From Curtobacterium sp. MCBD17_013 (GTDB lineage Bacteria > Actinomycetota > Actinomycetes > Actinomycetales > Microbacteriaceae), in contig NZ_QKTU01000003.1 of assembly GCF_003234565.1 (NCBI RefSeq), forward strand, positions 62,001-126,000: a stretch of 64,000 bases of DNA. The letters are read 5' to 3'. Of this stretch, positions 1 through 64,000 are shown piece by piece. The stretch's first letter is position 1. Each line of letters begins with the position of its first letter. The notes beneath the pieces were generated by a model, which was not told where the DNA came from, ran no database searches, and saw nothing but the letters and a program-made list of their open reading frames with translations. A program made the position numbers and the translations under genes.

Positions 1-735
1 GCGTACGGCGTCGAGGTCGGCGACGTCCTCGCCGCGGTGGAGTTCCTCGACGCCGACACCGGAGAGCGGGCCTGGCTCCCCGTCGACGAACTGGGCCTGG
101 GATACCGCACGAGCGTGTTCAAGCGCGGACGCCGGGGGGTCGTGCTCACCGTCGAGTTCCGCCTCGGTCTCGCCGACGACCGTGGCGTCCCCGTGCGGTA
201 CCCGCAGCTCGCGACCGCGCTCGCCGTGGAGCTCGGCGCGGCCGTCGCCCCGACCGCGGTCCGGTCGGCGGTGCTCGGCCTCCGCGCCGCGAAGGGCATG
301 GTGCTCGACCCGACGGACGCGGACACCGCGAGCGCGGGGTCGTTCTTCACGAACCCGATCGTGTCGCCCACGTTCGCCGCGACCCTGCCGCTCGACGCAC
401 CGCGCTGGCCGGTCGCACCGGACGCCGCTCCGGCGGTCGTCCCGCTCGGGTCGGCTCCGGCGGCGCCCCCGACGGTCCCCGACGAGCGGGTGAAGCTCAG
501 CGCGGCCTGGCTCATCGAACACGCCGGCGTGCACCGCGGGTTCGCCCTGCCCGGGTCGCGGGCCGCCGTGTCGTCGAAGCACACGCTCGCGCTGACGAAC
601 CGCGGTGGCGCCAGCGCGAGCGAGGTCGCCGAGCTCGCGCGCTACGTCCAGACGATGGTCATGACCCGGTTCGGCGTCGCCCTCGTGCCGGAACCCGTCG
701 TGGTCGGTGACCTGCTCGACTCGGTGCCGGACTGA
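1..735 (+). CDS. murB: UDP-N-acetylmuramate dehydrogenase, 3' part (5' end outside window)
   Basis: MurB reduces UDP-GlcNAc-enolpyruvate to UDP-MurNAc with NADPH and FAD in cytoplasmic peptidoglycan precursor synthesis. The frame is open from base 1, where AYGVEVGD matches the end of the FAD-binding domain, so the start lies upstream; 244 codons are visible. The substrate domain is recognisable: GSFFTNP (337-357) carries the catalytic serine region, SSKHTLALTNRGGAS follows, and the C-terminal LVPEPVVVG carries the conserved glutamate. The stop at 733-735 is followed by a short hairpin and a convergent aminotransferase gene. A GTG at 37 exists, but starting there would cut into the conserved fold. 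Confidence 0.93.
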   Translation, partial: AYGVEVGDVLAAVEFLDADTGERAWLPVDELGLGYRTSVFKRGRRGVVLTVEFRLGLADDRGVPVRYPQLATALAVELGAAVAPTAVRSAVLGLRAAKGMVLDPTDADTASAGSFFTNPIVSPTFAATLPLDAPRWPVAPDAAPAVVPLGSAPAAPPTVPDERVKLSAAWLIEHAGVHRGFALPGSRAAVSSKHTLALTNRGGASASEVAELARYVQTMVMTRFGVALVPEPVVVGDLLDSVPD

Positions 736-766
736 CCGCTCGCTGGGACGCACGTTCCGGGCACGT

Positions 767-788
767 GTCGGGCCTCCCGGCCGGCGAC
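767..788. terminator. possible hairpin terminator between convergent genes
   Basis: GTCG-GGCC, a TCCC loop and GGCC-GGCGAC can pair imperfectly between the ends of murB and the convergent aminotransferase gene. There is no U tract. The GGGCCTCCC core is one of the recurrent intergenic GGGAGGC motifs of this window. Confidence 0.35.
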
Positions 789-817
789 CCGTTCGTCGGG
801 GCGCGGGACGCGGGGGG

Positions 818-2032
818 TCAGGAGAACAGGCGCGTCAGACGTGCGACGCCCTCGCGGATGTCGTCGTCGCCGAGTGCGTAGGACAGGCGCAGGTACCCGC
901 TCGGTCCGAACGCCTCCCCGGGCACGACAGCGACCTCGACCTCGTCCAGGATCATGTCCGCGAGCTCGAGGGACGTGGTCGGCGTCACGCCCCGCCAGGT
1001 GCGGCCGAGCAGCGCCGTGACGTCCGGGTAGACGTAGAAGGCGCCCTGCGGCGTGGGCGTGGTGAACCCGGGGATGGCGTTGAGACCGTCGACGATGAGT
1101 CGGCGCCGACGGGCGAAGGCCTCGCGCATGGCGATGACCGGCTCCTGCGGGCCGGTGAGCGCGGCGATCGCCGCACGCTGCGAGACGTTCGAGACGTTCG
1201 AGGAGAGGTGCGACTGCAGGTTCCCGGCGGCACGGACGACGTCCGCCGGACCGATCATCCACCCGACGCGCCAGCCGGTCATCGCGTAGGTCTTCGCGAC
1301 GCCGTTGACGAGCACCGTCTGGTCCGCGAGCGCGGGCACGCCGGCGAGGATCCCCGTCGCGACCGTACCGTCGTAGACGAGGTCCTGGTAGATCTCGTCG
1401 CTGATCACCCAGATGCCGTGCGCGAGCGCCCACTCGCCGATCGCGCGGGTCTGCTCGGGGGAGTACACGGCGCCCGTGGGGTTGGACGGCGAGCAGAACA
1501 GGAGCACCTTCGTGCGGTCGGTGCGGGCGGCCTCGAGCTGCTCGACCGTGACGAGGTAGTCCTGGTCGCTCCCGGCGAAGACCTCGACCGGCACGCCGCC
1601 CGCGAGACGGATCGCCTCGGGGTAGGTGGTCCAGTAGGGAGCGGGCAGGAGGACCTCGTCGCCGACGTCGACGAGGGTCGCGAACGCCTGGTAGACCGCC
1701 TGCTTGCCACCGTTCGTGACGATCACCTGTCCGGCGGTGACGTCCGCGCCGGACACGGTCCGGGTCTTCGCCACGATCGCCTCGCGCAGCTCGGGCAGCC
1801 CGGCGGCCGGTGTGTAGTGGTGGTTGCGGGGGTCGCGCGCGGCGTCGACGGCGGCGTCGACCACGTGCTGCGGCGTCGCGAAGTCGGGCTCGCCCGCCGC
1901 GAACGACACGACCGGGCGCCCCTCGGCCTTGAGCGCCTTCGCCTTGGCGTCGACCTTGAGCGTCGCCGACTCGGCGATGGCGGCGACACGGGAGGCGATG
2001 CGGGGCGCGGAACGGGGGGCTTCGGTGCTCAC
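818..2032 (-). CDS. class I pyridoxal-phosphate aminotransferase (aspartate aminotransferase-like)
   Basis: A 404-residue fold-type I aminotransferase that most likely transaminates aspartate or a related amino acid with 2-oxoglutarate. Visible residues are the GEPDF segment near 47-51, the SPSNPTG asparagine near 184, SDEIY with the aspartate that binds the pyridine nitrogen near 212, and [15 protein letters not shown], where Lys247 should form the Schiff base. The length is typical of the family. It is transcribed away from tRNA-Trp/secE and converges on murB. Substrate specificity cannot be read from sequence; it could also act on aromatic amino acids or LL-diaminopimelate. Confidence 0.9.
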
Positions 2033-2077
2033 GCGGTCAGCCTACCGGGGCGCCCCGCCTGGCCGGAGGCACCCGAG

Positions 2078-2107
2078 TGGACACCGCCTCCGCCGCTCCC
2101 GTAGACT
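2078..2107 (+). promoter_or_regulatory. probable promoter for tRNA-Trp / secE-nusG
   Basis: TGGACA (2078-2083), 18 bases and TAGACT (2102-2107) resemble a housekeeping actinobacterial promoter about 135 bases before the tRNA. A second possible -10 box, TAGGGT, lies at 2184-2189. Neither is proven. Confidence 0.5.
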
Positions 2108-2242
2108 GATGCGTGGTGGTCGGAATCCGCCACGCTCTCGCGCGCCTCTTCGCCGTGTGATCGCCCCTCGGCCGGGCACCCGGTAGGGTGACACGGTCGA
2201 GCGGATGGATTCCCTCACCGACGGAAGGGCGAGCCCTTCCGA

Positions 2243-2315
2243 AGGGCGGTGGCTCAATTGGTAGAGCAGCGGTCTCCAAAACCGCAGGTTGCAGGTTCGA
2301 GTCCTGTCCGCCCTG
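2243..2315 (+). tRNA. tRNA-Trp (anticodon CCA)
   Basis: A 73-nt cloverleaf. The acceptor arm AGGGCGG pairs with CCGCCCT (2308-2314), the D loop is TCAATTGGTAGA, the anticodon loop CTCCAAA reads CCA, and the T arm contains GGTTCGAGTCC. CCA is not encoded at the 3' end. It sits just before secE, as in many actinobacteria, and is probably cotranscribed with it. Confidence 0.97.
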
Positions 2316-2399
2316 CAGCTCGGTCCGCACGATCCGGTGCGGACCGGACGACGGGTCAGCAGGCGCACCGTCTGCGATCTGGCCTCCGAAGGGTGTGAA

Positions 2400-2681
2400 G
2401 TGGCGAGAAGAGACCTGGAGACGACGACGACCGACGACGTCGTCACCAAGGCGAAGCGTGACCGCGAGAAGCGTCGCGGTCCCGTCGCCGCCGTCGCGCT
2501 GTTCATCCGCCAGGTGATCGCTGAACTCCGCAAGGTCGTCACGCCGACGCGTCGTGAGCTGTTCAGCTACACCGGTGTCGTGCTCGTCTTCGTCGTCGTG
2601 ATGATGGTGCTCGTGTCCGTTCTCGACTTCGTGTTCGGGTGGGGCGTCGGCTACGTCTTCGGGAACGGCGCGACCTCCTGA
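2400..2681 (+). CDS. secE: preprotein translocase subunit SecE
   Basis: SecE is the small membrane subunit of the SecYEG channel. This 93-residue protein has a basic N-terminal half, the amphipathic helix typical of SecE (FIRQVIAELRKVVTPTRRE) and one C-terminal transmembrane segment (YTGVVLVFVVVMMVLVSVL). The GTG at 2400 is chosen because GAAGGG lies about five bases upstream; longer versions of the frame would run back into tRNA-Trp. It lies upstream of nusG in the standard secE-nusG order. Confidence 0.95.
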   Translation: MARRDLETTTTDDVVTKAKRDREKRRGPVAAVALFIRQVIAELRKVVTPTRRELFSYTGVVLVFVVVMMVLVSVLDFVFGWGVGYVFGNGATS

Positions 2682-2800
2682 CGACCACCACGGGCTCCGG
2701 ACCGGAGTCCTGATCCGCGTCGGCTCCCCGGGGCCGCGCCGCACCGCCGGACCGGACCGAACGAACACCCGATCCGCCAACCGAACGGAAAGAACCGACA

Positions 2801-3856
2801 GTGTCTGACAACTCTCGCGCTCGCGACGACATCGACCTCTCGACCGCCGCCGAGCAGGGCTCCGAGGTCGAGGAGAACCAGGAAGGCAACGTCGAGACCT
2901 CCGAAGGTCGCTCGATCGAGTCCGCCGAAGAGCGCGCCATGTCCGTCGAGGACGAGGACGAGGCCCTCGCCACCGGCGCGACCGACGGCGACGCGTTCGA
3001 CGAGGCGCTCGCCGCCCTCGCCGAGTCGCGCGACCCCGAGGCCGACGCGATCGTCGACGACGCGCTCGAGATCGACACGCCGGAAGAGGCCGAGGCCGCC
3101 GTCGAGGCGGTGGAGGACGAGGAAGAGCTCGAGCTCGAGACCGAGGAGGCCGAGGGAGACCTCGTCGCCGCCAACGCGGACCTGGCCGCCGAGGAGGCCG
3201 CCGACGCGCTGGGCGACGAGGACGAGGACGAGGTCGAGGTCGACCCGTACGAGGCGTTCAAGGCCGAGCTCCGGATGAAGCCGGGCAAGTGGTACGTCAT
3301 CCACTCCTACGCGGGCTTCGAGCGTCGCGTGAAGTCCAACATCGAGAACCGCATGGTGTCGATGTCCATGGAGGACGCGATCTACCAGGTCGAGGTCCCG
3401 ATGGAGGACGTCGTCGAGATCAAGAACGGCCAGCGCAAGCTCGTCACGCGTGTCCGGATCCCGGGTTACGTGCTCGTCCGCATGGACCTCGACGAGGACA
3501 GCTGGTCGGTCGTGCGTCACACGCCGGGCGTCACGGGCTTCGTCGGCAACGCGCACAACCCCACGCCGCTCCGCTTCGACGAGGCCTTCGGCATGCTGAA
3601 GAGCCTGGTGCAGGTGGCCGAGGTGGCCCCGGCCAAGGGCGGCGCGAAGGGTGGTGCCGCGGCACAGCGCGTCACCCCCGCCGAGGTCGACTTCGAGATC
3701 GGCGAGACGATCACCATCAAGGAGGGCTCGTTCGCGGGTCTGCCGGGGTCGATCTCCGAGATCAAGCCGGAGAGCGGCAAGCTCACGGTCCTCGTCTCGC
3801 TGTTCGAGCGCGAGACGCCGGTCGAACTCAGCTTCGACCAGGTGACGAAGCTCTAG
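2801..3856 (+). CDS. nusG: transcription termination/antitermination protein NusG with acidic N-terminal extension
   Basis: NusG binds the RNA polymerase clamp and couples it to Rho or the ribosome. The NGN domain begins near residue 163 (KWYVIHSYAGFERRVKSN) and the KOW domain near 300 (GETITIKEGSFAGLPGSI). At 351 residues it is nearly twice the E. coli length. The excess is an N-terminal tail of about 155 residues dominated by Glu, Asp and Ala with no predicted fold. The GTG at 2801 follows a GGAAAGAA stretch. Acidic NusG tails are common in actinobacteria, but this one is long. It is followed by rplK-rplA. Confidence 0.96.
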   Translation: MSDNSRARDDIDLSTAAEQGSEVEENQEGNVETSEGRSIESAEERAMSVEDEDEALATGATDGDAFDEALAALAESRDPEADAIVDDALEIDTPEEAEAAVEAVEDEEELELETEEAEGDLVAANADLAAEEAADALGDEDEDEVEVDPYEAFKAELRMKPGKWYVIHSYAGFERRVKSNIENRMVSMSMEDAIYQVEVPMEDVVEIKNGQRKLVTRVRIPGYVLVRMDLDEDSWSVVRHTPGVTGFVGNAHNPTPLRFDEAFGMLKSLVQVAEVAPAKGGAKGGAAAQRVTPAEVDFEIGETITIKEGSFAGLPGSISEIKPESGKLTVLVSLFERETPVELSFDQVTKL

Positions 3857-3862
3857 TAGACT
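3834..3862 (+). promoter_or_regulatory. promoter for rplK-rplA inside the end of nusG
   Basis: TCGACC (3834-3839), a 17-base spacer and TAGACT (3857-3862) fit a sigma-70-type promoter. The -10 box begins right after the nusG stop. It would give rplKA its own transcript with a leader of about 115 bases. Confidence 0.6.
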
Positions 3863-3982
3863 GTTCGAGTTTGGGCTCGGATCCGTGTCGCGGACCGAGC
3901 TCGCCACCGCGGTCCGGAACGGCCGGACGAGCGGGAGAGTGCACGGGTCCCCGTGCGTTCGAACCCAGGAGAAGGAAGAGAC

Positions 3983-4414
3983 ATGGCTCCGAAGAAGAAG
4001 GTCACGGGCCTGATCAAGCTGCAGATCAACGCCGGCGCGGCCAACCCCGCCCCGCCGATCGGTCCCGCGCTCGGTCAGCACGGCGTGAACATCATGGAGT
4101 TCTGCAAGGCCTACAACGCGGCGACCGAGTCCCAGCGCGGCAACGTCGTCCCGGTCGAGATCACCGTGTACGAGGACCGCTCGTTCACGTTCGTCCTCAA
4201 GACCCCGCCGGCCGCCGAGCTCATCAAGAAGGCCGCCGGGATCCAGAAGGGGTCCGCGACCCCGCACACGGTCAAGGTCGCGCGCATCTCGATGGACCAG
4301 GTCCGTCAGATCGCCGAGACGAAGCAGGCCGACCTCAACGCCAACGACGTCGACGCCGCGGCGAAGATCATCGCCGGCACCGCCCGCTCCATGGGCATCA
4401 CCGTCGAGGCCTGA
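3983..4414 (+). CDS. rplK: 50S ribosomal protein L11
   Basis: L11 binds 23S rRNA in the GTPase-associated centre and is needed for the stringent response. The 143-residue protein begins [20 protein letters not shown] and contains the proline-rich [20 protein letters not shown] of the N-terminal domain. Its C-terminal RNA-binding domain ends [14 protein letters not shown]. The ATG at 3983 has an AGGAGAAGGAAG ribosome site, which rules out the upstream in-frame ATG at 3953. It is followed by rplA after 79 bases. Confidence 0.97.
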
Positions 4415-4493
4415 GGCCCCGCACCCCTTCCGACACCCCCGTGGGAGAGCCTCGCCAGGCTCGTCAACCACACTCTCGACTAGGAGAACCACC

Positions 4494-5186
4494 ATGGCGA
4501 AGAATTCCAAGGCCTACCGGGCCGCGGCCGCGAAGATCGAGGCCGACCGGTACTACACCCCGTCCGAGGCCGTCGACATCGCGCGCGAGACCGGCTCGAG
4601 CAGGTTCGACTCGACCGTCGAGGTCGCGCTGAAGCTCGGCGTCGACCCCCGCAAGGCGGACCAGATGGTGCGCGGCACCGTCATCCTCCCGCACGGCACC
4701 GGCAAGACCGCCCGGGTCATCGTCTTCGCGACGGGTGCGGCGGCCGAGGCCGCCATCGCCGCGGGTGCCGACGAGGTCGGTGGCGACGAGCTCATCGAGA
4801 AGGTGGCCGGCGGCTACACCTCGTTCGACGCGGCCGTCGCGACGCCGGAACTCATGGGCAAGGTCGGTCGTCTCGGCCGCGTCCTCGGCCCGCGTGGTCT
4901 CATGCCGAACCCCCGCACGGGCACCGTCACCCCGAACGTCGCGGGTGCGGTGAACGACATCAAGGGCGGCAAGATCGAGTTCCGCGTCGACAAGCACGCA
5001 AACGTGCACTTCGTCGTCGGCAAGGCCTCGTTCACGCCGGAGCAGCTGAACGAGAACCTCACCGCCGCGCTCGACGAGGTCGTCCGCCTCAAGCCGAGCG
5101 CCTCGAAGGGCCGCTACATCACGAAGGGCGCCATCTCGACGACGTTCGGCCCGGGCATCCCGCTCGACGTCAACGCGATCGGCTGA
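4494..5186 (+). CDS. rplA: 50S ribosomal protein L1
   Basis: L1 forms the mobile L1 stalk of the large subunit and in many bacteria represses its own operon. It has 230 residues, the usual length. Conserved segments include the family signature near [19 protein letters not shown] and GTVTPNV. TAGGAGAACCACC precedes the ATG. A strong terminator follows at once, so rplJ-rplL is not part of this transcript; those genes lie 16 kb away. Confidence 0.97.
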
Positions 5187-5200
5187 GTCCCGGAGGACCC

Positions 5201-5237
5201 GAACGGCCCACACCGCTGCACGCGGTGTGGGCCGTTC
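5201..5237 (+). terminator. terminator after rplA
   Basis: GAACGGCCCACACCG (5201-5215) pairs perfectly with CGGTGTGGGCCGTTC (5223-5237), with one further C-G pair inside and a five-base loop. It begins 15 bases after the rplA stop and is followed by GGCGTTCC rather than a long U tract. Confidence 0.85.
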
Positions 5238-5378
5238 GGCGTTCCTGCGCCGTCCGAGCCACCGGGGACCATCCGCGACAGGGACCGTCCGCCCACAGCA
5301 CCGCCCGCGCTCGGCAGACGTCCACAGGCAGCTGTCGGGAGGCACGGTGCAGCAGCCGGGGCCACTACTGTGAGCCAC

Positions 5379-6005
5379 GTGCGCACCAGCCTCACCGTCG
5401 TGTCCGCCGTCCGGCTCGTCGTCGCGATCGCGATCGTGACCGCGGTGGTGGGGCAGCTCGTGGTGCTCGTGCGCGGGGACGTGTTCCGACCGTGGGACTT
5501 CTTCGGGTACTTCACCATCCAGTCGAACTGCGTGGCCGCGGTGGTGCTCGTCGCGGTCGTGGTGCTCGCCGCGCGTGGACGGTCGACGAGCCGGTTGACG
5601 TTCGTGCGCGCCGCTGCCACGACGTACATGGCCACGACGGGCGTCGTGTACAACACCCTCCTCGTGCACGTCCCGCTCGGCGCGTTCGGGCTCGCCTGGT
5701 CGAACGACGTCCTGCACCGCTGGGTGCCGCTCTACCTGGCACTCGACTGGCTCTTCGTCGACGACCGACGTCCGATCTCGCTGCGGCGCGTTCCGTGGTT
5801 CCTCGTCTACCCCGCGGTCTGGCTCGGCGTGGTCCTCGTCCGGGGCGGCACCGACGGCTGGGTGCCGTACCCGTTCCTCGATCCGCGGCAGGGCTACGGC
5901 GTCGTGGCGATCGCATGTGTGGCGATCGGGGTGTTCATCACCCTCATCGGCATCGTCGTCGCGCGGGTGGCGCGGGTGCGGCTCCTCCGCGTCGAGCGGC
6001 GGTAG
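5379..6005 (+). CDS. Pr6Pr-family integral membrane protein
   Basis: About 208 residues with five or six hydrophobic segments. YFTIQSNCVAAVVLV, TGVVYNTLL, a W-x-P pattern and LDWLFVDDR are typical of the Pr6Pr (FAR-17a/AIG1-related) family, whose function is not established. I prefer the GTG at 5379 to the one at 5370, because TACTGT (5366-5371) looks like a -10 box seven bases upstream. That would make the mRNA leaderless, and the 5370 codon would lie before the transcript start. It converges on a nuclease gene eight bases beyond its stop. Confidence 0.75.
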   Translation: MRTSLTVVSAVRLVVAIAIVTAVVGQLVVLVRGDVFRPWDFFGYFTIQSNCVAAVVLVAVVVLAARGRSTSRLTFVRAAATTYMATTGVVYNTLLVHVPLGAFGLAWSNDVLHRWVPLYLALDWLFVDDRRPISLRRVPWFLVYPAVWLGVVLVRGGTDGWVPYPFLDPRQGYGVVAIACVAIGVFITLIGIVVARVARVRLLRVERR

Positions 6006-6013
6006 CCCCGGCG

Positions 6014-6658
6014 TCAGCTCCGGGCGACGCGGAGGCGGTCGAGCACGAGGTCGGCGAGTTCGACGAGCCCGCGGATCTGGTCGTCGTCGCGATCCACCCA
6101 GCGGCACTCGGGCTCGTCGGCGACGGGCACGAAGTCGTCGTGTCGTTCCCACACGAACAGCGTGCGCTCAGCGCCGAGCACGTACTGCTGCCACCAGATC
6201 TGCCGCAGGTAGTGGCGGGGGATCCGACGCCAGCCCGTCGACGTCGTCTTGATCTCGGCGAGCACCAGACGACCCTGGTGATCGTGTCCGACGCCGTCCG
6301 GTGTGGCGAGGTGGGCTCGGTTCGTGCGGGCGTGGAACAGGGCGCTCGACGGCTCGATGCCGTGCGTGGCGGCGACCCAGGCGGCGATCACCGGTTCGCG
6401 TTCGCGACCGTGGTCCGTGAACGCGTTGCCCGAGAACCGTGAGCCGTAGCGCTTGTCGGCGACCACGGCCTCCACGGCGTGGAGGGACGCGAGCCGGGCG
6501 ACGTCGGTCGCGGTGATCCCGGCCGCGCGGGCACGGAGCCAGCCGACGCGGTCGGTCGCGTCGGCCAGGATGCGCGCGGTGTGTTCGCGGAGGACCGTGA
6601 ACCGGTCGTGCGCGTCGTCGTCGTCCCAGAGGGAGAGCGTCGGCTGCACGATGGTCAC
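6014..6658 (-). CDS. orphan YqaJ-type exonuclease domain protein
   Basis: A 214-residue PD-(D/E)XK nuclease of the YqaJ viral recombinase / lambda exonuclease type. Visible motifs are GITATDVARLA near 47, G-x-E-x-E in DHGREREPVIAAW, ATPDG carrying the metal aspartate, LAEIKT as the E-x-K motif, and IWWQQYVLG near the end. Such proteins usually accompany phage single-strand annealing proteins, and none is nearby, so this is a chromosomal orphan. The GTG start has GACAAT six bases upstream and no ribosome site, consistent with a leaderless mRNA. Its role may be DNA repair; that is inference. Confidence 0.8.
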   Translation of the reverse strand: MTIVQPTLSLWDDDDAHDRFTVLREHTARILADATDRVGWLRARAAGITATDVARLASLHAVEAVVADKRYGSRFSGNAFTDHGREREPVIAAWVAATHGIEPSSALFHARTNRAHLATPDGVGHDHQGRLVLAEIKTTSTGWRRIPRHYLRQIWWQQYVLGAERTLFVWERHDDFVPVADEPECRWVDRDDDQIRGLVELADLVLDRLRVARS

Positions 6659-6686
6659 GCGACCATTGTCCCTCGCGCCGGGACGG

Positions 6687-7901
6687 TCAGGAGGACACGA
6701 GGCGGCGATCCTCGCCCACGGCCACCATCTCGTCGATCCCGGCGGGGGAGAGCGCGTAGTCGATCGCCAGGGCGGACGCGCCGTGCAACGCGGCGGCGGA
6801 GCCCGCGCGGGACTGCGCGATGACCAGGTGCGAGGTCGCGAGCGGCATGGATCGGGAGTAGACGACCTCGCGCACGCCGGCCAGCAGGTGTTCCCCCGCC
6901 TGCGCCATCGACCCGCCGAGCGCGATGACGGCCGGGTTCATGAGCGAGACGCACGTGGCGAGGACCTCGCCGATGTCGCGGCCGGCCTGCCGGACGGCGC
7001 CGATCGCGTCGATGTCCGCGCGGGCGACGAGCGCGAGGATGTCCTCGCTCGACGTGACGTCGTGGCCCTTCGCGCGCAGCGCGCGGGCGATGGCCGGACC
7101 GGAGGCGACGGCCTCCAGGCAGCCCGTGTTGCCGCAGTGGCAGGGGACCTCGCCCGCGCGGGCGACGCGGACGTGCCCGATGTCGCCGGCGGTGCCCTGT
7201 GCGCCACGCTGGAGGCGGCCCTCGGACACGATGCCGGAGCCGATACCGGTGGCGACCTTGACGAACATCATGTGGTCGACGTCCGGCCACGCGTGCTCCC
7301 GTTCGCCGAGCGCCGCGATGTTGACGTCGTTGTCGACGAGCACGTGGGTGTCGATGTGCTGGCGCACCCATCCGGGGACGTCGAAGCCGTCCCAGCCGCG
7401 CATGATCGGCGGATTGGCGGGGCGTCCGGTGGAGAACTCGACCGGGCCCGGCAGACCGATCCCGATGGCGACGACGTCCTCGCGGCGGCGACCGATCCGG
7501 TCGAGCAGCAGGTCCAGGCGCCCGACGAGCCACTCGAGGATCGGGACGGGCCCCTCGGCGATGTCGATGCGGGCCTCGTCCATCGCGAGGCGGTTGCCCA
7601 TGAGGTCGGTCAGCGCGACACGCCCGTGGGAGGCACCGAGGTCGGCGGCGGCGACGACCCGCGCGGTCGGTCGGAGTGCGATCTGCGCGGGTGGCCGTCC
7701 GCCCGTCGAGACAGCCGTGTCGAGCGGGCCGACGAGGCCGACCTCGACGAGCGCGTCGAGGCGCACGCTGACGGTCGAGCGGGACAGCCCGGTGCGGGCG
7801 GCGAGTTCGGCGCGGGTACGGGGGACGCCGTCCCGCAGGATCTGGAACAGCTCACTCGCCCCGACGGTGGGCGGCGCTGCCGCACGCGTCAGATCGACCA
7901 T
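6687..7901 (-). CDS. ROK-family transcriptional regulator of the adjacent sugar operon
   Basis: A 404-residue repressor. The N-terminal winged helix-turn-helix spans about residues 20-65 (RTRAELAARTGLSRSTVSVRLDAL). The ROK sugar-kinase-like domain starts near AADLGASHGRVALTDL, with GLPGPV and the zinc motif CHCGNTGCLE. In ROK repressors this domain binds the inducing sugar. The ATG at 7901 is preferred because longer versions of the frame would run through the divergent promoter. It is divergent from the isomerase gene at 8078, and the palindrome at 7961-7986 is its likely operator. Confidence 0.9.
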   Translation of the reverse strand: MVDLTRAAAPPTVGASELFQILRDGVPRTRAELAARTGLSRSTVSVRLDALVEVGLVGPLDTAVSTGGRPPAQIALRPTARVVAAADLGASHGRVALTDLMGNRLAMDEARIDIAEGPVPILEWLVGRLDLLLDRIGRRREDVVAIGIGLPGPVEFSTGRPANPPIMRGWDGFDVPGWVRQHIDTHVLVDNDVNIAALGEREHAWPDVDHMMFVKVATGIGSGIVSEGRLQRGAQGTAGDIGHVRVARAGEVPCHCGNTGCLEAVASGPAIARALRAKGHDVTSSEDILALVARADIDAIGAVRQAGRDIGEVLATCVSLMNPAVIALGGSMAQAGEHLLAGVREVVYSRSMPLATSHLVIAQSRAGSAAALHGASALAIDYALSPAGIDEMVAVGEDRRLVSS

Positions 7902-7960
7902 GGTCGGAGTGAACCACACTAACGACGGCGGCAGCAAGCAAGATCGCCGAGCGACATGGG

Positions 7961-7997
7961 ACTTCTGCTTGACGCTCGGCAGAAGTGCTCGTAGTGT
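7961..7997 (+). promoter_or_regulatory. promoter of the sugar operon with overlapping ROK operator
   Basis: ACTTCTGC (7961-7968) and GCAGAAGT (7979-7986) form a perfect 8+8 inverted repeat. The spacer contains TTGACG (7969-7974); 17 bases later TAGTGT (7992-7997) is the -10 box. Repressor bound here would cover the -35 region. The site is 60 bases from the regulator start and 92 bases before the first operon gene. Confidence 0.8.
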
Positions 7998-8077
7998 GAC
8001 CTGCGGCCAGCGCCGGCGCCCCTCTCGGAGGAGGACCGACACAGGCCGGTACCGCACCACTCGACGAGGAGAACCAG

Positions 8078-8824
8078 GTGACCCCACCGCTTTCGGTCCA
8101 GCTCTACACCGTCCGGGACGCCATCGCGACCGATCTACCCGGAACCCTGCGGCGCATCGCCGACATCGGGTTCACGAACGTCGAGCTCGCCGGCTACGTC
8201 GACCGCGCGGACGAGTACGCCGAGGCGCTGCAGGCCACGGGCCTCACCGCGCCGAGCGGTCACGCTCGCCTCCTCGGCGACGCCGGCCTCGACCTCGACC
8301 GCATCCTCAGCGCGAGCGTCACCGTCGGCCTCACCACGCTCATCGACCCGCACATCGACGAGGCGCGCTGGACCACCCGCGAGGACGTCGAGGCGATCGC
8401 CCGCGAGCTCGGAGCCGTCGCCGCACGGGCAGCGGACCACGGGTTGGCCCTCGGGTACCACAACCACGCGTTCGAGTTCGAGCACCGCATCGACGGCGTC
8501 TCCGCCTACGAGGTGTTCGCGAACGCCCTGCACGACGACGTCGTGCTCGAGCTCGACACGTACTGGTGCCAGGTCGGGGGTGACTCCGCGGTCGAGATCC
8601 TCGGCAAGCTCGGTGACAAGGTCCGGTTCCTGCACGTCAAGGACGGTGACGGGACGAAGAACGACAAGGCCCAGGTCGCGGTCGGCAACGGCATCATGCC
8701 CGTCCGCGAGATCATCGCCGCGGCGCCGCAGGCCCAGCAGGTCATCGAACTCGACGACCACGAGGGCGACGTGTTCCAGGCCGTCGCCGACAGCCACGCC
8801 TTCCTCACGGGGGTCCAGGCATGA
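8078..8824 (+). CDS. sugar phosphate isomerase/epimerase (AP endonuclease 2-type TIM barrel)
   Basis: A 248-residue TIM-barrel protein of the xylose isomerase-like family that isomerises or epimerises sugars or inositol derivatives. Metal-ligand segments visible are LGYHNHAFEFE, ELDTYWCQVGG and FLHVKDGDG. The GTG at 8078 follows GAGGAGAACCAG. It is the first gene after the ROK operator and overlaps the next gene by four bases (ATGA), so the two are translationally coupled. The pairing with a Gfo/Idh/MocA dehydrogenase is typical of oxidised-sugar or inositol degradation; the exact substrate is unknown. Confidence 0.88.
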   Translation: MTPPLSVQLYTVRDAIATDLPGTLRRIADIGFTNVELAGYVDRADEYAEALQATGLTAPSGHARLLGDAGLDLDRILSASVTVGLTTLIDPHIDEARWTTREDVEAIARELGAVAARAADHGLALGYHNHAFEFEHRIDGVSAYEVFANALHDDVVLELDTYWCQVGGDSAVEILGKLGDKVRFLHVKDGDGTKNDKAQVAVGNGIMPVREIIAAAPQAQQVIELDDHEGDVFQAVADSHAFLTGVQA

Positions 8825-9936
8825 GCGCCGCACGCACCGGCCGGGTCGGCGTCGGCGTCATCGGCGCCGGCGTGATCAGCGACCAGTACCTCTCCAACCT
8901 CACCGTCTTCCCCGACCTCGAGGTCCTGTTCATCGCGGACATCGACCTGCCGCGTGCGGCGGCACAGGCCGAGAAGTGGAACGTCCCCGGCTCCGGCACG
9001 GTCGATGAGCTCCTCGCCATCGACGACATCGAGATCGTCGTGAACCTGACCATCCCCGCCGCCCACGTCGAGGTCGCCACCAAGGCACTCGAGGCCGGCA
9101 AGCACGTCTGGGGCGAGAAGCCGTACGCCCTCGACCGCGAGAGCGGCCGCGCCCTCGTCGAGGCGGCCCACGCCGCGGGCAAGCGCGTGTGCGTCGCGCC
9201 GGACACGTTCCTCGGCGCCGGGCTCCAGACGTCCCTCCGCACCATCGCCGGTGGCGCGATCGGCACGCCCCTCAACGCGTTGACGATCATGCAGAGCCCC
9301 GGCCCCGAGTCCTGGCACCCGAGCCCCGAGTTCCTGTTCGCGTTCGGCGGTGGCCCGCTGTTCGACATCGGCCCGTACTACCTCACGACGCTCGTCCAGG
9401 TGTTCGGCCCGGTCGCGCAGGTGAGCGCAACCGCGTCGAAGGCCCGCGCCACCCGTGTGATCGGGTCCGGGCCGAAGGCCGGCACGGAGTTCCCGGTCGA
9501 GGTCCCGACGCACTACTCGGCGCTCATCGAGTTCGAGAACGGTGGCAGCGCGCAGAGCATCTTCAGCTTCGAGTCGGCCCAGCCGCGTGCCGGGTTCGTC
9601 GAGGTCTCGGGCGAGACGGGCACCGTGGTGTTCCCCGACCCGAACATGTTCGACGGGGACACGAAGCTCTGGACCGCCGGCTCCGAGGAGCCCGAGGTCA
9701 TCCCCGCCACGGGGTCGACCTACACGCGGGGGACCGGCGTCGTCGAGCTCGCTCGCGCGATCCGCGCCGACGTGCCGGAACGCGTCCCCGGTGCGCTGGC
9801 GTTCCACGTGCTCGACGTCATGGTCTCGATCGCCGAGGCCGCCGAGCAGCACGGCCCCGTCCGCGTCGAGAGCACGGTGTCCTCGAGTCCCGTCCTCCCC
9901 GAGGACTTCGACCCCGCGGCGTCGACGCTCGCCTGA
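8821..9936 (+). CDS. Gfo/Idh/MocA-family oxidoreductase
   Basis: A 371-residue NAD(P)-dependent sugar or inositol dehydrogenase. The Rossmann fingerprint GVGVIGAGVISDQYL is at the N-terminus. GEKPYALDRESG contains the catalytic-lysine EKP motif, and GGGPLFDIGPYYLTTL follows in the C-terminal alpha/beta domain with the D-x-G-x-H/Y pattern. It overlaps the isomerase gene by four bases. A strong hairpin at 9943-9973 separates it from the transporter genes, which are nevertheless part of the same locus. Confidence 0.92.
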   Translation: MSAARTGRVGVGVIGAGVISDQYLSNLTVFPDLEVLFIADIDLPRAAAQAEKWNVPGSGTVDELLAIDDIEIVVNLTIPAAHVEVATKALEAGKHVWGEKPYALDRESGRALVEAAHAAGKRVCVAPDTFLGAGLQTSLRTIAGGAIGTPLNALTIMQSPGPESWHPSPEFLFAFGGGPLFDIGPYYLTTLVQVFGPVAQVSATASKARATRVIGSGPKAGTEFPVEVPTHYSALIEFENGGSAQSIFSFESAQPRAGFVEVSGETGTVVFPDPNMFDGDTKLWTAGSEEPEVIPATGSTYTRGTGVVELARAIRADVPERVPGALAFHVLDVMVSIAEAAEQHGPVRVESTVSSSPVLPEDFDPAASTLA

Positions 9937-9942
9937 CCCCGA

Positions 9943-9973
9943 CCCGCGCGGCCGAAACCAACGGCCGCGCGGG
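9943..9973 (+). terminator. hairpin between dehydrogenase and binding-protein genes
   Basis: CCCGCGCGGCCG (9943-9954) pairs perfectly with CGGCCGCGCGGG (9962-9973) around an AAACCAA loop. A pyrimidine tract follows to about 10010. It could attenuate transcription, or stabilise the 3' end of the isomerase-dehydrogenase message. Confidence 0.65.
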
Positions 9974-10047
9974 CCCCCGAACTTCCGTTTCCCTTCCTTT
10001 CCCTTCCCGATAGCACCTCCCACTCAACGACGAGAAAGCAGAGAGTC

Positions 10048-11364
10048 ATGCGCACCACATTCCGCGCACTGGCCGTCGCCGCCGCAGGCGCACTGATGGT
10101 CACGGGCCTCGCGGCCTGTTCCTCCTCCGGTTCATCCGGATCCTCCAGCAGCGACGGCAAGACGCTCACCTACTGGGCGAGCAACCAGGGCACGAGCCTC
10201 CAGAACGACAAGGAGGTGCTCACGCCGGAGCTGGCCAAGTTCACCAAGCAGACCGGGATCAAGGTGAACCTCCAGGTCATCGGGTGGAACGACCTGCAGA
10301 ACAAGATCCAGACCGCGGTCACGAGTGGCCAGGGCCCGGACGTGGTCAACATCGGCAACACCTGGGCGACCTCGCTCCAGGCCACCGGCGCGTTCATGCC
10401 GTTCGACAGCTCGGCGATGAAGGCGATCGGCGGCTCGGACAAGTTCGGCAAGGTGCCGCTGTCCACCGGTGGCGCCCCCGGCAAGACCGTGACGAGCGTC
10501 CCGCTCTACGGCCTCGCCTACGGCCTCTTCTACAACAAGGCCATGTTCGCCGCCGCCGGTCTCAAGCCGCCGACGACGTGGGAGGAGCTGACGAGCGACG
10601 CGCAGAAGCTCACCGACCCGGCCAAGGGTCAGTACGGGTTCTCCCTCGCGGCGGGTTCCTACACCGAGAACGCGCACTTCGCGTTCATCAACTCGGCGCA
10701 GAACGGTGGCCAGTGGTTCAACAGCAAGGGTGACCCGACGTTCACCTCGACCGCGAACGTCAACGGCATCAAGCGGTACCTCGACCTGATGCAGACCCAG
10801 AAGGCCGTGAACACCTCGAACGCCCAGTACGACAACGCGACGCAGTCGACGTCGGACTTCGCCAAGGGCAAGGCGGCGATGATCCTCAACCAGAACAACG
10901 CCGACGCCACCATCCAGTCGAACGGCATGTCCGCCGACAAGTACGGTGTGGTGCCCTTCCCGGCGCCGACGGGTGCGAAGCAGATCGCGAGCTTCCCGGC
11001 CGGCATCAACCTGTCCATCTTCAAGAACACGAAGAACAAGGACGGCGCGCTCAAGTTCGTCAAGTTCATGACGAGCGAGAGCACCCAGGCGACCCTCGAC
11101 AAGCCGTACGCGGCCCTGCCGGTGCTCAAGAGCGCCGCGAACGCGACGGACCTGTCCGCCGAGACGAAGACGTTCCTCAACATCTACAACACGATGGCGA
11201 AGCCGCTGCCGCTGGTGCCGGCCGAGGACCAGTTCGAGTCCACCGTGGGCAAGTCGATGAACGACATGTTCGCCAAGATCGCCACCGGCAGCACGGTGTC
11301 GACCAGCCAGATCAAGTCGGCACTGCAGACCGCGCAGGACCAGGTGTCCCAGGCCAACGGCTGA
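10048..11364 (+). CDS. sugar ABC transporter substrate-binding lipoprotein
   Basis: A family 1 extracellular solute-binding protein of 438 residues. A type II signal peptide ends in GLAAC, with Cys24 as the lipidated residue, followed by a Ser/Gly linker. The mature part begins KTLTYWASNQGTS and contains GPDVVNIGNTW and YGLAYGLFYNKAMF, typical of carbohydrate-binding members. It is anchored outside the membrane and delivers substrate to the two downstream permeases. Hairpins flank the gene on both sides, consistent with a stable separate mRNA that gives excess binding protein. No ATPase gene is present in the operon. Confidence 0.93.
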   Translation: MRTTFRALAVAAAGALMVTGLAACSSSGSSGSSSSDGKTLTYWASNQGTSLQNDKEVLTPELAKFTKQTGIKVNLQVIGWNDLQNKIQTAVTSGQGPDVVNIGNTWATSLQATGAFMPFDSSAMKAIGGSDKFGKVPLSTGGAPGKTVTSVPLYGLAYGLFYNKAMFAAAGLKPPTTWEELTSDAQKLTDPAKGQYGFSLAAGSYTENAHFAFINSAQNGGQWFNSKGDPTFTSTANVNGIKRYLDLMQTQKAVNTSNAQYDNATQSTSDFAKGKAAMILNQNNADATIQSNGMSADKYGVVPFPAPTGAKQIASFPAGINLSIFKNTKNKDGALKFVKFMTSESTQATLDKPYAALPVLKSAANATDLSAETKTFLNIYNTMAKPLPLVPAEDQFESTVGKSMNDMFAKIATGSTVSTSQIKSALQTAQDQVSQANG

Positions 11365-11370
11365 TCCCGA

Positions 11371-11408
11371 CGGCGCCCCGGGTGATGGTGCCATCGCCCG
11401 GGGCGCCG
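11371..11408 (+). terminator. long hairpin between binding-protein and permease genes
   Basis: CGGCGCCCCGGG (11371-11382) pairs with CCCGGGGCGCCG (11397-11408), and TGATG/CATCG extends the stem inward. Such hairpins after binding-protein genes commonly cut or protect the mRNA so that the permeases are made in smaller amounts. Confidence 0.7.
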
Positions 11409-11437
11409 CCCCTTCCCATCCCTGCACCCGCCGGAAG

Positions 11438-12442
11438 GTGTTCCACATGTCAACGACGGTCCTCCCCGAGTCGTCCCGAGCTGCGGAGCTGACGACCGAC
11501 TCACGGTCCACGCTCGCGAACAAGCCGCCCAAGCGGCGCCGTCACGGGCAGTGGCTGCCGTACGTGCTCCTGGCTCCCGCGATCCTGTTCGAGCTGCTCA
11601 TCCACATCGTCCCGATGCTCACGGGCATCTGGATCAGCCTCGTCCAGCTCACCAAGTACTTCATCGCCAACTGGTCGAGCGCACCGTGGGCGGGCCTGCA
11701 CAACTACAGCGTCGCGCTCGACTTCAACCAGGCGATCGGCAAGAGCCTGCTCAACTCGTTCCTGGTCACGTGCGGGTTCACCGTCCTGGTGGTCGGGTTC
11801 GCGTGGGTCCTCGGCATGGCCGCGGCGGTCGCCCTGCAGCGCGAGTTCCGCGGACGCTCCCTGTTCCGCACGCTGTTCCTGGTGCCCTACGCGCTGCCCC
11901 TCTACGCCGGCATCATCGCCTGGAAGTTCATGTTCCAGCGCGACACCGGCGCGATCAACCACATCCTCGTCGACCAGCTGCACCTCATGGCGCACGGTCC
12001 GTTCTGGCTGATCGGCAACAACGCGTTCGTCGCGATCGTGATCGTCGCCATCTGGCGGCTGTGGCCGTTCGCGTTCCTCATGCTCATGGCAGGCCTGCAG
12101 TCGATCCCGCAGGACGTCTACGAGGCGAGCTCGGTGGACGGCGCCAAGCCGTTCCGGCAGTGGCGCAGCATCACCCTGCCGATGGTGCGGTCGGTCAACG
12201 TCACCCTGGTCCTCGTGATGTTCCTCTGGACCTTCAACGACTTCAACACGCCCTACGTGCTGTTCGGCTCGACCGCGCAGCCGCCGGCCGCGGACCTCAT
12301 CTCGTTCCACATCTACAACGCCTCGTTCATCACGTGGAACTTCGGCTCCGGCGCCGCGATGAGCGTGCTGCTGCTGCTGTTCCTGCTCATCGTCACGAGC
12401 GCCTACCTGCTCTTCACCAACCGGAGGTCCCAGCGTGCGTGA
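11438..12442 (+). CDS. sugar ABC transporter permease (MalF type)
   Basis: A 334-residue inner-membrane permease with six predicted transmembrane segments after a cytoplasmic N-terminal tail of about 40 residues. The EAA loop that contacts the ATPase is YEASSVDGAKPFRQWRSITLP. ATG at 11447 would also be possible, but the ATG at 11438 opens a normal-length protein and has GGAAGG upstream. It overlaps the next permease by eight bases. Confidence 0.92.
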   Translation: MFHMSTTVLPESSRAAELTTDSRSTLANKPPKRRRHGQWLPYVLLAPAILFELLIHIVPMLTGIWISLVQLTKYFIANWSSAPWAGLHNYSVALDFNQAIGKSLLNSFLVTCGFTVLVVGFAWVLGMAAAVALQREFRGRSLFRTLFLVPYALPLYAGIIAWKFMFQRDTGAINHILVDQLHLMAHGPFWLIGNNAFVAIVIVAIWRLWPFAFLMLMAGLQSIPQDVYEASSVDGAKPFRQWRSITLPMVRSVNVTLVLVMFLWTFNDFNTPYVLFGSTAQPPAADLISFHIYNASFITWNFGSGAAMSVLLLLFLLIVTSAYLLFTNRRSQRA

Positions 12443-13274
12443 GACAACTGGCTCCAAGACGTTCCGCGTCATCGTCATCGTCCTGCTGTCGATCTTCACG
12501 ATCGTGCCCCTGTACGTCATGATCACCTCGGCCCTCAAGCCGCTCGGTGACGTGCAGGGCGCGTTCACGTGGATCCCGACACACCTCACCTTCCAGCCGT
12601 TCATCGACATCTGGACCACGGTGCCGCTGGCGACCTACTTCGTGAACAGCCTGGTCGTCTGCTCGATCGCGACGCTGTTCTCGCTCGTCATCGCGATCTT
12701 CGCCGCGTACGCGGTGTCGCGGTGGACGTTCCGCGGTCGCAGCACGTTCACCACCTCGATCCTGGCGACCCAGATGTTCCCCGGCGTGCTGTTCCTGCTG
12801 CCGCTGTACCTCATCTTCGTCAACCTGGACCAGCTGCTCGGCATCCAGCTCGTCGGCACCCAGCTCGGCCTGATCATCACGTACCTGACGTTCGTGCTGC
12901 CGTTCTCGATCTGGATGCTCGCCGGCTACTTCGAGACCATTCCGCGCGATCTCGACGAGGCCGCCATGGTGGACGGGTCGGGTCCGCTCGGGGCGTTGTT
13001 CCGGGTGATCCTGCCGGCCGCGCGACCGGGCATCGTGGCCGTCGCGATCTACTCGTTCATGACGAGCTGGGGTGAGGTGCTGTTCGCGTCCGTCCTGACG
13101 AACGGGAACTCGCAGACCCTCGCCGTGGGCCTGCAGCAGTACTCGACCCAGACGAACGTGTACTGGAACCAGATCATGGCCGCCTCGCTCGTGGTCAGCA
13201 TCCCGGTCGTCGTCGCGTTCCTCATCGTCCAGCGGCAGTTCGTCGCCGGTCTGACCGCAGGCGCCGTCAAGTAG
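12435..13274 (+). CDS. sugar ABC transporter permease (MalG type)
   Basis: A 279-residue permease with six transmembrane segments and the EAA loop DEAAMVDGSGPLGALFRVILP. It starts with GTG inside the end of the first permease gene. The two proteins should form the heterodimeric channel. The operon carries no ATPase, so the transporter presumably uses a shared MsiK-like ATPase encoded elsewhere; that is inference from related systems. A perfect terminator hairpin follows 12 bases after the stop. Confidence 0.92.
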   Translation: MRETTGSKTFRVIVIVLLSIFTIVPLYVMITSALKPLGDVQGAFTWIPTHLTFQPFIDIWTTVPLATYFVNSLVVCSIATLFSLVIAIFAAYAVSRWTFRGRSTFTTSILATQMFPGVLFLLPLYLIFVNLDQLLGIQLVGTQLGLIITYLTFVLPFSIWMLAGYFETIPRDLDEAAMVDGSGPLGALFRVILPAARPGIVAVAIYSFMTSWGEVLFASVLTNGNSQTLAVGLQQYSTQTNVYWNQIMAASLVVSIPVVVAFLIVQRQFVAGLTAGAVK

Positions 13275-13286
13275 GGACGAGCCACT

Positions 13287-13329
13287 CCGGGAGGGACGGT
13301 GCTGGTCGGACCCGCACCGTCCCTCCCGG
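13287..13329 (+). terminator. terminator of the sugar transport operon
   Basis: CCGGGAGGGACGGTGC (13287-13302) pairs perfectly with GCACCGTCCCTCCCGG (13314-13329). The loop TGGTCGGACCC can pair internally. The element closely resembles the one at 52377-52423. Confidence 0.85.
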
Positions 13330-13445
13330 CACGGTCGCCCGTCGCTGGCGCGACGGTCCGGAGCCGGCGGGACAGGCCCACCTGTCTCCGCACGGCGCGT
13401 CCGAGCGACCGGCGGACGGCGGCGGACCAGGAGAGGATGGAGACC

Positions 13446-14459
13446 ATGAGCGACGACAGCACGAGTGAGCCGCGCGGGCGGCAGTTGCGGCCCGGACAGA
13501 CGAGCCGGGTGCACGTGGTCGACGTGACGACCGGCGAGGACCGCGTCGTGTTCGTGAGCGACCGCGTGCTCGTCGAGGCGCCGAACGTGTGGATCGACCG
13601 GGCGGGGACCTCGGACGAACGGCTCGTGCTCAACGGCGACGGCGACCTCTTCACGCTCCCCGTGCCGCGGACCGGCGTGGTCCTCGACGAGAACGACCTG
13701 GTGCGGGTGCCGATGGACGGTGTCCCGGAGATCAACAACGACCACGTGCTCGATCCGTCCGGCACCTCGATCGTGGTCTCCGCCCGCGACGGCGACCTCT
13801 ACCGCGTCGCACTGCCCGAGGGCACCGCGGCCGAGCCCGCCGAGCGGATCACCGACGCCGCCGCCGCGCCGGTCCGCCGGAAGTTCTACCTGCACGGCAT
13901 CGCGCCCGACGGGTCCTCGCTCGCGGCGATCGTCGGCGAGCTGTCGGACGACGGCGTGTGGTCGACGGACGTCGCGCTCGTGGACCCGGCGACCGGCGAA
14001 CCGACGTTCGTGACGCGCGACGAGCACGCCGACGACGGCGTGGTGTTCGCCCCGGACGGGTCCGCCCTGCTCTGGAACTCCGAACGATGGGAGTCCGAGC
14101 CCGGGCACGCGCAGCTGACACGGTTGCGACTCGACGGGGTACCGGACAGCATCGCGGAGCGCCCGGCGCTGACGGAACGAGCCGAGCAACTGACGCACGA
14201 CGAGCGGGTGAACTGGTTCCCCCACCCGTCCCCGGACGGCCGGCACCTGCTGTACCTGGCGTACCCGACGGGCACCCAGGGGCACCCGGCCGACCGCGAC
14301 GTCGAACTCCGGATGCTCCCCGGCGACGCCGTGCTCGGGACCACGACCGAGGCTCCGCGGACCGTCGCGGTGACGCAGGGTGGCCAGGGAACGGTGAACG
14401 TGCCGCCGTGGGCGCCGAGCTCGACGTGGTTCGCCTACTGCGACTACCCAGTCGACTGA
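13446..14459 (+). CDS. TolB-like beta-propeller protein
   Basis: A 337-residue protein without signal peptide, made of repeated WD40-like/PD40 blades: LVLNGDGDLFTL, DPSGTSIVVSARDGDLYRV, APDGSSLAAIVG, FAPDGSALLWNS and HPSPDGRHLLYLAYP. It resembles the TolB-like proteins that occur beside sugar catabolic genes; no enzymatic function is established. The ATG at 13446 has AGGAGAGG nine bases upstream, and longer starts would run through the terminator at 13287-13329. It is separated from the transport operon by that terminator, so it may be independently expressed. Confidence 0.75.
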   Translation: MSDDSTSEPRGRQLRPGQTSRVHVVDVTTGEDRVVFVSDRVLVEAPNVWIDRAGTSDERLVLNGDGDLFTLPVPRTGVVLDENDLVRVPMDGVPEINNDHVLDPSGTSIVVSARDGDLYRVALPEGTAAEPAERITDAAAAPVRRKFYLHGIAPDGSSLAAIVGELSDDGVWSTDVALVDPATGEPTFVTRDEHADDGVVFAPDGSALLWNSERWESEPGHAQLTRLRLDGVPDSIAERPALTERAEQLTHDERVNWFPHPSPDGRHLLYLAYPTGTQGHPADRDVELRMLPGDAVLGTTTEAPRTVAVTQGGQGTVNVPPWAPSSTWFAYCDYPVD

Positions 14460-14470
14460 CCCGCGTCGAG

Positions 14471-14520
14471 ATCGCACGACACGCCGCCTCCCGTGGTGGG
14501 GAAGCGGCGTGTCGTGCGAT
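14471..14520. terminator. bidirectional terminator
   Basis: ATCGCACGACACGCCGC (14471-14487) pairs perfectly with GCGGCGTGTCGTGCGAT (14504-14520). It lies between the convergent propeller and ABC ATPase genes and can serve both. Confidence 0.85.
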
Positions 14521-14550
14521 GTCGGCGCAGATGCCGTGCGTGCGGGACGG

Positions 14551-15357
14551 TCAGATGTCGCGCACCTGGCCGTTCTTGATGTGCAGACGGCGCTCGGCGC
14601 GGCGGGCGACCCACGAGTCGTGCGTCACGATGACGACCGTCAGGCCGCGGTCCTTCCACTGACCCTCAATGATCGATATGATCTCGTCACGGGTGCCCTC
14701 GTCGAGTGCCCCCGTCGGTTCGTCCGCCAGGAGCACCTTCGGGTTCTTGACCAGCGCCCGGGCGATCGCGACACGCTGCTGCTGGCCGCCGGACAGCTCG
14801 GCGGGCAGGTGCTCGAGGCGCTCGCCCAGTCCGACCGACTCGAGCGCCGCGGTCGCGCTCCGGGTGATCTCGTCACGTGACGACCGGGCGAGCGACCCCG
14901 CGAACGCCGTCTCGACGTTCTCGCGAGCGGTCAGCGTCGGGATGAGGTTGAAGGACTGGAACACGAACCCGATCTCGGATGCCCGGATCTCGGTGAGGGC
15001 GCCGTCGCCGAGCTCGGCGATGTCCCGGTCGCCGAGCACGACGGACCCGGACGTGGGTCGGTCGAGCGCGCCGAGCATCTGCAGCAGCGTCGACTTGCCG
15101 CCGCCGGTCGGCCCCTGGATCGCGACGAGCTGGCCGGTCGGGATCTCGAGGTCGACCCCGGCCAGGGCGGTGACCTTCTTGTTCTTCTGGGCGTAGGTCT
15201 TGCCGACGCCGCTCAGCTGGTACATGGGGCGGTTCCCGCTGGCCGGTGCTGCGGCGGGTGCGATGGTCGAGACGCGGTCCGTGGTGGACATCGGTGCTCC
15301 TGACTGGTGGGTGGCGCTCGGGATCCGAGAGGGGTTCGAGGACGTGTCGGTGGGCAT
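14551..15357 (-). CDS. MacB-type ABC transporter ATP-binding protein
   Basis: A 268-residue cytoplasmic ATPase of the LolD/MacB class. The Walker A motif is GPTGGGKST, the Q loop lies near FVFQSFNLIPTLTARENV, the signature is LSGGQQQRVAIARAL and the Walker B motif is VLLADEPTGAL. The first 40 residues are poorly conserved, so a later ATG (MSTTDR or MYQLSG) could be the true start. The upstream permease stop and this ATG overlap (TGATG), which indicates translational coupling. The exported substrate is unknown. Confidence 0.9.
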   Translation of the reverse strand: MPTDTSSNPSRIPSATHQSGAPMSTTDRVSTIAPAAAPASGNRPMYQLSGVGKTYAQKNKKVTALAGVDLEIPTGQLVAIQGPTGGGKSTLLQMLGALDRPTSGSVVLGDRDIAELGDGALTEIRASEIGFVFQSFNLIPTLTARENVETAFAGSLARSSRDEITRSATAALESVGLGERLEHLPAELSGGQQQRVAIARALVKNPKVLLADEPTGALDEGTRDEIISIIEGQWKDRGLTVVIVTHDSWVARRAERRLHIKNGQVRDI

Positions 15358-16916
15358 CAGGCGACGCTCCGGAGTGCTTCTGCCGGGCGGAGCCGGGAGG
15401 CCCGCCAGCCGCCGAGGACACCGGCGAGCAGCCCGCCGAGGATCGCCAGACCGATCGCGACGAGGATGATCTCGACGGTGACGGGGGCGTGCAGCACGAC
15501 GTCGGTGGTCGAGGCCGTCTGTCCGCCGCCGAAGCCCCCCGCCCCGCCGAACCCACCCGAGGTCGCACCGGATCCGCTCGTGCCGGCGTTCGCCGCGCCG
15601 GTTGCGGCGGCCCCGGGGAACCCGCCGCCGGTGCCGGCGCCGCCACGGGCCCCGTTCGTGCCGGTGCTGGAGGCGCTGGCGGAGATGGTGGGAGCGATGA
15701 CGTTGATGACGAGGATGCCGACCAGGCCCGCGACGGCTCCGACGACGCCGCCGATGATGCCCTGGACGAACGACTCCCCGGCGACCTGCCGGGTGATGCG
15801 GCCGTTGGACCAGCCGATGGCCTTCAGGGTGCCGAACTCGCGGGTGCGGCGGCTCACGCCGGAGATCGTGAACAGGATGGCGATGAGGAACGCGGCGGCG
15901 AGGACCACGATCGACAGCCAGGTGCCGAGGTTCGACACGAGGCTCGACGCGGTCGAGAGGGACCCGGACACGCTCGATGCGAGGTCGGCCTCGGTGGAGA
16001 CGGTCGCCTTGGTGAGCTGCTTCTCGAGCGCGGTCTTGATGCTGCTGACGTCCGAGGACGACGTCGCGGAGACGTAGATCGTGGTGACCTTGCCGGTCTC
16101 GCTCGAGAGCTTCTGTGCGGTGTCGAGCGGGATGTACGAATCCGACGCGGTCGCGGAGTCGGACGACGTGGACGCCACGATGCCGACCACGGTGAACGTC
16201 GTGTCGCCGATCGAGATGGTGTCGCCGACGGTCTTCGACTGGCTCTTGGCGTACGTCTTGTCGAGCACGACGACGTCCTTGCCGGCGTCCGAGGCCGTGA
16301 GCGCCCGGCCCTTCGTGAGCTTCGCGCTCGTCAGCGGGCCGACCGTGCTGCTGCCGGTCGGGATGCCCGTGACCGTGAACTCGTCGACGCTGAAGTTCCC
16401 GCCGCCGAAACCGCCGCCCTCGCCGCCGGTGGGAGCCTCACGGGTGCCCGTTCCCGTACCGGTGCCCGACGAGCCCGAGGACGATCCCGGCTGCTGCGTG
16501 ATCGAGCCGGAGAAGGTGCTGTTCGTGAGGTTGAGGACACCGGACGCGGCGGAGACGCCTGAGGTCGAGGTGACGGTCTTCACGGTGCTGTCCGACATGG
16601 CGGTGGTGCCGCGGGTGACCGACAGCCGCGACTTCGACAGCTTCGTGGTGCCGTCGCTGCCGGTGGCACCGCCGCTCTGGCCGAAGCCGAAACTCGGGCG
16701 GCCGCCGTCCGTGGTGGCGCTCGCGGTCTGCGTGACCGTGATGTCGGTGCCGACGCCGTACACGGACTGCAACACGCTGGACTGCGCTGCCTTCACGCCG
16801 CTCGAGATCGACGACACGATGATCACGAGCGCGATGGCCAACGCCATCCCGATCGCGATGATCACGGTCTGCTTCTTGCGGTTCGTGAGCTCGCGCCTGA
16901 GGTAGGTCAGGAACAT
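15357..16916 (-). CDS. MacB/FtsX-type ABC transporter permease with glycine-rich inserts
   Basis: A 519-residue membrane protein with one N-terminal transmembrane segment (IIAIGMALAIALVIIVSSI), an extracytoplasmic MacB-PCD domain and a C-terminal FtsX domain with three segments; the conserved stretch TREFGTLKAIGWSNGRITRQVAGES is present. Two low-complexity inserts stand out: a Ser/Gly/Thr and GGGFGGG stretch in the periplasmic domain, and a long Gly/Ala/Ser stretch between the last two membrane helices. It partners the ATPase at 14551. Such pairs often export peptides or antibiotics, or act as mechanotransmitters. Confidence 0.9.
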   Translation of the reverse strand: MFLTYLRRELTNRKKQTVIIAIGMALAIALVIIVSSISSGVKAAQSSVLQSVYGVGTDITVTQTASATTDGGRPSFGFGQSGGATGSDGTTKLSKSRLSVTRGTTAMSDSTVKTVTSTSGVSAASGVLNLTNSTFSGSITQQPGSSSGSSGTGTGTGTREAPTGGEGGGFGGGNFSVDEFTVTGIPTGSSTVGPLTSAKLTKGRALTASDAGKDVVVLDKTYAKSQSKTVGDTISIGDTTFTVVGIVASTSSDSATASDSYIPLDTAQKLSSETGKVTTIYVSATSSSDVSSIKTALEKQLTKATVSTEADLASSVSGSLSTASSLVSNLGTWLSIVVLAAAFLIAILFTISGVSRRTREFGTLKAIGWSNGRITRQVAGESFVQGIIGGVVGAVAGLVGILVINVIAPTISASASSTGTNGARGGAGTGGGFPGAAATGAANAGTSGSGATSGGFGGAGGFGGGQTASTTDVVLHAPVTVEIILVAIGLAILGGLLAGVLGGWRASRLRPAEALRSVA

Positions 16917-17059
16917 GGTTCTCCTCGCAGGGGTCGGCGGGGAACACCGTCATGCTGTCGCAGGACGGGGCCGACGAGGAGACCGTAGGGAGGGGTGCTG
17001 TGCGCGGTGTTGCCCGCTCCTATGGGGTTCCCCAGTGCGGGCGACCTCGGCTCAGCACC

Positions 17060-18574
17060 TCACCCGACGAGACCGGACGCCTGCGCGACCGAGGGGACGG
17101 CCGGGCCGGGGAACACGTCGAGGACGAAGTCGTCCTCCTCGTGGTGCACGAGCGGTGACCGGGGCCAGCGCGCGCGGAGGCGGGCGTGCACGGCGTCGCC
17201 GTCGAGCGCAGCGTCGCCGATCGGGTGGCGCCAGTGGCATGCGACGAGGACCCCGTCCGGGTCGAGGGACCGGAACACCCGCTCGACCGTCGTTCCGAGG
17301 TCGGCGGCGCTCAGGTCGTGGCCGACCTCGGACAGCACGACGAGGTCGAAGCGCCCGTCCGGCCACTCCTGGGGGACGGTCATGCGGAGGAACGTCGCGC
17401 GCGGTGCCGTGCGGCGGGCCTGCTCGAGGGGTGCCCGGGCCATGTCGACGCCGAGCACCGCGTCCGTCCGCTCCGTGAGCTCACGGGTGAGGAACCCCGT
17501 CGCGCAGCCGATCTCGAGCGCGGACCGCCAGCGCTCCCGCGGGAGCGCCGCCATCGTGACGGCCCGCTTCCGGCGCTCGTACCAGTCGTGCTCGAAGTCC
17601 CGGCCGTCCGGTCGGCGCGCGGAGTGCGCCTCGGAGGACGCGCGGGTCCGCGAGCCGGACCCGTCCGGCGACGGCTGGTCCACCGGTCCGGGGTCGCCCC
17701 CGCCCGGTGCGGGGGGCGTCCTGGGGTCCTCCTCGGCGGGTGCTGCCGTCGTCCTGGAGTCCTCCCCAGCGGGTGCTGCCGTCGTTCCGGGCTCCTCGAT
17801 GCTCGGCCGCTCGGTGGCGGCGATGCGGAAGAAGACCTCCTCCGCGCGCGTGAAGTGCTCGAGGTGACGGAGGTCGACGATCGCCTCGTCGCCCGGGGCG
17901 TCCGAGAGGGCGCCGACCTGCGATGCGTACATCGTGAGCGCGATGAACTTCCGCTCACGCAGCGCGGGCGGGACCGGGAGGGCCGTGACACGGTCCCACG
18001 GACCGCTCGCCGACGCGGGGTCGTCCCAGTGCCACATCCAGATCGGGTACTCGACGAGCGTCACGCCGTCGTGGGCGGCGGCGGCCTCCTCGGCCACCTC
18101 GCCCGCGGCGCGGTGGTCGCGGTCACCGTCACCCGTCCACGGCGCCGCGAGGAGGGTCGGGGTCGGCATGCCCGCGAGGACGTGGTCGAGCGCGTCACGC
18201 AGCGTCGAGCGGTGCTCGCGGAGCTCGCCGTCCGGCAGGCGGACGCGGGTGGCGCGGATGTCCGCCTGGAGCACCTGGAGCGCCGTCGCGAACTCGGACT
18301 CGCGGAGCGCGGCGAGCCGCTCGGGCGTGGTCGTCGGGGAGTCCGGGTGCGACCGCTCGCCGCGCGTGGCGAGCAGGACCCGTGCCGGCAACCCGAGTTC
18401 GGCGGCCGTCGCCAGCAGCCCCCCGGCGGCGAGGGTCTCGTCGTCCGGGTGGGGTGCGAGCACCACGACCGACGCGATCCCGTCGAGGTCGAGCCGCTCC
18501 GTCGTCCGCTCCGCGAGGAACGTCGTCCACGACGCGGGGTCGGTGCCGGGCTCCCGGTGGTCGAAGCTCACCAT
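17060..18574 (-). CDS. fused PIG-L deacetylase / SAM-dependent methyltransferase
   Basis: A 504-residue two-domain protein. Residues 1-255 are a PIG-L (LmbE-like) zinc deacetylase with APHPDDE at 40-46 and a metal histidine in DRDHRAAG near 154. Residues about 258-322 are a disordered Pro/Ala/Glu linker with near-repeats of TTAAPA-x-E. Residues about 325-504 are a class I methyltransferase (NodS-like) with ALEIGCATGFL and VVLSEVGHDL. The ATG at 18574 has GAGGAGGACT upstream. The two activities are usually separate neighbouring genes. The product may be a modified sugar or small metabolite; the substrate is unknown. Confidence 0.88.
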   Translation of the reverse strand: MVSFDHREPGTDPASWTTFLAERTTERLDLDGIASVVVLAPHPDDETLAAGGLLATAAELGLPARVLLATRGERSHPDSPTTTPERLAALRESEFATALQVLQADIRATRVRLPDGELREHRSTLRDALDHVLAGMPTPTLLAAPWTGDGDRDHRAAGEVAEEAAAAHDGVTLVEYPIWMWHWDDPASASGPWDRVTALPVPPALRERKFIALTMYASQVGALSDAPGDEAIVDLRHLEHFTRAEEVFFRIAATERPSIEEPGTTAAPAGEDSRTTAAPAEEDPRTPPAPGGGDPGPVDQPSPDGSGSRTRASSEAHSARRPDGRDFEHDWYERRKRAVTMAALPRERWRSALEIGCATGFLTRELTERTDAVLGVDMARAPLEQARRTAPRATFLRMTVPQEWPDGRFDLVVLSEVGHDLSAADLGTTVERVFRSLDPDGVLVACHWRHPIGDAALDGDAVHARLRARWPRSPLVHHEEDDFVLDVFPGPAVPSVAQASGLVG

Positions 18575-18773
18575 GTCAGTCCTCCTCGGTCGTGTCGGAC
18601 GGGTGGTGCGCGGACGGCGCGGCGGTCGGGTGGAGCACCCTGCCACCGTACGCACGGAGGAGCGGCTGCGCCGCCGCCCGACAGATGTCGGGGATGCCGA
18701 CGCCATCGCATCCACAGGCGGTCCTCCGGTCCTCCTCAGACCGCTCATAGGCGAGTCCAGATACTCGGAAGAC

Positions 18774-19514
18774 GTGACCATCTCCCAGCCCTCAGCCGCT
18801 CCCCGTCTCACCCGTGCCGACGGCTCGCCGTTGCGCATCCTCGTCGTCGACGACGAGTCCAGCCTGACCGACCTGCTCTCCATGGCCCTGCGGTACGAGG
18901 GGTGGGACGTCACGAGCGCGAACGGCGGTCAGGACGCCCTGGCCAAGGCCCGCGAGTTCCGGCCGGACGCGATGGTGCTCGACGTGATGATGCCGGACCT
19001 CGACGGCCTCCAGGTCCTCAACCGACTCCGGCAGAACAACGACGACACCCCCGTCCTCTTCCTCACCGCGAAGGACAGCGTCGAGGACCGGGTGAGCGGG
19101 CTCACGGCGGGCGGCGACGACTACGTCACGAAGCCGTTCAGCCTGGAGGAGGTCGTGGCGCGGCTCCGCGGACTGATCCGACGGTCGCAGATCAGCATCG
19201 CCGAGGCCGGTGACTCCACGATCACCGTCGGCGACCTCGTGCTCGACGAGGAGTCGTACGAGGTGCACCGTGCCGGTCGGTCGATCGAACTCACCGCCAC
19301 CGAGTTCGAGCTCCTCCGCTTCCTCATGCGGAACCCGCGACGCGTGCTCTCGAAGGCACAGATCCTCGACCGCGTCTGGAGCTACGACTTCGGTGGCAAG
19401 TCGAGCGTGGTCGAGATCTACATCTCGTACCTGCGCAAGAAGATCGACGCGGGCGAGACGCCGATGATCCACACGGTCCGCGGCGTCGGCTACGTCATCA
19501 AGCCGACGTCCTGA
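18774..19514 (+). CDS. OmpR/PhoB-type response regulator
   Basis: A 246-residue regulator. The receiver domain has the acidic pair in LVVDDES, phospho-acceptor Asp70 in MVLDVMMPD and the lysine in YVTKPF. The C-terminal winged helix contains ELTATEFELLRFLMRNPRRVLSKAQILDRVW. The GTG at 18774 gives a 20-residue lead; GATACT just upstream may be a -10 box. It is cotranscribed with the kinase 48 bases downstream. It may control the MacB-type exporter encoded nearby, but that is only proximity. Confidence 0.93.
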   Translation: MTISQPSAAPRLTRADGSPLRILVVDDESSLTDLLSMALRYEGWDVTSANGGQDALAKAREFRPDAMVLDVMMPDLDGLQVLNRLRQNNDDTPVLFLTAKDSVEDRVSGLTAGGDDYVTKPFSLEEVVARLRGLIRRSQISIAEAGDSTITVGDLVLDEESYEVHRAGRSIELTATEFELLRFLMRNPRRVLSKAQILDRVWSYDFGGKSSVVEIYISYLRKKIDAGETPMIHTVRGVGYVIKPTS

Positions 19515-19562
19515 CCGACGGGTGACCACGCCCGGACCGCCCCGACGAAGGCACCTCCACCC

Positions 19563-21038
19563 ATGACGCTCCGTCGACGCCTCGTGCTCAGCATCGTCGC
19601 CCTCGTCGTCGCCGTGAGCGCGGTGATCGGCGCGGGCAGCATCATCGCGCTCGCGACCATCCAGACGACGAGCATCGACTCGCAGATCGAACATGCGACG
19701 GACCGGGCGCAGAGCCACCTGAACCAGGGCGGCGGCGGATTCGGAGGCGCGCCTCCCGACGATCTCGCCCGACCGGCGGGTCAAGCGGCCGGCACGCTCA
19801 CGGCCGTGTACCTCAACGGGAACCGTGTCTTCAGCACGATCATCCAGGAGAGCGGCTCCATCAAGCAGCTCACCGCGGGCCAGGCGCAGACGCTCGCGCA
19901 GGCGACCGTGGGGAACGGGGCGCAGACCGTGCACCTCGGGGGCAGCGTCGGTGACTACCGGGTCGCCGCGGTCGCGACCACGAACGGCGTGCTCGTCGTC
20001 GGCCTGCCGATGGCCCCGGTCTACGCGAGCATCTGGAACCTCATCTGGGTGGTCGTCGTCGTGATGGTCGTCGCGCTCGTCGCCGCGAGCCTCGTCGCCA
20101 CGTACGCCGTCCGCCGTTCCCTGCGCCCGCTCGAACGCGTCGCCGAGACCGCGACGACGGTCGCGCGCCTGCCCCTCGTCCGCGGCGACCAGCTCGCCGA
20201 CGTGCGGGTGCCGCAGCAGGACACCGACCCGCGGACCGAGGTCGGGCGCGTCGGCACCGCCTTCAACCGCATGCTCGGCCACATCGGCGACGCCATGCGT
20301 GCCCGTGAGGCCAGCGAGGACAAGGTCCGGCAGTTCGTCGCCGACGCGTCGCACGAGCTCCGGACCCCGTTGGCCTCCATCCGCGGGTACGCCGAACTGA
20401 CGCGGCGCATGTCCGTCGACCTGCCCGACGACGTCGTGTACGCCATGAGTCGCGTGGAGGCCGAGTCCGTCCGGATGACCGGGATGGTCGAGGACCTGCT
20501 GCTGCTCGCCCGACTCGACGAGGGGCGCGAGATCCAGTTCGACGACGTCGACCTGACCGGGCTCGTCCTCGACGCCGTGAACGACGCACACGCCGCCAGT
20601 CCCGGCCATCTCATCGACGTGGACGTGCCGGACGAGCCCGTCGTGGTGCTCGGCGACGCCGCACGGTTGCACCAGGTGGTCGTCAACCTCGTCACGAACG
20701 CCCGCACGCACACCCCGGACGGCACCCGGATCACGGTCGGGATCGCGACCGGGCCGGAGGGGGTGGACCTGACCGTCCGCGACACAGGACAGGGAATCGA
20801 CCCCGCGTTCCTGCCGAAGATGTTCGAGCGGTTCGCGCGTGCCGACAGCTCGCGGAGCCGGACCGCCGGATCGACCGGCCTCGGGCTCGCGATCGTCGAC
20901 GCGGTCGTCCAGGCCCACGGCGGCGTCGTGTCCGTCCGGAGTGTCCCGGGCGACACGGTGTTCACGGTCCGTCTGCCGGCGGTGCCGTCGAGCCCGGACG
21001 ACCTGCGCCGATCGGGAGTCGCCGCGTCGGGCGCGTGA
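19563..21038 (+). CDS. membrane sensor histidine kinase
   Basis: A 491-residue kinase. Two transmembrane segments (about 8-32 and 155-182) enclose an extracytoplasmic sensor region that starts with a Gly-rich patch. A HAMP domain follows, then the dimerisation domain with VADASHELRTPLASIRGY (phospho-acceptor near His264), and an ATPase domain with VNLVTNARTHTP, DTGQGI and GLGLAIVDAVVQAHGG. It is the partner of the response regulator at 18774. The signal is unknown. Confidence 0.93.
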   Translation: MTLRRRLVLSIVALVVAVSAVIGAGSIIALATIQTTSIDSQIEHATDRAQSHLNQGGGGFGGAPPDDLARPAGQAAGTLTAVYLNGNRVFSTIIQESGSIKQLTAGQAQTLAQATVGNGAQTVHLGGSVGDYRVAAVATTNGVLVVGLPMAPVYASIWNLIWVVVVVMVVALVAASLVATYAVRRSLRPLERVAETATTVARLPLVRGDQLADVRVPQQDTDPRTEVGRVGTAFNRMLGHIGDAMRAREASEDKVRQFVADASHELRTPLASIRGYAELTRRMSVDLPDDVVYAMSRVEAESVRMTGMVEDLLLLARLDEGREIQFDDVDLTGLVLDAVNDAHAASPGHLIDVDVPDEPVVVLGDAARLHQVVVNLVTNARTHTPDGTRITVGIATGPEGVDLTVRDTGQGIDPAFLPKMFERFARADSSRSRTAGSTGLGLAIVDAVVQAHGGVVSVRSVPGDTVFTVRLPAVPSSPDDLRRSGVAASGA

Positions 21039-21053
21039 GCGGTCGTCCGCCGG

Positions 21054-21082
21054 TTGTGGCCCTGCGGCGGGACTGGTACGCT
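21054..21082 (+). promoter_or_regulatory. probable promoter of rplJ-rplL
   Basis: TTGTGG (21054-21059), 17 bases and TACGCT (21077-21082) precede the L10 leader. It starts 16 bases after the kinase gene. Confidence 0.6.
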
Positions 21083-21088
21083 TCCGGA

Positions 21089-21293
21089 AGCCAAAGACCG
21101 CCGGTTGCCGCCGTGCCTGCACAGTTCCCACTGTCGCTGGTGTGGTGGCCGAAGGTCCTCGTCCGACGAGGCAGCCCGCGCAGGTGTTCCGAACCGCTCA
21201 CACGCCTCGCGTGGGTCCAGCTCCGAGCCTCTGCGCCGGAGCTTTTTTCGTGTTCGGGACCGGGGGCTGCCGGCACAGACCCTAAGGAGAGCC
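21089..21293 (+). promoter_or_regulatory. ribosomal protein L10 leader
   Basis: A structured leader of about 200 bases upstream of rplJ. In L10 leaders the L10-(L12) complex binds its own mRNA and represses expression. Here the leader ends in a terminator-like hairpin (AGCTCCG at 21219-21225, CGGAGCT at 21237-21243) followed by six T, so attenuation is likely. Upstream stems such as GGTCCTCGTCCGACGAGG resemble the L10-binding region. The family assignment is by position and features, not by a covariance model. Confidence 0.7.
21219..21248 (+). terminator. attenuator in the L10 leader
   Basis: AGCTCCG (21219-21225) pairs with CGGAGCT (21237-21243); T runs from 21243 to 21248. It is one of the few U-tailed hairpins in the window and stands 45 bases before the rplJ start. 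Confidence 0.75.
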
Positions 21294-21809
21294 ATGGCGA
21301 ACAAGGAAGCTGCGGTCGCCGAGCTGTCGGATCACTTCCGCAACTCGAACGCCGTCCTGCTGACCGAGTACCGCGGTCTCACGGTTGCCCAGCTCAAGCA
21401 GCTGCGGACTGACATCCGCGAGCACGCCACGTACGCCGTGGTGAAGAACACGCTCACGAAGATCGCTGCCAACGAGGCGGGCATCTCGTCGTTCGACGAC
21501 GAGCTGGCCGGTCCGTCCGCGATCGCCTTCGTGCACGGTGACACCGTCGCCGTCGCGAAGTCGCTGCGTGCATTCGCCAAGGCGAACCCTCAGCTCGTGG
21601 TCAAGGGGGGGTACTTCGACGGTAACCCCCTGACCGCTTCTGAGGTGGACAAGCTCGCCGACCTCGAGTCGCGGGAGGTGCTGCTCGGCAAGCTGGCCGG
21701 CGCCTTCAAGGCATCGCTGTTCGGCGCCGCGTACCTGTTCAACGCGCCCCTCTCGCAGGCCGTCCGCACCGTCGAGGCACTGCGCGAGAAGCAGGAGTCC
21801 GCAGCCTGA
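21294..21809 (+). CDS. rplJ: 50S ribosomal protein L10
   Basis: L10 anchors the L7/L12 dimers to the ribosomal stalk. The 171-residue protein begins [15 protein letters not shown] and contains the family pattern [17 protein letters not shown] and [10 protein letters not shown]. The C-terminal helix ([19 protein letters not shown]) should bind L12 dimers. The ATG at 21294 follows AAGGAGAGCC; upstream in-frame codons lie inside the leader. It is followed by rplL 45 bases downstream. Confidence 0.97.
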
Positions 21810-21854
21810 TCGGGCCTGCGGTAGACAACCACACCACGTAGCAAGGAGAGAACA

Positions 21855-22241
21855 ATGGCCAAGCTGTCCCAGGACGAGCTCATCGACGCCTTCAAGGAGC
21901 TCACGCTCATCGAGCTCTCGGACTTCGTCAAGAAGTTCGAGGAGGTCTTCGAGGTCACCGCCGCCGCTCCCGTCGCCGTCGCCGCCGCTGGTGGCGCGGG
22001 CGCCGCCCCGGCCGAGGAGGTCGAGGAGAAGACGGAGTTCGACGTCGTGCTCGAGTCCGCCGGCGACAAGAAGATCCAGGTCATCAAGGAGGTGCGCGCC
22101 CTCACGAGCCTCGGCCTCGGCGAGGCGAAGGCGCTCGTCGACGGTGCCCCCGCGAACGTCCTCGAGGGCGTCAACAAGGAGACCGCCGACAAGGCCGCCG
22201 ACCAGCTCAAGGGCGCCGGCGCGACCGTCACGGTCAAGTAA
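21855..22241 (+). CDS. rplL: 50S ribosomal protein L7/L12
   Basis: A 128-residue stalk protein that recruits translational GTPases. The N-terminal dimerisation helix region ([29 protein letters not shown]), an Ala/Gly-rich hinge and a C-terminal domain with [20 protein letters not shown] and [14 protein letters not shown] are all present. The ribosome site is AAGGAGAGAAC. A terminator follows 20 bases after the stop. Confidence 0.97.
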
Positions 22242-22261
22242 GACCCCTCGGTACCGCTCGC

Positions 22262-22299
22262 ACGGAGGCCGTCGTCCCCTCGGGGACGGCGGCCTCCGT
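22262..22299 (+). terminator. terminator after rplL
   Basis: Bases 22262-22279 pair with 22282-22299 in an 18-bp stem with one G-U pair, closed by CCTCGG. The base of the stem is ACGGAGGCCG / CGGCCTCCGT. TCGTTCC follows. Confidence 0.85.
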
Positions 22300-22408
22300 C
22301 GTTCCCGGGCCACGCACCGCCCGTCGTCGCCGGGCGCCACACGCGCACGCTCACCGACGGTGCGACGGCGCCCGTCCGCGTCGGCGCGCGCGACTACCCT
22401 GGACCCTC

Positions 22409-22429
22409 ATGACGAGGATCGCGCCGTGA
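22409..22429 (+). CDS. possible six-codon leaderless upstream ORF (MTRIAP)
   Basis: TACCCT (22395-22400) looks like a -10 box eight bases before an ATG. The ATG opens the reading frame M-T-R-I-A-P and stops at TGA 22427-22429, which overlaps the GTG start of the ABC exporter (GTGA). It may couple translation of the exporter, or it may be chance. Confidence 0.25.
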   Translation: MTRIAP

Positions 22430-24345
22430 GCCGGATGGACGCCGTCGCCGGCGGCGGTGGCATGCGGGGCGGTGGCGGGGGCGGACCCATGCGCGGCAAC
22501 CGGATCTCGAGCGGCGACCCGGACGCCCAGCGGGCCATGAACGCGGCAGCGCCGAAGATCCCCGACCTGCTCGGTCGCATCGCGGGGCTGTTCCGGCCGC
22601 ATCGCACGGCGATCATCGGGACCGTCGTGCTCGTGCTCCTCGGGGCGGCGCTCAGCGTGATCCCGCCGCTGCTCACCCAGAAGGCGTTCGACCTCGGCCT
22701 CTTCCCCCGGTCCGGACATCCCGACCTGCCCGTGCTCGGATGGCTCGTCGCGGGCATGGTCGCGCTGTGGATCGCGTCGGCGGGGCTCGGCGTCTGGCAG
22801 ACCTACCTGACCGCGACGGTCGGCAACCGGGTGATGGGTGCCATGCGCACGCAGCTGTTCGGTCACCTGCAGCGCATGGAACTCGCGTTCTTCACGCGCA
22901 CGAAGACCGGTGTCATCCAGTCGCGCCTCCAGAACGACGTCGGTGGGGTCGCGAGCGTCCTCAACAACACCATCTCGTCCGTCCTCGGCAACACCGTGAC
23001 CGTGATCGCCGCCGTCGTCGCGATGGTGCTGCTCAGTTGGCAGATGACGATCGTCGCGGTCGTGCTCCTGCCGCTGCTGGTGATCGCGCAGCGTCGCGTC
23101 GGCCGGGTCCGCGCCCGCATCGCCGCCGAGACGCAGGAGTCCCTGTCGGACATGACGGCGATCACCCAGGAGGCCCTGAGCGTGTCGGGCATCCTGCTCG
23201 CCAAGAGCTTCAACCGCCAGGGCGCCGAGATCGACCGGTACGAGGCCGAGAACCGCAACCAGATCCGCCTGCAGGTACGTCAGCAGATGTCCGGGCAGTG
23301 GTTCTTCGCGATCGTGCAGATCTTCCTGTCCGTGATCCCGGCGATCATCTACCTCGTCGCGGCCTGGCTCATCGTCGGTGGTGTGCCCGTCACCGCCGGG
23401 ACGATCGTCGCGTTCACCACCGTGCAGTCGCGGCTCTTGTTCCCGACGGTCGGGTTGCTCCGCGTCGTGCTCGACCTGCAGACGTCCGGGGCGCTGTTCG
23501 CGCGCATCTTCGAGTACCTCGACCTGCGGCCGGCCATCACCGACCCGGCGGATCCCGTCCCCGTGGACGAGTCGCGGATCGGCGCGCTCGCGTTCGAGGA
23601 CGTCACGTTCGTCTACCCGGACGGCGACCCGGACGAGCCGACTCTCCGTGGGTTGTCGTTCGACCTCGAGCCGGGACGTTTCGCCGCGTTCGTCGGACCG
23701 TCGGGCGCCGGCAAGACCACGATCTCGTACCTCGTGCCCCGGTTGTACGACGCGACGACGGGCACGGTCCGGTTCGCTGGCACCGACGTCCGCGCGATCG
23801 CGCAGGACGACCTGGTGCGGCACGTCGGCGTCGTGAGCCAGGAGACCTACCTGTTCCACGCGACGATCGCCGACAACCTCCGCTACGCCAAGCCGGACGC
23901 GACCGACGACGAGCTCCGCGCGGCCGCCCGTGCCGCCAACATCGACGCGACGATCCAGTCGTTCCCCGACGGCTACGCGACCGTCGTGGGGGAGCGCGGC
24001 TACCGACTCTCCGGCGGCGAGAAGCAGCGCATCGCGATCGCGCGCGTCCTGCTCAAGGACCCGCCGGTGCTCGTGCTCGACGAGGCGACGAGCGCGCTCG
24101 ACTCCATCTCGGAGCGGGTGGTGCAGGACGCCCTGGACGCGGCCGCCCGCGGTCGGACGACGATCGCGATCGCGCACCGGTTGTCCACCGTGCGGGACGC
24201 CGACGTCATCTTCGTCGTCGACCACGGCCGGATCGTCGAACGCGGCGACCACGAGGAGCTCCTGGCACTCGGCGGTGTCTACGCGGCGCTGCACCGTCAG
24301 CAGAACGAGCCGGTGGTCGCCGCTGCCCAGGGCGTCGAGGCCTGA
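22426..24345 (+). CDS. ABC exporter, fused membrane and ATPase domains
   Basis: A 639-residue half-transporter of the multidrug/lipid exporter class that works as a dimer. A Gly-rich N-terminal tail (GGGGMRGGGGGG) precedes six transmembrane segments at about 60-340. In the ATPase the Walker A motif is GPSGAGKTT near 425, the signature LSGGEKQRIAIARVL is near 528, the Walker B motif is VLVLDEATSAL, and the switch histidine lies in IAIAHRLSTV. The GTG at 22426 overlaps the stop of a six-codon frame; ATG 22435 is an alternative start. The substrate is unknown. Confidence 0.92.
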   Translation: MSRMDAVAGGGGMRGGGGGGPMRGNRISSGDPDAQRAMNAAAPKIPDLLGRIAGLFRPHRTAIIGTVVLVLLGAALSVIPPLLTQKAFDLGLFPRSGHPDLPVLGWLVAGMVALWIASAGLGVWQTYLTATVGNRVMGAMRTQLFGHLQRMELAFFTRTKTGVIQSRLQNDVGGVASVLNNTISSVLGNTVTVIAAVVAMVLLSWQMTIVAVVLLPLLVIAQRRVGRVRARIAAETQESLSDMTAITQEALSVSGILLAKSFNRQGAEIDRYEAENRNQIRLQVRQQMSGQWFFAIVQIFLSVIPAIIYLVAAWLIVGGVPVTAGTIVAFTTVQSRLLFPTVGLLRVVLDLQTSGALFARIFEYLDLRPAITDPADPVPVDESRIGALAFEDVTFVYPDGDPDEPTLRGLSFDLEPGRFAAFVGPSGAGKTTISYLVPRLYDATTGTVRFAGTDVRAIAQDDLVRHVGVVSQETYLFHATIADNLRYAKPDATDDELRAAARAANIDATIQSFPDGYATVVGERGYRLSGGEKQRIAIARVLLKDPPVLVLDEATSALDSISERVVQDALDAAARGRTTIAIAHRLSTVRDADVIFVVDHGRIVERGDHEELLALGGVYAALHRQQNEPVVAAAQGVEA

Positions 24346-24350
24346 ACGCA

Positions 24351-24383
24351 GGGTCTCGGGAGGCGCGGCGCCGCGGGAGACCC
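24351..24383 (+). terminator. terminator-like hairpin after the ABC exporter
   Basis: GGGTCTC (24351-24357) pairs with GAGACCC (24377-24383) around the self-complementary CGCGGCGCCGCG (24364-24375). It begins five bases after the stop and contains a copy of the recurrent GGGAGGCGCGG motif. Confidence 0.7.
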
Positions 24384-24459
24384 GTGCGACGTCCGCTGCC
24401 GGGGGCGTTCGCCGACCTGCCAGGTCATGCGGCAGGGGCACGACGTACACTCGATGACC

Positions 24460-25824
24460 GTGCGCTACGCCAACTCCGTCATCGACCTGGTCGGGAACAC
24501 CCCGCTCGTCCGCCTCAACTCGGTGACGGCGGGGATCGCCGCGACCGTCCTCGTCAAGGTCGAGTACTTCAACCCGGGTGGCTCGGCCAAGGACCGCATC
24601 GCCACCCGGATCATGGACGACGCCGAGGCGAAGGGGCAGCTCGGACCGGGCGGCACGATCGTCGAGCCCACGAGCGGCAACACCGGCGTCGGTCTGGCGC
24701 TGGTCGCCCAGCAGCGTGGGTACCGGTGCGTCTTCGTCCTCCCCGACAAGGTCGGCGAGGACAAGCGCAACGTCCTCACCGCCTACGGTGCCGAGATCGT
24801 CATCACCCCGACCGCCGTGCCGCCGGAGCACCCCGAGTCCTACTACTCGGTCTCCGACCGCCTGGTGCAGGAGATCCCCGGCGCGTTCAAACCGAACCAG
24901 TACGCCAACCCGAACGGGCCGCGCAGCCACTACGAGACGACCGGCCCCGAGATCTGGCGGGACACCGACGGGACGATCACGCACTTCGTCGCGGGCGTCG
25001 GAACCGGCGGCACGATCAGCGGGACGGGACGGTACCTCAAGGAGGTCTCGGAGGGCGGCGTGCGCATCGTCGGTGCGGACCCCGAGGGCAGCGTCTACTC
25101 CGGCGGCACCGGACGCCCGTACCTCGTCGAGGGTGTCGGTGAGGACTTCTGGCCGCCCGCCTACGACGGCAGCGTCGTCGACGAGGTCATCGCGGTCTCG
25201 GACGCGGAGTCGTTCGCGATGACCCGCCGCCTCGCCCGCGAGGAGGGCCTGCTCGTCGGTGGCTCCAGCGGCATGGCCGTCGTGGCCGCCCTCCGTGCCG
25301 CGCGCGATCTCGGACCGGACGACGTCGTCGTCGTGCTCCTGCCGGACGGGGGCCGTGGCTACCTCGGCAAGATCTTCAACGAGCGCTGGATGCGCTCGTA
25401 CGGGTTCGTCGAGACCGAGGACGAGCGCACGGTCGGCGCACTCCTGCAGGCCAAGACCGGCGCCCTGCCGGACCTCGTGCACGCCCACCCGTCGGACACC
25501 GTGCGCGACGTCATCGACATCATGAAGACGTACGGGGTCTCGCAGATGCCGGTGCTCTCGGCCGAGCCGCCCGTCGTCATCGGCGAGGTCGTCGGCGCGA
25601 TCGAGGAGCAGGAGCTGCTCGAGGCCGTGTTCACGGGCGCGGCCCGCATGACCGACTCGCTGTCGGCCTCGGTCGGCGACCCGCTGCCGATCATCGGCGT
25701 CGGTGAGTCCGTCACGGCTGCCCGCCGTGCGCTCGAGGACACGAACGCCCTGCTCGTCGTCGAGGACGGCAAGCCCGTCTCGGTCGTCACCCGCCACGAC
25801 CTGCTCGCGTTCCTGTCCGCGTAG
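24460..25824 (+). CDS. cbs: cystathionine beta-synthase
   Basis: It condenses homocysteine and serine to cystathionine, the first step of reverse transsulfuration. The 454-residue protein has the PLP domain with SAKDRI (Lys44) and EPTSGNTGVG, a GTGGTISG phosphate loop, and a C-terminal pair of CBS domains from about 335 onward (VRDVIDIMKTYGVSQMPVL). The GTG at 24460 is chosen because TACACT (24446-24451) ends eight bases before it, suggesting a leaderless mRNA; the ATG at 24454 would precede the transcript start. It forms an operon with metB. Confidence 0.92.
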   Translation: MRYANSVIDLVGNTPLVRLNSVTAGIAATVLVKVEYFNPGGSAKDRIATRIMDDAEAKGQLGPGGTIVEPTSGNTGVGLALVAQQRGYRCVFVLPDKVGEDKRNVLTAYGAEIVITPTAVPPEHPESYYSVSDRLVQEIPGAFKPNQYANPNGPRSHYETTGPEIWRDTDGTITHFVAGVGTGGTISGTGRYLKEVSEGGVRIVGADPEGSVYSGGTGRPYLVEGVGEDFWPPAYDGSVVDEVIAVSDAESFAMTRRLAREEGLLVGGSSGMAVVAALRAARDLGPDDVVVVLLPDGGRGYLGKIFNERWMRSYGFVETEDERTVGALLQAKTGALPDLVHAHPSDTVRDVIDIMKTYGVSQMPVLSAEPPVVIGEVVGAIEEQELLEAVFTGAARMTDSLSASVGDPLPIIGVGESVTAARRALEDTNALLVVEDGKPVSVVTRHDLLAFLSA

Positions 25825-25903
25825 CCGTTCCCGGCCCCGCTGGGCAGCCCCGCCGTGGAGCCGTCCGACCATCCACCCCGCCGTCATCACCAGGAGTCAC
25901 CCC

Positions 25904-27055
25904 ATGGCCGAGTTCTCCACCCGCGCGATCCACTCCGGGCAGGAGCCCGACGAGCGCACCGGTGCGGTGGTCCCGCCCGTGTTCCTCACCTCGACGTTCG
26001 TGCAGGACGGCATCGGGCGGATGCGCAACGGGTACGAGTACTCACGGTCCGGCAACCCCACACGTGACTCCCTGCAGGAGCAACTCGCCGACCTCGACGG
26101 CGGCGTCCGGGCGTTGTCGTTCTCGTCCGGCCTCGCCGCCGAGGACGCCCTGCTCCGCGCCGTCCTCGCGCCGGGCGCCCACGTCGTGATGGGCAACGAC
26201 GTCTACGGCGGCACCCACCGCCTCGTGAACCGCCTGCACGTGCCGTGGGGGGTCGAGCTCACCACCGTCGAGATGAGCGACCTCGACGCGGTGCGCGCCG
26301 TCCTCCAGGCAGGGGAGCCCGGGCGCACGGTCGTGCTCTGGGTCGAGACGCCGACGAACCCCCTGATGAAGATCGTCGACATCGCCGCGCTCGCCGCGAT
26401 CGGGCACGAGGTCGGCGCACTCGTCGTCGTCGACAACACGTTCGCGTCCCCGTACCTCCAGCAGCCGCTCGCGCTCGGTGCCGACGTCGTCGCGTACTCC
26501 ACCACCAAGTACCTCGGTGGCCACTCGGACGTCGTGGGCGGTGCGATCGTGCTGCGCGACGAGGAGCTCGCCGAGCGCGTCGGCTTCGTGCAGTTCGCCG
26601 CAGGAGCGATCTCCGGGCCCATGGACGCCTGGCTGACGACCCGGGGCATCAAGACGCTGGCGGTCCGGATGGAACGGCACTCGGCGAACGCGCAGGCCGT
26701 CGCCGAGGCGCTCGTCGGGCACCCGGCGGTCGAGCGGGTGTTCTACCCGGGCCTCGAGTCCCACCCGGGTCACGCGATCGCGGCGAAGCAGATGCGCGGG
26801 TTCGGCGGCATGCTGTCGATTGCGCTGACGGGTGGTCCGGAGGCCGCACGCCGGTTCGCCGAGTCCACCGAGGTGTTCCAGCTCGCGGAGTCGCTCGGTG
26901 GTGTCGAGTCGCTCATCGGATACCCGAGCGAGATGACCCACGCCTCGGTCAAGGGCACCGAGCTCGCGGTGCCCGAGCACGTGGTCCGCCTGTCGGTCGG
27001 CATCGAGGACGTCGCCGACCTCGTGGCCGACGTCGAGCAGGCCCTGACGCGGTGA
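25904..27055 (+). CDS. metB: cystathionine gamma-synthase or gamma-lyase
   Basis: A 383-residue PLP enzyme of the Cys/Met metabolism family. The Schiff-base lysine is Lys202 in YSTTKYLGGHSDVVGG; SSGLAAEDALL and VETPTNPLMKIVDI are also typical. Next to cbs it may work as the lyase that completes reverse transsulfuration, or as the synthase that makes cystathionine from acylhomoserine. Sequence alone does not decide; actinobacterial MetB enzymes often do both. The ATG at 25904 has CAGGAG upstream. Its stop overlaps the start of a transporter gene. Confidence 0.88.
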   Translation: MAEFSTRAIHSGQEPDERTGAVVPPVFLTSTFVQDGIGRMRNGYEYSRSGNPTRDSLQEQLADLDGGVRALSFSSGLAAEDALLRAVLAPGAHVVMGNDVYGGTHRLVNRLHVPWGVELTTVEMSDLDAVRAVLQAGEPGRTVVLWVETPTNPLMKIVDIAALAAIGHEVGALVVVDNTFASPYLQQPLALGADVVAYSTTKYLGGHSDVVGGAIVLRDEELAERVGFVQFAAGAISGPMDAWLTTRGIKTLAVRMERHSANAQAVAEALVGHPAVERVFYPGLESHPGHAIAAKQMRGFGGMLSIALTGGPEAARRFAESTEVFQLAESLGGVESLIGYPSEMTHASVKGTELAVPEHVVRLSVGIEDVADLVADVEQALTR

Positions 27056-28443
27056 CCCTCCCGCCCGGGCGCGCGGCGATGCCGGAGCGTGCGGGCATCC
27101 TGGGACGCGGATACGTCCTGCCGACCGTCGGCATGGTCGCGATCGTCGCCGTCAGCGCGTTCCAGAACCTGGCGATGGCCACGATCATGCCGGTGATCAG
27201 CCGCGACCTCGACGGCGAGGCGCTGTACTCGCTGGCCTTCGCCGCGCCGCTCGCCGCAGGGGTGCCGGGCATGGTGGTGGCCGGCACCTGGGCGGACCGG
27301 TCGGGGGCACGCGTGGTCACGATCGTCTCCGCGCTGCTCTTCGCGCTCGGGACGGCGATCGTGGCCCTGGCGGGGTCGATGCCGGTGTTCCTCGGCGGAC
27401 GCCTCGTCGAGGGCTTCGGCGCGGGGGCCCTCACGGTCGTGCTGTACGTCATCGTGTCGCGGATCTACCCCGAGTACCTGCACGGACGGATCTTCGCGGG
27501 CTTCGCCGGCGCGTGGGTCGTGCCGGGCCTCGTCGGTCCGGCGGCCGCCGGTGTCGTGACGGACACGTGGGGCTGGCACTGGGTGTTCGTCGGCGCGCTC
27601 GTCATCGCCGTCGGTTCGTTCGTCCTCCTGCTGCCGAGCCTCCGGCGTCTCCCGGTCCCCGACGTCGCGGACCGCCCAGCGTGGCCGGCCCCGCGCATCG
27701 CCTGGTCCGCCGTCGCGGCCGTCGCGGTGCTCGGGCTCAACACCGCCCCGGACCTCGCCGGCGCACTCGGGCCCCTCGTGCTCGCCGTCGGACTCGTGGT
27801 CGCGGTGGTCGGGCTGCGCCCCCTGCTGCCGGTGGGGACGTTCCGGGTCGCACCGGGCCTCCCGGCCGTCGTCGTGATGCGCGCCGTCGCCGGCGCCGCC
27901 TACATGGGCAGCGAGGTGTACCTGCCGTACCTGCTCCAGGCGCACCACGGGTTCAGCCCGTCGGCGGCCGGTGTCACCCTGACCCTGGCGGCGATCAGCT
28001 GGGCCGCCGCGAGCTGGGCCCACGGCCGGATCCCGGAACGGGTGCTCACGGCGCGCCGCACCTTCAGCATCGGACTGACGCTCGTGGCGCTCGGGCTGCT
28101 CGCCGCGTTCGTCGTCGCCGTCACCGGTGTCCTGCCGGTCGTGATGATCGCCGGGTGGTTCGTGGCGGGTGCCGGCATGGGGATCGTCTACCCGCGGACC
28201 TCGATGCTCACACTCCGGCTCAGTGACCGCGCGGACCAGGGATCCGCGAGTTCCGCCCTGGCGATCGGGGACGCCGCCGGCGCGGTCATGGGGCTCGCGA
28301 TCACGGGCGTCGCCTTCACGGCGTTCGGGGGTCGGGCGGCCACCGTGTCGTTCGCGGTGGTGTTCGGCGCGATGACGCTCGTGGCGCTCGCCGGCCTGGC
28401 CCTCGTCCGCCGCGTCGGGCCCGTGCCCGCCCCACGCGGGTGA
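27052..28443 (+). CDS. major facilitator superfamily transporter
   Basis: A 463-residue membrane protein with about 12-14 hydrophobic segments. The loop after the second helix, GTWADRSGARVV, matches the MFS A motif. GRLVEGFGAGALTVVLYVIVSRIYPEYLHGRIFAG and PGLVGPAAAGVVTDTWGWHWVF resemble drug:proton antiporters. The GTG start overlaps the metB stop by four bases, so it is translationally coupled to metB. Export of an amino acid or sulfur metabolite is suggested by context but not shown. Confidence 0.85.
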   Translation: MTLPPGRAAMPERAGILGRGYVLPTVGMVAIVAVSAFQNLAMATIMPVISRDLDGEALYSLAFAAPLAAGVPGMVVAGTWADRSGARVVTIVSALLFALGTAIVALAGSMPVFLGGRLVEGFGAGALTVVLYVIVSRIYPEYLHGRIFAGFAGAWVVPGLVGPAAAGVVTDTWGWHWVFVGALVIAVGSFVLLLPSLRRLPVPDVADRPAWPAPRIAWSAVAAVAVLGLNTAPDLAGALGPLVLAVGLVVAVVGLRPLLPVGTFRVAPGLPAVVVMRAVAGAAYMGSEVYLPYLLQAHHGFSPSAAGVTLTLAAISWAAASWAHGRIPERVLTARRTFSIGLTLVALGLLAAFVVAVTGVLPVVMIAGWFVAGAGMGIVYPRTSMLTLRLSDRADQGSASSALAIGDAAGAVMGLAITGVAFTAFGGRAATVSFAVVFGAMTLVALAGLALVRRVGPVPAPRG

Positions 28444-28518
28444 CGGAGCGGGCGACGCGGCGGTGCCGGCCGTCCCGCCGTGTGTAGCGTGGGGCGCCGG
28501 ACGACCAGGGAGGACGTG

Positions 28519-29148
28519 ATGCGGCGGGGCAGGACGGTGGCCGTGGTGACGCGGTGCGTCATCCTCGCCGCGGTGGTCGCGGTCGGGCCCGCCGCCTGCG
28601 CGGCGGAGGACGGCACGACCCCGACGCCGGTGCGGAGCACGGACCTCACGGGGGCCGACGGCGGGTTCGACGAGCACGCGCGCATCGCCGTCGTGATGCC
28701 GGCGGGCGCATCCCCCAGCGGCACGCGCGGAGCCAGGGCCGACGCGACCCCCGGCGCGACGGAGCCCGGCGCGATCGCCACACCCACGCCCGGACTCGAC
28801 GGGGCCTTCCGATCCGCGCTCACTGCATCCGGCTACGTGCCGGACGTGCGCATCGCCTCCCGTCCGGACGCGCAGTCCGCGGCGATCGTCGCCGCGGCGA
28901 TGGCCGGGGCGAAGGTGGTCGTGGTCGAAGCGGTCGACCCGACGGCGTTGGCCGCGGCGGTCCAGCGCGCGCAGGACGCGGGCGCGGTGGTGGTCGCGAT
29001 CGGGGAACCCCTGCGGAAGGGGGGCGCGTCACGGCCGGTCGTCTCGGACTTCCGGCTCCCGGTGGGGAGCAGCGATGCCGACCTCGTCCGCCGAGTGGTC
29101 CGGCTCACCGACCGGCTCCAGGAGGGACGCCGCCCGTCCGGGGAGTGA
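28519..29148 (+). CDS. lipoprotein resembling one lobe of a periplasmic binding protein
   Basis: A 209-residue predicted lipoprotein. The signal peptide ends VGPAACAAED with a lipobox cysteine near residue 27. After a Gly/Ala/Thr-rich insert the segments LDGAFRSALTASGY, AAIVAAAMAGAKVVVVEAVDPTALAAAVQRAQDAGAVVVAIGEPL follow the N-terminal lobe of sugar-binding proteins. The usual second lobe is missing; the protein ends after about one domain. The ribosome site is GGGAGG; a GTG three bases upstream is an alternative start. No transporter genes adjoin it. Function is unknown. Confidence 0.65.
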   Translation: MRRGRTVAVVTRCVILAAVVAVGPAACAAEDGTTPTPVRSTDLTGADGGFDEHARIAVVMPAGASPSGTRGARADATPGATEPGAIATPTPGLDGAFRSALTASGYVPDVRIASRPDAQSAAIVAAAMAGAKVVVVEAVDPTALAAAVQRAQDAGAVVVAIGEPLRKGGASRPVVSDFRLPVGSSDADLVRRVVRLTDRLQEGRRPSGE

Positions 29149-29474
29149 GCGTCGTCGGACCATCGTCCGGCGACGGGCATCCGTGGCACGCCCCGGCTGG
29201 TGGCTGGTGGCTGGTGGCTGGTGGCTGGTGGCAGCTGGCAGGGGCCCGGATCGCTCTGGGCGTCCTCCCAGCCGTGCTGCCCACCGATCGCATCGTCGCC
29301 TGCCTCCGCGCGGCGCGGCGCTGTGTGTCCGCTCAGGGTCCGGACCGCGCCCGGGGCACGGCGACCGTCCCGCGATGTGCTGACTGTCCTGCCGGGGACC
29401 CCCCAGATTAGGGTCAGCACACGAATCTCCTGGAGCTCCCTGGGTCTCCTGGACAACGGTCAGAGAGGACAGTA
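29149..29474. other. 326-base intergenic region before the sedolisin gene
   Basis: It contains the heptanucleotide repeat at 29195-29232 and, close to the protease start, TAGGGT (29409-29414) as a possible -10 box. I see no gene in it on either strand. Confidence 0.6.
29195..29232. repeat. heptanucleotide tandem repeat GGCTGGT, five copies plus three bases
   Basis: Five perfect head-to-tail copies of GGCTGGT and a partial sixth (GGC) begin 47 bases after the lipoprotein stop. The unit is not a multiple of three and lies outside genes. Such runs can change length by slippage. Confidence 0.95.
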
Positions 29475-31466
29475 GTGCCAACTCCCAAACTCACCCCTCA
29501 TCGACGAGTCCTCGTCGGTGTCATCGCCGCGGCGTGCGTCGCCGGCACCTCGCTCCTCGCCGCGACCCCCGCCAACGCGGCCACCCGTGCGCCGCTGGGC
29601 AACTCCGTCCCGTCGTGGGCGACCCACGCGAACGACAGCGGGACCGTCGCCGCCGACACGAGCGTGGAGGGCGAGGTCTACCTGCCGCTCCGCGACCTGG
29701 CCGGGGCGACCGCCCTCGCCACGGCGGTGTCGACGCCCGGCAACCCGCAGTACCGCACGCCGCTGTCGCCAGCCGCGTGGATCGCGAAGTACGCGCCCAC
29801 CAAGGCCGACGTCGACCAGGTGACGAGCTACCTGCGCGCGCAGGGCCTGACGATCTCGGGCGTCCCCGCGAGCCACCAGTACGTGGTCTTCCGCGGTCCC
29901 GCTGCCACGGTCCAGAGCGTCATGGGCACGACGCTCCACGAGTACCGCCACGACGGTCGCTCGCTCGTCGCGCCGTCCTCCACGCCGTCCCTGCCGACCG
30001 CGATCGCGGCGAAGGTCTCCGGTGTCAGCGTCGACCAGGGCCGGTTCACCACGCGTCCCGAGATCGTCGGCCAGGGGCAGACGCCCGCCGCCACCACACC
30101 GTCGCACGTGTTCGCTCAGTCGACCACGGCGCCGGCCGCGGTGAACGCGCAGTGCTCGGCCTACACGGGGCAGCACACCGCGACCGTCCCGGCCGCGTAC
30201 GGCACGACGACCGTCGACACCTTCAACTGCGGCTACATCCCGTCGCAGCTGCGGTCCGCCTACGGTGTCTCGGCGCTCGAGGCACGGGGCGTCCAGGGCC
30301 AGGGGCAGACCGTCGCGATCATCGACGCGTACGCGTCGCCGACGATCATCCACGACACGAACACCTACTCGGCCAGCCACGGTGAGCCCCAGCTGACGAG
30401 CAGCACGTTCTCGCAGAAGATCCCGTCGGTGTCGCAGTTCACCGACCAGGAGGCCTGCGCGGAGCCGAGCGGCTGGCAGGGCGAGGAGACGCTCGACGTC
30501 GAGTCCGTGCACGCGGTCGCGCCCGCGGCGTCGATCCTGTACGTCGGTGGCACGAACTGCGGCGGGGGCCTGGACATCGCGATGTCCCGGATCCTCGACG
30601 GCGGCCTGGCCGACATCGTCAGCAACAGCTACGGCAACACCGGCGAGGACGTTCCGCTGTCGACCCTGCAGGGCGAGGAGAACATCCAGCTGCAGGCCGC
30701 CGGCGAGGGCATCGGCCTGTACTTCTCGAGCGGTGACAACGGCGACGAGACGGCGGCCCTCGGGCAGCCCGAGCCCGACTTCCCGGCCTCGTCCCCGTGG
30801 GTCACGGCGGTCGGCGGGACGAGCCTCGGCATCGACGCGTCGGGTCGCAAGGCCTACGAGACCGGCTGGGGGGACACGCTCGACAAGATCGTGTCGACGA
30901 ACGGCACGGACTCCTACGCGGCACCGCTGCCCGGCAACCTGTTCGGTGGCGGCGCGGGTGGCGGTGCGAGCACGTACTTCGCCCAGCCGAGCTACCAGAA
31001 GGGCATCGTCCCCGCCGGTCTCGCGAACGGCAAGCGCGTCTCGCCCGACCTCGGGGCGCTGGCCGACCCGTACACCGGGTTCTCGATCGGCATCCGTCCG
31101 ATCAAGGACGACAGCACGCTCGCCGCGGCGGCCTACGAGACCGAGACCTACGGTGGGACCTCGCTCGCGTCGCCGATCACGGCGGCCCTGATGGCGCTCG
31201 TCCAGCAGACGACCCACTCGCGGATCGGGTTCGCGAACCCGACGCTCTACGCGGTCGACCGCGTGGCCCCGTCGCTGTTCAACGACGTGACCCCGCCAGC
31301 CTCGCCGATCGCGCTGGCGTACACGAGTGCCACGAGCGGGAACAGCTACCTGGTCACGCTCAACACGGACACGTCGCTCACGACCGCGCGCGGCTACGAC
31401 GACGTCACCGGCCTCGGCTCGGTGTCGTTCGACCTGCTCACCGCGCTCGCGAAGGCGAAGGTCTAG
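29475..31466 (+). CDS. secreted S53-family (sedolisin) serine peptidase with pro-domain
   Basis: A 663-residue precursor. A Sec signal peptide ends near ATPANAATR. A pro-kumamolisin domain follows (about 60-190, with HEYRHDGRSLVAPS near its end), then the peptidase. The catalytic Glu and Asp lie in EETLD near 337-341, and the catalytic serine in YGGTSLASP near 562. Sedolisins are active in acid and self-cleave the pro-domain. The GTG at 29475 has AGAGGACAG upstream. Probably released outside the cell as a scavenging protease. Confidence 0.92.
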   Translation: MPTPKLTPHRRVLVGVIAAACVAGTSLLAATPANAATRAPLGNSVPSWATHANDSGTVAADTSVEGEVYLPLRDLAGATALATAVSTPGNPQYRTPLSPAAWIAKYAPTKADVDQVTSYLRAQGLTISGVPASHQYVVFRGPAATVQSVMGTTLHEYRHDGRSLVAPSSTPSLPTAIAAKVSGVSVDQGRFTTRPEIVGQGQTPAATTPSHVFAQSTTAPAAVNAQCSAYTGQHTATVPAAYGTTTVDTFNCGYIPSQLRSAYGVSALEARGVQGQGQTVAIIDAYASPTIIHDTNTYSASHGEPQLTSSTFSQKIPSVSQFTDQEACAEPSGWQGEETLDVESVHAVAPAASILYVGGTNCGGGLDIAMSRILDGGLADIVSNSYGNTGEDVPLSTLQGEENIQLQAAGEGIGLYFSSGDNGDETAALGQPEPDFPASSPWVTAVGGTSLGIDASGRKAYETGWGDTLDKIVSTNGTDSYAAPLPGNLFGGGAGGGASTYFAQPSYQKGIVPAGLANGKRVSPDLGALADPYTGFSIGIRPIKDDSTLAAAAYETETYGGTSLASPITAALMALVQQTTHSRIGFANPTLYAVDRVAPSLFNDVTPPASPIALAYTSATSGNSYLVTLNTDTSLTTARGYDDVTGLGSVSFDLLTALAKAKV

Positions 31467-31497
31467 TCGACCGGTCCGACGCACCTCCGCGGGTGCA

Positions 31498-31534
31498 CGA
31501 GACGCCGGGTCCCCACGAGGGGCCCGGCGTCTCG
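31498..31534. terminator. bidirectional terminator
   Basis: CGAGACGCCGGG and CCCGGCGTCTCG enclose CCCC/GGGG around ACGA, with one bulged T. It lies between the convergent protease and TetR genes. Confidence 0.85.
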
Positions 31535-31592
31535 CCGTTCCGGCCGGGAGGCCCGGAGCGGCCCCGTCAGGCGACCCGCGGGCCTGGCGGGG

Positions 31593-32156
31593 TCAGCGCC
31601 ACCAGGCGGGGAGGGACGCGGTGATCGTGTCGACGAGCGCCTTGCGTGACCGCCGCGGACCGGCGACCCAGACGGTGATCGCGCCGACGAACCCCTGTGC
31701 GACGAACCCCGCGGCGACGTCGTGGAGGACCTCGGGCCGGTCCTCGGGCGCCATGCCGGCGATGTGCGCGACGCACGACACCCGGAAGTGCTCGGCGAGC
31801 AGCCGATGCAGCGAGGCGTCGTTCGGGTCGGGGAGTGCCCACCGGTAGATCTCGCGGTGCGCGACGATGTGCTCGACGACGGCGCTGATGCCCCTGCGGG
31901 TGATCGTGCTCGGGTCGGCGCCCGGGACCTCGCGGAGCGCGGCGTCCTCGTCGCGGATGCTGTCGAGCTCGGGCGTCAGGACGTCGGCGAGGAGCGAGCC
32001 GGGGGAGACCGCGTGGGAGTAGAAGGTCGCGCGGTTGATGCCCGCGGCGCGCGTGACGTCCGCGACGGTGATGGCCGACACCGGCCGGTCGGCCGCGAGC
32101 CCGAGGATGGCCCCACGCAGCGCCGCCGTGGTGTGCAGGATCCGCGCGTCGACCAT
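31593..32156 (-). CDS. TetR-family transcriptional regulator
   Basis: About 187 residues. The N-terminal helix-turn-helix is VSAITVADVTRAAGINRATFYSHAVSPGSLL; the ligand domain is not recognisable. The ATG at 32156 is preferred because GAGGGG lies eight bases upstream; GTG 32165 and ATG 32162 are alternatives. It is divergent from the Bcr/CflA efflux pump, the usual arrangement for a local repressor. A large inverted repeat lies between the two genes. Confidence 0.88.
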   Translation of the reverse strand: MVDARILHTTAALRGAILGLAADRPVSAITVADVTRAAGINRATFYSHAVSPGSLLADVLTPELDSIRDEDAALREVPGADPSTITRRGISAVVEHIVAHREIYRWALPDPNDASLHRLLAEHFRVSCVAHIAGMAPEDRPEVLHDVAAGFVAQGFVGAITVWVAGPRRSRKALVDTITASLPAWWR

Positions 32157-32217
32157 GGTCATCACCCCTCTGTGGACGCCCCGACGCTACCAGGAGGGCG
32201 GGTCGCGGGGCCGGTTC

Positions 32218-32264
32218 GCGCACGGGCCGCGCCGATGCACGCAGAAGCGCGGCCCGCCGTGCGC
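32218..32264. promoter_or_regulatory. large inverted repeat between TetR and efflux genes
   Basis: GCGCACGGGCCGCGC (32218-32232) pairs with bases 32247-32264, with a three-base bulge in the second arm; the core CGGGCCGCGC / GCGCGGCCCG is perfect. It lies just upstream of TAGCAT (32282-32287), a possible -10 box of the pump gene. It may be an operator or an mRNA hairpin. Confidence 0.5.
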
Positions 32265-32350
32265 TGGCCGATGCGGACCCGTAGCATTGGTCCCGGACCC
32301 GAATCGATTCGACCGGCGACCACCCCTCACCCCGGAAGGCCCTCCTCCCC

Positions 32351-33601
32351 GTGACCGCCCCTGCCACCGGCGCCCTGACCGTCGTCCACCCCGGCGACGC
32401 TCTGCGTCGCTCCCAGCGCCTCGTCTACGTGGTCGTCCTCGGCGCGCTCACGGCGCTCGGGCCGTTCACGATCGACCTCTACCTGCCCGCGTTCCCGTCG
32501 CTCGAGCGTGCCTTCGACATCAGCGCCGGAGCGGTGCAGCTCACGCTCACCGCCACGACGGTCGGCTTCGCCGTCGGCCAGCTCCTCGTCGGGCCGTGGA
32601 GCGACCGCGTCGGGCGGCGGCTCCCGCTCATCCTCGCCACGTCCCTCCACATCGTGGCCTCGGTGGCCGCGTCCCTCGCGCCGAACCTCGAGACGTTGGC
32701 CGTGCTCCGGTTCCTCCAGGGGATGGGCGCCGCGGCGGGCGTCGTCGTGGCCATGGCCATGGTGCGCGACCTCTTCGGGGGCATCCCGCTCGTGCGCATG
32801 CTGTCGCGGTTGGCGATGGTGAACGGGCTCGCCCCGATCCTGGCCCCGCTCATCGGCTCGCAGATGCTGCGCGTCGTCGACTGGCGTGGGGTGTTCGTGT
32901 TCCTGGCCTGCTACGGGGCGGTGGTGATCATCGCGATGATCAGCCTCATCGTCGAGACGCTCCCGCGCGAGCGCCGCCACGACGTCGGACACGCGTCGGT
33001 ACGGGACCGGTACCGCGCACTGTTCTCGGACCGGGTGTTCGTCGGCGTCGCGCTCATCGGAGCGATGGTGTTCAGCGGCCTGTTCTCGTACCTGTCCGCG
33101 TCGCCGTTCCTGTTCCAGCAGGTGTACGGCCTCAGCACCCAGCAGTACGGCGTCCTGTTCGCGGTCAACTCGTTGGGCGTCGTGATCGGCGTGCAGGTGT
33201 CGTCGCGCCTCGCACGGCGCGTCGGCCCGCAGTGGATCCTCGCCTGCTCCACCGCCGTCCTGCTCGTCAGCGCGGTCGCCATCGCCGTGTTCGACTCCGT
33301 CGGGGTGGGGCGCGCGGGCGTGTTCGTGCCCCTGTGGTTCTTCATCTGTGCGTGTGGGTTCTCGTTCCCGCAGATCCAGGTGCTCGGGCTCGCAGCCCAC
33401 GGCAAGGAGGCCGCGACGGCGGCGTCACTGCTCGGCGCGATGAACTTCGGCGTGGCCGGCATCATCTCGCCGGTCGTCGGCCTGCTCGGCATCGGCTCCG
33501 CCGTGCCCATGGCCGAGGTCATGGCCGCCACCGCCGTCGTGGCCGTGTTCGTGCTCTGGTTCGTGGTCCGGCCGCGCACGGTGCCGGCGCTGTCGCACTG
33601 A
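32351..33601 (+). CDS. Bcr/CflA-family multidrug efflux MFS transporter
   Basis: A 416-residue, 12-segment antiporter. ALTALGPFTIDLYLPAFPSL and VGQLLVGPWSDRVGRR (motif A) are hallmarks of the Bcr/CflA subfamily. LRFLQGMGAAAGVVVAMAMVRDLF, the motif with the conserved arginine, follows. The GTG at 32351 begins the protein shortly before the first helix. It is probably controlled by the divergent TetR gene. Confidence 0.9.
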   Translation: MTAPATGALTVVHPGDALRRSQRLVYVVVLGALTALGPFTIDLYLPAFPSLERAFDISAGAVQLTLTATTVGFAVGQLLVGPWSDRVGRRLPLILATSLHIVASVAASLAPNLETLAVLRFLQGMGAAAGVVVAMAMVRDLFGGIPLVRMLSRLAMVNGLAPILAPLIGSQMLRVVDWRGVFVFLACYGAVVIIAMISLIVETLPRERRHDVGHASVRDRYRALFSDRVFVGVALIGAMVFSGLFSYLSASPFLFQQVYGLSTQQYGVLFAVNSLGVVIGVQVSSRLARRVGPQWILACSTAVLLVSAVAIAVFDSVGVGRAGVFVPLWFFICACGFSFPQIQVLGLAAHGKEAATAASLLGAMNFGVAGIISPVVGLLGIGSAVPMAEVMAATAVVAVFVLWFVVRPRTVPALSH

Positions 33602-33636
33602 CCCCGGATCCGCACCGCCGAGGGTGCGGCCCGACG

Positions 33637-34275
33637 TCAGTGAGCGATGCGTCCCGCGGTCTCCGCGACGAGCGCCAGGACCACGAGCGACCCGACCCCG
33701 ACCGCGATCCCCAGGATCGCCGTCGGCCGCTCGTACCAAGCGCGACTCTGCGGGTACAGGCGGTGGAACTCGCGCAGCGGCATGGGCTTGGTGAGCTCCG
33801 TGACCCGTGCGTCCAGTGCCTCGGCGAGGTGCCCGAGCGCCGTGTCGTCCCACAGCACGCCCCGCATCCGGAAGAGCGGATGCCCGGACTCGGTCAGCGC
33901 GACGAGCTGGCGGGTCGTGCGGTCCACGGACGGACCGAACGTCGTCGCGAGCACGACCCGGTGCACGTGCGCACGGTCGAGCACGACGCGTGGTCCGAGC
34001 AGCCCGCGCATCTCGACGTGGTGCGAGCCGACGCCGGCGTACACCGTGCGGAACCGGACCACGAGCAGCGAGGTCAGCACCGCCGCGACGACCGCGACGG
34101 TCCCCACCGGCGCGACGAACCCGAGCGGGAACGACACCCACACGAGCGCGACCGCGAGTGGCACCGCGGAGAACAGGATGCTCAATGCGGTGCTCCGCAG
34201 GAACGCCCCGCTCGGCCGCACCACGAGGTGCGCCCTCCCCGGCGTCGCCCTGACGCGTGCCGTCGTCTCCCCCAC
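33637..34275 (-). CDS. membrane protein with PH-like domain, function unknown
   Basis: A 212-residue protein with two adjacent hydrophobic segments near 30-75, a soluble stretch resembling a bacterial PH domain (TVYAGVGSHHVEMRGLLGPRVVLDRAHVHRVVLATTFG) and a last hydrophobic segment at the C-terminus. The GTG at 34275 has GAGGAG five bases upstream. It converges on the efflux gene. I do not recognise a specific function. Confidence 0.7.
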   Translation of the reverse strand: MGETTARVRATPGRAHLVVRPSGAFLRSTALSILFSAVPLAVALVWVSFPLGFVAPVGTVAVVAAVLTSLLVVRFRTVYAGVGSHHVEMRGLLGPRVVLDRAHVHRVVLATTFGPSVDRTTRQLVALTESGHPLFRMRGVLWDDTALGHLAEALDARVTELTKPMPLREFHRLYPQSRAWYERPTAILGIAVGVGSLVVLALVAETAGRIAH

Positions 34276-34570
34276 GGATGCTCCTCGCCCCTCACGGTCC
34301 GGCGGCCACCGGGAGCCGTCCCGGTGGTCCGACGCGACGCCCCTGCCGCTGCCGGATCTCGGCCGTCACCGGTGACGGAGCGGCCTGCGAGCGTCAGCCT
34401 AGGGCCTGACCCCCGCGCCGTCCCAGCGTTGTGGAGGTGATCTGCGGATCCCCGCGACGTGGGGTTCGACCGGGTCCGGCAGGTGGGGGACCGGAGCTCC
34501 GGTGCGGGCGGTGACGAGCCTCCCGGGCGCGCCACGCGAGGGGCGACGGACGGGAATCGACGGTCGATCG

Positions 34571-34658
34571 TGGCGGAGGATGGGGGATTCGAACCCCCGA
34601 GGGCTTGCACCCAACACGCTTTCCAAGCGTGCGCCATAGGCCACTAGGCGAATCCTCC
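34571..34658 (-). tRNA. tRNA-Ser (anticodon GGA)
   Basis: An 88-nt class II tRNA on the minus strand. The acceptor arm GGAGGAT pairs with ATCCTCC, the anticodon loop CTTGGAAAG reads GGA, the long variable arm includes GTTGGGTGCAAGC, the T arm has GGTTCGAATCC, and 3' CCA is encoded (34571-34573). No integrase gene lies beside it. Confidence 0.97.
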
Positions 34659-34768
34659 GGGCGTCGCCCTGTGGCGACGACACCCCATGGTACAGGTCCG
34701 GAGGCGGGCCGACGACCGCGACACCGCGCCCTTGGGCGGCACCCGGCCCCCGGTCCTATCCTGGGGAG

Positions 34769-36889
34769 GTGTCGACCCGCATCTACATCACGTCAGCAGA
34801 AGGGAACACCGGCAAGAGCACCGTGGCCCTCGGGGTGCTCGAGACCCTCGCGCGGACCGTCGGCCGGGTCGGCGTCTTCCGGCCCGTGGCGCGGTCGACC
34901 GCCGAGCGGGATTACGTCCTCGAGCTGCTGCTCCAGCACACATCGGCGGGCATCGACTACGACGACGCCGTGGGGGTGACCTACGAGGACGTCCACGCGG
35001 ACCCCGACGGGGCGCTCGCCACGATCGTGAACCGGTTCGCGCTCGTCGAGCGGCAGTGCGACGCGGTCGTCGTCGTCGGTTCCGACTACACCGACGTCGG
35101 CAGCCCGACCGAGCTGTCGTACAACGCGCGCATCGCGGCGAACCTCGGCGCACCGGTCCTCCTCGTGCTCGGCGGGCGGAGCAGCTCCGAGCGCGGCGCC
35201 CGGACCGGCGACGACGTCCGACAGATCGCGGAGTTGACCACGAGCGAACTCCGCGCCGCCCACGCGTCGTTGCTCGGGGTCGTCGCGAACCGCACCGCGC
35301 CCGAGCGCATCGACGAGGTCGTCGCCGGCATCCGCAGTGCGATCGCGACAGAGCACCCGGGCACGCCGGTCTGGGCGATCCCCGAGGACGCCGTGCTCGT
35401 CGCCCCGACGGTGCGTGCCGTGCTCGCCGCGACGGACGCCACCCTGGTCAGCGGTGACGAGGCCCTGCTCGACCGCGAGGCCCTCGGCACGGTGGTCGCC
35501 GCCATGAGCATGGAGAACGTCCTGCCCCGGCTCATCGAGGGCGGGATCGTCGTCGTCCCGGGCGACCGCACCGACGTCCTCATCGCGACGCTGCTCGCGA
35601 ACGACTCGGAGACGTTCCCCTCGCTCGCCGGGGTCGTCCTCAACGGCGGGTTCGAGACGTCGCCGCAGATCCAGCGCCTCCTCGAGGGTCTGTCGAGCAC
35701 CCTGCCCATCGCCCGCAACGGGCTCGGCACCTACGACACGGCGCTGCGGATCACGCAGACCCGGGGGCGCCTCGCGGCGGACTCGCCGCGCAAGACCGAC
35801 CTCGCCCTGTCGCTGTTCGAGCGGCACGTCGACGCGGACGAACTCCTCGCCCGGCTCGAGGTCGGACCGTCGTCCGTCGTGACGCCGCTCATGTTCGAGC
35901 ACGGTCTGATCGACCGCGCTCGGGAGCTCCGGAAGCGCATCGTCCTGCCCGAGGGGGACGACGACCGGATCCTCCGGGCCGCGTCGACGCTCCTGCAGCG
36001 CGACGTCTGCGACCTCACGATCCTCGGGGACCCGACGGCGGTCCGCACCCGCGCGGCCGAGCTCGGGCTCGACCTCGACGCCGCCGACGTGGTCGACCCC
36101 TCCGCCGAACCGCTCCGTGAACGGTTCGCCGAGGAGTACGCCCGTGTCCGCGCACACAAGGGCATGACCGTCGAGCTGGCGCGCGACCGGGTGACGGACG
36201 TGTCCTACTTCGGCACGCTCATGGTGCACCTCGGCCTCGCCGACGGCATGGTGTCCGGAGCCCGGCACACCACCGCGCACACGATCCGCCCCGCGTTCGA
36301 GATCATCAAGACCCGGCCCGACGTGTCGATCGTGTCGAGCGTGTTCCTCATGGCGCTCGCCGACCGCGTCCTCGTGTACGGCGACTGCGCCGTGGTGCCG
36401 GACCCGACCAGCGAACAGCTCGCGGACATCGCGACGTCCAGCGCGGCAACGGCCGCGCAGTTCGGCATCGAACCGCGCGTCGCCATGCTCAGCTACTCGA
36501 CCGGGGACAGCGGATCCGGGGCGGATGTCGACAAGGTGCGGGCCGCCACCGCGTTCGTCCGCGAACGGCACCCCGAGCTGCTCGTCGAGGGCCCGATCCA
36601 GTACGACGCCGCCGCCGACCCCACCGTCGCCCGCGCCAAGATGCCGGACTCGCCGGTCGCCGGCCGCGCGACGGTGTTCATCTTCCCGGACCTCAACACC
36701 GGCAACAACACGTACAAGGCCGTGCAGCGGTCCGCCGGCGCGGTCGCGATCGGGCCCGTCCTGCAGGGGCTGCGCAAGCCGATCAACGACCTGTCGCGCG
36801 GCGCACTCGTCGGGGACATCGTCAACACCGTCGCGATCACCGCCATCCAGGCCGGGACCAGCGCCGAACCCAGGAAGCAGGCATCGTGA
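34769..36889 (+). CDS. pta: phosphate acetyltransferase, long form
   Basis: It converts acetyl-CoA and phosphate to acetyl phosphate and CoA. The 706-residue long form has an N-terminal P-loop domain related to dethiobiotin synthetase (ITSAEGNTGKSTVALG), a DRTGG domain in the middle, and the catalytic PTA domain from about 385 (RIVLPEGDDDRIL, SYFGTLMVHLGLADGMVSGA). TATCCT (34757-34762) ends six bases before the GTG start, so the mRNA is probably leaderless. It overlaps ackA by four bases. Confidence 0.95.
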   Translation: MSTRIYITSAEGNTGKSTVALGVLETLARTVGRVGVFRPVARSTAERDYVLELLLQHTSAGIDYDDAVGVTYEDVHADPDGALATIVNRFALVERQCDAVVVVGSDYTDVGSPTELSYNARIAANLGAPVLLVLGGRSSSERGARTGDDVRQIAELTTSELRAAHASLLGVVANRTAPERIDEVVAGIRSAIATEHPGTPVWAIPEDAVLVAPTVRAVLAATDATLVSGDEALLDREALGTVVAAMSMENVLPRLIEGGIVVVPGDRTDVLIATLLANDSETFPSLAGVVLNGGFETSPQIQRLLEGLSSTLPIARNGLGTYDTALRITQTRGRLAADSPRKTDLALSLFERHVDADELLARLEVGPSSVVTPLMFEHGLIDRARELRKRIVLPEGDDDRILRAASTLLQRDVCDLTILGDPTAVRTRAAELGLDLDAADVVDPSAEPLRERFAEEYARVRAHKGMTVELARDRVTDVSYFGTLMVHLGLADGMVSGARHTTAHTIRPAFEIIKTRPDVSIVSSVFLMALADRVLVYGDCAVVPDPTSEQLADIATSSAATAAQFGIEPRVAMLSYSTGDSGSGADVDKVRAATAFVRERHPELLVEGPIQYDAAADPTVARAKMPDSPVAGRATVFIFPDLNTGNNTYKAVQRSAGAVAIGPVLQGLRKPINDLSRGALVGDIVNTVAITAIQAGTSAEPRKQAS

Positions 36890-38085
36890 CCACAGCACTC
36901 GTCGTCAACTCCGGATCGAGCTCCTTCAAGTACCAGCTCATCGAGCTCGAGGGGGAGCGCATGCTCGCGTCCGGGCTCGTCGAGCGCATCGGGGAGTCCT
37001 CCGGCGCCACCAAGCACACGAACGCCGTGACCGGCAAGTCCACCTCGAACGACGACGCCCACGTGCCGGACCACGCCGCCGGGTTCCGCGCGATGCTCGA
37101 CGCCTTCGCCGCCGTCGGACCCTCGTTCGACGACGAGCCGCCCGCCGTCGTCGGCCACCGGGTCGTCCACGGCGGCACCGACTTCGACCGCGCCACCGTC
37201 ATCACGCCCGAGGTCGAAGCGCGGATCGACGCCCTGTCCGCCCTCGCACCGCTGCACAACCCGGCCAACCTCGAGGGGATCCGGGCCGCACAGCACGTGT
37301 TCGCGGACGTGCCGCAGGTCGCCGTCTTCGACACCGCGTTCCACCAGACCATGCCGCCGGAGGCCTACACGTACGCGATCCCGGCGGACCTCGCCCAGCG
37401 CTACGCGATCCGGCGGTACGGCGCGCACGGGACGAGCCACAAGTACGTGTCCGAGCAGACCGCGGTGTTCCTCGGCCGCCCGCTCGAGCAGCTCAAGACG
37501 ATCGTCCTGCACCTCGGCAACGGGGCGTCCGCGGCCGCGATCGACGGAGGGCGCAGCATCGAGACGTCGATGGGCCTGACGCCGCTCGAGGGGCTCGTCA
37601 TGGGGACCCGATCGGGCGACCTCGACCCCGCGATCCTCATCCACCTGCACCGCGAGGCCGGCATGTCCTTCGAGGACCTCGACACCATGCTCAACAAGCA
37701 GTCGGGCCTGCTCGGACTCACCGGGAACGGGGACATGCGGGACGTCCAGAGCGACGCGTCCGAGGGCGACGACCGGGCGGAGGCGGCGCTCGCCGTCTAC
37801 CGGCACCGGATCCGCCGGTACGTCGGCGCGTACACCGCCCAGCTCGGCGGCCTCGACGCCGTCGTGTTCACGGCGGGCGTGGGCGAGAACAACGCGCTCC
37901 TGCGGCGCCGGGTCCTGGCCGGGCTCGAGCACCTGGGGATCGAGGTCGACCACGACCGCAACGACCTGCACTCCAGCCGTGCGCGGCGGATCTCGACCGA
38001 CCGCTCCCGGGTCGCGGTGCTCGTGATCCCGACGAACGAGGAGCTGGAGATCGCACGGCAGTCCGCCGCTGTGGCACTGCACTGA
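36886..38085 (+). CDS. ackA: acetate kinase
   Basis: It makes ATP and acetate from acetyl phosphate, the partner step to Pta. The 399-residue protein has the conserved VVNSGSSSFKY, the histidine/arginine segments VGHRVVHGG and FDTAFHQTMP, GAHGTSHKYVS, HLGNGAS and TAGVGENNALLRRRV. The GTG start lies within the pta stop (GTGA) with CAGGAAGCAGG upstream, indicating coupled translation. Confidence 0.96.
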   Translation: MTTALVVNSGSSSFKYQLIELEGERMLASGLVERIGESSGATKHTNAVTGKSTSNDDAHVPDHAAGFRAMLDAFAAVGPSFDDEPPAVVGHRVVHGGTDFDRATVITPEVEARIDALSALAPLHNPANLEGIRAAQHVFADVPQVAVFDTAFHQTMPPEAYTYAIPADLAQRYAIRRYGAHGTSHKYVSEQTAVFLGRPLEQLKTIVLHLGNGASAAAIDGGRSIETSMGLTPLEGLVMGTRSGDLDPAILIHLHREAGMSFEDLDTMLNKQSGLLGLTGNGDMRDVQSDASEGDDRAEAALAVYRHRIRRYVGAYTAQLGGLDAVVFTAGVGENNALLRRRVLAGLEHLGIEVDHDRNDLHSSRARRISTDRSRVAVLVIPTNEELEIARQSAAVALH

Positions 38086-38185
38086 TCTGCCGGACTCACG
38101 GCTCGCCCAGCGTCCGCGTCGGCGTCGTGGTGCCGCTGGCGCGTCCCCATGATCTCCAGCGCGCGCCGCTGCTGCCGCCCGGGCT

Positions 38186-38243
38186 GATGCGGGCCGTGAC
38201 CCGCGGCCGCCTCAGATGCGGGCCGTGGCGCGCCGCCGCCTCA
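38186..38243. repeat. imperfect 29-bp tandem duplication
   Basis: Bases 38186-38214 and 38215-38243 match at 26 of 29 positions. The second copy ends with the reverse complement of the stop codon of the oxidoreductase gene, so the duplication lies at its 3' end. It is partly in the 155-base gap after ackA, which otherwise holds nothing I can identify. Confidence 0.85.
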
Positions 38244-38912
38244 GAGCGCCGCGAGCGCCTCGTGGATCGGCACGTCGCCTGACGTGAGCTCGAACTGGCG
38301 ACCGATCGCGGCACCCGCGAGCAGGGCCTCCAGGACGACCGCCGCGACGTCGGCCCGCGAGACGGAACCACGGGGCACCTCGGTGCCGGCGCGGACGGTG
38401 CCCTGGCCCGGGGTGTCGAGGAGACCTCCGGGACGCACGATCGTCCACTGGAACCCGCGTGCGCGGATGTTCGCGTCCGCCTCCGCCTTCGCCCGCAGGT
38501 AGACCTGGAACACCGCGCGGTCGTCCGCGGCCGGCAGGACCGCCGTGGCCGGGTCGTACGAGTCGGCGCCCATGGCCGAGATGAGCACGTACCGCGGCAC
38601 CGAGACCCGCGATGCGGCGTCGGCGAGCAGGATCGCGGCGTCGCGGTCGACCGTGAACTTGCGTTCGGCACCGCTGTTCGGTCCGGCGCCCGCCGCGAAC
38701 ACGACGGCGTCGGCCTGCTCGAGGTCCACCGCCAGGTCGTCCTCGTCCATCTGCTCGAGATCCCGGACGATCGCGGTCGCGCCGGTGGCCTCGACGTCGG
38801 CGACATGCGCCGGGTTGCGGACGATCCCGACCGCGTCGTGTCCCGCCTGCGTGATGAGTCGTTCGAGCAGCAGGGCGATCTTGCCGTGTCCTCCGGCGAT
38901 GACGATCTTCAT
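38241..38912 (-). CDS. NAD(P)-binding oxidoreductase of the atypical SDR / NmrA-like type
   Basis: A 223-residue Rossmann protein. It begins MKIVIAGGHGKIALLLERLI, a Gly-rich motif of atypical short-chain reductases, and contains ADAVVFAAGAGPNSG, YVLISAMGAD and RPGGLLDTPGQG, as in the YwnB/YtfG-like NAD(P)H-binding family. The role may be redox sensing or quinone reduction. GGAGG directly adjoins the ATG with very short spacing. Transcribed toward ackA. Confidence 0.85.
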   Translation of the reverse strand: MKIVIAGGHGKIALLLERLITQAGHDAVGIVRNPAHVADVEATGATAIVRDLEQMDEDDLAVDLEQADAVVFAAGAGPNSGAERKFTVDRDAAILLADAASRVSVPRYVLISAMGADSYDPATAVLPAADDRAVFQVYLRAKAEADANIRARGFQWTIVRPGGLLDTPGQGTVRAGTEVPRGSVSRADVAAVVLEALLAGAAIGRQFELTSGDVPIHEALAAL

Positions 38913-38979
38913 GCCTCCACTGAACCGCCCGCGGCTGAGTGCGCGTCGATGAACGGGCGAGGCGTCCGCTAGACTGTCG

Positions 38980-39071
38980 GCGGCTCCTCACGTGACGCCA
39001 TCCAGGCCAACTCCCCCAGGGCGGAAACGCAGCAAGGGCAACCGGGCTCTGGCGGGTACGTGGGGAGTCTT
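38980..39071 (+). ncRNA. ffs: signal recognition particle RNA, small bacterial type
   Basis: The core GGCGGAAACGCAGCAAGGG (39020-39038) matches the Ffh-binding helix 8 with its GGAA tetraloop and the conserved internal loops. The outer ends GGCTCCTCACG and CGTGGGGAGTC pair. TAGACT (38970-38975) is a good -10 box just upstream. SRP RNA upstream of dnaX is common in actinobacteria. The exact ends are estimated. Confidence 0.88.
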
Positions 39072-39277
39072 CTCGTTCCGCCGCCGCCCGCTGGAACCGG
39101 TCGATCACGGTTGCTCGGAGACCGCTGCAGGGGACCGGTGGCGCTGTCCGGCGTCCGGCGCGGACCGCCACGGCCGGCACCGACCCCCCGTTCCCCGGGT
39201 CCGGTCCGCGATGCGCGTCCGCCGGATCAGCTGCGGCCGCTGGGCAGCGGCGCGGACGCGGCCCTGACACGCATGAG

Positions 39278-39322
39278 GGAGCGGCGGACGAGGATGACCC
39301 GAACATCGTCGTCCGCCGCTCC
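39278..39322. terminator. strong hairpin, possible terminator
   Basis: GGAGCGGCGGACGA (39278-39291) pairs perfectly with TCGTCCGCCGCTCC (39309-39322). It stands 75 bases beyond the stop of the small minus-strand frame and could end its transcript. Confidence 0.6.
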
Positions 39323-39397
39323 GAGGGGCCGGGGCGGCGATGACCCGAACACCGACGCGCCCCGGCTTCCGGGGGCCGAGGCTCCCGGAGCCCGCGA

Positions 39398-39505
39398 TCA
39401 GGCGCTCGTCGTGGTGCCGTTCCGAGCCCGGCCAGCCGTCCGCGCCACGGTGGTCCGGACGATCGTCCGGCGCAGCGTGCACGACAGCGTCAACCGCTCG
39501 TTCAT
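39398..39505 (-). CDS. possible small basic protein, 35 residues
   Basis: The minus-strand frame opens with ATG at 39505, preceded by AGGAG eight bases upstream. It encodes a basic peptide starting MNERLTLSCTLRRTIVRTTV and rich in Arg and Thr. No family is recognised. A strong hairpin lies downstream. It may be a real small protein or a chance frame. Confidence 0.35.
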   Translation of the reverse strand: MNERLTLSCTLRRTIVRTTVARTAGRARNGTTTSA

Positions 39506-39720
39506 GAGCTCGACTCCTGATCCTGATCCGCCACGGATGGTCCTGCGATGGTCGGTCGCGCCGTGGCCGTAGGTGGACGATACCGCTCCACGGACTGATC
39601 GGTACGCCCTTTCTGGGTCGACGTCCAGGTTCGCCAGCGCGCGCCGGGACCACGAGCTGACATCGCCGGGGTCTGTGGAGAACGACCCCCGGTGTCGGCG
39701 GCGCCGATTACCCTGGTCGC

Positions 39721-42432
39721 GTGGTCACCGCCTTGTATCGCCGTTACCGGCCCGAGAACTTCGCCGAACTCATCGGCCAGTCGCAGGTGACCGATCCGCT
39801 GCGGACAGCACTCCGGGCAGACCGCGTCAACCACGCCTACCTCTTCAGCGGACCGAGGGGTTGTGGCAAGACCACGTCGGCACGGATCCTCGCGCGGTGT
39901 CTCAACTGCGCTCAGGGCCCGACGGACACGCCATGCGGAGTGTGCCCGAGCTGTGTGGAGCTGGCGCGGGACGGCGGTGGGTCGCTCGACGTCATCGAGA
40001 TCGACGCAGCCAGCCACAACGGCGTGGACGACGCACGCGACCTCCGCGACCGCGCCGTGTTCGCACCGGCACGCGACCGCTACAAGATCTTCATCCTCGA
40101 CGAGGCCCACATGGTCACGCCGCAGGGGTTCAACGCACTCCTCAAGTTGGTGGAGGAACCACCGGAGCACGTCAAGTTCATCTTCGCGACGACCGAGCCC
40201 GAGAAGGTCATCGGGACCATCCGCTCGCGGACCCACCACTACCCGTTCCGGCTCGTGCCGCCGGCGTCCATGCTCGAGTACGTCGAGCAGCTGTGCGCGC
40301 AGGAATCCGTGTCGGTGGCGCCCGGTGTCCTGCCGCTCGTGGTCCGGGCCGGCGGGGGATCGGTACGGGACACCCTGTCGCTCCTCGATCAGCTGATGGC
40401 CGGGAGCGAGGACCGCACGATCGCCTACGACCGCGCGGTCGCACTCCTCGGGTACACCGATGCCGCCCTGCTCGACGACGTCGTGGACGCGCTCGCCGTG
40501 GCGGATCCGGCCTCGGCGTTCTCGGCCGTCGACCGCGTCGTGCAGACAGGTCAGGATCCGCGTCGCTTCGTCGAGGACCTGCTCGAACGGCTCCGCGACC
40601 TCATCGTCGTCGCCGCCACCAACGAGGGCGCTGCGGCCGTGTTGCGCGGAGTCTCGCCCGAGGAACTCGAGACGATGACGCGGCAGGCGGCCGTCTTCGG
40701 CGCCGTCGGGCTCTCGCGCGCGGCCGACATCGCGAACCGTGCGCTCACCGAGATGACCGGCGCGACGTCGCCCCGCCTGCACCTCGAACTCATGGTGGCG
40801 CGGATGCTCGTGCCGGAGAGCGACGACAGCCAGCGGGGCGCCCTGGCGCGCGTCGAGCGCCTCGAGCGTCGCGTCGGCGTCGGTGACGCCGGGGGCCAGA
40901 CCGGTTCTGCGCCCGTCGCTGTCGTCACGTCAAGCGCACCGGCTGCCGCACCCGCGCGGACGCCGGCCGCGCCGACCCCGGCTTCGACCCGAGCCACCGC
41001 TGCTGCCGCCCCGGCCAGCGCGTCCGGGACCGAACGGGCCGACGATGACGAGCAGCGCGCGGTCCCCGGCGCGGTCGAAGTCGTCCCCACGACCGGCAGC
41101 GCGCCCTCGGGTGCGGGCTCGCCCTCGTCGACCGGTGTCGGCGCGGCGCTCGCGGCCTCGCCAGCGGTCCGGGCCGTCGGCGAGCTGGGCGTGCAACAGG
41201 TGCGGGACAGCTGGCCGCAGGTCGTCGAGCACGTGCAGCGCGCTCGGCGGTCCGCCTGGATGGTCGTCGTGACCGCGCAGGTGACCGCCTTCACGGACGA
41301 CGTCCTCACACTGACGTTCCCGAGTCAGCAGGACGTCGCGTCGTTCAAGCAGATGACCGACCCGAAGGACAGCGTCAGCGAGTACCTCCGGGCCGCCATC
41401 CTCGATGTCCTCGGCGTCCGTGTGAAGTTCGTCGCTCGCGGGCCGGCACCCGCGGGGTCGAACCCGGACGCGGGACGGCCCGCATCCGAGCGTCAGGCGG
41501 TGCCGGAGCGTCAGGCGACACCCGAGCGTCAGGCGGTGCCGGAGCGTCAGGCGGTGCCGGAGCGTCGGGCGACACCGGAGCGTCGGGCGGTGCCGGAGCG
41601 TCAGGCGACACCGGAGCGTCAGGCGGCGCCCGAGCGTCAGGCGACACCCGAGCGTCAGCCGACACCCGAGCGCCAGTCGGCGCCCGAGCGTCAGGCGACA
41701 CCCGAGCGCCAGTCGGAGCCCGAGTCCGCACCGGTGGCGCCGACGCGCGACGGCGCTCGCGGATCCTCCGAGCAGAGCAGCGCGCAGGTGCCGGCCGCAG
41801 CCGGGGGATCGGCGCCAGCAGCCGTGCCTGCTCCGTCCCGAGCATCCGCAGCCGCGCCTGCCCCCGCTCCCACCGGCCCGGTCACCGACTGGGTGGTCGC
41901 GACGATCCCGGCGTCCGATCCCACTGCAGATGCCGTCCCGGACGACGTCGAGCCGTCGTGGGCCGCGCCCTTCGGGGTGGCGTCGAGCCCGGACGGCACG
42001 GCACCGGCCGCCGTCGCGCCAGCCGGACGGACGGGCGGTGCGCCCGCGGGTGCCGCGACGAGCGCGCCCGCTGCCGGTGCCGTCCGTGGTCCGGCCAGCA
42101 CCCCGGCTGTCGCAGGCGGACCGAGCGACGTGCCGGTCGACGACTACCCCCTCGACGACGAGCCCTACGACGACGGAGCGCCGTTCCCGGACCCGGGCCC
42201 GTCGGGTCGATCCGCCGCGGGGCCCGTACCCACCGGAGGACGAGCACCGTCGGCGTCTGCACCCCGCGGGGGCGGCACCCCAGCTCCCGCCCGGACGGCC
42301 CCGTCGGTGCCGGAGCGGCCCGCCCGTGTGCCGGTCCCCGGACGCTACGGCGAGGCGGTCGTCCGTGAGATCCTCGGGGCCCAGTTCATCGAGGAGACCA
42401 CGCTCGACAGCAGCGGGTCCGGAGGCTTCTGA
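39721..42432 (+). CDS. dnaX: DNA polymerase III subunit gamma/tau with hexapeptide repeat region
   Basis: The clamp-loader ATPase of the replisome, 903 residues. The N-terminal AAA+ domain shows Walker [10 protein letters not shown], a zinc module [24 protein letters not shown] as Walker B, and the sensor segment near FIFATTEP. Domain III extends to about 370. After a Pro/Ala-rich linker a conserved tau-like block ([18 protein letters not shown]) appears near 495-580. It is followed by 13 tandem six-residue units PERQA-x and a long Ala/Pro tail. TACCCT six bases before the GTG suggests a leaderless mRNA. Confidence 0.95.
41482..41724 (+). repeat. 18-bp tandem repeat encoding PERQAx hexapeptides in dnaX
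   Basis: About 13 units of 18 bases, each reading Pro-Glu-Arg-Gln/Arg-Ala/Ser/Pro-Val/Thr/Ala. The length stays in frame, so copy-number change would not disrupt the protein. All six frames are open here, which creates spurious collagen-like shadow frames. Confidence 0.95.
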
Positions 42433-42434
42433 CC

Positions 42435-43034
42435 ATGTACGACGGCATCGTCCAGGACATCATCGACGAGTTCGGCCGTCTGCCGGGGATCGGTCCGAAG
42501 TCCGCGCAGCGGATCGCGTTCCACATCCTGCAGACCGAGTCGTTCGACCCGACGCGCCTCGCGGAACTCCTCATGACGGTCAAGGAGAAGGTCCGCTTCT
42601 GCGAGGTCTGCGGGAACGTGACCGAGACCGAACGCTGCAGCATCTGCCGCGATCCCCGCCGCTCGCCCGCGGTCATCTGCGTGGTCGAGGAGGCCAAGGA
42701 CGTCGCCGCGATCGAGCGGACCCGTGAGTTCCGCGGGCTGTACCACGTGCTCGGCGGCGCGATCAGCCCGATCGACGGCGTCGGCCCCGACGACCTCCGC
42801 ATCCAGAGTCTGCTGACGCGGCTCGCGGACGGCACCGTGGACGAGGTCATCATCGCGACCGATCCGAACCTCGAGGGCGAGGCCACGGCCACCTACCTCA
42901 GCCGGCTCCTCGTGCCGATGGGGGTCCGGACGACGCGCCTCGCTTCCGGACTCCCGGTCGGTGGGGATCTCGAGTACGCCGACGAGGTCACGCTCGGACG
43001 CGCTTTCGAGGGGCGCCGGCTCGTGGGCGGTTGA
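42435..43034 (+). CDS. recR: recombination mediator protein RecR
   Basis: RecR works with RecF and RecO to load RecA onto gapped DNA. The 199-residue protein has the helix-hairpin-helix [15 protein letters not shown], the four-cysteine zinc motif [16 protein letters not shown] and a Toprim domain ([34 protein letters not shown]). It starts two bases after the dnaX stop. The ybaB gene that usually stands between dnaX and recR is absent. Confidence 0.96.
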
Positions 43035-43169
43035 CCCGGGCCTCCCGGTCGACGGGCGCCGGTCGGCGACCGCCCGGGGTCGCTGCGTGCGGCGTGCGCG
43101 CGACGCAACAGTCCGAGGACACTCGGTAGAATCGGCGGACCGCGTCCGTGGGAGTCCAGGAGTTCGTCA

Positions 43170-45500
<2,331 letters not shown>

Positions 45501-45563
45501 CCCAGGCCGTGCCTCCCGGCCCCGGCGCAGCCGGTGTCGGACCGCCGCCGGTAGGATCATCGG

Positions 45564-47048
45564 GTGCCAGAGAAGCCAGTGCAGCCGTTGGACGTCGTCC
45601 TGATCGGCGGTGGCATCATGAGCGCGACGCTGGGCGCGCTCATCCACCGTCTCGAGCCGGACTGGTCCATCCGGATCTACGAGCGCCTCGCCGACGTCGC
45701 CGAGGAGTCCTCCAACCCCTGGAACAACGCGGGAACCGGGCACTCGGCACTCTGTGAGCTGAACTACACGCCGGAGCTGCCCGACGGTTCCGTGGACATC
45801 AGCAAGGCCATCGGCGTCAACGAGCAGTTCCAGGTCTCGCGGCAGTTCTGGGCGCACCTCGTCGAGACCGGCGCGCTCGCCGCTCCCGAGACCTTCATCA
45901 ACCCGACGCCGCACATCAGCTTCGTCTGGGGCGAGGACAACGTGTCCTACATGCGCACACGGTACGAGGCGATGAAGGACCACCCGCTCTTCGCCGGCCT
46001 CGAGTACAGCGACGACGTACGCCAGATCCGCCGGTGGGCGCCCGCGCTCATCCCCGGCCGGAAGCGGTCGCAGCCCATCGCGGCGACGTACTCGCCCGCC
46101 GGGTCCGACGTCGACTTCGGTTCCTTGACGCGTCAGCTCGTCGACGGGCTGCGCCGGGACGGCGTCCAGTTCGAGTCAAACCACGTCGTGAAGAACGTGT
46201 CGCGCCGGAAGGACGGCACCTGGGAGCTCCTCGTCAAGAACGAGGTGGGGCAGTCGAGGTCCCGCATCGCAGCGAAGTTCGTCTTCGTGGGTGCCGGCGG
46301 TGGCGCGCTCCAGCTCCTCCAGCGCTCCGGCATCCCGGAGATCCGCGGCTACGGCGGGTTCCCCGTGAGCGGTGAGTTCCTCCGCTCCGACGACCCGGCG
46401 GTCGTGGTCAAGCACGCCGCCAAGGTCTACGGCAAGGCGTCGGTCGGTGCGCCGCCCATGTCGGTGCCGCACCTGGACACCCGGATCGTCGACGGTCAGG
46501 CGAGTCTGATGTTCGGGCCGTACGCCGGGTTCAGCCCGAAGTTCCTCAAGCAGGGCTCGTGGTCGGATCTCTTCCGGTCGATCCGGCTCCACAACCTGCG
46601 GCCGATGCTGTCGGTCGCGTTCTCGAACATGGACCTGGTCCGCTACCTGGTCGGGCAGCTGCTCGCGAGCCGGTCCCGCAAGTTCGCCGCGCTCCGGGAC
46701 TTCATGCCGTCCGCACAGCCGGGGGACTGGCACCGGATCACGGCGGGACAGCGCGTCCAGGTCATCAAGCCCGACCGCGAGCGAGGCGGTGTCCTGCAGT
46801 TCGGCACCGAGGTCATCACCTCGGCGGACGGCAGCATCGCCGGGCTGCTCGGCGCCTCGCCCGGGGCGTCGACCGCGGTGCCGATCATGCTCGGGCTGCT
46901 CGAGCGCTGCTTCCCCGACCGCCGGGACCGCTGGGCGGATGCCATCCGGGGGATGGTGCCGACGTACGGCAAGCGGTTGTCGGACGACCCGGCGCTCGCT
47001 GACGAGACGCTCACCCGGACCGCGGCGACGTTGCACCTCCACCGCTGA
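45564..47048 (+). CDS. mqo: malate:quinone oxidoreductase
   Basis: A peripheral membrane FAD enzyme that oxidises malate to oxaloacetate and passes electrons to menaquinone. The 494-residue protein opens with DVVLIGGGIMSATLGALI, the FAD dinucleotide-binding motif. NPWNNAGTGHSALCELNYTP and the C-terminal GASPGASTAVPIML match the family. TAGGAT (45552-45557) ends six bases before the GTG, so translation is probably leaderless. Confidence 0.95.
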   Translation: MPEKPVQPLDVVLIGGGIMSATLGALIHRLEPDWSIRIYERLADVAEESSNPWNNAGTGHSALCELNYTPELPDGSVDISKAIGVNEQFQVSRQFWAHLVETGALAAPETFINPTPHISFVWGEDNVSYMRTRYEAMKDHPLFAGLEYSDDVRQIRRWAPALIPGRKRSQPIAATYSPAGSDVDFGSLTRQLVDGLRRDGVQFESNHVVKNVSRRKDGTWELLVKNEVGQSRSRIAAKFVFVGAGGGALQLLQRSGIPEIRGYGGFPVSGEFLRSDDPAVVVKHAAKVYGKASVGAPPMSVPHLDTRIVDGQASLMFGPYAGFSPKFLKQGSWSDLFRSIRLHNLRPMLSVAFSNMDLVRYLVGQLLASRSRKFAALRDFMPSAQPGDWHRITAGQRVQVIKPDRERGGVLQFGTEVITSADGSIAGLLGASPGASTAVPIMLGLLERCFPDRRDRWADAIRGMVPTYGKRLSDDPALADETLTRTAATLHLHR

Positions 47049-47058
47049 CCGCCGCCGC

Positions 47059-47087
47059 TTGACCTCCGTTCGAACACGTGTTCGAAT
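47059..47087 (+). promoter_or_regulatory. LexA-type SOS box overlapping a promoter
   Basis: TTGACC (47059-47064), 17 bases and TCGAAT (47082-47087) form a promoter. The perfect palindrome TTCGAACACGTGTTCGAA (47069-47086) fills the spacer and most of the -10 box and contains CGAAC-N4-GTTCG, the actinobacterial LexA operator. The next gene starts six bases after the -10 box. Confidence 0.85.
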
Positions 47088-47093
47088 GGGGGC

Positions 47094-48305
47094 ATGCGGT
47101 GGGACGGCCAGACGATCGATGCCTCGGACGACGCGATGCTCCCCGGGCTCGCGTCGAACCGCGGGTTCGTCCGGAGCGTGACGACGCCGGAGTTCGCCGG
47201 GGTCACGTTCCACGAGGTCCTGGCCAAGTCGGCGCTCAACCGGGTCGGCGGCCACGACGGCGGCGTGTGGGGGTGGACGATCAACCCCTACCGGGGCTGC
47301 AGTCATGCCTGCGTGTACTGCTTCGCCCGCCCCACCCACGCCTACCTCGAGTTCGACGCCGGAGCGGACTTCGACCGGCAGATCGTGGTCAAGACGAACG
47401 TGTCCGAGGTCCTCACGCGTGAGCTGGCGCGACCCTCGTGGGATCGTCATCCCGTCGCGCTGGGCACGAACACGGACCCGTACCAGCGTGCCGAGGGGCG
47501 GTACCGGCTCATGCCCGGGATCATCCGCGCGCTCGCCGACTCGGGCACGCCGTTCAGCATCTTGACGAAGGGCACCTTGCTCCGTCGCGACATCCCGATC
47601 CTCGTCGAGGCCGCGGAGCGCGTCCCGGTGGACCTCGCCATGTCCATCGCCGTGTACGACGACGACCTCCAGCAGTCGGTGGAACCAGGGACGCCCTCGA
47701 CGGCCGCGCGCTTGGCGACCGTGCGCGCGGTGCGCGACGCCGGACTCGACTGTTCCGTGTTCCTCATGCCGATCCTCCCGTACGTCACGGACACCAAGGC
47801 GCACCTGACGGATGCGGTGGGCCGTGCGGCGGCGGCCGGGGCGACGAGCGTGGTGTTCTCGGCCCTGCACCTCAAGCCGGGCGTCAAGCCGTGGTTCATG
47901 GACTGGCTCGGACGACGCCACCCGGACCTCGTCGAGCGCTACCGGCGGATGTACCTCAATGCCGCGTACGCACCGCGGGACTACCGACGGTGGCTCTCGG
48001 AGCGGATGCGGCCGATCCTCGCCGACCACGGCCTGCCCATGGGGCGAGTGGACCCGGCGACGGGCTCCATGGGATTCCACGACGGTTCGCCACTCAAACG
48101 GGCCGCGGCGTCCTTCGGTGACGAGGTCGGCGAGGCACAAGGCGCTACGGCTGCTGCGGCGACCCCGGTGGCCCCGGCAGCAGCTGCCCGGATCCTCCCG
48201 GCAGTTGGGGCCCCGGCGGTGCCGACCGCCGTGTCCCCGACCGCGGCAGGCCGCGCCCGAGGGGACCTCGACGTCGCCGCAGGGTCGGCCGTCACCCTGT
48301 TCTGA
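47094..48305 (+). CDS. Rv2578c-family radical SAM protein, likely SOS-controlled
   Basis: A 403-residue radical SAM enzyme related to spore photoproduct lyase-like proteins. The iron-sulfur motif is CSHACVYC in NPYRGCSHACVYCFARPTHAYLEFD. ILTKGTLLRRDIPIL and VFLMPILPYVTD are family segments. The C-terminal 60 residues are low-complexity Ala/Pro. The ATG at 47094 is only six bases from the -10 box, so the transcript is leaderless. The LexA palindrome in its promoter links it to DNA damage; the reaction is unknown. Confidence 0.88.
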   Translation: MRWDGQTIDASDDAMLPGLASNRGFVRSVTTPEFAGVTFHEVLAKSALNRVGGHDGGVWGWTINPYRGCSHACVYCFARPTHAYLEFDAGADFDRQIVVKTNVSEVLTRELARPSWDRHPVALGTNTDPYQRAEGRYRLMPGIIRALADSGTPFSILTKGTLLRRDIPILVEAAERVPVDLAMSIAVYDDDLQQSVEPGTPSTAARLATVRAVRDAGLDCSVFLMPILPYVTDTKAHLTDAVGRAAAAGATSVVFSALHLKPGVKPWFMDWLGRRHPDLVERYRRMYLNAAYAPRDYRRWLSERMRPILADHGLPMGRVDPATGSMGFHDGSPLKRAAASFGDEVGEAQGATAAAATPVAPAAAARILPAVGAPAVPTAVSPTAAGRARGDLDVAAGSAVTLF

Positions 48306-48531
48306 CGTCGCCCTCCACGCCCGGCGAGCATGGTCGCGCGGGCGCTGCCTCCGCCGAGGTCGGGGGCCGGCTCTCGGGCTCGGGTCCGGGCATTCGGGGG
48401 ACACACCATGGTCGCGACGGCCCGCTACAATCAGGTCAACCCGAGCCAACTCCACTGTTCGGGGTACACGACGCGCGCTGTGGTGGTTGAATCGGCCGCG
48501 GCGCACCAGGGCGGCGGAAGGGACGGCACCG

Positions 48532-49821
48532 ATGCTCGGGATCCCAACGCACCTCGCGCCGCGCGTGAACGCATGGTCGCTGGTGCGGGCGTTCCACGCT
48601 GCCGCCCTCGCAGCACTGGTCGCACTCGTCGCGGTCCTCGGGCTGTACGGCGCGGTCACGGGGTCGCCGCGCGTCGGACTCGCGGTGCTCGCGCTCGTCC
48701 CGACGACCGTGATGATCGCCGTCCACGCACGCATCGGTACGTGGCGCTCCGCGGCGGCGTTCCTGCTCGTGGGGGGCGCGTGCTCGTACTGGTTCACGAT
48801 CGTCGTGGCGAGCGGACTCGACGCGCCCACCTGGATCGAGTCCTACCTCTTGTCGCTCGCCGTCATCCCGCTCGTCCTCGTGGGTGGGGCGAGCACGTCG
48901 ACGGGACGGGTGATCGCGTGGTCGATCCTCGGGTTCTCGGTCGGTCACCTCGCGACGTTGATCGGCACCGCCCAGGTGATCGGTCAGGTGGTGCCGACCC
49001 TGCTCGCGTGGGTGACCATGGGGCTCGTCGTCGGGATCGTGGGCGTCGCCACGGGGCTGACCGCGCGGTTGCAGCGCGTCCAACCCGAGCTGCTGCGGTC
49101 GGCGCGCGAGGAGCACGTGTCGACGTACCGGCAGGGCATCGAGCTCGAGGCCGCGGCGATCCTCCACGACACGGTCCTCAACCACCTCAACGCGATCGCC
49201 CTCGCCCCCGCGGGCCCCATGGACGCCACCCTCGCCCGGACCGTCGACGAGGACTTCGCGATGCTCGCCGGACACGAGTGGTTGGCGGCGCCGGATGCGG
49301 GCCGGGACGCCGATGCGCAGGGACGAGCCGTGACGGACGACGACGTGGTCCACCGGACGGTGGAGGAGTGCCGGTCCGCGGGCCTCCAGGTCGACCTGAC
49401 CGGCGACCCGGGCGTCACCGCCCGGCTGGACCAGCCGGTCGCGGCCGCGCTCGCGCGTGCGCTCGCGCAGTGCCTGACGAACGTCCAGAAGCACGCCGGT
49501 ACCGATCGCGCCGAAGTCAGCGTGTTCGACGACGGCCTCATGTGCACCGTGATGGTCGTCGACGACGGCCGGGGCTTCGACGAGCGGACGACCGGCGCCG
49601 ACCGCCTCGGTCTCCGCAACTCCGTGCGGCAGCGGATCGATCGCGTCGGTGGTGAGGTGCAGGTGTGGTCCTCGCCCGGCAGCGGGACCAGCGTCATGAT
49701 GTCCGTGCCCTTCCGTCCGGGCCGACGCGGTGCCGCCGAGGGTGACGCGCGGCGCGCCGGCACGGTCTCGGCGCCCTCGTTCCCCGCCGGAGACGACGGC
49801 CGGCTCAGGTCGGCCTCGTGA
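48532..49821 (+). CDS. NarL-type membrane histidine kinase
   Basis: A 429-residue kinase. About six hydrophobic segments cover residues 20-185. A short dimerisation region carries the phospho-acceptor in ILHDTVLNHLNAIAL. The ATPase domain shows CLTNVQKHAGTDRAEV, VVDDGRGFD and LGLRNSVRQRIDRVGGEV. The ATG at 48532 follows GGAAGGG; the 226 bases upstream contain TACAAT (48426-48431), a possible -10 box, and no other gene. It overlaps the next gene by four bases (GTGA). Confidence 0.88.
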   Translation: MLGIPTHLAPRVNAWSLVRAFHAAALAALVALVAVLGLYGAVTGSPRVGLAVLALVPTTVMIAVHARIGTWRSAAAFLLVGGACSYWFTIVVASGLDAPTWIESYLLSLAVIPLVLVGGASTSTGRVIAWSILGFSVGHLATLIGTAQVIGQVVPTLLAWVTMGLVVGIVGVATGLTARLQRVQPELLRSAREEHVSTYRQGIELEAAAILHDTVLNHLNAIALAPAGPMDATLARTVDEDFAMLAGHEWLAAPDAGRDADAQGRAVTDDDVVHRTVEECRSAGLQVDLTGDPGVTARLDQPVAAALARALAQCLTNVQKHAGTDRAEVSVFDDGLMCTVMVVDDGRGFDERTTGADRLGLRNSVRQRIDRVGGEVQVWSSPGSGTSVMMSVPFRPGRRGAAEGDARRAGTVSAPSFPAGDDGRLRSAS

Positions 49822-50963
49822 GCCGCGAGCCCGCTCGGACCCCGCAGCAGTACGACCCGCTCGGCGCACTCGGGTCCCGCCCGCTCGCCCTCGTGACCGG
49901 GGCCGCCTCGGTCGTCTGGGCGCTCGTGGCCTCCATCGTCGCCCGAGACGTACCGGGGAGTCCCACGCTCTCCGCGCTCACCGTGCTGCTCGTCGCGGCG
50001 GCCGCCGGTGTCTCGGCGTTCGCGACGAGTCCGTTCCGTGCGCCGTTCGCGCGCGGGGCGTTCGTCGCCTACACCGCGCTCCTCGCGGCGGCGTCGATCG
50101 CGAGCGTCGCGGCGCAGTGGGGTCCGGACCGGGACGCCGCGAACGACTTCATGCCGCTCGTCACGGGCGTCGGCATCCTCGTGATGGCGCCCTACCGGCC
50201 CTGGCGCGACGTCCTCGTCGGCGGGGCGGTCCTGGCGGTCGTCGACGCCGTGGCGTTCGGGGCCGTGGCCGCCGCGTTCCCGTCCAGCGTGCCGGTCGCG
50301 GTGTCGGCCGTGCTCGCCGCCGTCCCCACCGTCGTGCTCACGACCGCGGCCGTGGCGTTCGCGTGGACGTTCGTCGGTCTCGCCGAGCGGGTGCAGATCC
50401 GCGCGGCCTCGTACTCGGTCGAGCGCGCGGAGCGGGACGGCATCGCCCGCAGCGTCCAGCAGGACCGGGTGACCATCCTCGCGCGCGACGTCATCCCGTT
50501 CTTCGAACAGCTCCGGAGGCACGAGGCGATCACCGACGCCGACCGTGCCCGCGCGCGCTCCATCGCCGACGGCATCCGCCGCGTCATGGTCGCCGAGGCC
50601 GATCGCACATGGCTCGAGCAGGCGCTCATGGCGGACGGCGCCGAGGCCGCGCACGTCGATGATCCGGGTGCCCTCATCCGCAGCATGGACGTCGACCAGC
50701 GGACGGTCGTCCGCACGGCGGTCCGCGCGGTGCTCCGGGCGTCCACCGTCGACCCGGCGGGCGTCCGGATCCGGATCGAGCCGGACCCGCACCACGACGG
50801 CCGCGTCCGCTTCACGCTCGAGGCCGCGGTCGCAGCCACGGACCTCGCCATCCACCGCGCCTTCAATCCGTACCTCGCCGTCCTCCGCGTGACGTTCCCG
50901 GACCTCGACGTCGAGGTCCGTCCTTCCGCCCTCGCACTAAGGTTCTCTTATGACCAGCACTGA
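49818..50963 (+). CDS. membrane protein resembling a degenerate histidine kinase
   Basis: A 381-residue protein. The N-terminal half has five or six hydrophobic segments like the kinase before it. The second half contains a helical stretch (ERDGIARSVQQDRVTILARDVIPFFEQL) where a kinase would have its HD phospho-site, but no histidine stands there, and no ATP-binding motifs follow. I infer a pseudokinase or co-sensor. It overlaps the kinase gene by four and the regulator gene by 14 bases. Confidence 0.6.
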   Translation: MSREPARTPQQYDPLGALGSRPLALVTGAASVVWALVASIVARDVPGSPTLSALTVLLVAAAAGVSAFATSPFRAPFARGAFVAYTALLAAASIASVAAQWGPDRDAANDFMPLVTGVGILVMAPYRPWRDVLVGGAVLAVVDAVAFGAVAAAFPSSVPVAVSAVLAAVPTVVLTTAAVAFAWTFVGLAERVQIRAASYSVERAERDGIARSVQQDRVTILARDVIPFFEQLRRHEAITDADRARARSIADGIRRVMVAEADRTWLEQALMADGAEAAHVDDPGALIRSMDVDQRTVVRTAVRAVLRASTVDPAGVRIRIEPDPHHDGRVRFTLEAAVAATDLAIHRAFNPYLAVLRVTFPDLDVEVRPSALALRFSYDQH

Positions 50964-51744
50964 CCCGAACAGGCTGACCAACGGGCAGTCGGCGCGGTTC
51001 CCTGCCACCGACGCCCGGCCCGCCGGAGCGACGTCCGTGCCGGCCACCGCGCGCGATGCCCGCGCCGCTCAGGGGGCACCGGGTCAAGGAGCAGGGCAGG
51101 GCGCACGGCGCGTCCGGCTCGCGATCCTCGACGACCACGAGGTCCTCCTCGACAGCCTGTCGAGCTGGATCTCGGTGAACGCCTACGACTTCGATCTCGC
51201 GCTCACCGCGCACAGCTGGCTCGAGATGGTGCACAGCGACAGCTTCCCGACGGACCTCGTGTTCCTCGACTTCCAGCTCAAGGAACCCGTCTCGATCGAG
51301 GCCCGGGTCCGGACCTGCCGTGCTGCCGGCGCGAAGGTCGTGGTGTTGTCGAGCGTCGACACGCGGGAGTCCCGCGACCGTGCACTACAGGCCGGTGCCG
51401 CGGCGTTCCTGTCGAAGTCGCTGCCGATGCGCGAGGTCATGGACATCGCCCGCGACATCATGGGCGTCGCTCGTGAGGCCGCTCCGCAGCGCGACTGGCG
51501 TCCACTGCCGACCGGTGCGAACGCGCACCAGCGGCCGAAGCTGAGCCACGGTGAGGAAGAAGCGCTCCGGTTGTACGTGTCGGGGTTCTCGACGAACGAG
51601 GTCGCCGCGCAGATGAACGTGCAGTACGAGACCGCCAAGACGTACCTGCGTCGCGTGCGGGAGAAGTACGGCAAGGTCGGTCGGCCGGCATCGAAGAAGT
51701 CCGATCTCATCCGGCGCGCGGCGGAGGACGGGTTCCTCCAGTAG
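50950..51744 (+). CDS. LuxR/NarL-type response regulator
   Basis: A 264-residue regulator. About 54 disordered residues precede the receiver domain, which starts [15 protein letters not shown] and has the phospho-acceptor aspartate in LVFLDFQLK and the lysine in [11 protein letters not shown]. The DNA-binding domain is [43 protein letters not shown]. The ATG lies inside the preceding gene. Its stop TAG shares one base with the GTG of thymidine kinase. It is the output of the two upstream membrane sensors. Confidence 0.92.
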
Positions 51745-52370
51745 TGGCGAAGCTGTACTTCCGCTACGGGGCCATGAACAGCGGCAAGAGCACCGCGCTG
51801 CTCCAGGCGGCGTTCAACTACGAGGAGCGGGGCCAGCGGGTGCTCCTCGCGAAGCCCTCGGTGGACACGAAGGGCGACCGGCACATCGTCTCGCGTCTCG
51901 GCGTGACCCGTCCCGTCGACCTCGTCGTCGGTGGGTCGGACGACGTGCGCGCCGCGGTGGCCACGGCGAGCGGGACCGACCCGATGTCGTCGTCCCTCGA
52001 CGGCATGGTGCGGCCGGTGAGCTGCGTCCTCGTCGACGAGGCCCAGTTCCTCACGCCCCGGCAGGTCGACGACCTGCTCCGCATCGCCGTCCTCGACGAG
52101 GTCCCGGTGCTCGCCTACGGCATCCGCACCGACTTCCGGACCGAGGCGTTCCCGGGCAGCCGCCGTCTCCTCGAGGTCGCCCACTCCCTCGAGGAGCTGA
52201 AGACCATCTGCCGATGCGGCCGGAAGGCCGTGTTCAACGCGCGCAAGGTCGACGGCGTGTTCGTCTTCGCCGGGTCGCAGGTGGCGATCGACGGCGCCGA
52301 CGTGACGTACGAGTCGCTCTGCGCCACCTGCTACCTCACCGAGTCCGGCGGCGTCCTCGACGGCGACTGA
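51744..52370 (+). CDS. tdk: thymidine kinase, type II
   Basis: It phosphorylates thymidine to dTMP in nucleoside salvage. The 208-residue protein has the P-loop [26 protein letters not shown] as the Walker B/lid segment, and zinc-binding cysteines in [13 protein letters not shown] and CATCYL. Its GTG overlaps the regulator stop (TAGTG), so it is translated from the same message as the sensor genes, an unusual partner for a two-component system. Confidence 0.94.
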
Positions 52371-52376
52371 CGTCGG

Positions 52377-52423
52377 TCGGGAGGCGCGGTGCCGGTCCGA
52401 CCGCACCGTGCCGTGCCTCCGGG
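52377..52423 (+). terminator. imperfect terminator after tdk
   Basis: TCGGGAGGCGCGGTGC, the loop CGGTCCGACC and GCACCGTGCC-GTGCCTCCGGG pair imperfectly. It closely resembles the terminator at 13287-13329, sharing the GGTCSGACC loop. It begins seven bases after the stop. Confidence 0.65.
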
Positions 52424-52456
52424 AATCCGGCGGCGCCACGAGGCGTTGCAGTGGGC

Positions 52457-53506
52457 ATGACCGACACCAGCGTGCACCTGTCCGTCCTCGACCTGGCGAC
52501 GCGGGAGTACGGGCAGTCGAACGGTGACGCGCTCCGGGGGAGCGTGGAGACCGCGACCGTCGCGGAGCGGCTCGGGTACGAGCGGTTCTGGGTCGCGGAG
52601 CACCACGGCATGCCCGGCATCACCTCGTCCGCACCGGCGGTGCTGCTCTCCGCCGTGGGCGCGGCCACGTCCACGATCCGTATCGGCAGCGGCGGTGTCA
52701 TGCTGCCGAACCACGCCCCACTCGTCGTCGCCGAGCAGTTCGGCACGCTCCGTGCCCTCTACGGCGACCGCGTCGACCTCGGGCTCGGACGCGCTCCGGG
52801 TACCGACGGGGCGACGGCGATGGCCCTCCGTCGGACCGACCGGCTCGACGTCGACGACTTCCCCGACCGCCTCGCCGACCTCATCGGGTTCTTCACGGGC
52901 ATGGAGCCCACGAACCCCCTCGCGCGCATCCAGGCGGTCCCGGGATACGGCGACGTGCCGGAGTTCTGGCTGCTCGGGTCGTCCGGCTACAGCGCCCAGG
53001 TCGCCGGCGTGCTCGGCGTCTCGTTCGCGTTCGCGCACCACTTCGCCGCGGACAACACCGAGGCGGCGCTGGAGCTCTACCGGTCCTCGTTCCGTCCGTC
53101 GCGGTTCCTGTCCGAACCGCGGTCGATGATCGGCGTCCAGGTCGTCACCGATGAGGACCCCCGAGTCGTCGACGAGCAGTCCGCGCCGGGCATGATCTCG
53201 TTCATCCGGATGCGTCAGGGTGCGAAGCCGCAGCCCGTGAGCATGGACGAGGCCCGGGCCTATCAGTTCGACGAGCTCGAGCGCCGGTTCATCGCCGCGC
53301 GGATCGCCCGCCAGGCGTACGGCTCCGCCGACGAGGTCGCTGACAAGCTGTCGTCCCTGCTCGACTCGACGGGTGCCGACGGCCTGATCATCGCGCCGGG
53401 TGCCGCGCAGGCCCCGTACCGGCACCAGGCGCTCGAGACCGTCATGCGGCTGCACCGGGAGGGCCGGATCACCCGGACCGCCTCGGCTGCTGCTCCCGCC
53501 CTCTGA
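52457..53506 (+). CDS. LLM-class flavin-dependent oxidoreductase
   Basis: A 349-residue luciferase-like monooxygenase. The N-terminal part ([78 protein letters not shown]) is nearly identical in style to the MsnO8/YhbW group; [12 protein letters not shown] is also typical. The GTG at 52451 two codons upstream is an alternative start. It uses reduced flavin to oxidise an unknown substrate. Confidence 0.9.
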
Positions 53507-53591
53507 CGCGTCCGCCGTCGGACGCGCGTCCGCGAGCGGCCGACGGACTGGGGCTGGCCGCTCGCGAGCGGCGGTCCTGCCTTCGGAAGGA

Positions 53592-53625
53592 CGAAGGGCC
53601 CGGCTCACATGAGCCGGGCCCTTCG
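53592..53625. terminator. terminator for tRNA-Pro and the flavin monooxygenase gene
   Basis: CGAAGGGCCCGGCTC (53592-53606) pairs perfectly with GAGCCGGGCCCTTCG (53611-53625), with the loop ACAT. It lies directly 3' of the tRNA on the minus strand. Confidence 0.85.
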
Positions 53626-53628
53626 TGG

Positions 53629-53705
<77 letters not shown>

Positions 53706-53783
53706 CGGTGCGGTTGTCCAAATCGGAGCAACCCCAGAAGTCTACCGGATGATCGGGGGTGTTCGAGACCACGCGTCGGATGG

Positions 53784-54746
53784 TCAGACCGTGCGCGCCG
53801 TGAGCGTGACGACGACCGCCTCGGGTCGGACCGCGAACCGCACGGGCGCGTAGATCGACGTCCCGATCCCCGCCGAGACCTCGAGCCAGGACCAGTGCGT
53901 CCGGTTCTCCCACCGGTGCAGACCGCTCGCGTAGCGCCGGGGGAGGTCCGAGTTCGTGACGAGCGCGCCGTACCCGGGGACCGCGACCTGGCCGCCGTGC
54001 GTGTGTCCGGCGAACACGATGTCCGCGCCCTGGGCGACGAACGCGTCGAGCACGCGGCGGTAGGGCGCGTGCGTCACGCCGATCGACACGGGCTCCGGTC
54101 CCGGCTCGTCCGTCCACGGGACGTTCTCGCGGAGCTCGTCGACGGTGTTCGGCAGGAGATCGAGGCGGTCCCAACCGCGGTGCGCGTCGCCGGTCCCGAA
54201 CAGTTCGAGGCGTGAGCCGCGGAGTTCGACGGCATGTGCCCGGTTGTTCAGGTCGAGCCAGCCCAGGGACTCGAAGAACGCGTGCTGTCGAGTGACGTCG
54301 AGGCGCACCGGCTCGACGTCCTTGCGGAGCTGGCTGGGGCCGCCGAAGTACTTGAGCGGGTTGCGCGGGCTCGGCCCGAAGTGGTCGTTCGAGCCGTCGA
54401 CGAAGACGCCGGGCACGCCGCGGAACGGTTCGAGTGCGTACTCCACCGCGGCGTTCGCCATCGGGTGGCTCACGTTGTCGCCCGTGTTCACGATGAAGTC
54501 CGGCTCGACGAGGCTCAGGTCACGGAGCCACTGCTGCTTGTCGGACTGCCATGGCGCCATGTGGATGTCGGACAGGTGCAGCACGGTCAGGTCCCGTGAT
54601 CCCGGCGGCAGGACCGGGACGGTCTCCCACCGGATCGAGAACCGCCGACGCTCCACGAGCGTGCCCCACGCCGCACTCCCGACGCCGACGGCCGCGCCGA
54701 CCGCGAGGACGCCGAGCGCGGCCGAGCCGCCGCGACCGCGCGTCAC
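53784..54746 (-). CDS. metallophosphoesterase (YkuE-like)
   Basis: A 320-residue calcineurin-like phosphoesterase with an N-terminal membrane anchor (GVLAVGAAVGVGSAAWG). Metal motifs are LSDIHMAPW, NTGDNVSHP, a variant GSNDHFGP in place of GNHD, and FAGHTHGGQV near the C-terminus. It is coupled to the PBP gene by a four-base overlap (GTGA) and probably acts at the cell envelope. The substrate is unknown. The longer in-frame region upstream belongs to the PBP gene in another frame. Confidence 0.9.
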   Translation of the reverse strand: MTRGRGGSAALGVLAVGAAVGVGSAAWGTLVERRRFSIRWETVPVLPPGSRDLTVLHLSDIHMAPWQSDKQQWLRDLSLVEPDFIVNTGDNVSHPMANAAVEYALEPFRGVPGVFVDGSNDHFGPSPRNPLKYFGGPSQLRKDVEPVRLDVTRQHAFFESLGWLDLNNRAHAVELRGSRLELFGTGDAHRGWDRLDLLPNTVDELRENVPWTDEPGPEPVSIGVTHAPYRRVLDAFVAQGADIVFAGHTHGGQVAVPGYGALVTNSDLPRRYASGLHRWENRTHWSWLEVSAGIGTSIYAPVRFAVRPEAVVVTLTARTV

Positions 54747-57292
54747 TTGCAGTTCCCCGGGTCCTTGCCGTCCGGCGTCCCGTACAGGGTGAGCGTCACC
54801 TGGGCCGACTTCGTCGCGGCGGTCCCGGCGGCCGGGTCCGTCGACGCGACCTTGCAGGCCTGGCCGTTCGTGCCCTTCTGGAAGGTGCCGCTCACGGTCA
54901 CGGACGTGAAGCCCTGATCGCCGAGGGTCGCCTTGGCGTCCGACGACGTCCTGCCCTTGACGTCGGGGACCTTCGCCTGGGACCCGTCGCTGGTGAACAC
55001 CGTGACGCTCGATCCCTTCGAGAGCATCGTGCCCGCGGTGGGGGAGGTCGAGGACACCGTGCCCGCGGCGGCGGACCCCGCCTGTGTGCCACCGTCGACG
55101 AACGTGAAGCCGTCCGCGGCGAGCGTCGTCTGGGCGTCGGCCGTCGTCTTCCCGCTGAGGTCCGGCACGCTCACGGACGACCCGTTGATCGCGGACGACG
55201 TGGGGTCCGTGAACACGCCGGGTGCGTACTGCTGGTTGACCGGCGTCTGCGCCTGCCGCCAGACGGACGCGCGCTGCGACGCGAGGGTGGTCCCGCTCGC
55301 GGGCGAGTACACGTGCCGAAGACTGGTCCGCTTGCCGTCCGTGTTGCCCTGCCAGTAGGCCGTGACGACCTTGGTGCTCCCGCCGACGAGCCAGATCTGG
55401 TCGGCGTTGTCGGTGGTCCCCGTCTTGCCGAAGAGCTGGGCTCCGTCGTACGTCTGCGCGCCCACCGCGGTGCCGCTCGAGATCGTGCGCTTCATCGCGT
55501 AGACCGCGGCCTGCGCCACGCCCGGGTCGATGACCTGCTTGCACTGCTTCGTCTGGCCGCCGAGCGACGTGCCGTTCGCGTCCGTGATGCCGTCGATCGC
55601 GATCGGAGCGCAGTACACGCCGTTGTTCGCGACGGTGGCGTACGCCGACGCCATCGTGAGGGGCGCGATGTTGTTCACACCGAGCACGGACGAGGGCACG
55701 GTCTTCAGCGCCTTGCCGTCAGCGTCGTGCACGCCGAGCTTCTGCGCCACGTCGCGGATGTCGCAGAGGTCGAGCTTGGCCGCCATGGACTCGAAGGCCG
55801 CGTTGACCGACTCGGCGGTGGCGTTGACGACGGAGTAGTACCCGCGTTCGCCGAGCGAGTCGTTCTTCGGGTTCCAGGGGGTGTACAGCGTGCTCCCGCA
55901 GTGCTGCCATGCGCTCACGGTGTGGGGCGTCCCGTTGACGCTCTCGTACAAGCCGTGCCCGTTCTCGAGCCAGTCGAGGAGCGTGAACAGCTTGTACGTC
56001 GACCCGGTCTGGAACCCGATCGAGTTGCCGTACTTGTGGTCGACGCTGTAGTTGATGCTCGTGGACGACGGGGGCGAGGTCGGGGACTGGTCGTAGTCCT
56101 TGTTCTGCGCCATCGTCAGGATCCGCCCCGTGGACGTCTCGACGGAGTCGAAGGTCGACCCGAGCGAGAGCGCTGTCGAGCCCTTGTCGTCGTACGTGTC
56201 GAGCAAGGTCTTCTGCTGCCCGTTGAGGTCGAGGTCGAGCGTGGTCTGGATCTTGTACCCGCCGGTCCGCCACGCGGCGTCGCGTTCCTCCTGGGTCCCG
56301 CCGAGCTGGTCCATCTCCTTGACGACCTTGACGGCGTAGTCGCAGAAGAACTGCGCGCCGGTCCCACCGGCCGCCTGGCACCCCTGCGTGGCCGGAGTCA
56401 GGTGGACGTAGTCCGCGGGCTTCGTCGCGAGGGCGCTGTCGAGGTCCGCCTTCGAGATGTCGTGCTCGGCGAACATCGCCTTGAGGATGACGTCGCGGCG
56501 GGCCTGGTTGGCGTCGTAGTACTTCGGGTCCGAGAGGTTCCGCGTGTTCGGCGACTGCACGACCGCCAGGATCGACGCGGCCTCGACCGGCGAGAGGTTC
56601 GTGGCGCTCTTGTTGAAGTAGTGCTGCGCTGCCGCCTGCACCCCGTACGTGTTGTCGCCGAAGTACGCGATGTTGAGGTACGCGGTGAGGATCTGCTTCT
56701 TCGTGTACTTCTTCGCCAGACCGATGGCGAGCTTCATCTCCTCGAGCTTGCGCGGGATCGTCTGTTCGACGGCCTGGTTGTAGGCCTTCAGCTGCTCGGC
56801 CTTGGTCGGCTTCTCGAGCGCCTGCTGCATCTTGATGTTCCGGACGAGCTGCATCGTCAGCGTCGACGCCCCACCGGAGTCACCGAGGCTGCCACCGGCG
56901 ATGCTGCCCACACCCGCGCGGACCAACGACGCGACGTCGACGCCGCCGTGGCTCCAGAAGCGGCGGTCCTCACCGTCGACCGCGGCGTCCTTGAGCATCG
57001 GGGAGATCTGATCGTACGTCAGTTCCTCGCGGTTCTGGTCGTACACGGTCGCGAACTGCACGGACTTGCCGCCCTGGTACGCGTAGAGTTCGTTCCGCTG
57101 AGGCAGCGCACCGATCTCGATGTACTCCGGCAGCGACTCGAAGACGCCGATCGTGGACGTCGTCGTGACGCCCGCGACGGCGATGGCGGGGGTCACCCCG
57201 ATCGTCACGAGCAGTCCGGCGAGCACGCTGAAGCCGACGAAACCGACCAGGGCGCCGACGGCGGAGACGGGCTTCGTCCTCTGGGCAGACAT
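54743..57292 (-). CDS. class A penicillin-binding protein with PASTA domains
   Basis: A bifunctional transglycosylase/transpeptidase that builds peptidoglycan at the outer membrane face. The 849-residue protein has one N-terminal membrane segment. In the glycosyltransferase domain the catalytic Glu lies in DGEDRRFWSHGG, and QLVRNIKMQQALEK matches the family. The transpeptidase motifs are TGSTYKLF (S-x-x-K), SVNAAF (S-x-N) and FGKTGTTD (KTG). Two PASTA domains follow (VPDLSGKTTADA, VPDVKGRTSSDA). The ATG at 57292 lies seven bases after TAGGCT, so it is probably leaderless. Confidence 0.94.
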   Translation of the reverse strand: MSAQRTKPVSAVGALVGFVGFSVLAGLLVTIGVTPAIAVAGVTTTSTIGVFESLPEYIEIGALPQRNELYAYQGGKSVQFATVYDQNREELTYDQISPMLKDAAVDGEDRRFWSHGGVDVASLVRAGVGSIAGGSLGDSGGASTLTMQLVRNIKMQQALEKPTKAEQLKAYNQAVEQTIPRKLEEMKLAIGLAKKYTKKQILTAYLNIAYFGDNTYGVQAAAQHYFNKSATNLSPVEAASILAVVQSPNTRNLSDPKYYDANQARRDVILKAMFAEHDISKADLDSALATKPADYVHLTPATQGCQAAGGTGAQFFCDYAVKVVKEMDQLGGTQEERDAAWRTGGYKIQTTLDLDLNGQQKTLLDTYDDKGSTALSLGSTFDSVETSTGRILTMAQNKDYDQSPTSPPSSTSINYSVDHKYGNSIGFQTGSTYKLFTLLDWLENGHGLYESVNGTPHTVSAWQHCGSTLYTPWNPKNDSLGERGYYSVVNATAESVNAAFESMAAKLDLCDIRDVAQKLGVHDADGKALKTVPSSVLGVNNIAPLTMASAYATVANNGVYCAPIAIDGITDANGTSLGGQTKQCKQVIDPGVAQAAVYAMKRTISSGTAVGAQTYDGAQLFGKTGTTDNADQIWLVGGSTKVVTAYWQGNTDGKRTSLRHVYSPASGTTLASQRASVWRQAQTPVNQQYAPGVFTDPTSSAINGSSVSVPDLSGKTTADAQTTLAADGFTFVDGGTQAGSAAAGTVSSTSPTAGTMLSKGSSVTVFTSDGSQAKVPDVKGRTSSDAKATLGDQGFTSVTVSGTFQKGTNGQACKVASTDPAAGTAATKSAQVTLTLYGTPDGKDPGNCK

Positions 57293-57305
57293 AGGATGCA
57301 GCCTA
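57292..57305. promoter_or_regulatory. face-to-face -10 boxes of divergent PBP and DUF4177 genes
   Basis: On the plus strand TAGGAT (57292-57297) would serve the DUF4177 gene; on the minus strand TAGGCT (57305-57300) would serve the PBP gene. The two -10 boxes are two bases apart, so the two polymerases should exclude each other. -35 boxes are not clear. Confidence 0.5.
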
Positions 57306-57342
57306 GATGATGCCCCCGACCGTCCAGCTGACAAGGAGCCGC

Positions 57343-57501
57343 ATGCCCCGCTGGGAGTACCTCACCACCCCGTTGATCATCCACAACACGACGGCGATCC
57401 TGAACAACTTCGGCCAGGACGGCTGGGAGTTGGTGCAGGTGGTGCAGGGTCCCGAGGGCGGGCTCGTGGCGTACCTCAAGCGTCCGCTGACGTCGGCGTG
57501 A
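57343..57501 (+). CDS. DUF4177 small protein
   Basis: A 52-residue protein (MPRWEYLTTPLIIHNTTAIL to VAYLKRPLTSA) matching DUF4177, with the Trp-Glu-Leu motif in GWELVQVVQG. AAGGAG four bases before the ATG at 57343 fixes the start; the upstream ATG at 57307 has no ribosome site. Its stop overlaps the RidA start. The function of the family is unknown. Confidence 0.88.
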   Translation: MPRWEYLTTPLIIHNTTAILNNFGQDGWELVQVVQGPEGGLVAYLKRPLTSA

Positions 57502-57959
57502 ACGTCGACGCGCGGCTGGCCGAACTCGGCATCACCCTGCCGGAGGTCGCCGCCCCGGTCGCGTCCTACGTCCCCGCCGTCGTGGCCCAGGGCTTCGTGT
57601 ACACCTCCGGGCAGCTGCCGTTCGTCGACGGAGCGCTCCCGGTCAGCGGCAAGGTCGGCGCGCAGGTCACCGCGGACGTCGCCCGGGACCAGGCACGCCA
57701 GTGCGCCCTCAACGCCCTCGCCGCGGCGCGTGCCGCGATCGGGTCGCTCGACCGCGTGGCTCGCGTGGTCAAGGTGACGGGGTTCGTCGCCTCCGACCCG
57801 TCCTTCACCGGGCAGCCCGGCGTCGTCAACGGCGCGTCGGACCTCCTCGGCGCGGTGTTCGGCGACGTCGGCGTGCACGCGCGCAGCGCCGTCGGGGTGG
57901 CGGTGCTGCCGCTCGACGCGCCCGTCGAGATCGAGCTCGTCCTCGAGCTCGCGGCCTGA
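57498..57959 (+). CDS. RidA-family protein
   Basis: A 153-residue RidA/YjgF-family protein. Family members hydrolyse reactive enamine/imine intermediates. It contains YTSGQLPFVDG, QARQCALNALAAARAAIGSLDRVARVVKVTGFVAS and VLPLDAPVEIELVLEL; the arginine usual near the C-terminal R-x-A-V motif appears as HARSAVGVAVLPLDAPVEIE. The GTG overlaps the DUF4177 stop (GTGA). Confidence 0.9.
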   Translation: MNVDARLAELGITLPEVAAPVASYVPAVVAQGFVYTSGQLPFVDGALPVSGKVGAQVTADVARDQARQCALNALAAARAAIGSLDRVARVVKVTGFVASDPSFTGQPGVVNGASDLLGAVFGDVGVHARSAVGVAVLPLDAPVEIELVLELAA

Positions 57960-57993
57960 CACCGCCCGGGACGCCGCGAACCGACGCCGGGTA

Positions 57994-58035
57994 CGCCGTG
58001 ACCGGTCGGTGTGTTGGGGGAGACCGGCCACGGCG
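57994..58035. terminator. hairpin between convergent RidA and acs genes
   Basis: CGCCGTGACCGGTC (57994-58007) pairs with GACCGGCCACGGCG (58022-58035) with one A-C mismatch. The remaining 160 bases before acs hold nothing recognisable. Confidence 0.65.
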
Positions 58036-58195
58036 CCGCGCATCGCCGCAGGTGCGGTGACCGCCCGTCAGAGCGTCGTCCGCGCGGGCGCCGCGTCGTC
58101 ACCATCCGGTCGTTGATCGGACAACGCGTGCGCTTCGCGGTCCCGCCGCAGCAGGGAGGTCCGTGCCCGTTCCGCGGGCCGGCTCGACCGGTCCG

Positions 58196-60142
<1,947 letters not shown>

Positions 60143-60286
60143 CGGCGTCCTTTCGCATCGTCGCGACGGGTTGTGGCTGTTCGGGACACTACCGCGGACG
60201 ACGACCGTCACGCGTCCGATCCTGTCGGTGCGGACAGACTGCCCTCGGAACGGTCGCGGTGCGCCCACGACGGTGTTGTCGTGGGG

Positions 60287-60395
60287 TACACTGGTGGTAC
60301 CGGACTCGTTTCCGGGGGCAGCGGTCGGGATTCCCCCCAATCCTCCGTTGTCTGGCGGCACCCGTTCCCCCCAACTGGTGCCGCCCCTTTCTCTT
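60287..60395 (+). ncRNA. 6C small RNA with its -10 box
   Basis: Two hairpins each have exactly six C in the loop: GGATT-CCCCCC-AATCC (60328-60343) and GTT-CCCCCC-AAC within the stem GGCGGCACC / GGTGCCGCC (60354-60385). A pyrimidine tail CCTTTCTCTTCC ends the RNA. TACACT (60287-60292) is a good -10 box, so the RNA probably starts near 60299. This is the architecture of the conserved actinobacterial 6C RNA, and its position before a tad locus agrees. Confidence 0.88.
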
Positions 60396-60771
60396 CCTGG
60401 TGAGGGTCGACGCGGTCGAGGGCGACCGTGTGCCCTCGGGACGCCTCCCGATCGCCGCGCTGTACACAGAACGGTCGGTCTGGGGGCTCGGCGGACGTCG
60501 CCGCAGCGGTCCATCCCCGTCCGAGCCGAGCGGCTGACCCTCGCACCGACAGCGGTCGTCGACGCTGCTCGTCGTGCCTCGCGGCACCGTACGCCCGACC
60601 CGGGCCGCGACGACCGCGGGCGCGGACCGCACCCGCACAACGGGGTACAGATCGCGTCCCGTCGGTGCGCTCGTCACATACCTCCTCCACAGGTCGCGCC
60701 GCCTCGGAGTCATCCACCGCGGGTGCTGTCGAGCGATCGGCGCCCTCGGCGCCTGCGTACCGTTCCGCGGC
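60396..60771. other. 376-base region between 6C RNA and tadA
   Basis: I see no convincing gene. The septum-site protein (Ssd/TadZ-like) that often precedes tadA in actinobacteria is not present. TACCGT (60758-60763) eight bases before the tadA ATG may be its -10 box. Confidence 0.5.
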
Positions 60772-61833
60772 ATGCACGACACCGAGACGCCGCGTCCGCC
60801 CGGGGTGGCCTGGACGCAGGACGTGACACCGTTCGTTCCGTCCACGACGAGCGACGGACCGCCGCTGCTCGACTCCCGGCCCCGTCCGGACCGGCTCGTC
60901 GACTTCGACGAGCTCTACCCGCTCGTCGCCGATCCGCACATCACCGACGTGCTGGTGATCGGTGGCCGCGGAGTCTGGGTCGACGACGGGATCCGACTCC
61001 GATCCGTGGTGGGGATGGTGCTCCCGGAGGCCCGCACGCGGGAACTCGCCGTCCGCTTGGTGGCGCTGGGCGGTCGCCACGTCGACGAGTCCACGCCCTG
61101 CGCGGACGTCCACCACGTCGGCGGCATCCGCGTGCACGTCGTGCTCCGTCCGGTCGCCCACCACGGGACCGCGATCAGCATCCGGCTGCCGAGCACCGAG
61201 CAGCTCGGGCTGTCGGACCTCGAAGCGGCCGGGTTCTTCGCCAGCGTCGCCCGGACCGAGGTCGAGGACGCCGTGCGCGCGCGCCGGAACGTGCTCGTCA
61301 GCGGAGCGACCGGCAGCGGCAAGACCACCCTGCTCGGCGCGATGCTCGCACTCGTCCCGCACCACGAACGCATCCTCACGGTCGAGGACGTCGCCGAACT
61401 CCGCGTCGCTCACCCACACGTCGTCGCGCTGCAGGCCCGGCAGGCGAACGCGGAGGGTGCGGGCGCGATCGGGCTCGACCGGTTGATCCGCGAGGCCCTG
61501 CGGATGCGGCCGGACCGGATCGTCGTCGGCGAGTGTCGCGGAGCCGAGGTCCGGGAACTCATGAGCGCCCTCAACACCGGACACGACGGCGGCGCGGGCA
61601 CGCTGCACGCGAACGGTGTGGCGGACGTCCCCGCGCGGCTCGAGGCCCTCGGCGCACTCGCCGGGCTCGGATCGGACGCGCTCGCGCGGCAGGCCGTCAG
61701 CGCGTTCGAGCGTGTGTTCCACGTCGGACGGACCGCCGGGACCCGGCGGCTCGAGGCGGTCGCGTCCCTGGCGCTCGACGGAAGCGGCCGACTGGTCGTC
61801 CGTCAGACGGTGCCGACGGCGGCGGCGCCGTGA
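60772..61833 (+). CDS. tadA: TadA/CpaF-type secretion ATPase
   Basis: The hexameric motor of type IV (tad/Flp) pilus assembly, 353 residues. Walker A is SGATGSGKTTLLGAML near 178, LTVEDVAELRVAHPHVV is the Asp box/Walker B, and DRIVVGECRGAEVRELM and GHDGGAGTLHAN carry the histidine box. The ATG at 60772 gives the usual length; a longer frame from 60574 has no support. It heads a compact locus with four-base overlaps. Confidence 0.92.
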   Translation: MHDTETPRPPGVAWTQDVTPFVPSTTSDGPPLLDSRPRPDRLVDFDELYPLVADPHITDVLVIGGRGVWVDDGIRLRSVVGMVLPEARTRELAVRLVALGGRHVDESTPCADVHHVGGIRVHVVLRPVAHHGTAISIRLPSTEQLGLSDLEAAGFFASVARTEVEDAVRARRNVLVSGATGSGKTTLLGAMLALVPHHERILTVEDVAELRVAHPHVVALQARQANAEGAGAIGLDRLIREALRMRPDRIVVGECRGAEVRELMSALNTGHDGGAGTLHANGVADVPARLEALGALAGLGSDALARQAVSAFERVFHVGRTAGTRRLEAVASLALDGSGRLVVRQTVPTAAAP

Positions 61834-62789
61834 CCGGCCCGCACGACGCGACGACGACCTCCGGCGTCGCCCCCTCGCGTCTGGCCCGGGAGGCCCGTCC
61901 GCCCGACCGTCCCGCGGAGGTCGCCACCGCCACGGCGCGCGTGCTCGAACGGGTCGCGGCGTTGGTGGGCGGCGGGCTCGCACCGCGCCGTGCCTGGCGC
62001 ATCGTGGCGGCGCGGGAACCCGCGATCGCACCGCTCGTCGTCGCGTGCGACGCCGGCGAGGACCTCGTCGCGGCGATCGCCAGGCTGCCCGGTCCTGCCT
62101 GGGCGCAGGTGGCCGCGATGTGGCGGGTCGCCGAGCGCATCGGCGCGCCCGCCGGTCCGGCGCTCGCCGCGGCCGCCGCGGCGTTCCGCGACGTCGCCGA
62201 GGGCGAACGTGCCGTGGAGGTGGCGCTCGCGGGTCCACGCGCGAGTGCTCGTGTCGTCCTCGCGCTGCCGCTGGTGGGCGTGCTCTTCGGGCTCCTCTCG
62301 GGTGCGGATGCGTTGCGCTTCCTCCTCCTGACACCGCTCGGTTGGGCGTCGATCGTCGTCGCCGTCGGGCTGGTGGCGCTCGCGAGGGCCTGGACTGGCG
62401 CCCTCGTCCGTCGGGCCCGGCCGGACGGGCCCGTGCCGGGGCTCGTCCTCGAGACCTGGGCGATCGCGGTCTCGGGCGGTGCGGCGTGGTCGACCGCCGA
62501 ACGGGTGGTCGCCGAGTCGGTCGTGCCGCCTCCGGACGCCGAGGCCCGCGCGGCCGCCGAGACCCTGGCCGTCGCTGCGGAGGCGGGCGTGCCCGCGGCG
62601 GCACTGCTCCGCACGAGCGCACTGGACGTCCGACGTCGCGTGGTCGCCGACCGTCTGGCTGCGGCGGAGCGGTTGAACGCCCAGCTCGTCGTGCCGCTGG
62701 GGCTGTGTGTCCTGCCGGCGTTCGTCCTCGTCGGCGTCGTCCCGGTCGTCGTCGGCATCGCGTCGTCCACCATCGCCGCCGTCACGTGA
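61830..62789 (+). CDS. TadB/TadC-like type II secretion F-domain membrane protein
   Basis: A 319-residue platform protein that anchors the secretion ATPase in the membrane. The GSPII_F pattern lies in RRAWRIVAAREP to WAQVAAMWRVAERIGAPAGPALAAAA. There are four hydrophobic segments, including LPLVGVLFGLLSGADALRFLLLTPLGWASIVVAVGLVAL and LGLCVLPAFVLVGVVPVVVGIASSTIA. Most tad loci have two such proteins, TadB and TadC; only one is present here. The GTG overlaps the tadA stop. Confidence 0.82.
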   Translation: MTGPHDATTTSGVAPSRLAREARPPDRPAEVATATARVLERVAALVGGGLAPRRAWRIVAAREPAIAPLVVACDAGEDLVAAIARLPGPAWAQVAAMWRVAERIGAPAGPALAAAAAAFRDVAEGERAVEVALAGPRASARVVLALPLVGVLFGLLSGADALRFLLLTPLGWASIVVAVGLVALARAWTGALVRRARPDGPVPGLVLETWAIAVSGGAAWSTAERVVAESVVPPPDAEARAAAETLAVAAEAGVPAAALLRTSALDVRRRVVADRLAAAERLNAQLVVPLGLCVLPAFVLVGVVPVVVGIASSTIAAVT

Positions 62790-62854
62790 TCGTCCACAAG
62801 CCGGGCGACGGCGACGTGGGCGACGACGCTGGGCCGCGATGATCAGAGCCGACA

Positions 62855-62905
62855 CCGCGGGCGGGGGCCCGCGGTCGACCCGGGCGGACGACACGGCCGC
62901 CCGGG
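62855..62905 (+). terminator. twin hairpins before the pilin-like gene
   Basis: CCGCGGGC-GGGG-GCCCGCGG (62855-62874) and CCCGGGCGG / CCGCCCGGG (62879-62887, 62897-62905) stand in tandem. They may stabilise a separate pilin message or attenuate read-through. Confidence 0.55.
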
Positions 62906-62945
62906 TGCCGGATGACCGATGTGTGCATGACAGAGAGGAACGACG

Positions 62946-63182
62946 ATGGTGGTCGACGGGGGACGGACACGGCGGGACGCACGGCGGGCTCGGGCCCGGC
63001 GGACGACGCGGTGGGGGCGGTGGTGGTCTCGGGCGGCCGGGGAGCGAGGCTCGGCCACGGCGGAGTACGCGGTGGTGGTGCTGGCGGCGGTGGCGTTCGC
63101 AGGGGTGCTCGTGGCAGTGGTGCGGTCGGGGGCCGTCCAGTCCCTCCTCAGTGGCATCATCAGCGACGCGCTCTCGCTGTGA
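62946..63182 (+). CDS. DUF4244 Flp pilin-like protein
   Basis: A 78-residue protein with a basic N-terminal stretch of about 30 residues and the pilin-like hydrophobic segment GSATAEYAVVVLAAVAFAGVLVAVV, with Glu five residues after Ser as in Flp pilins cleaved by prepilin peptidase. It belongs to DUF4244. GAGAGGAACG precedes the ATG. It is probably the main pilus subunit of this tad locus. Overlaps the TadE gene by four bases. Confidence 0.85.
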   Translation: MVVDGGRTRRDARRARARRTTRWGRWWSRAAGERGSATAEYAVVVLAAVAFAGVLVAVVRSGAVQSLLSGIISDALSL

Positions 63183-63520
63183 CGTCCCCGCCCGGTGGGG
63201 AGCGCGGATCGGTGACGGTCGAGTTCGCCGTCGCGCTCCCCGTCGTCACGGTCGTGCTGGGGCTCGTGCTCGGCGGCGTGGTGCTGGCCGGCGAGCAGGC
63301 CCGGATGCAGGTCGCCGCGGCCGTGGCGGCGCGCGCCGCGGCTCGTGGGGACGGTGCGGCGGCTGCAGGCGCGGCCGGTGCCCTCGCTCCAGGCGCCGCG
63401 GTCCGGTTCGAGTTCCCGTCCGGACTCGTGTGCGCGGTGCTCCGAGCGGATCGTCGGATGGGACCGATGCCCGCGGTGGCGGTGTCGGCGCGCGGGTGTG
63501 CCGCAGCGGGCGGGCGATGA
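63179..63520 (+). CDS. TadE-family pseudopilin
   Basis: A 113-residue protein with the TadE signature GSVTVEFAVALPVVTVVLGLVLGGVVL followed by a helical periplasmic part (ARMQVAAAVAARAAARGD). TadE proteins are minor pilins. It overlaps the gene before and after by four bases. Confidence 0.87.
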   Translation: MTSPPGGERGSVTVEFAVALPVVTVVLGLVLGGVVLAGEQARMQVAAAVAARAAARGDGAAAAGAAGALAPGAAVRFEFPSGLVCAVLRADRRMGPMPAVAVSARGCAAAGGR

Positions 63521-64000
63521 CCGGGCCACCCCGGGCGCGAGCGGCGCATCCCGACGCCCGGGACGACCGCGGCGCGGTGACGATCGTGCTGGTCGCCACG
63601 GTGCTCGCCACGGTCCTCCTGTCGACCGCGGTGCTCGCCGGGATCCGGCGCGGCGTGGACGCCCTCCACGTCGCGACCGCGGCGGACTCGGCGGCGGTCG
63701 CCGGCGCGGCCGCCGCCGTCGGACTCGTTCCGGGACCGCCCTGCGACGCGGTGTCGAACGTCGCCCGCGTCGAGGGCACGGACGTCGAACGGTGCGACGT
63801 CGACGGCGCGACGGTGACGGTCCGCCTCCGGGCCGTCGGACCGCTCGTCCCGACGGCGGCGACGGCACGTGCGGGTCCCGCCGCCGTCCCCGGACGACGC
63901 CCGGGCAGCACCCCGGCCTCACCACACAGCGGCGCACGCGAGCGGCGGAAGCCGCCGGTCGTGTGTGTATGGTGTGCCTGTCGGTCCGCCACCCACCGAC
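63517..64000 (+). CDS. TadE-like (Rv3654c-type) protein, open at the window end
   Basis: The ATG at 63517 overlaps the TadE stop. The first 60 residues are typical: a charged tail, GAVTIVLVATVLATVLLSTAVLAGIRRGVDALHVATAADSAAVAGAAAA and a cysteine-containing periplasmic part. From about residue 118 the sequence becomes Pro/Arg/Ser-rich, and no stop occurs before 64000, where the frame has 161 codons. Rv3654c-like proteins are usually shorter, so the last part may be an extension. A TATGGT near 63968 could belong to a following gene. Confidence 0.75.
   Translation, partial: MTGPPRARAAHPDARDDRGAVTIVLVATVLATVLLSTAVLAGIRRGVDALHVATAADSAAVAGAAAAVGLVPGPPCDAVSNVARVEGTDVERCDVDGATVTVRLRAVGPLVPTAATARAGPAAVPGRRPGSTPASPHSGARERRKPPVVCVWCACRSATHR

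Follow-up and report, generated by a model that had tools for sequence, protein, structure and literature searches.

Does the radical SAM gene that follows the malate:quinone oxidoreductase gene (mqo) of Curtobacterium sp. MCBD17_013 belong to the SOS regulon and, if so, is its product a DNA repair enzyme? The question arises from the 45 bases that separate the end of mqo from the ATG of the radical SAM gene (47094), a gap that contains the whole predicted promoter of the latter and, within it, a palindrome of the LexA-operator type. The window (the whole stretch of DNA analyzed, 64,000 nucleotides long) comes from a genome of 3.39 Mb, and the features of the locus are listed in Table 1. The recR gene (window positions 42435-43034) lies about 4 kb upstream of the radical SAM gene on the same strand, in the order recR, aspartate kinase gene, asd, mqo, radical SAM gene.

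Table 1. Features of the radical SAM locus in the window
Feature	Position	Strand	Remarks
Malate:quinone oxidoreductase gene (mqo)	45564-47048		Upstream neighbour of the radical SAM gene
-35 element TTGACC	47059..47064	+	Read from the sequence; similar motif in relatives
LexA-type operator (SOS box), perfect 18-base palindrome TTCGAACACGTGTTCGAA	47069..47086	+	Conserved in orthologues
Predicted -10 element TCGAAT	47082..47087	+	Overlaps the right half of the operator; last T beyond the palindrome and nearly invariant
ATG start codon, also the predicted (leaderless) transcript start	47094..47096	+	Transcript start putative
Rv2578c-family radical SAM protein, 403 aa	47094..48305	+	NF038135, Pfam Radical_SAM, AlphaFold2 model

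The promoter architecture proposed in an earlier note on this DNA, i.e., an 18-base perfect palindrome between TTGACC and TCGAAT with a 17-base spacer and an ATG six bases further on, is correct to the base. In the predicted -10 element, a C stands where A is usual. ATG 47094 was retained as the start codon because all 42 proteins of the alignment, i.e., that of the window and those of 41 of 80 relatives, begin with MRW. With translation starting there, the predicted -10 would set the start of transcription on the A of the ATG; TCGAAT was read as a -10 element because its outer T sits at -7 if transcription starts on this A. The radical SAM mRNA would thus be leaderless, with its 5′ end at the ATG. 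The note had called the gene leaderless: the geometry of promoter and start codon indeed looks leaderless, the transcript start itself being a prediction.

When up to three mismatches are allowed, TTCGAACACGTGTTCGAA occurs once in the window versus 0.01 times expected from shuffled sequences, and its 14-base core, CGAAC-N4-GTTCG, occurs twice versus 0.15 expected. The second copy of the core (13997-14010), which has a GC-rich centre and lies inside a long open frame, was rejected as an SOS site and taken as a chance occurrence; long open frames are common in this GC-rich window and one also spans the operator (47069-47086). At the scale of the genome, which carries lexA, the extended pattern TCGAACRYRTGTTYGA has exact matches at four places only: (i) the radical SAM gene, (ii) two at the imuA' locus and (iii) one before a 108-aa ORF. 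The imuA' locus codes for ImuA' (NF058630, 175.9 bits) and for a Y-family polymerase-like protein (PF00817, 39.5 bits), and one of its two boxes is located 11 bases ahead of ImuA'. The boxes found upstream of lexA show one and two mismatches to the extended pattern. With at most two mismatches, TCGAACRYRTGTTYGA gives 46 and 45 matches on the two strands versus two and three for the reversed control. Among the 29 exact matches of the genome to CGAAC-N4-GTTCG, five (radical SAM gene, imuA' locus, 108-aa ORF, lexA) were kept as SOS sites and the other 24 were dropped, the extended pattern separating the two sets. Open frames do not separate them: 20 of the 24 dropped matches lie in long frames, and so do three of the five kept.

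The 108-aa ORF (contig C4:4040-4055, locus L230:1209-1556, - strand) carries its exact SOS box 9 bases before the ATG, between a TTGACG and a TCGAAT of its own. Its product did not match any NCBIfam or Pfam model and is a candidate for an uncharacterized SOS protein.

The scan of orthologous promoters for the SOS box, which the earlier note had suggested as a check, was strongly positive. Boxes with at most one mismatch to CGAAC-N4-GTTCG were searched for within 100 bases upstream of the start codon, and windows located farther upstream in the same loci served as controls. Two sets of loci were used: (i) close relatives, i.e., the best 80 of 534, reduced to 79 by the removal of L027 (too little upstream DNA), and (ii) 296 sampled genomes of the class, among which 119 carry the Rv2578c family over the cut-off, indicating that the family is not universal. 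In the latter, 117 of the 119 loci were examined (the genome of the window itself and one split match were left out), and the removal of L224, also for too little upstream DNA, left 116; a few class loci in which the model match starts within the gene were retained and counted as misses. The box was found in 67 of the 79 close relatives versus 12 of 2119 control windows, and in 84 of the 116 class orthologues versus 12 of 1492 (Fisher p 3e-102 and 3e-99, respectively, with related genomes treated as independent). Outside Microbacterium, it precedes 61 of 63 close relatives (8/1702 controls) and is exact in 43 of these 63 versus none of the 1702 controls; an exact box is seen, among others, in Curtobacterium, Leifsonia, Agromyces, Frigoribacterium, Demequina and Brevibacterium. 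Most boxes stand 8-12 bases ahead of the start codon. The distance from the end of the core is 9 bases for 60 of the 67 boxed close relatives and falls within 6-12 bases for 78 of the 84 boxed class orthologues. Each of the 17 family labels in the class sample shows at least one box, with 16 of the 17 having one within 6-12 bases of the start. At one mismatch or fewer, the frequency per label ranges from 8/8 (f24), 5/5 (f15), 20/21 (f10) and 18/20 (f26) to 4/25 (f25); we think that f10 is Mycobacteriaceae-like, f25 Streptomyces-like and f26 Micromonospora-like. The CGAAC-N4-GTTCG operator reported in the note is therefore conserved across the class, besides being one of the four exact extended matches of its genome and of the same class as the sites at imuA'.

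Could this conservation come from the promoter, the -10 and -35 elements being constrained and the palindrome being fortuitous, with no operator at all? The conserved parts are the -35 element, both half sites and the T located three bases past the core. The -35 element (TTGAC or TTGC) is kept in close relatives, f10 and f26 and is weak in f15/f24/f35/f37. Using bit values that are inflated since the aligned rows were chosen by their match to the box, the T outside the palindrome reaches 2.0 bits in 63 close relatives and 1.7-2.0 bits in the five other groups shown, and the right half exceeds the left one in close relatives outside Microbacterium (13.2 vs. 10.9 bits) and in four of the five other groups, the reverse being observed in f15/f24/f35/f37. 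A right half that overlaps the predicted -10 and is, in most groups, the better conserved one would fit a promoter without operator. However, the left half lies in the spacer, a location that the promoter does not constrain, and is nevertheless conserved outside Microbacterium; it therefore speaks for an operator. Given also the excess of boxed class orthologues over controls, conservation driven by the promoter alone is extremely improbable.

The operator reading has to account for two groups with weak or altered boxes. Microbacterium has a box with at most one mismatch in only 6 of 16 loci, the left half being often lost while the -35 element and the right half are kept. In seven Microbacterium-like genomes, the best imuA' box (loci L288, L292, L294-L296, L298 and L299) has at least two mismatches in six and is exact in one, and the best lexA box (loci L238-L240 and L242-L245) has one mismatch in one, two in six and is exact in none. 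The SOS boxes of these genomes are mostly unlike CGAAC-N4-GTTCG, as exemplified by TAGAACATCTGTTCTAG. Since the imuA' and lexA boxes have drifted there too, operator drift is likely in Microbacterium, and a change of LexA specificity is the explanation that we favour. In the Streptomyces-like family f25, the outer bases differ, giving the site GGGAAC-N4-GTTCTATT. Only one of its four boxes with at most one mismatch is near the start codon; at two mismatches or fewer, the box is found in 23 of 25 loci versus 35 of 325 control windows. This site is followed by a leader whose sequence resembles a ribosome-binding site. On a Tsukamurella plasmid (L263, upstream of position 1501), an Rv2578c-family gene is preceded by a box with a centre of five bases instead of four.

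The binder could also be a regulator other than LexA that recognizes a similar TTCGAAC-N4-GTTCGAA site. The assignment to LexA is deduced from the sites, and the many Microbacterium that keep the promoter and the right half without a clear palindrome would fit such a regulator. On the other side, the same class of site precedes imuA' and, with one or two mismatches, lexA in the Curtobacterium genome, and the site equals the mycobacterial SOS box, given as TCGAAC-N4-GTTCGA in PMC4181829. Moreover, the sister family described below bears other LexA operators, namely those of Alphaproteobacteria and of Aeromonas. Another regulator is thus very unlikely.

The radical SAM protein is a member of the Rv2578c equivalog family (NF038135, 499.4 bits for a cut-off of 430), in agreement with the identity that the note had given it, and is also matched by Pfam Radical_SAM. 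With 222.7 bits for a cut-off of 360, it is not a member of the PA0069 family (NF033668), which is its nearest sister family by score. The latter was sampled through plasmids and chromids: from 44 records with any match, 11 proteobacterial loci were taken (nine from Alphaproteobacteria, one from Aeromonas and one from Legionella), all 11 scoring above the PA0069 cut-off. Loci from Gemmatirosa, Arthrobacter and Tsukamurella were left out of this count, and the start codons of unannotated loci were picked by hand from the reading frame. In Alphaproteobacteria, the LexA operator is of the GTTC-N7-GTTC type. This motif is found upstream of the PA0069-family gene in seven of the nine alphaproteobacterial loci, ending about 10-65 bases before the start, and these seven are to be compared with a total of nine copies in the nine loci (33.6 kb). 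In Aeromonas, CTGTATATATAAACAG stands just ahead of the gene. No exact LexA operator was found before the sister gene in Legionella, one Pseudorhodobacter and M. bullatum (Methylobacterium). One of the seven boxed genes, that of Azospirillum thermophilum, has a broken frame: on its plasmid (L261, from position 1271 onward), the break lies near the cluster motif and the LexA-type operator is intact. PA0069-family genes therefore resemble the Curtobacterium gene in being preceded by LexA-type operators, and the type of operator follows the host group. Since promoters of these radical SAM genes bear three different types of LexA operator, the gene is unlikely to be a bystander. The same cross-operator argument was published in 2012 for splB of Alpha- and Betaproteobacteria (PMC3323433).

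Taken as a whole, the sequences show those features of membership in an actinobacterial SOS regulon that can be read from DNA: an operator within the promoter, its conservation before orthologues, the presence of lexA and sites at imuA' and lexA. Because the operator is conserved, the same class of site is found at imuA' and LexA operators precede the sister family, the radical SAM gene is very likely under LexA control, binding of LexA and induction by damage being the predicted consequences. In undamaged cells, a LexA dimer would sit on TTCGAACACGTGTTCGAA in the promoter spacer, cover the -10 element and block RNA polymerase. After DNA damage, RecA filaments would promote self-cleavage of LexA and the promoter would open, giving a leaderless mRNA, starting at the ATG, from which the Rv2578c-family radical SAM enzyme would be made. 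This enzyme would most likely work with a 4Fe-4S cluster and S-adenosylmethionine, its target being damaged nucleic acid or a product of the damage response. Its chemistry would be akin to that of spore photoproduct lyase without being the same; any substrate proposed at this stage would be a guess.

Comparison with spore photoproduct lyase gives a mixed picture. The CxxxCxxC cluster motif (C69, C73 and C76) is present in all 42 aligned proteins. In the solved spore photoproduct lyase, Cys140 is the hydrogen-donor cysteine. Beyond the three cluster cysteines, no fourth cysteine is shared by all 42 sequences, C220 being a cysteine in 22 of them. The spore photoproduct lyase model TIGR04070 gives no hit at E ≤ 0.001, either with the window protein or with any of the 41 relatives aligned to it; a PA0069-family protein (L252) matches it weakly (20.5 bits, cut-off 400), and the Tsukamurella Rv2578c protein reaches 20.4 bits with the related TIGR03886 (cut-off 437.55). 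The AlphaFold2 model, built from the alignment of 42 sequences, is of moderate confidence (mean pLDDT 70.3, pTM 0.70), with an Ala/Pro-rich C-terminal tail of low confidence from about residue 330. Its best solved match is a spore photoproduct lyase both with Foldseek (4k9r, E 1.5e-7) and with VIA (4fhc, Z 15.6, rmsd 4.1 over 269 residues, 13% identity). Entries of this enzyme are the six best fold matches, span residues 1-319 and lie 1.0-1.8 Z above lipoyl synthase (Z 13.8), which is followed by PFL activase (12.6) and RlmN (11.9). An alignment-based sequence search of solved structures returned nothing convincing (best E 0.067). The nearest fold thus appears to be that of spore photoproduct lyase, in a model of moderate confidence and with other radical SAM folds close behind. 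The note had related the protein to spore photoproduct lyase-like enzymes: this appears to hold at the fold level and holds for the cluster motif, whereas the low identity and the missed family model, and possibly the lack of a conserved fourth cysteine, set the Rv2578c proteins apart. Judged by family membership, the protein is not a spore photoproduct lyase; judged by its predicted regulation, it works like a damage-response enzyme.

Does it then repair DNA itself? Direct repair of a nucleic-acid lesion by the Rv2578c-family enzyme has, in our estimate, about even chances. The gene could also be SOS-regulated and encode an enzyme whose target is a tRNA, peptide, cofactor or metabolite on which the damage response depends, e.g., in the control of the nucleotide pool or of translation. 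Such a role would be in line with the folds trailing spore photoproduct lyase (lipoyl synthase, PFL activase and RlmN), which cover many functions, with the missed family model and with the conservation of the three cluster cysteines alone. It fits less well with the six top ranks of spore photoproduct lyase over residues 1-319, with their lead over lipoyl synthase, and with the content of LexA regulons, which are rich in repair genes. We regard a role outside repair as a serious possibility, if short of probable.

Other roles and forms were considered. Phage-borne copies were rejected, since viral contigs scanned with the family alignment contained 36 pattern matches and no relative; a role in defence was rejected as well (no PADLOC match). 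Among the Rv2578c-family matches over the cut-off, 26 span 1371-1992 bases (e.g., L101, L110, L115 and L119) versus about 945 usually. These long matches would fit the intein-containing form NF038136, the profile map placing the insertion just before C76.

According to the note, a repair role would be new for this family, if shown. In fact, an SOS link is already in print for genes of this kind. SplB-like (COG1533) radical SAM genes were reported as SOS-regulated in 2012 (PMC3323433) and 2021 (PMC8565304), and SplB-like proteins sit in SOS-related operons (PMC3765255). The core Gram-positive SOS regulon proposed in 2020 from a comparison of seven species (M. tuberculosis and Leifsonia xyli among them) contains a radical SAM protein (PMC7739468). 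In Streptomyces venezuelae, the radical SAM gene vnz_31145 is listed in the LexA regulon, with a 19.97-fold rise in RNA-seq with mitomycin C and a ChIP-seq change of 1.31 (PMC9380542, 2022, Table 1). A Streptomyces member was found to deviate by over 4 A from SplB of B. subtilis, and its link with repair was called speculative (PMC12924846). The same source gives the Streptomyces Rv2578c-family gene as the attachment site of phage Samy, whose integration may disrupt a likely SOS gene. The link of radical SAM genes with the SOS response is therefore largely expected.

Several of these systems can be compared with the Curtobacterium gene. The SplB-like genes of Alpha- and Betaproteobacteria, Bacteroidetes and Balneolaeota (PMC3323433, PMC8565304, PMC7739468) likewise have a LexA operator in their promoter, whose sequence differs between phyla, the link with LexA being found regardless. 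The Curtobacterium gene differs from them by its membership in the Rv2578c equivalog, its actinobacterial operator and its predicted leaderless mRNA; they may or may not belong to the PA0069 family. Like it, vnz_31145 is an actinobacterial radical SAM gene of a LexA regulon, but the site listed for it, TCGACCGTTCGCTC at -61, matches poorly and lies outside the set validated in vitro (PMC9380542). In a check of whether vnz_31145 may be an Rv2578c-family gene, this site was found before an MRW start in none of 392 Streptomyces-like genomes, a sample that may not include S. venezuelae. The radical SAM gene of the core Gram-positive regulon belongs to the same class and even, through Leifsonia, to the same family, its LexA control being predicted (PMC7739468). 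What was not met in the accessible parts of this literature is the class-wide conservation of the operator in an apparently leaderless promoter of the Rv2578c family, designated by name. Our search of open-access literature found nothing on Rv2578c together with LexA, and only unrelated work under the name PA0069. Rv2578c and PA0069 may nevertheless appear in published SOS-regulon lists, such as those of M. tuberculosis and P. aeruginosa.

Overall, the radical SAM gene is very probably a genuine SOS gene, well conserved and largely expected. All these data can be combined in a tentative reading, which we consider possible but doubtful in its entirety: Rv2578c and PA0069 would form an old, separately conserved SOS branch distinct from spore photoproduct lyase, which would repair another DNA lesion by radical SAM chemistry and without light. 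The LexA control of this branch would have persisted, or been regained, from phylum to phylum despite the changes of the operator. In Actinomycetia, the operator would be nearly always kept where the gene is present, with a leaderless mRNA and the -10 element as part of the operator.

The retention of the operator across many families of Actinomycetia, together with the different operators of the proteobacterial sister family, makes the Rv2578c family a strong candidate for a DNA-damage enzyme that has escaped attention. This conservation leads to a definite prediction, namely that the gene is induced by damage and that a lesion accumulates in a knock-out. It also bears on whether the "SplB" label carried by some of these genes is wrong. 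The assignment would come as no surprise to a specialist of the SOS response; its use is that an old annotation question can now be tested.
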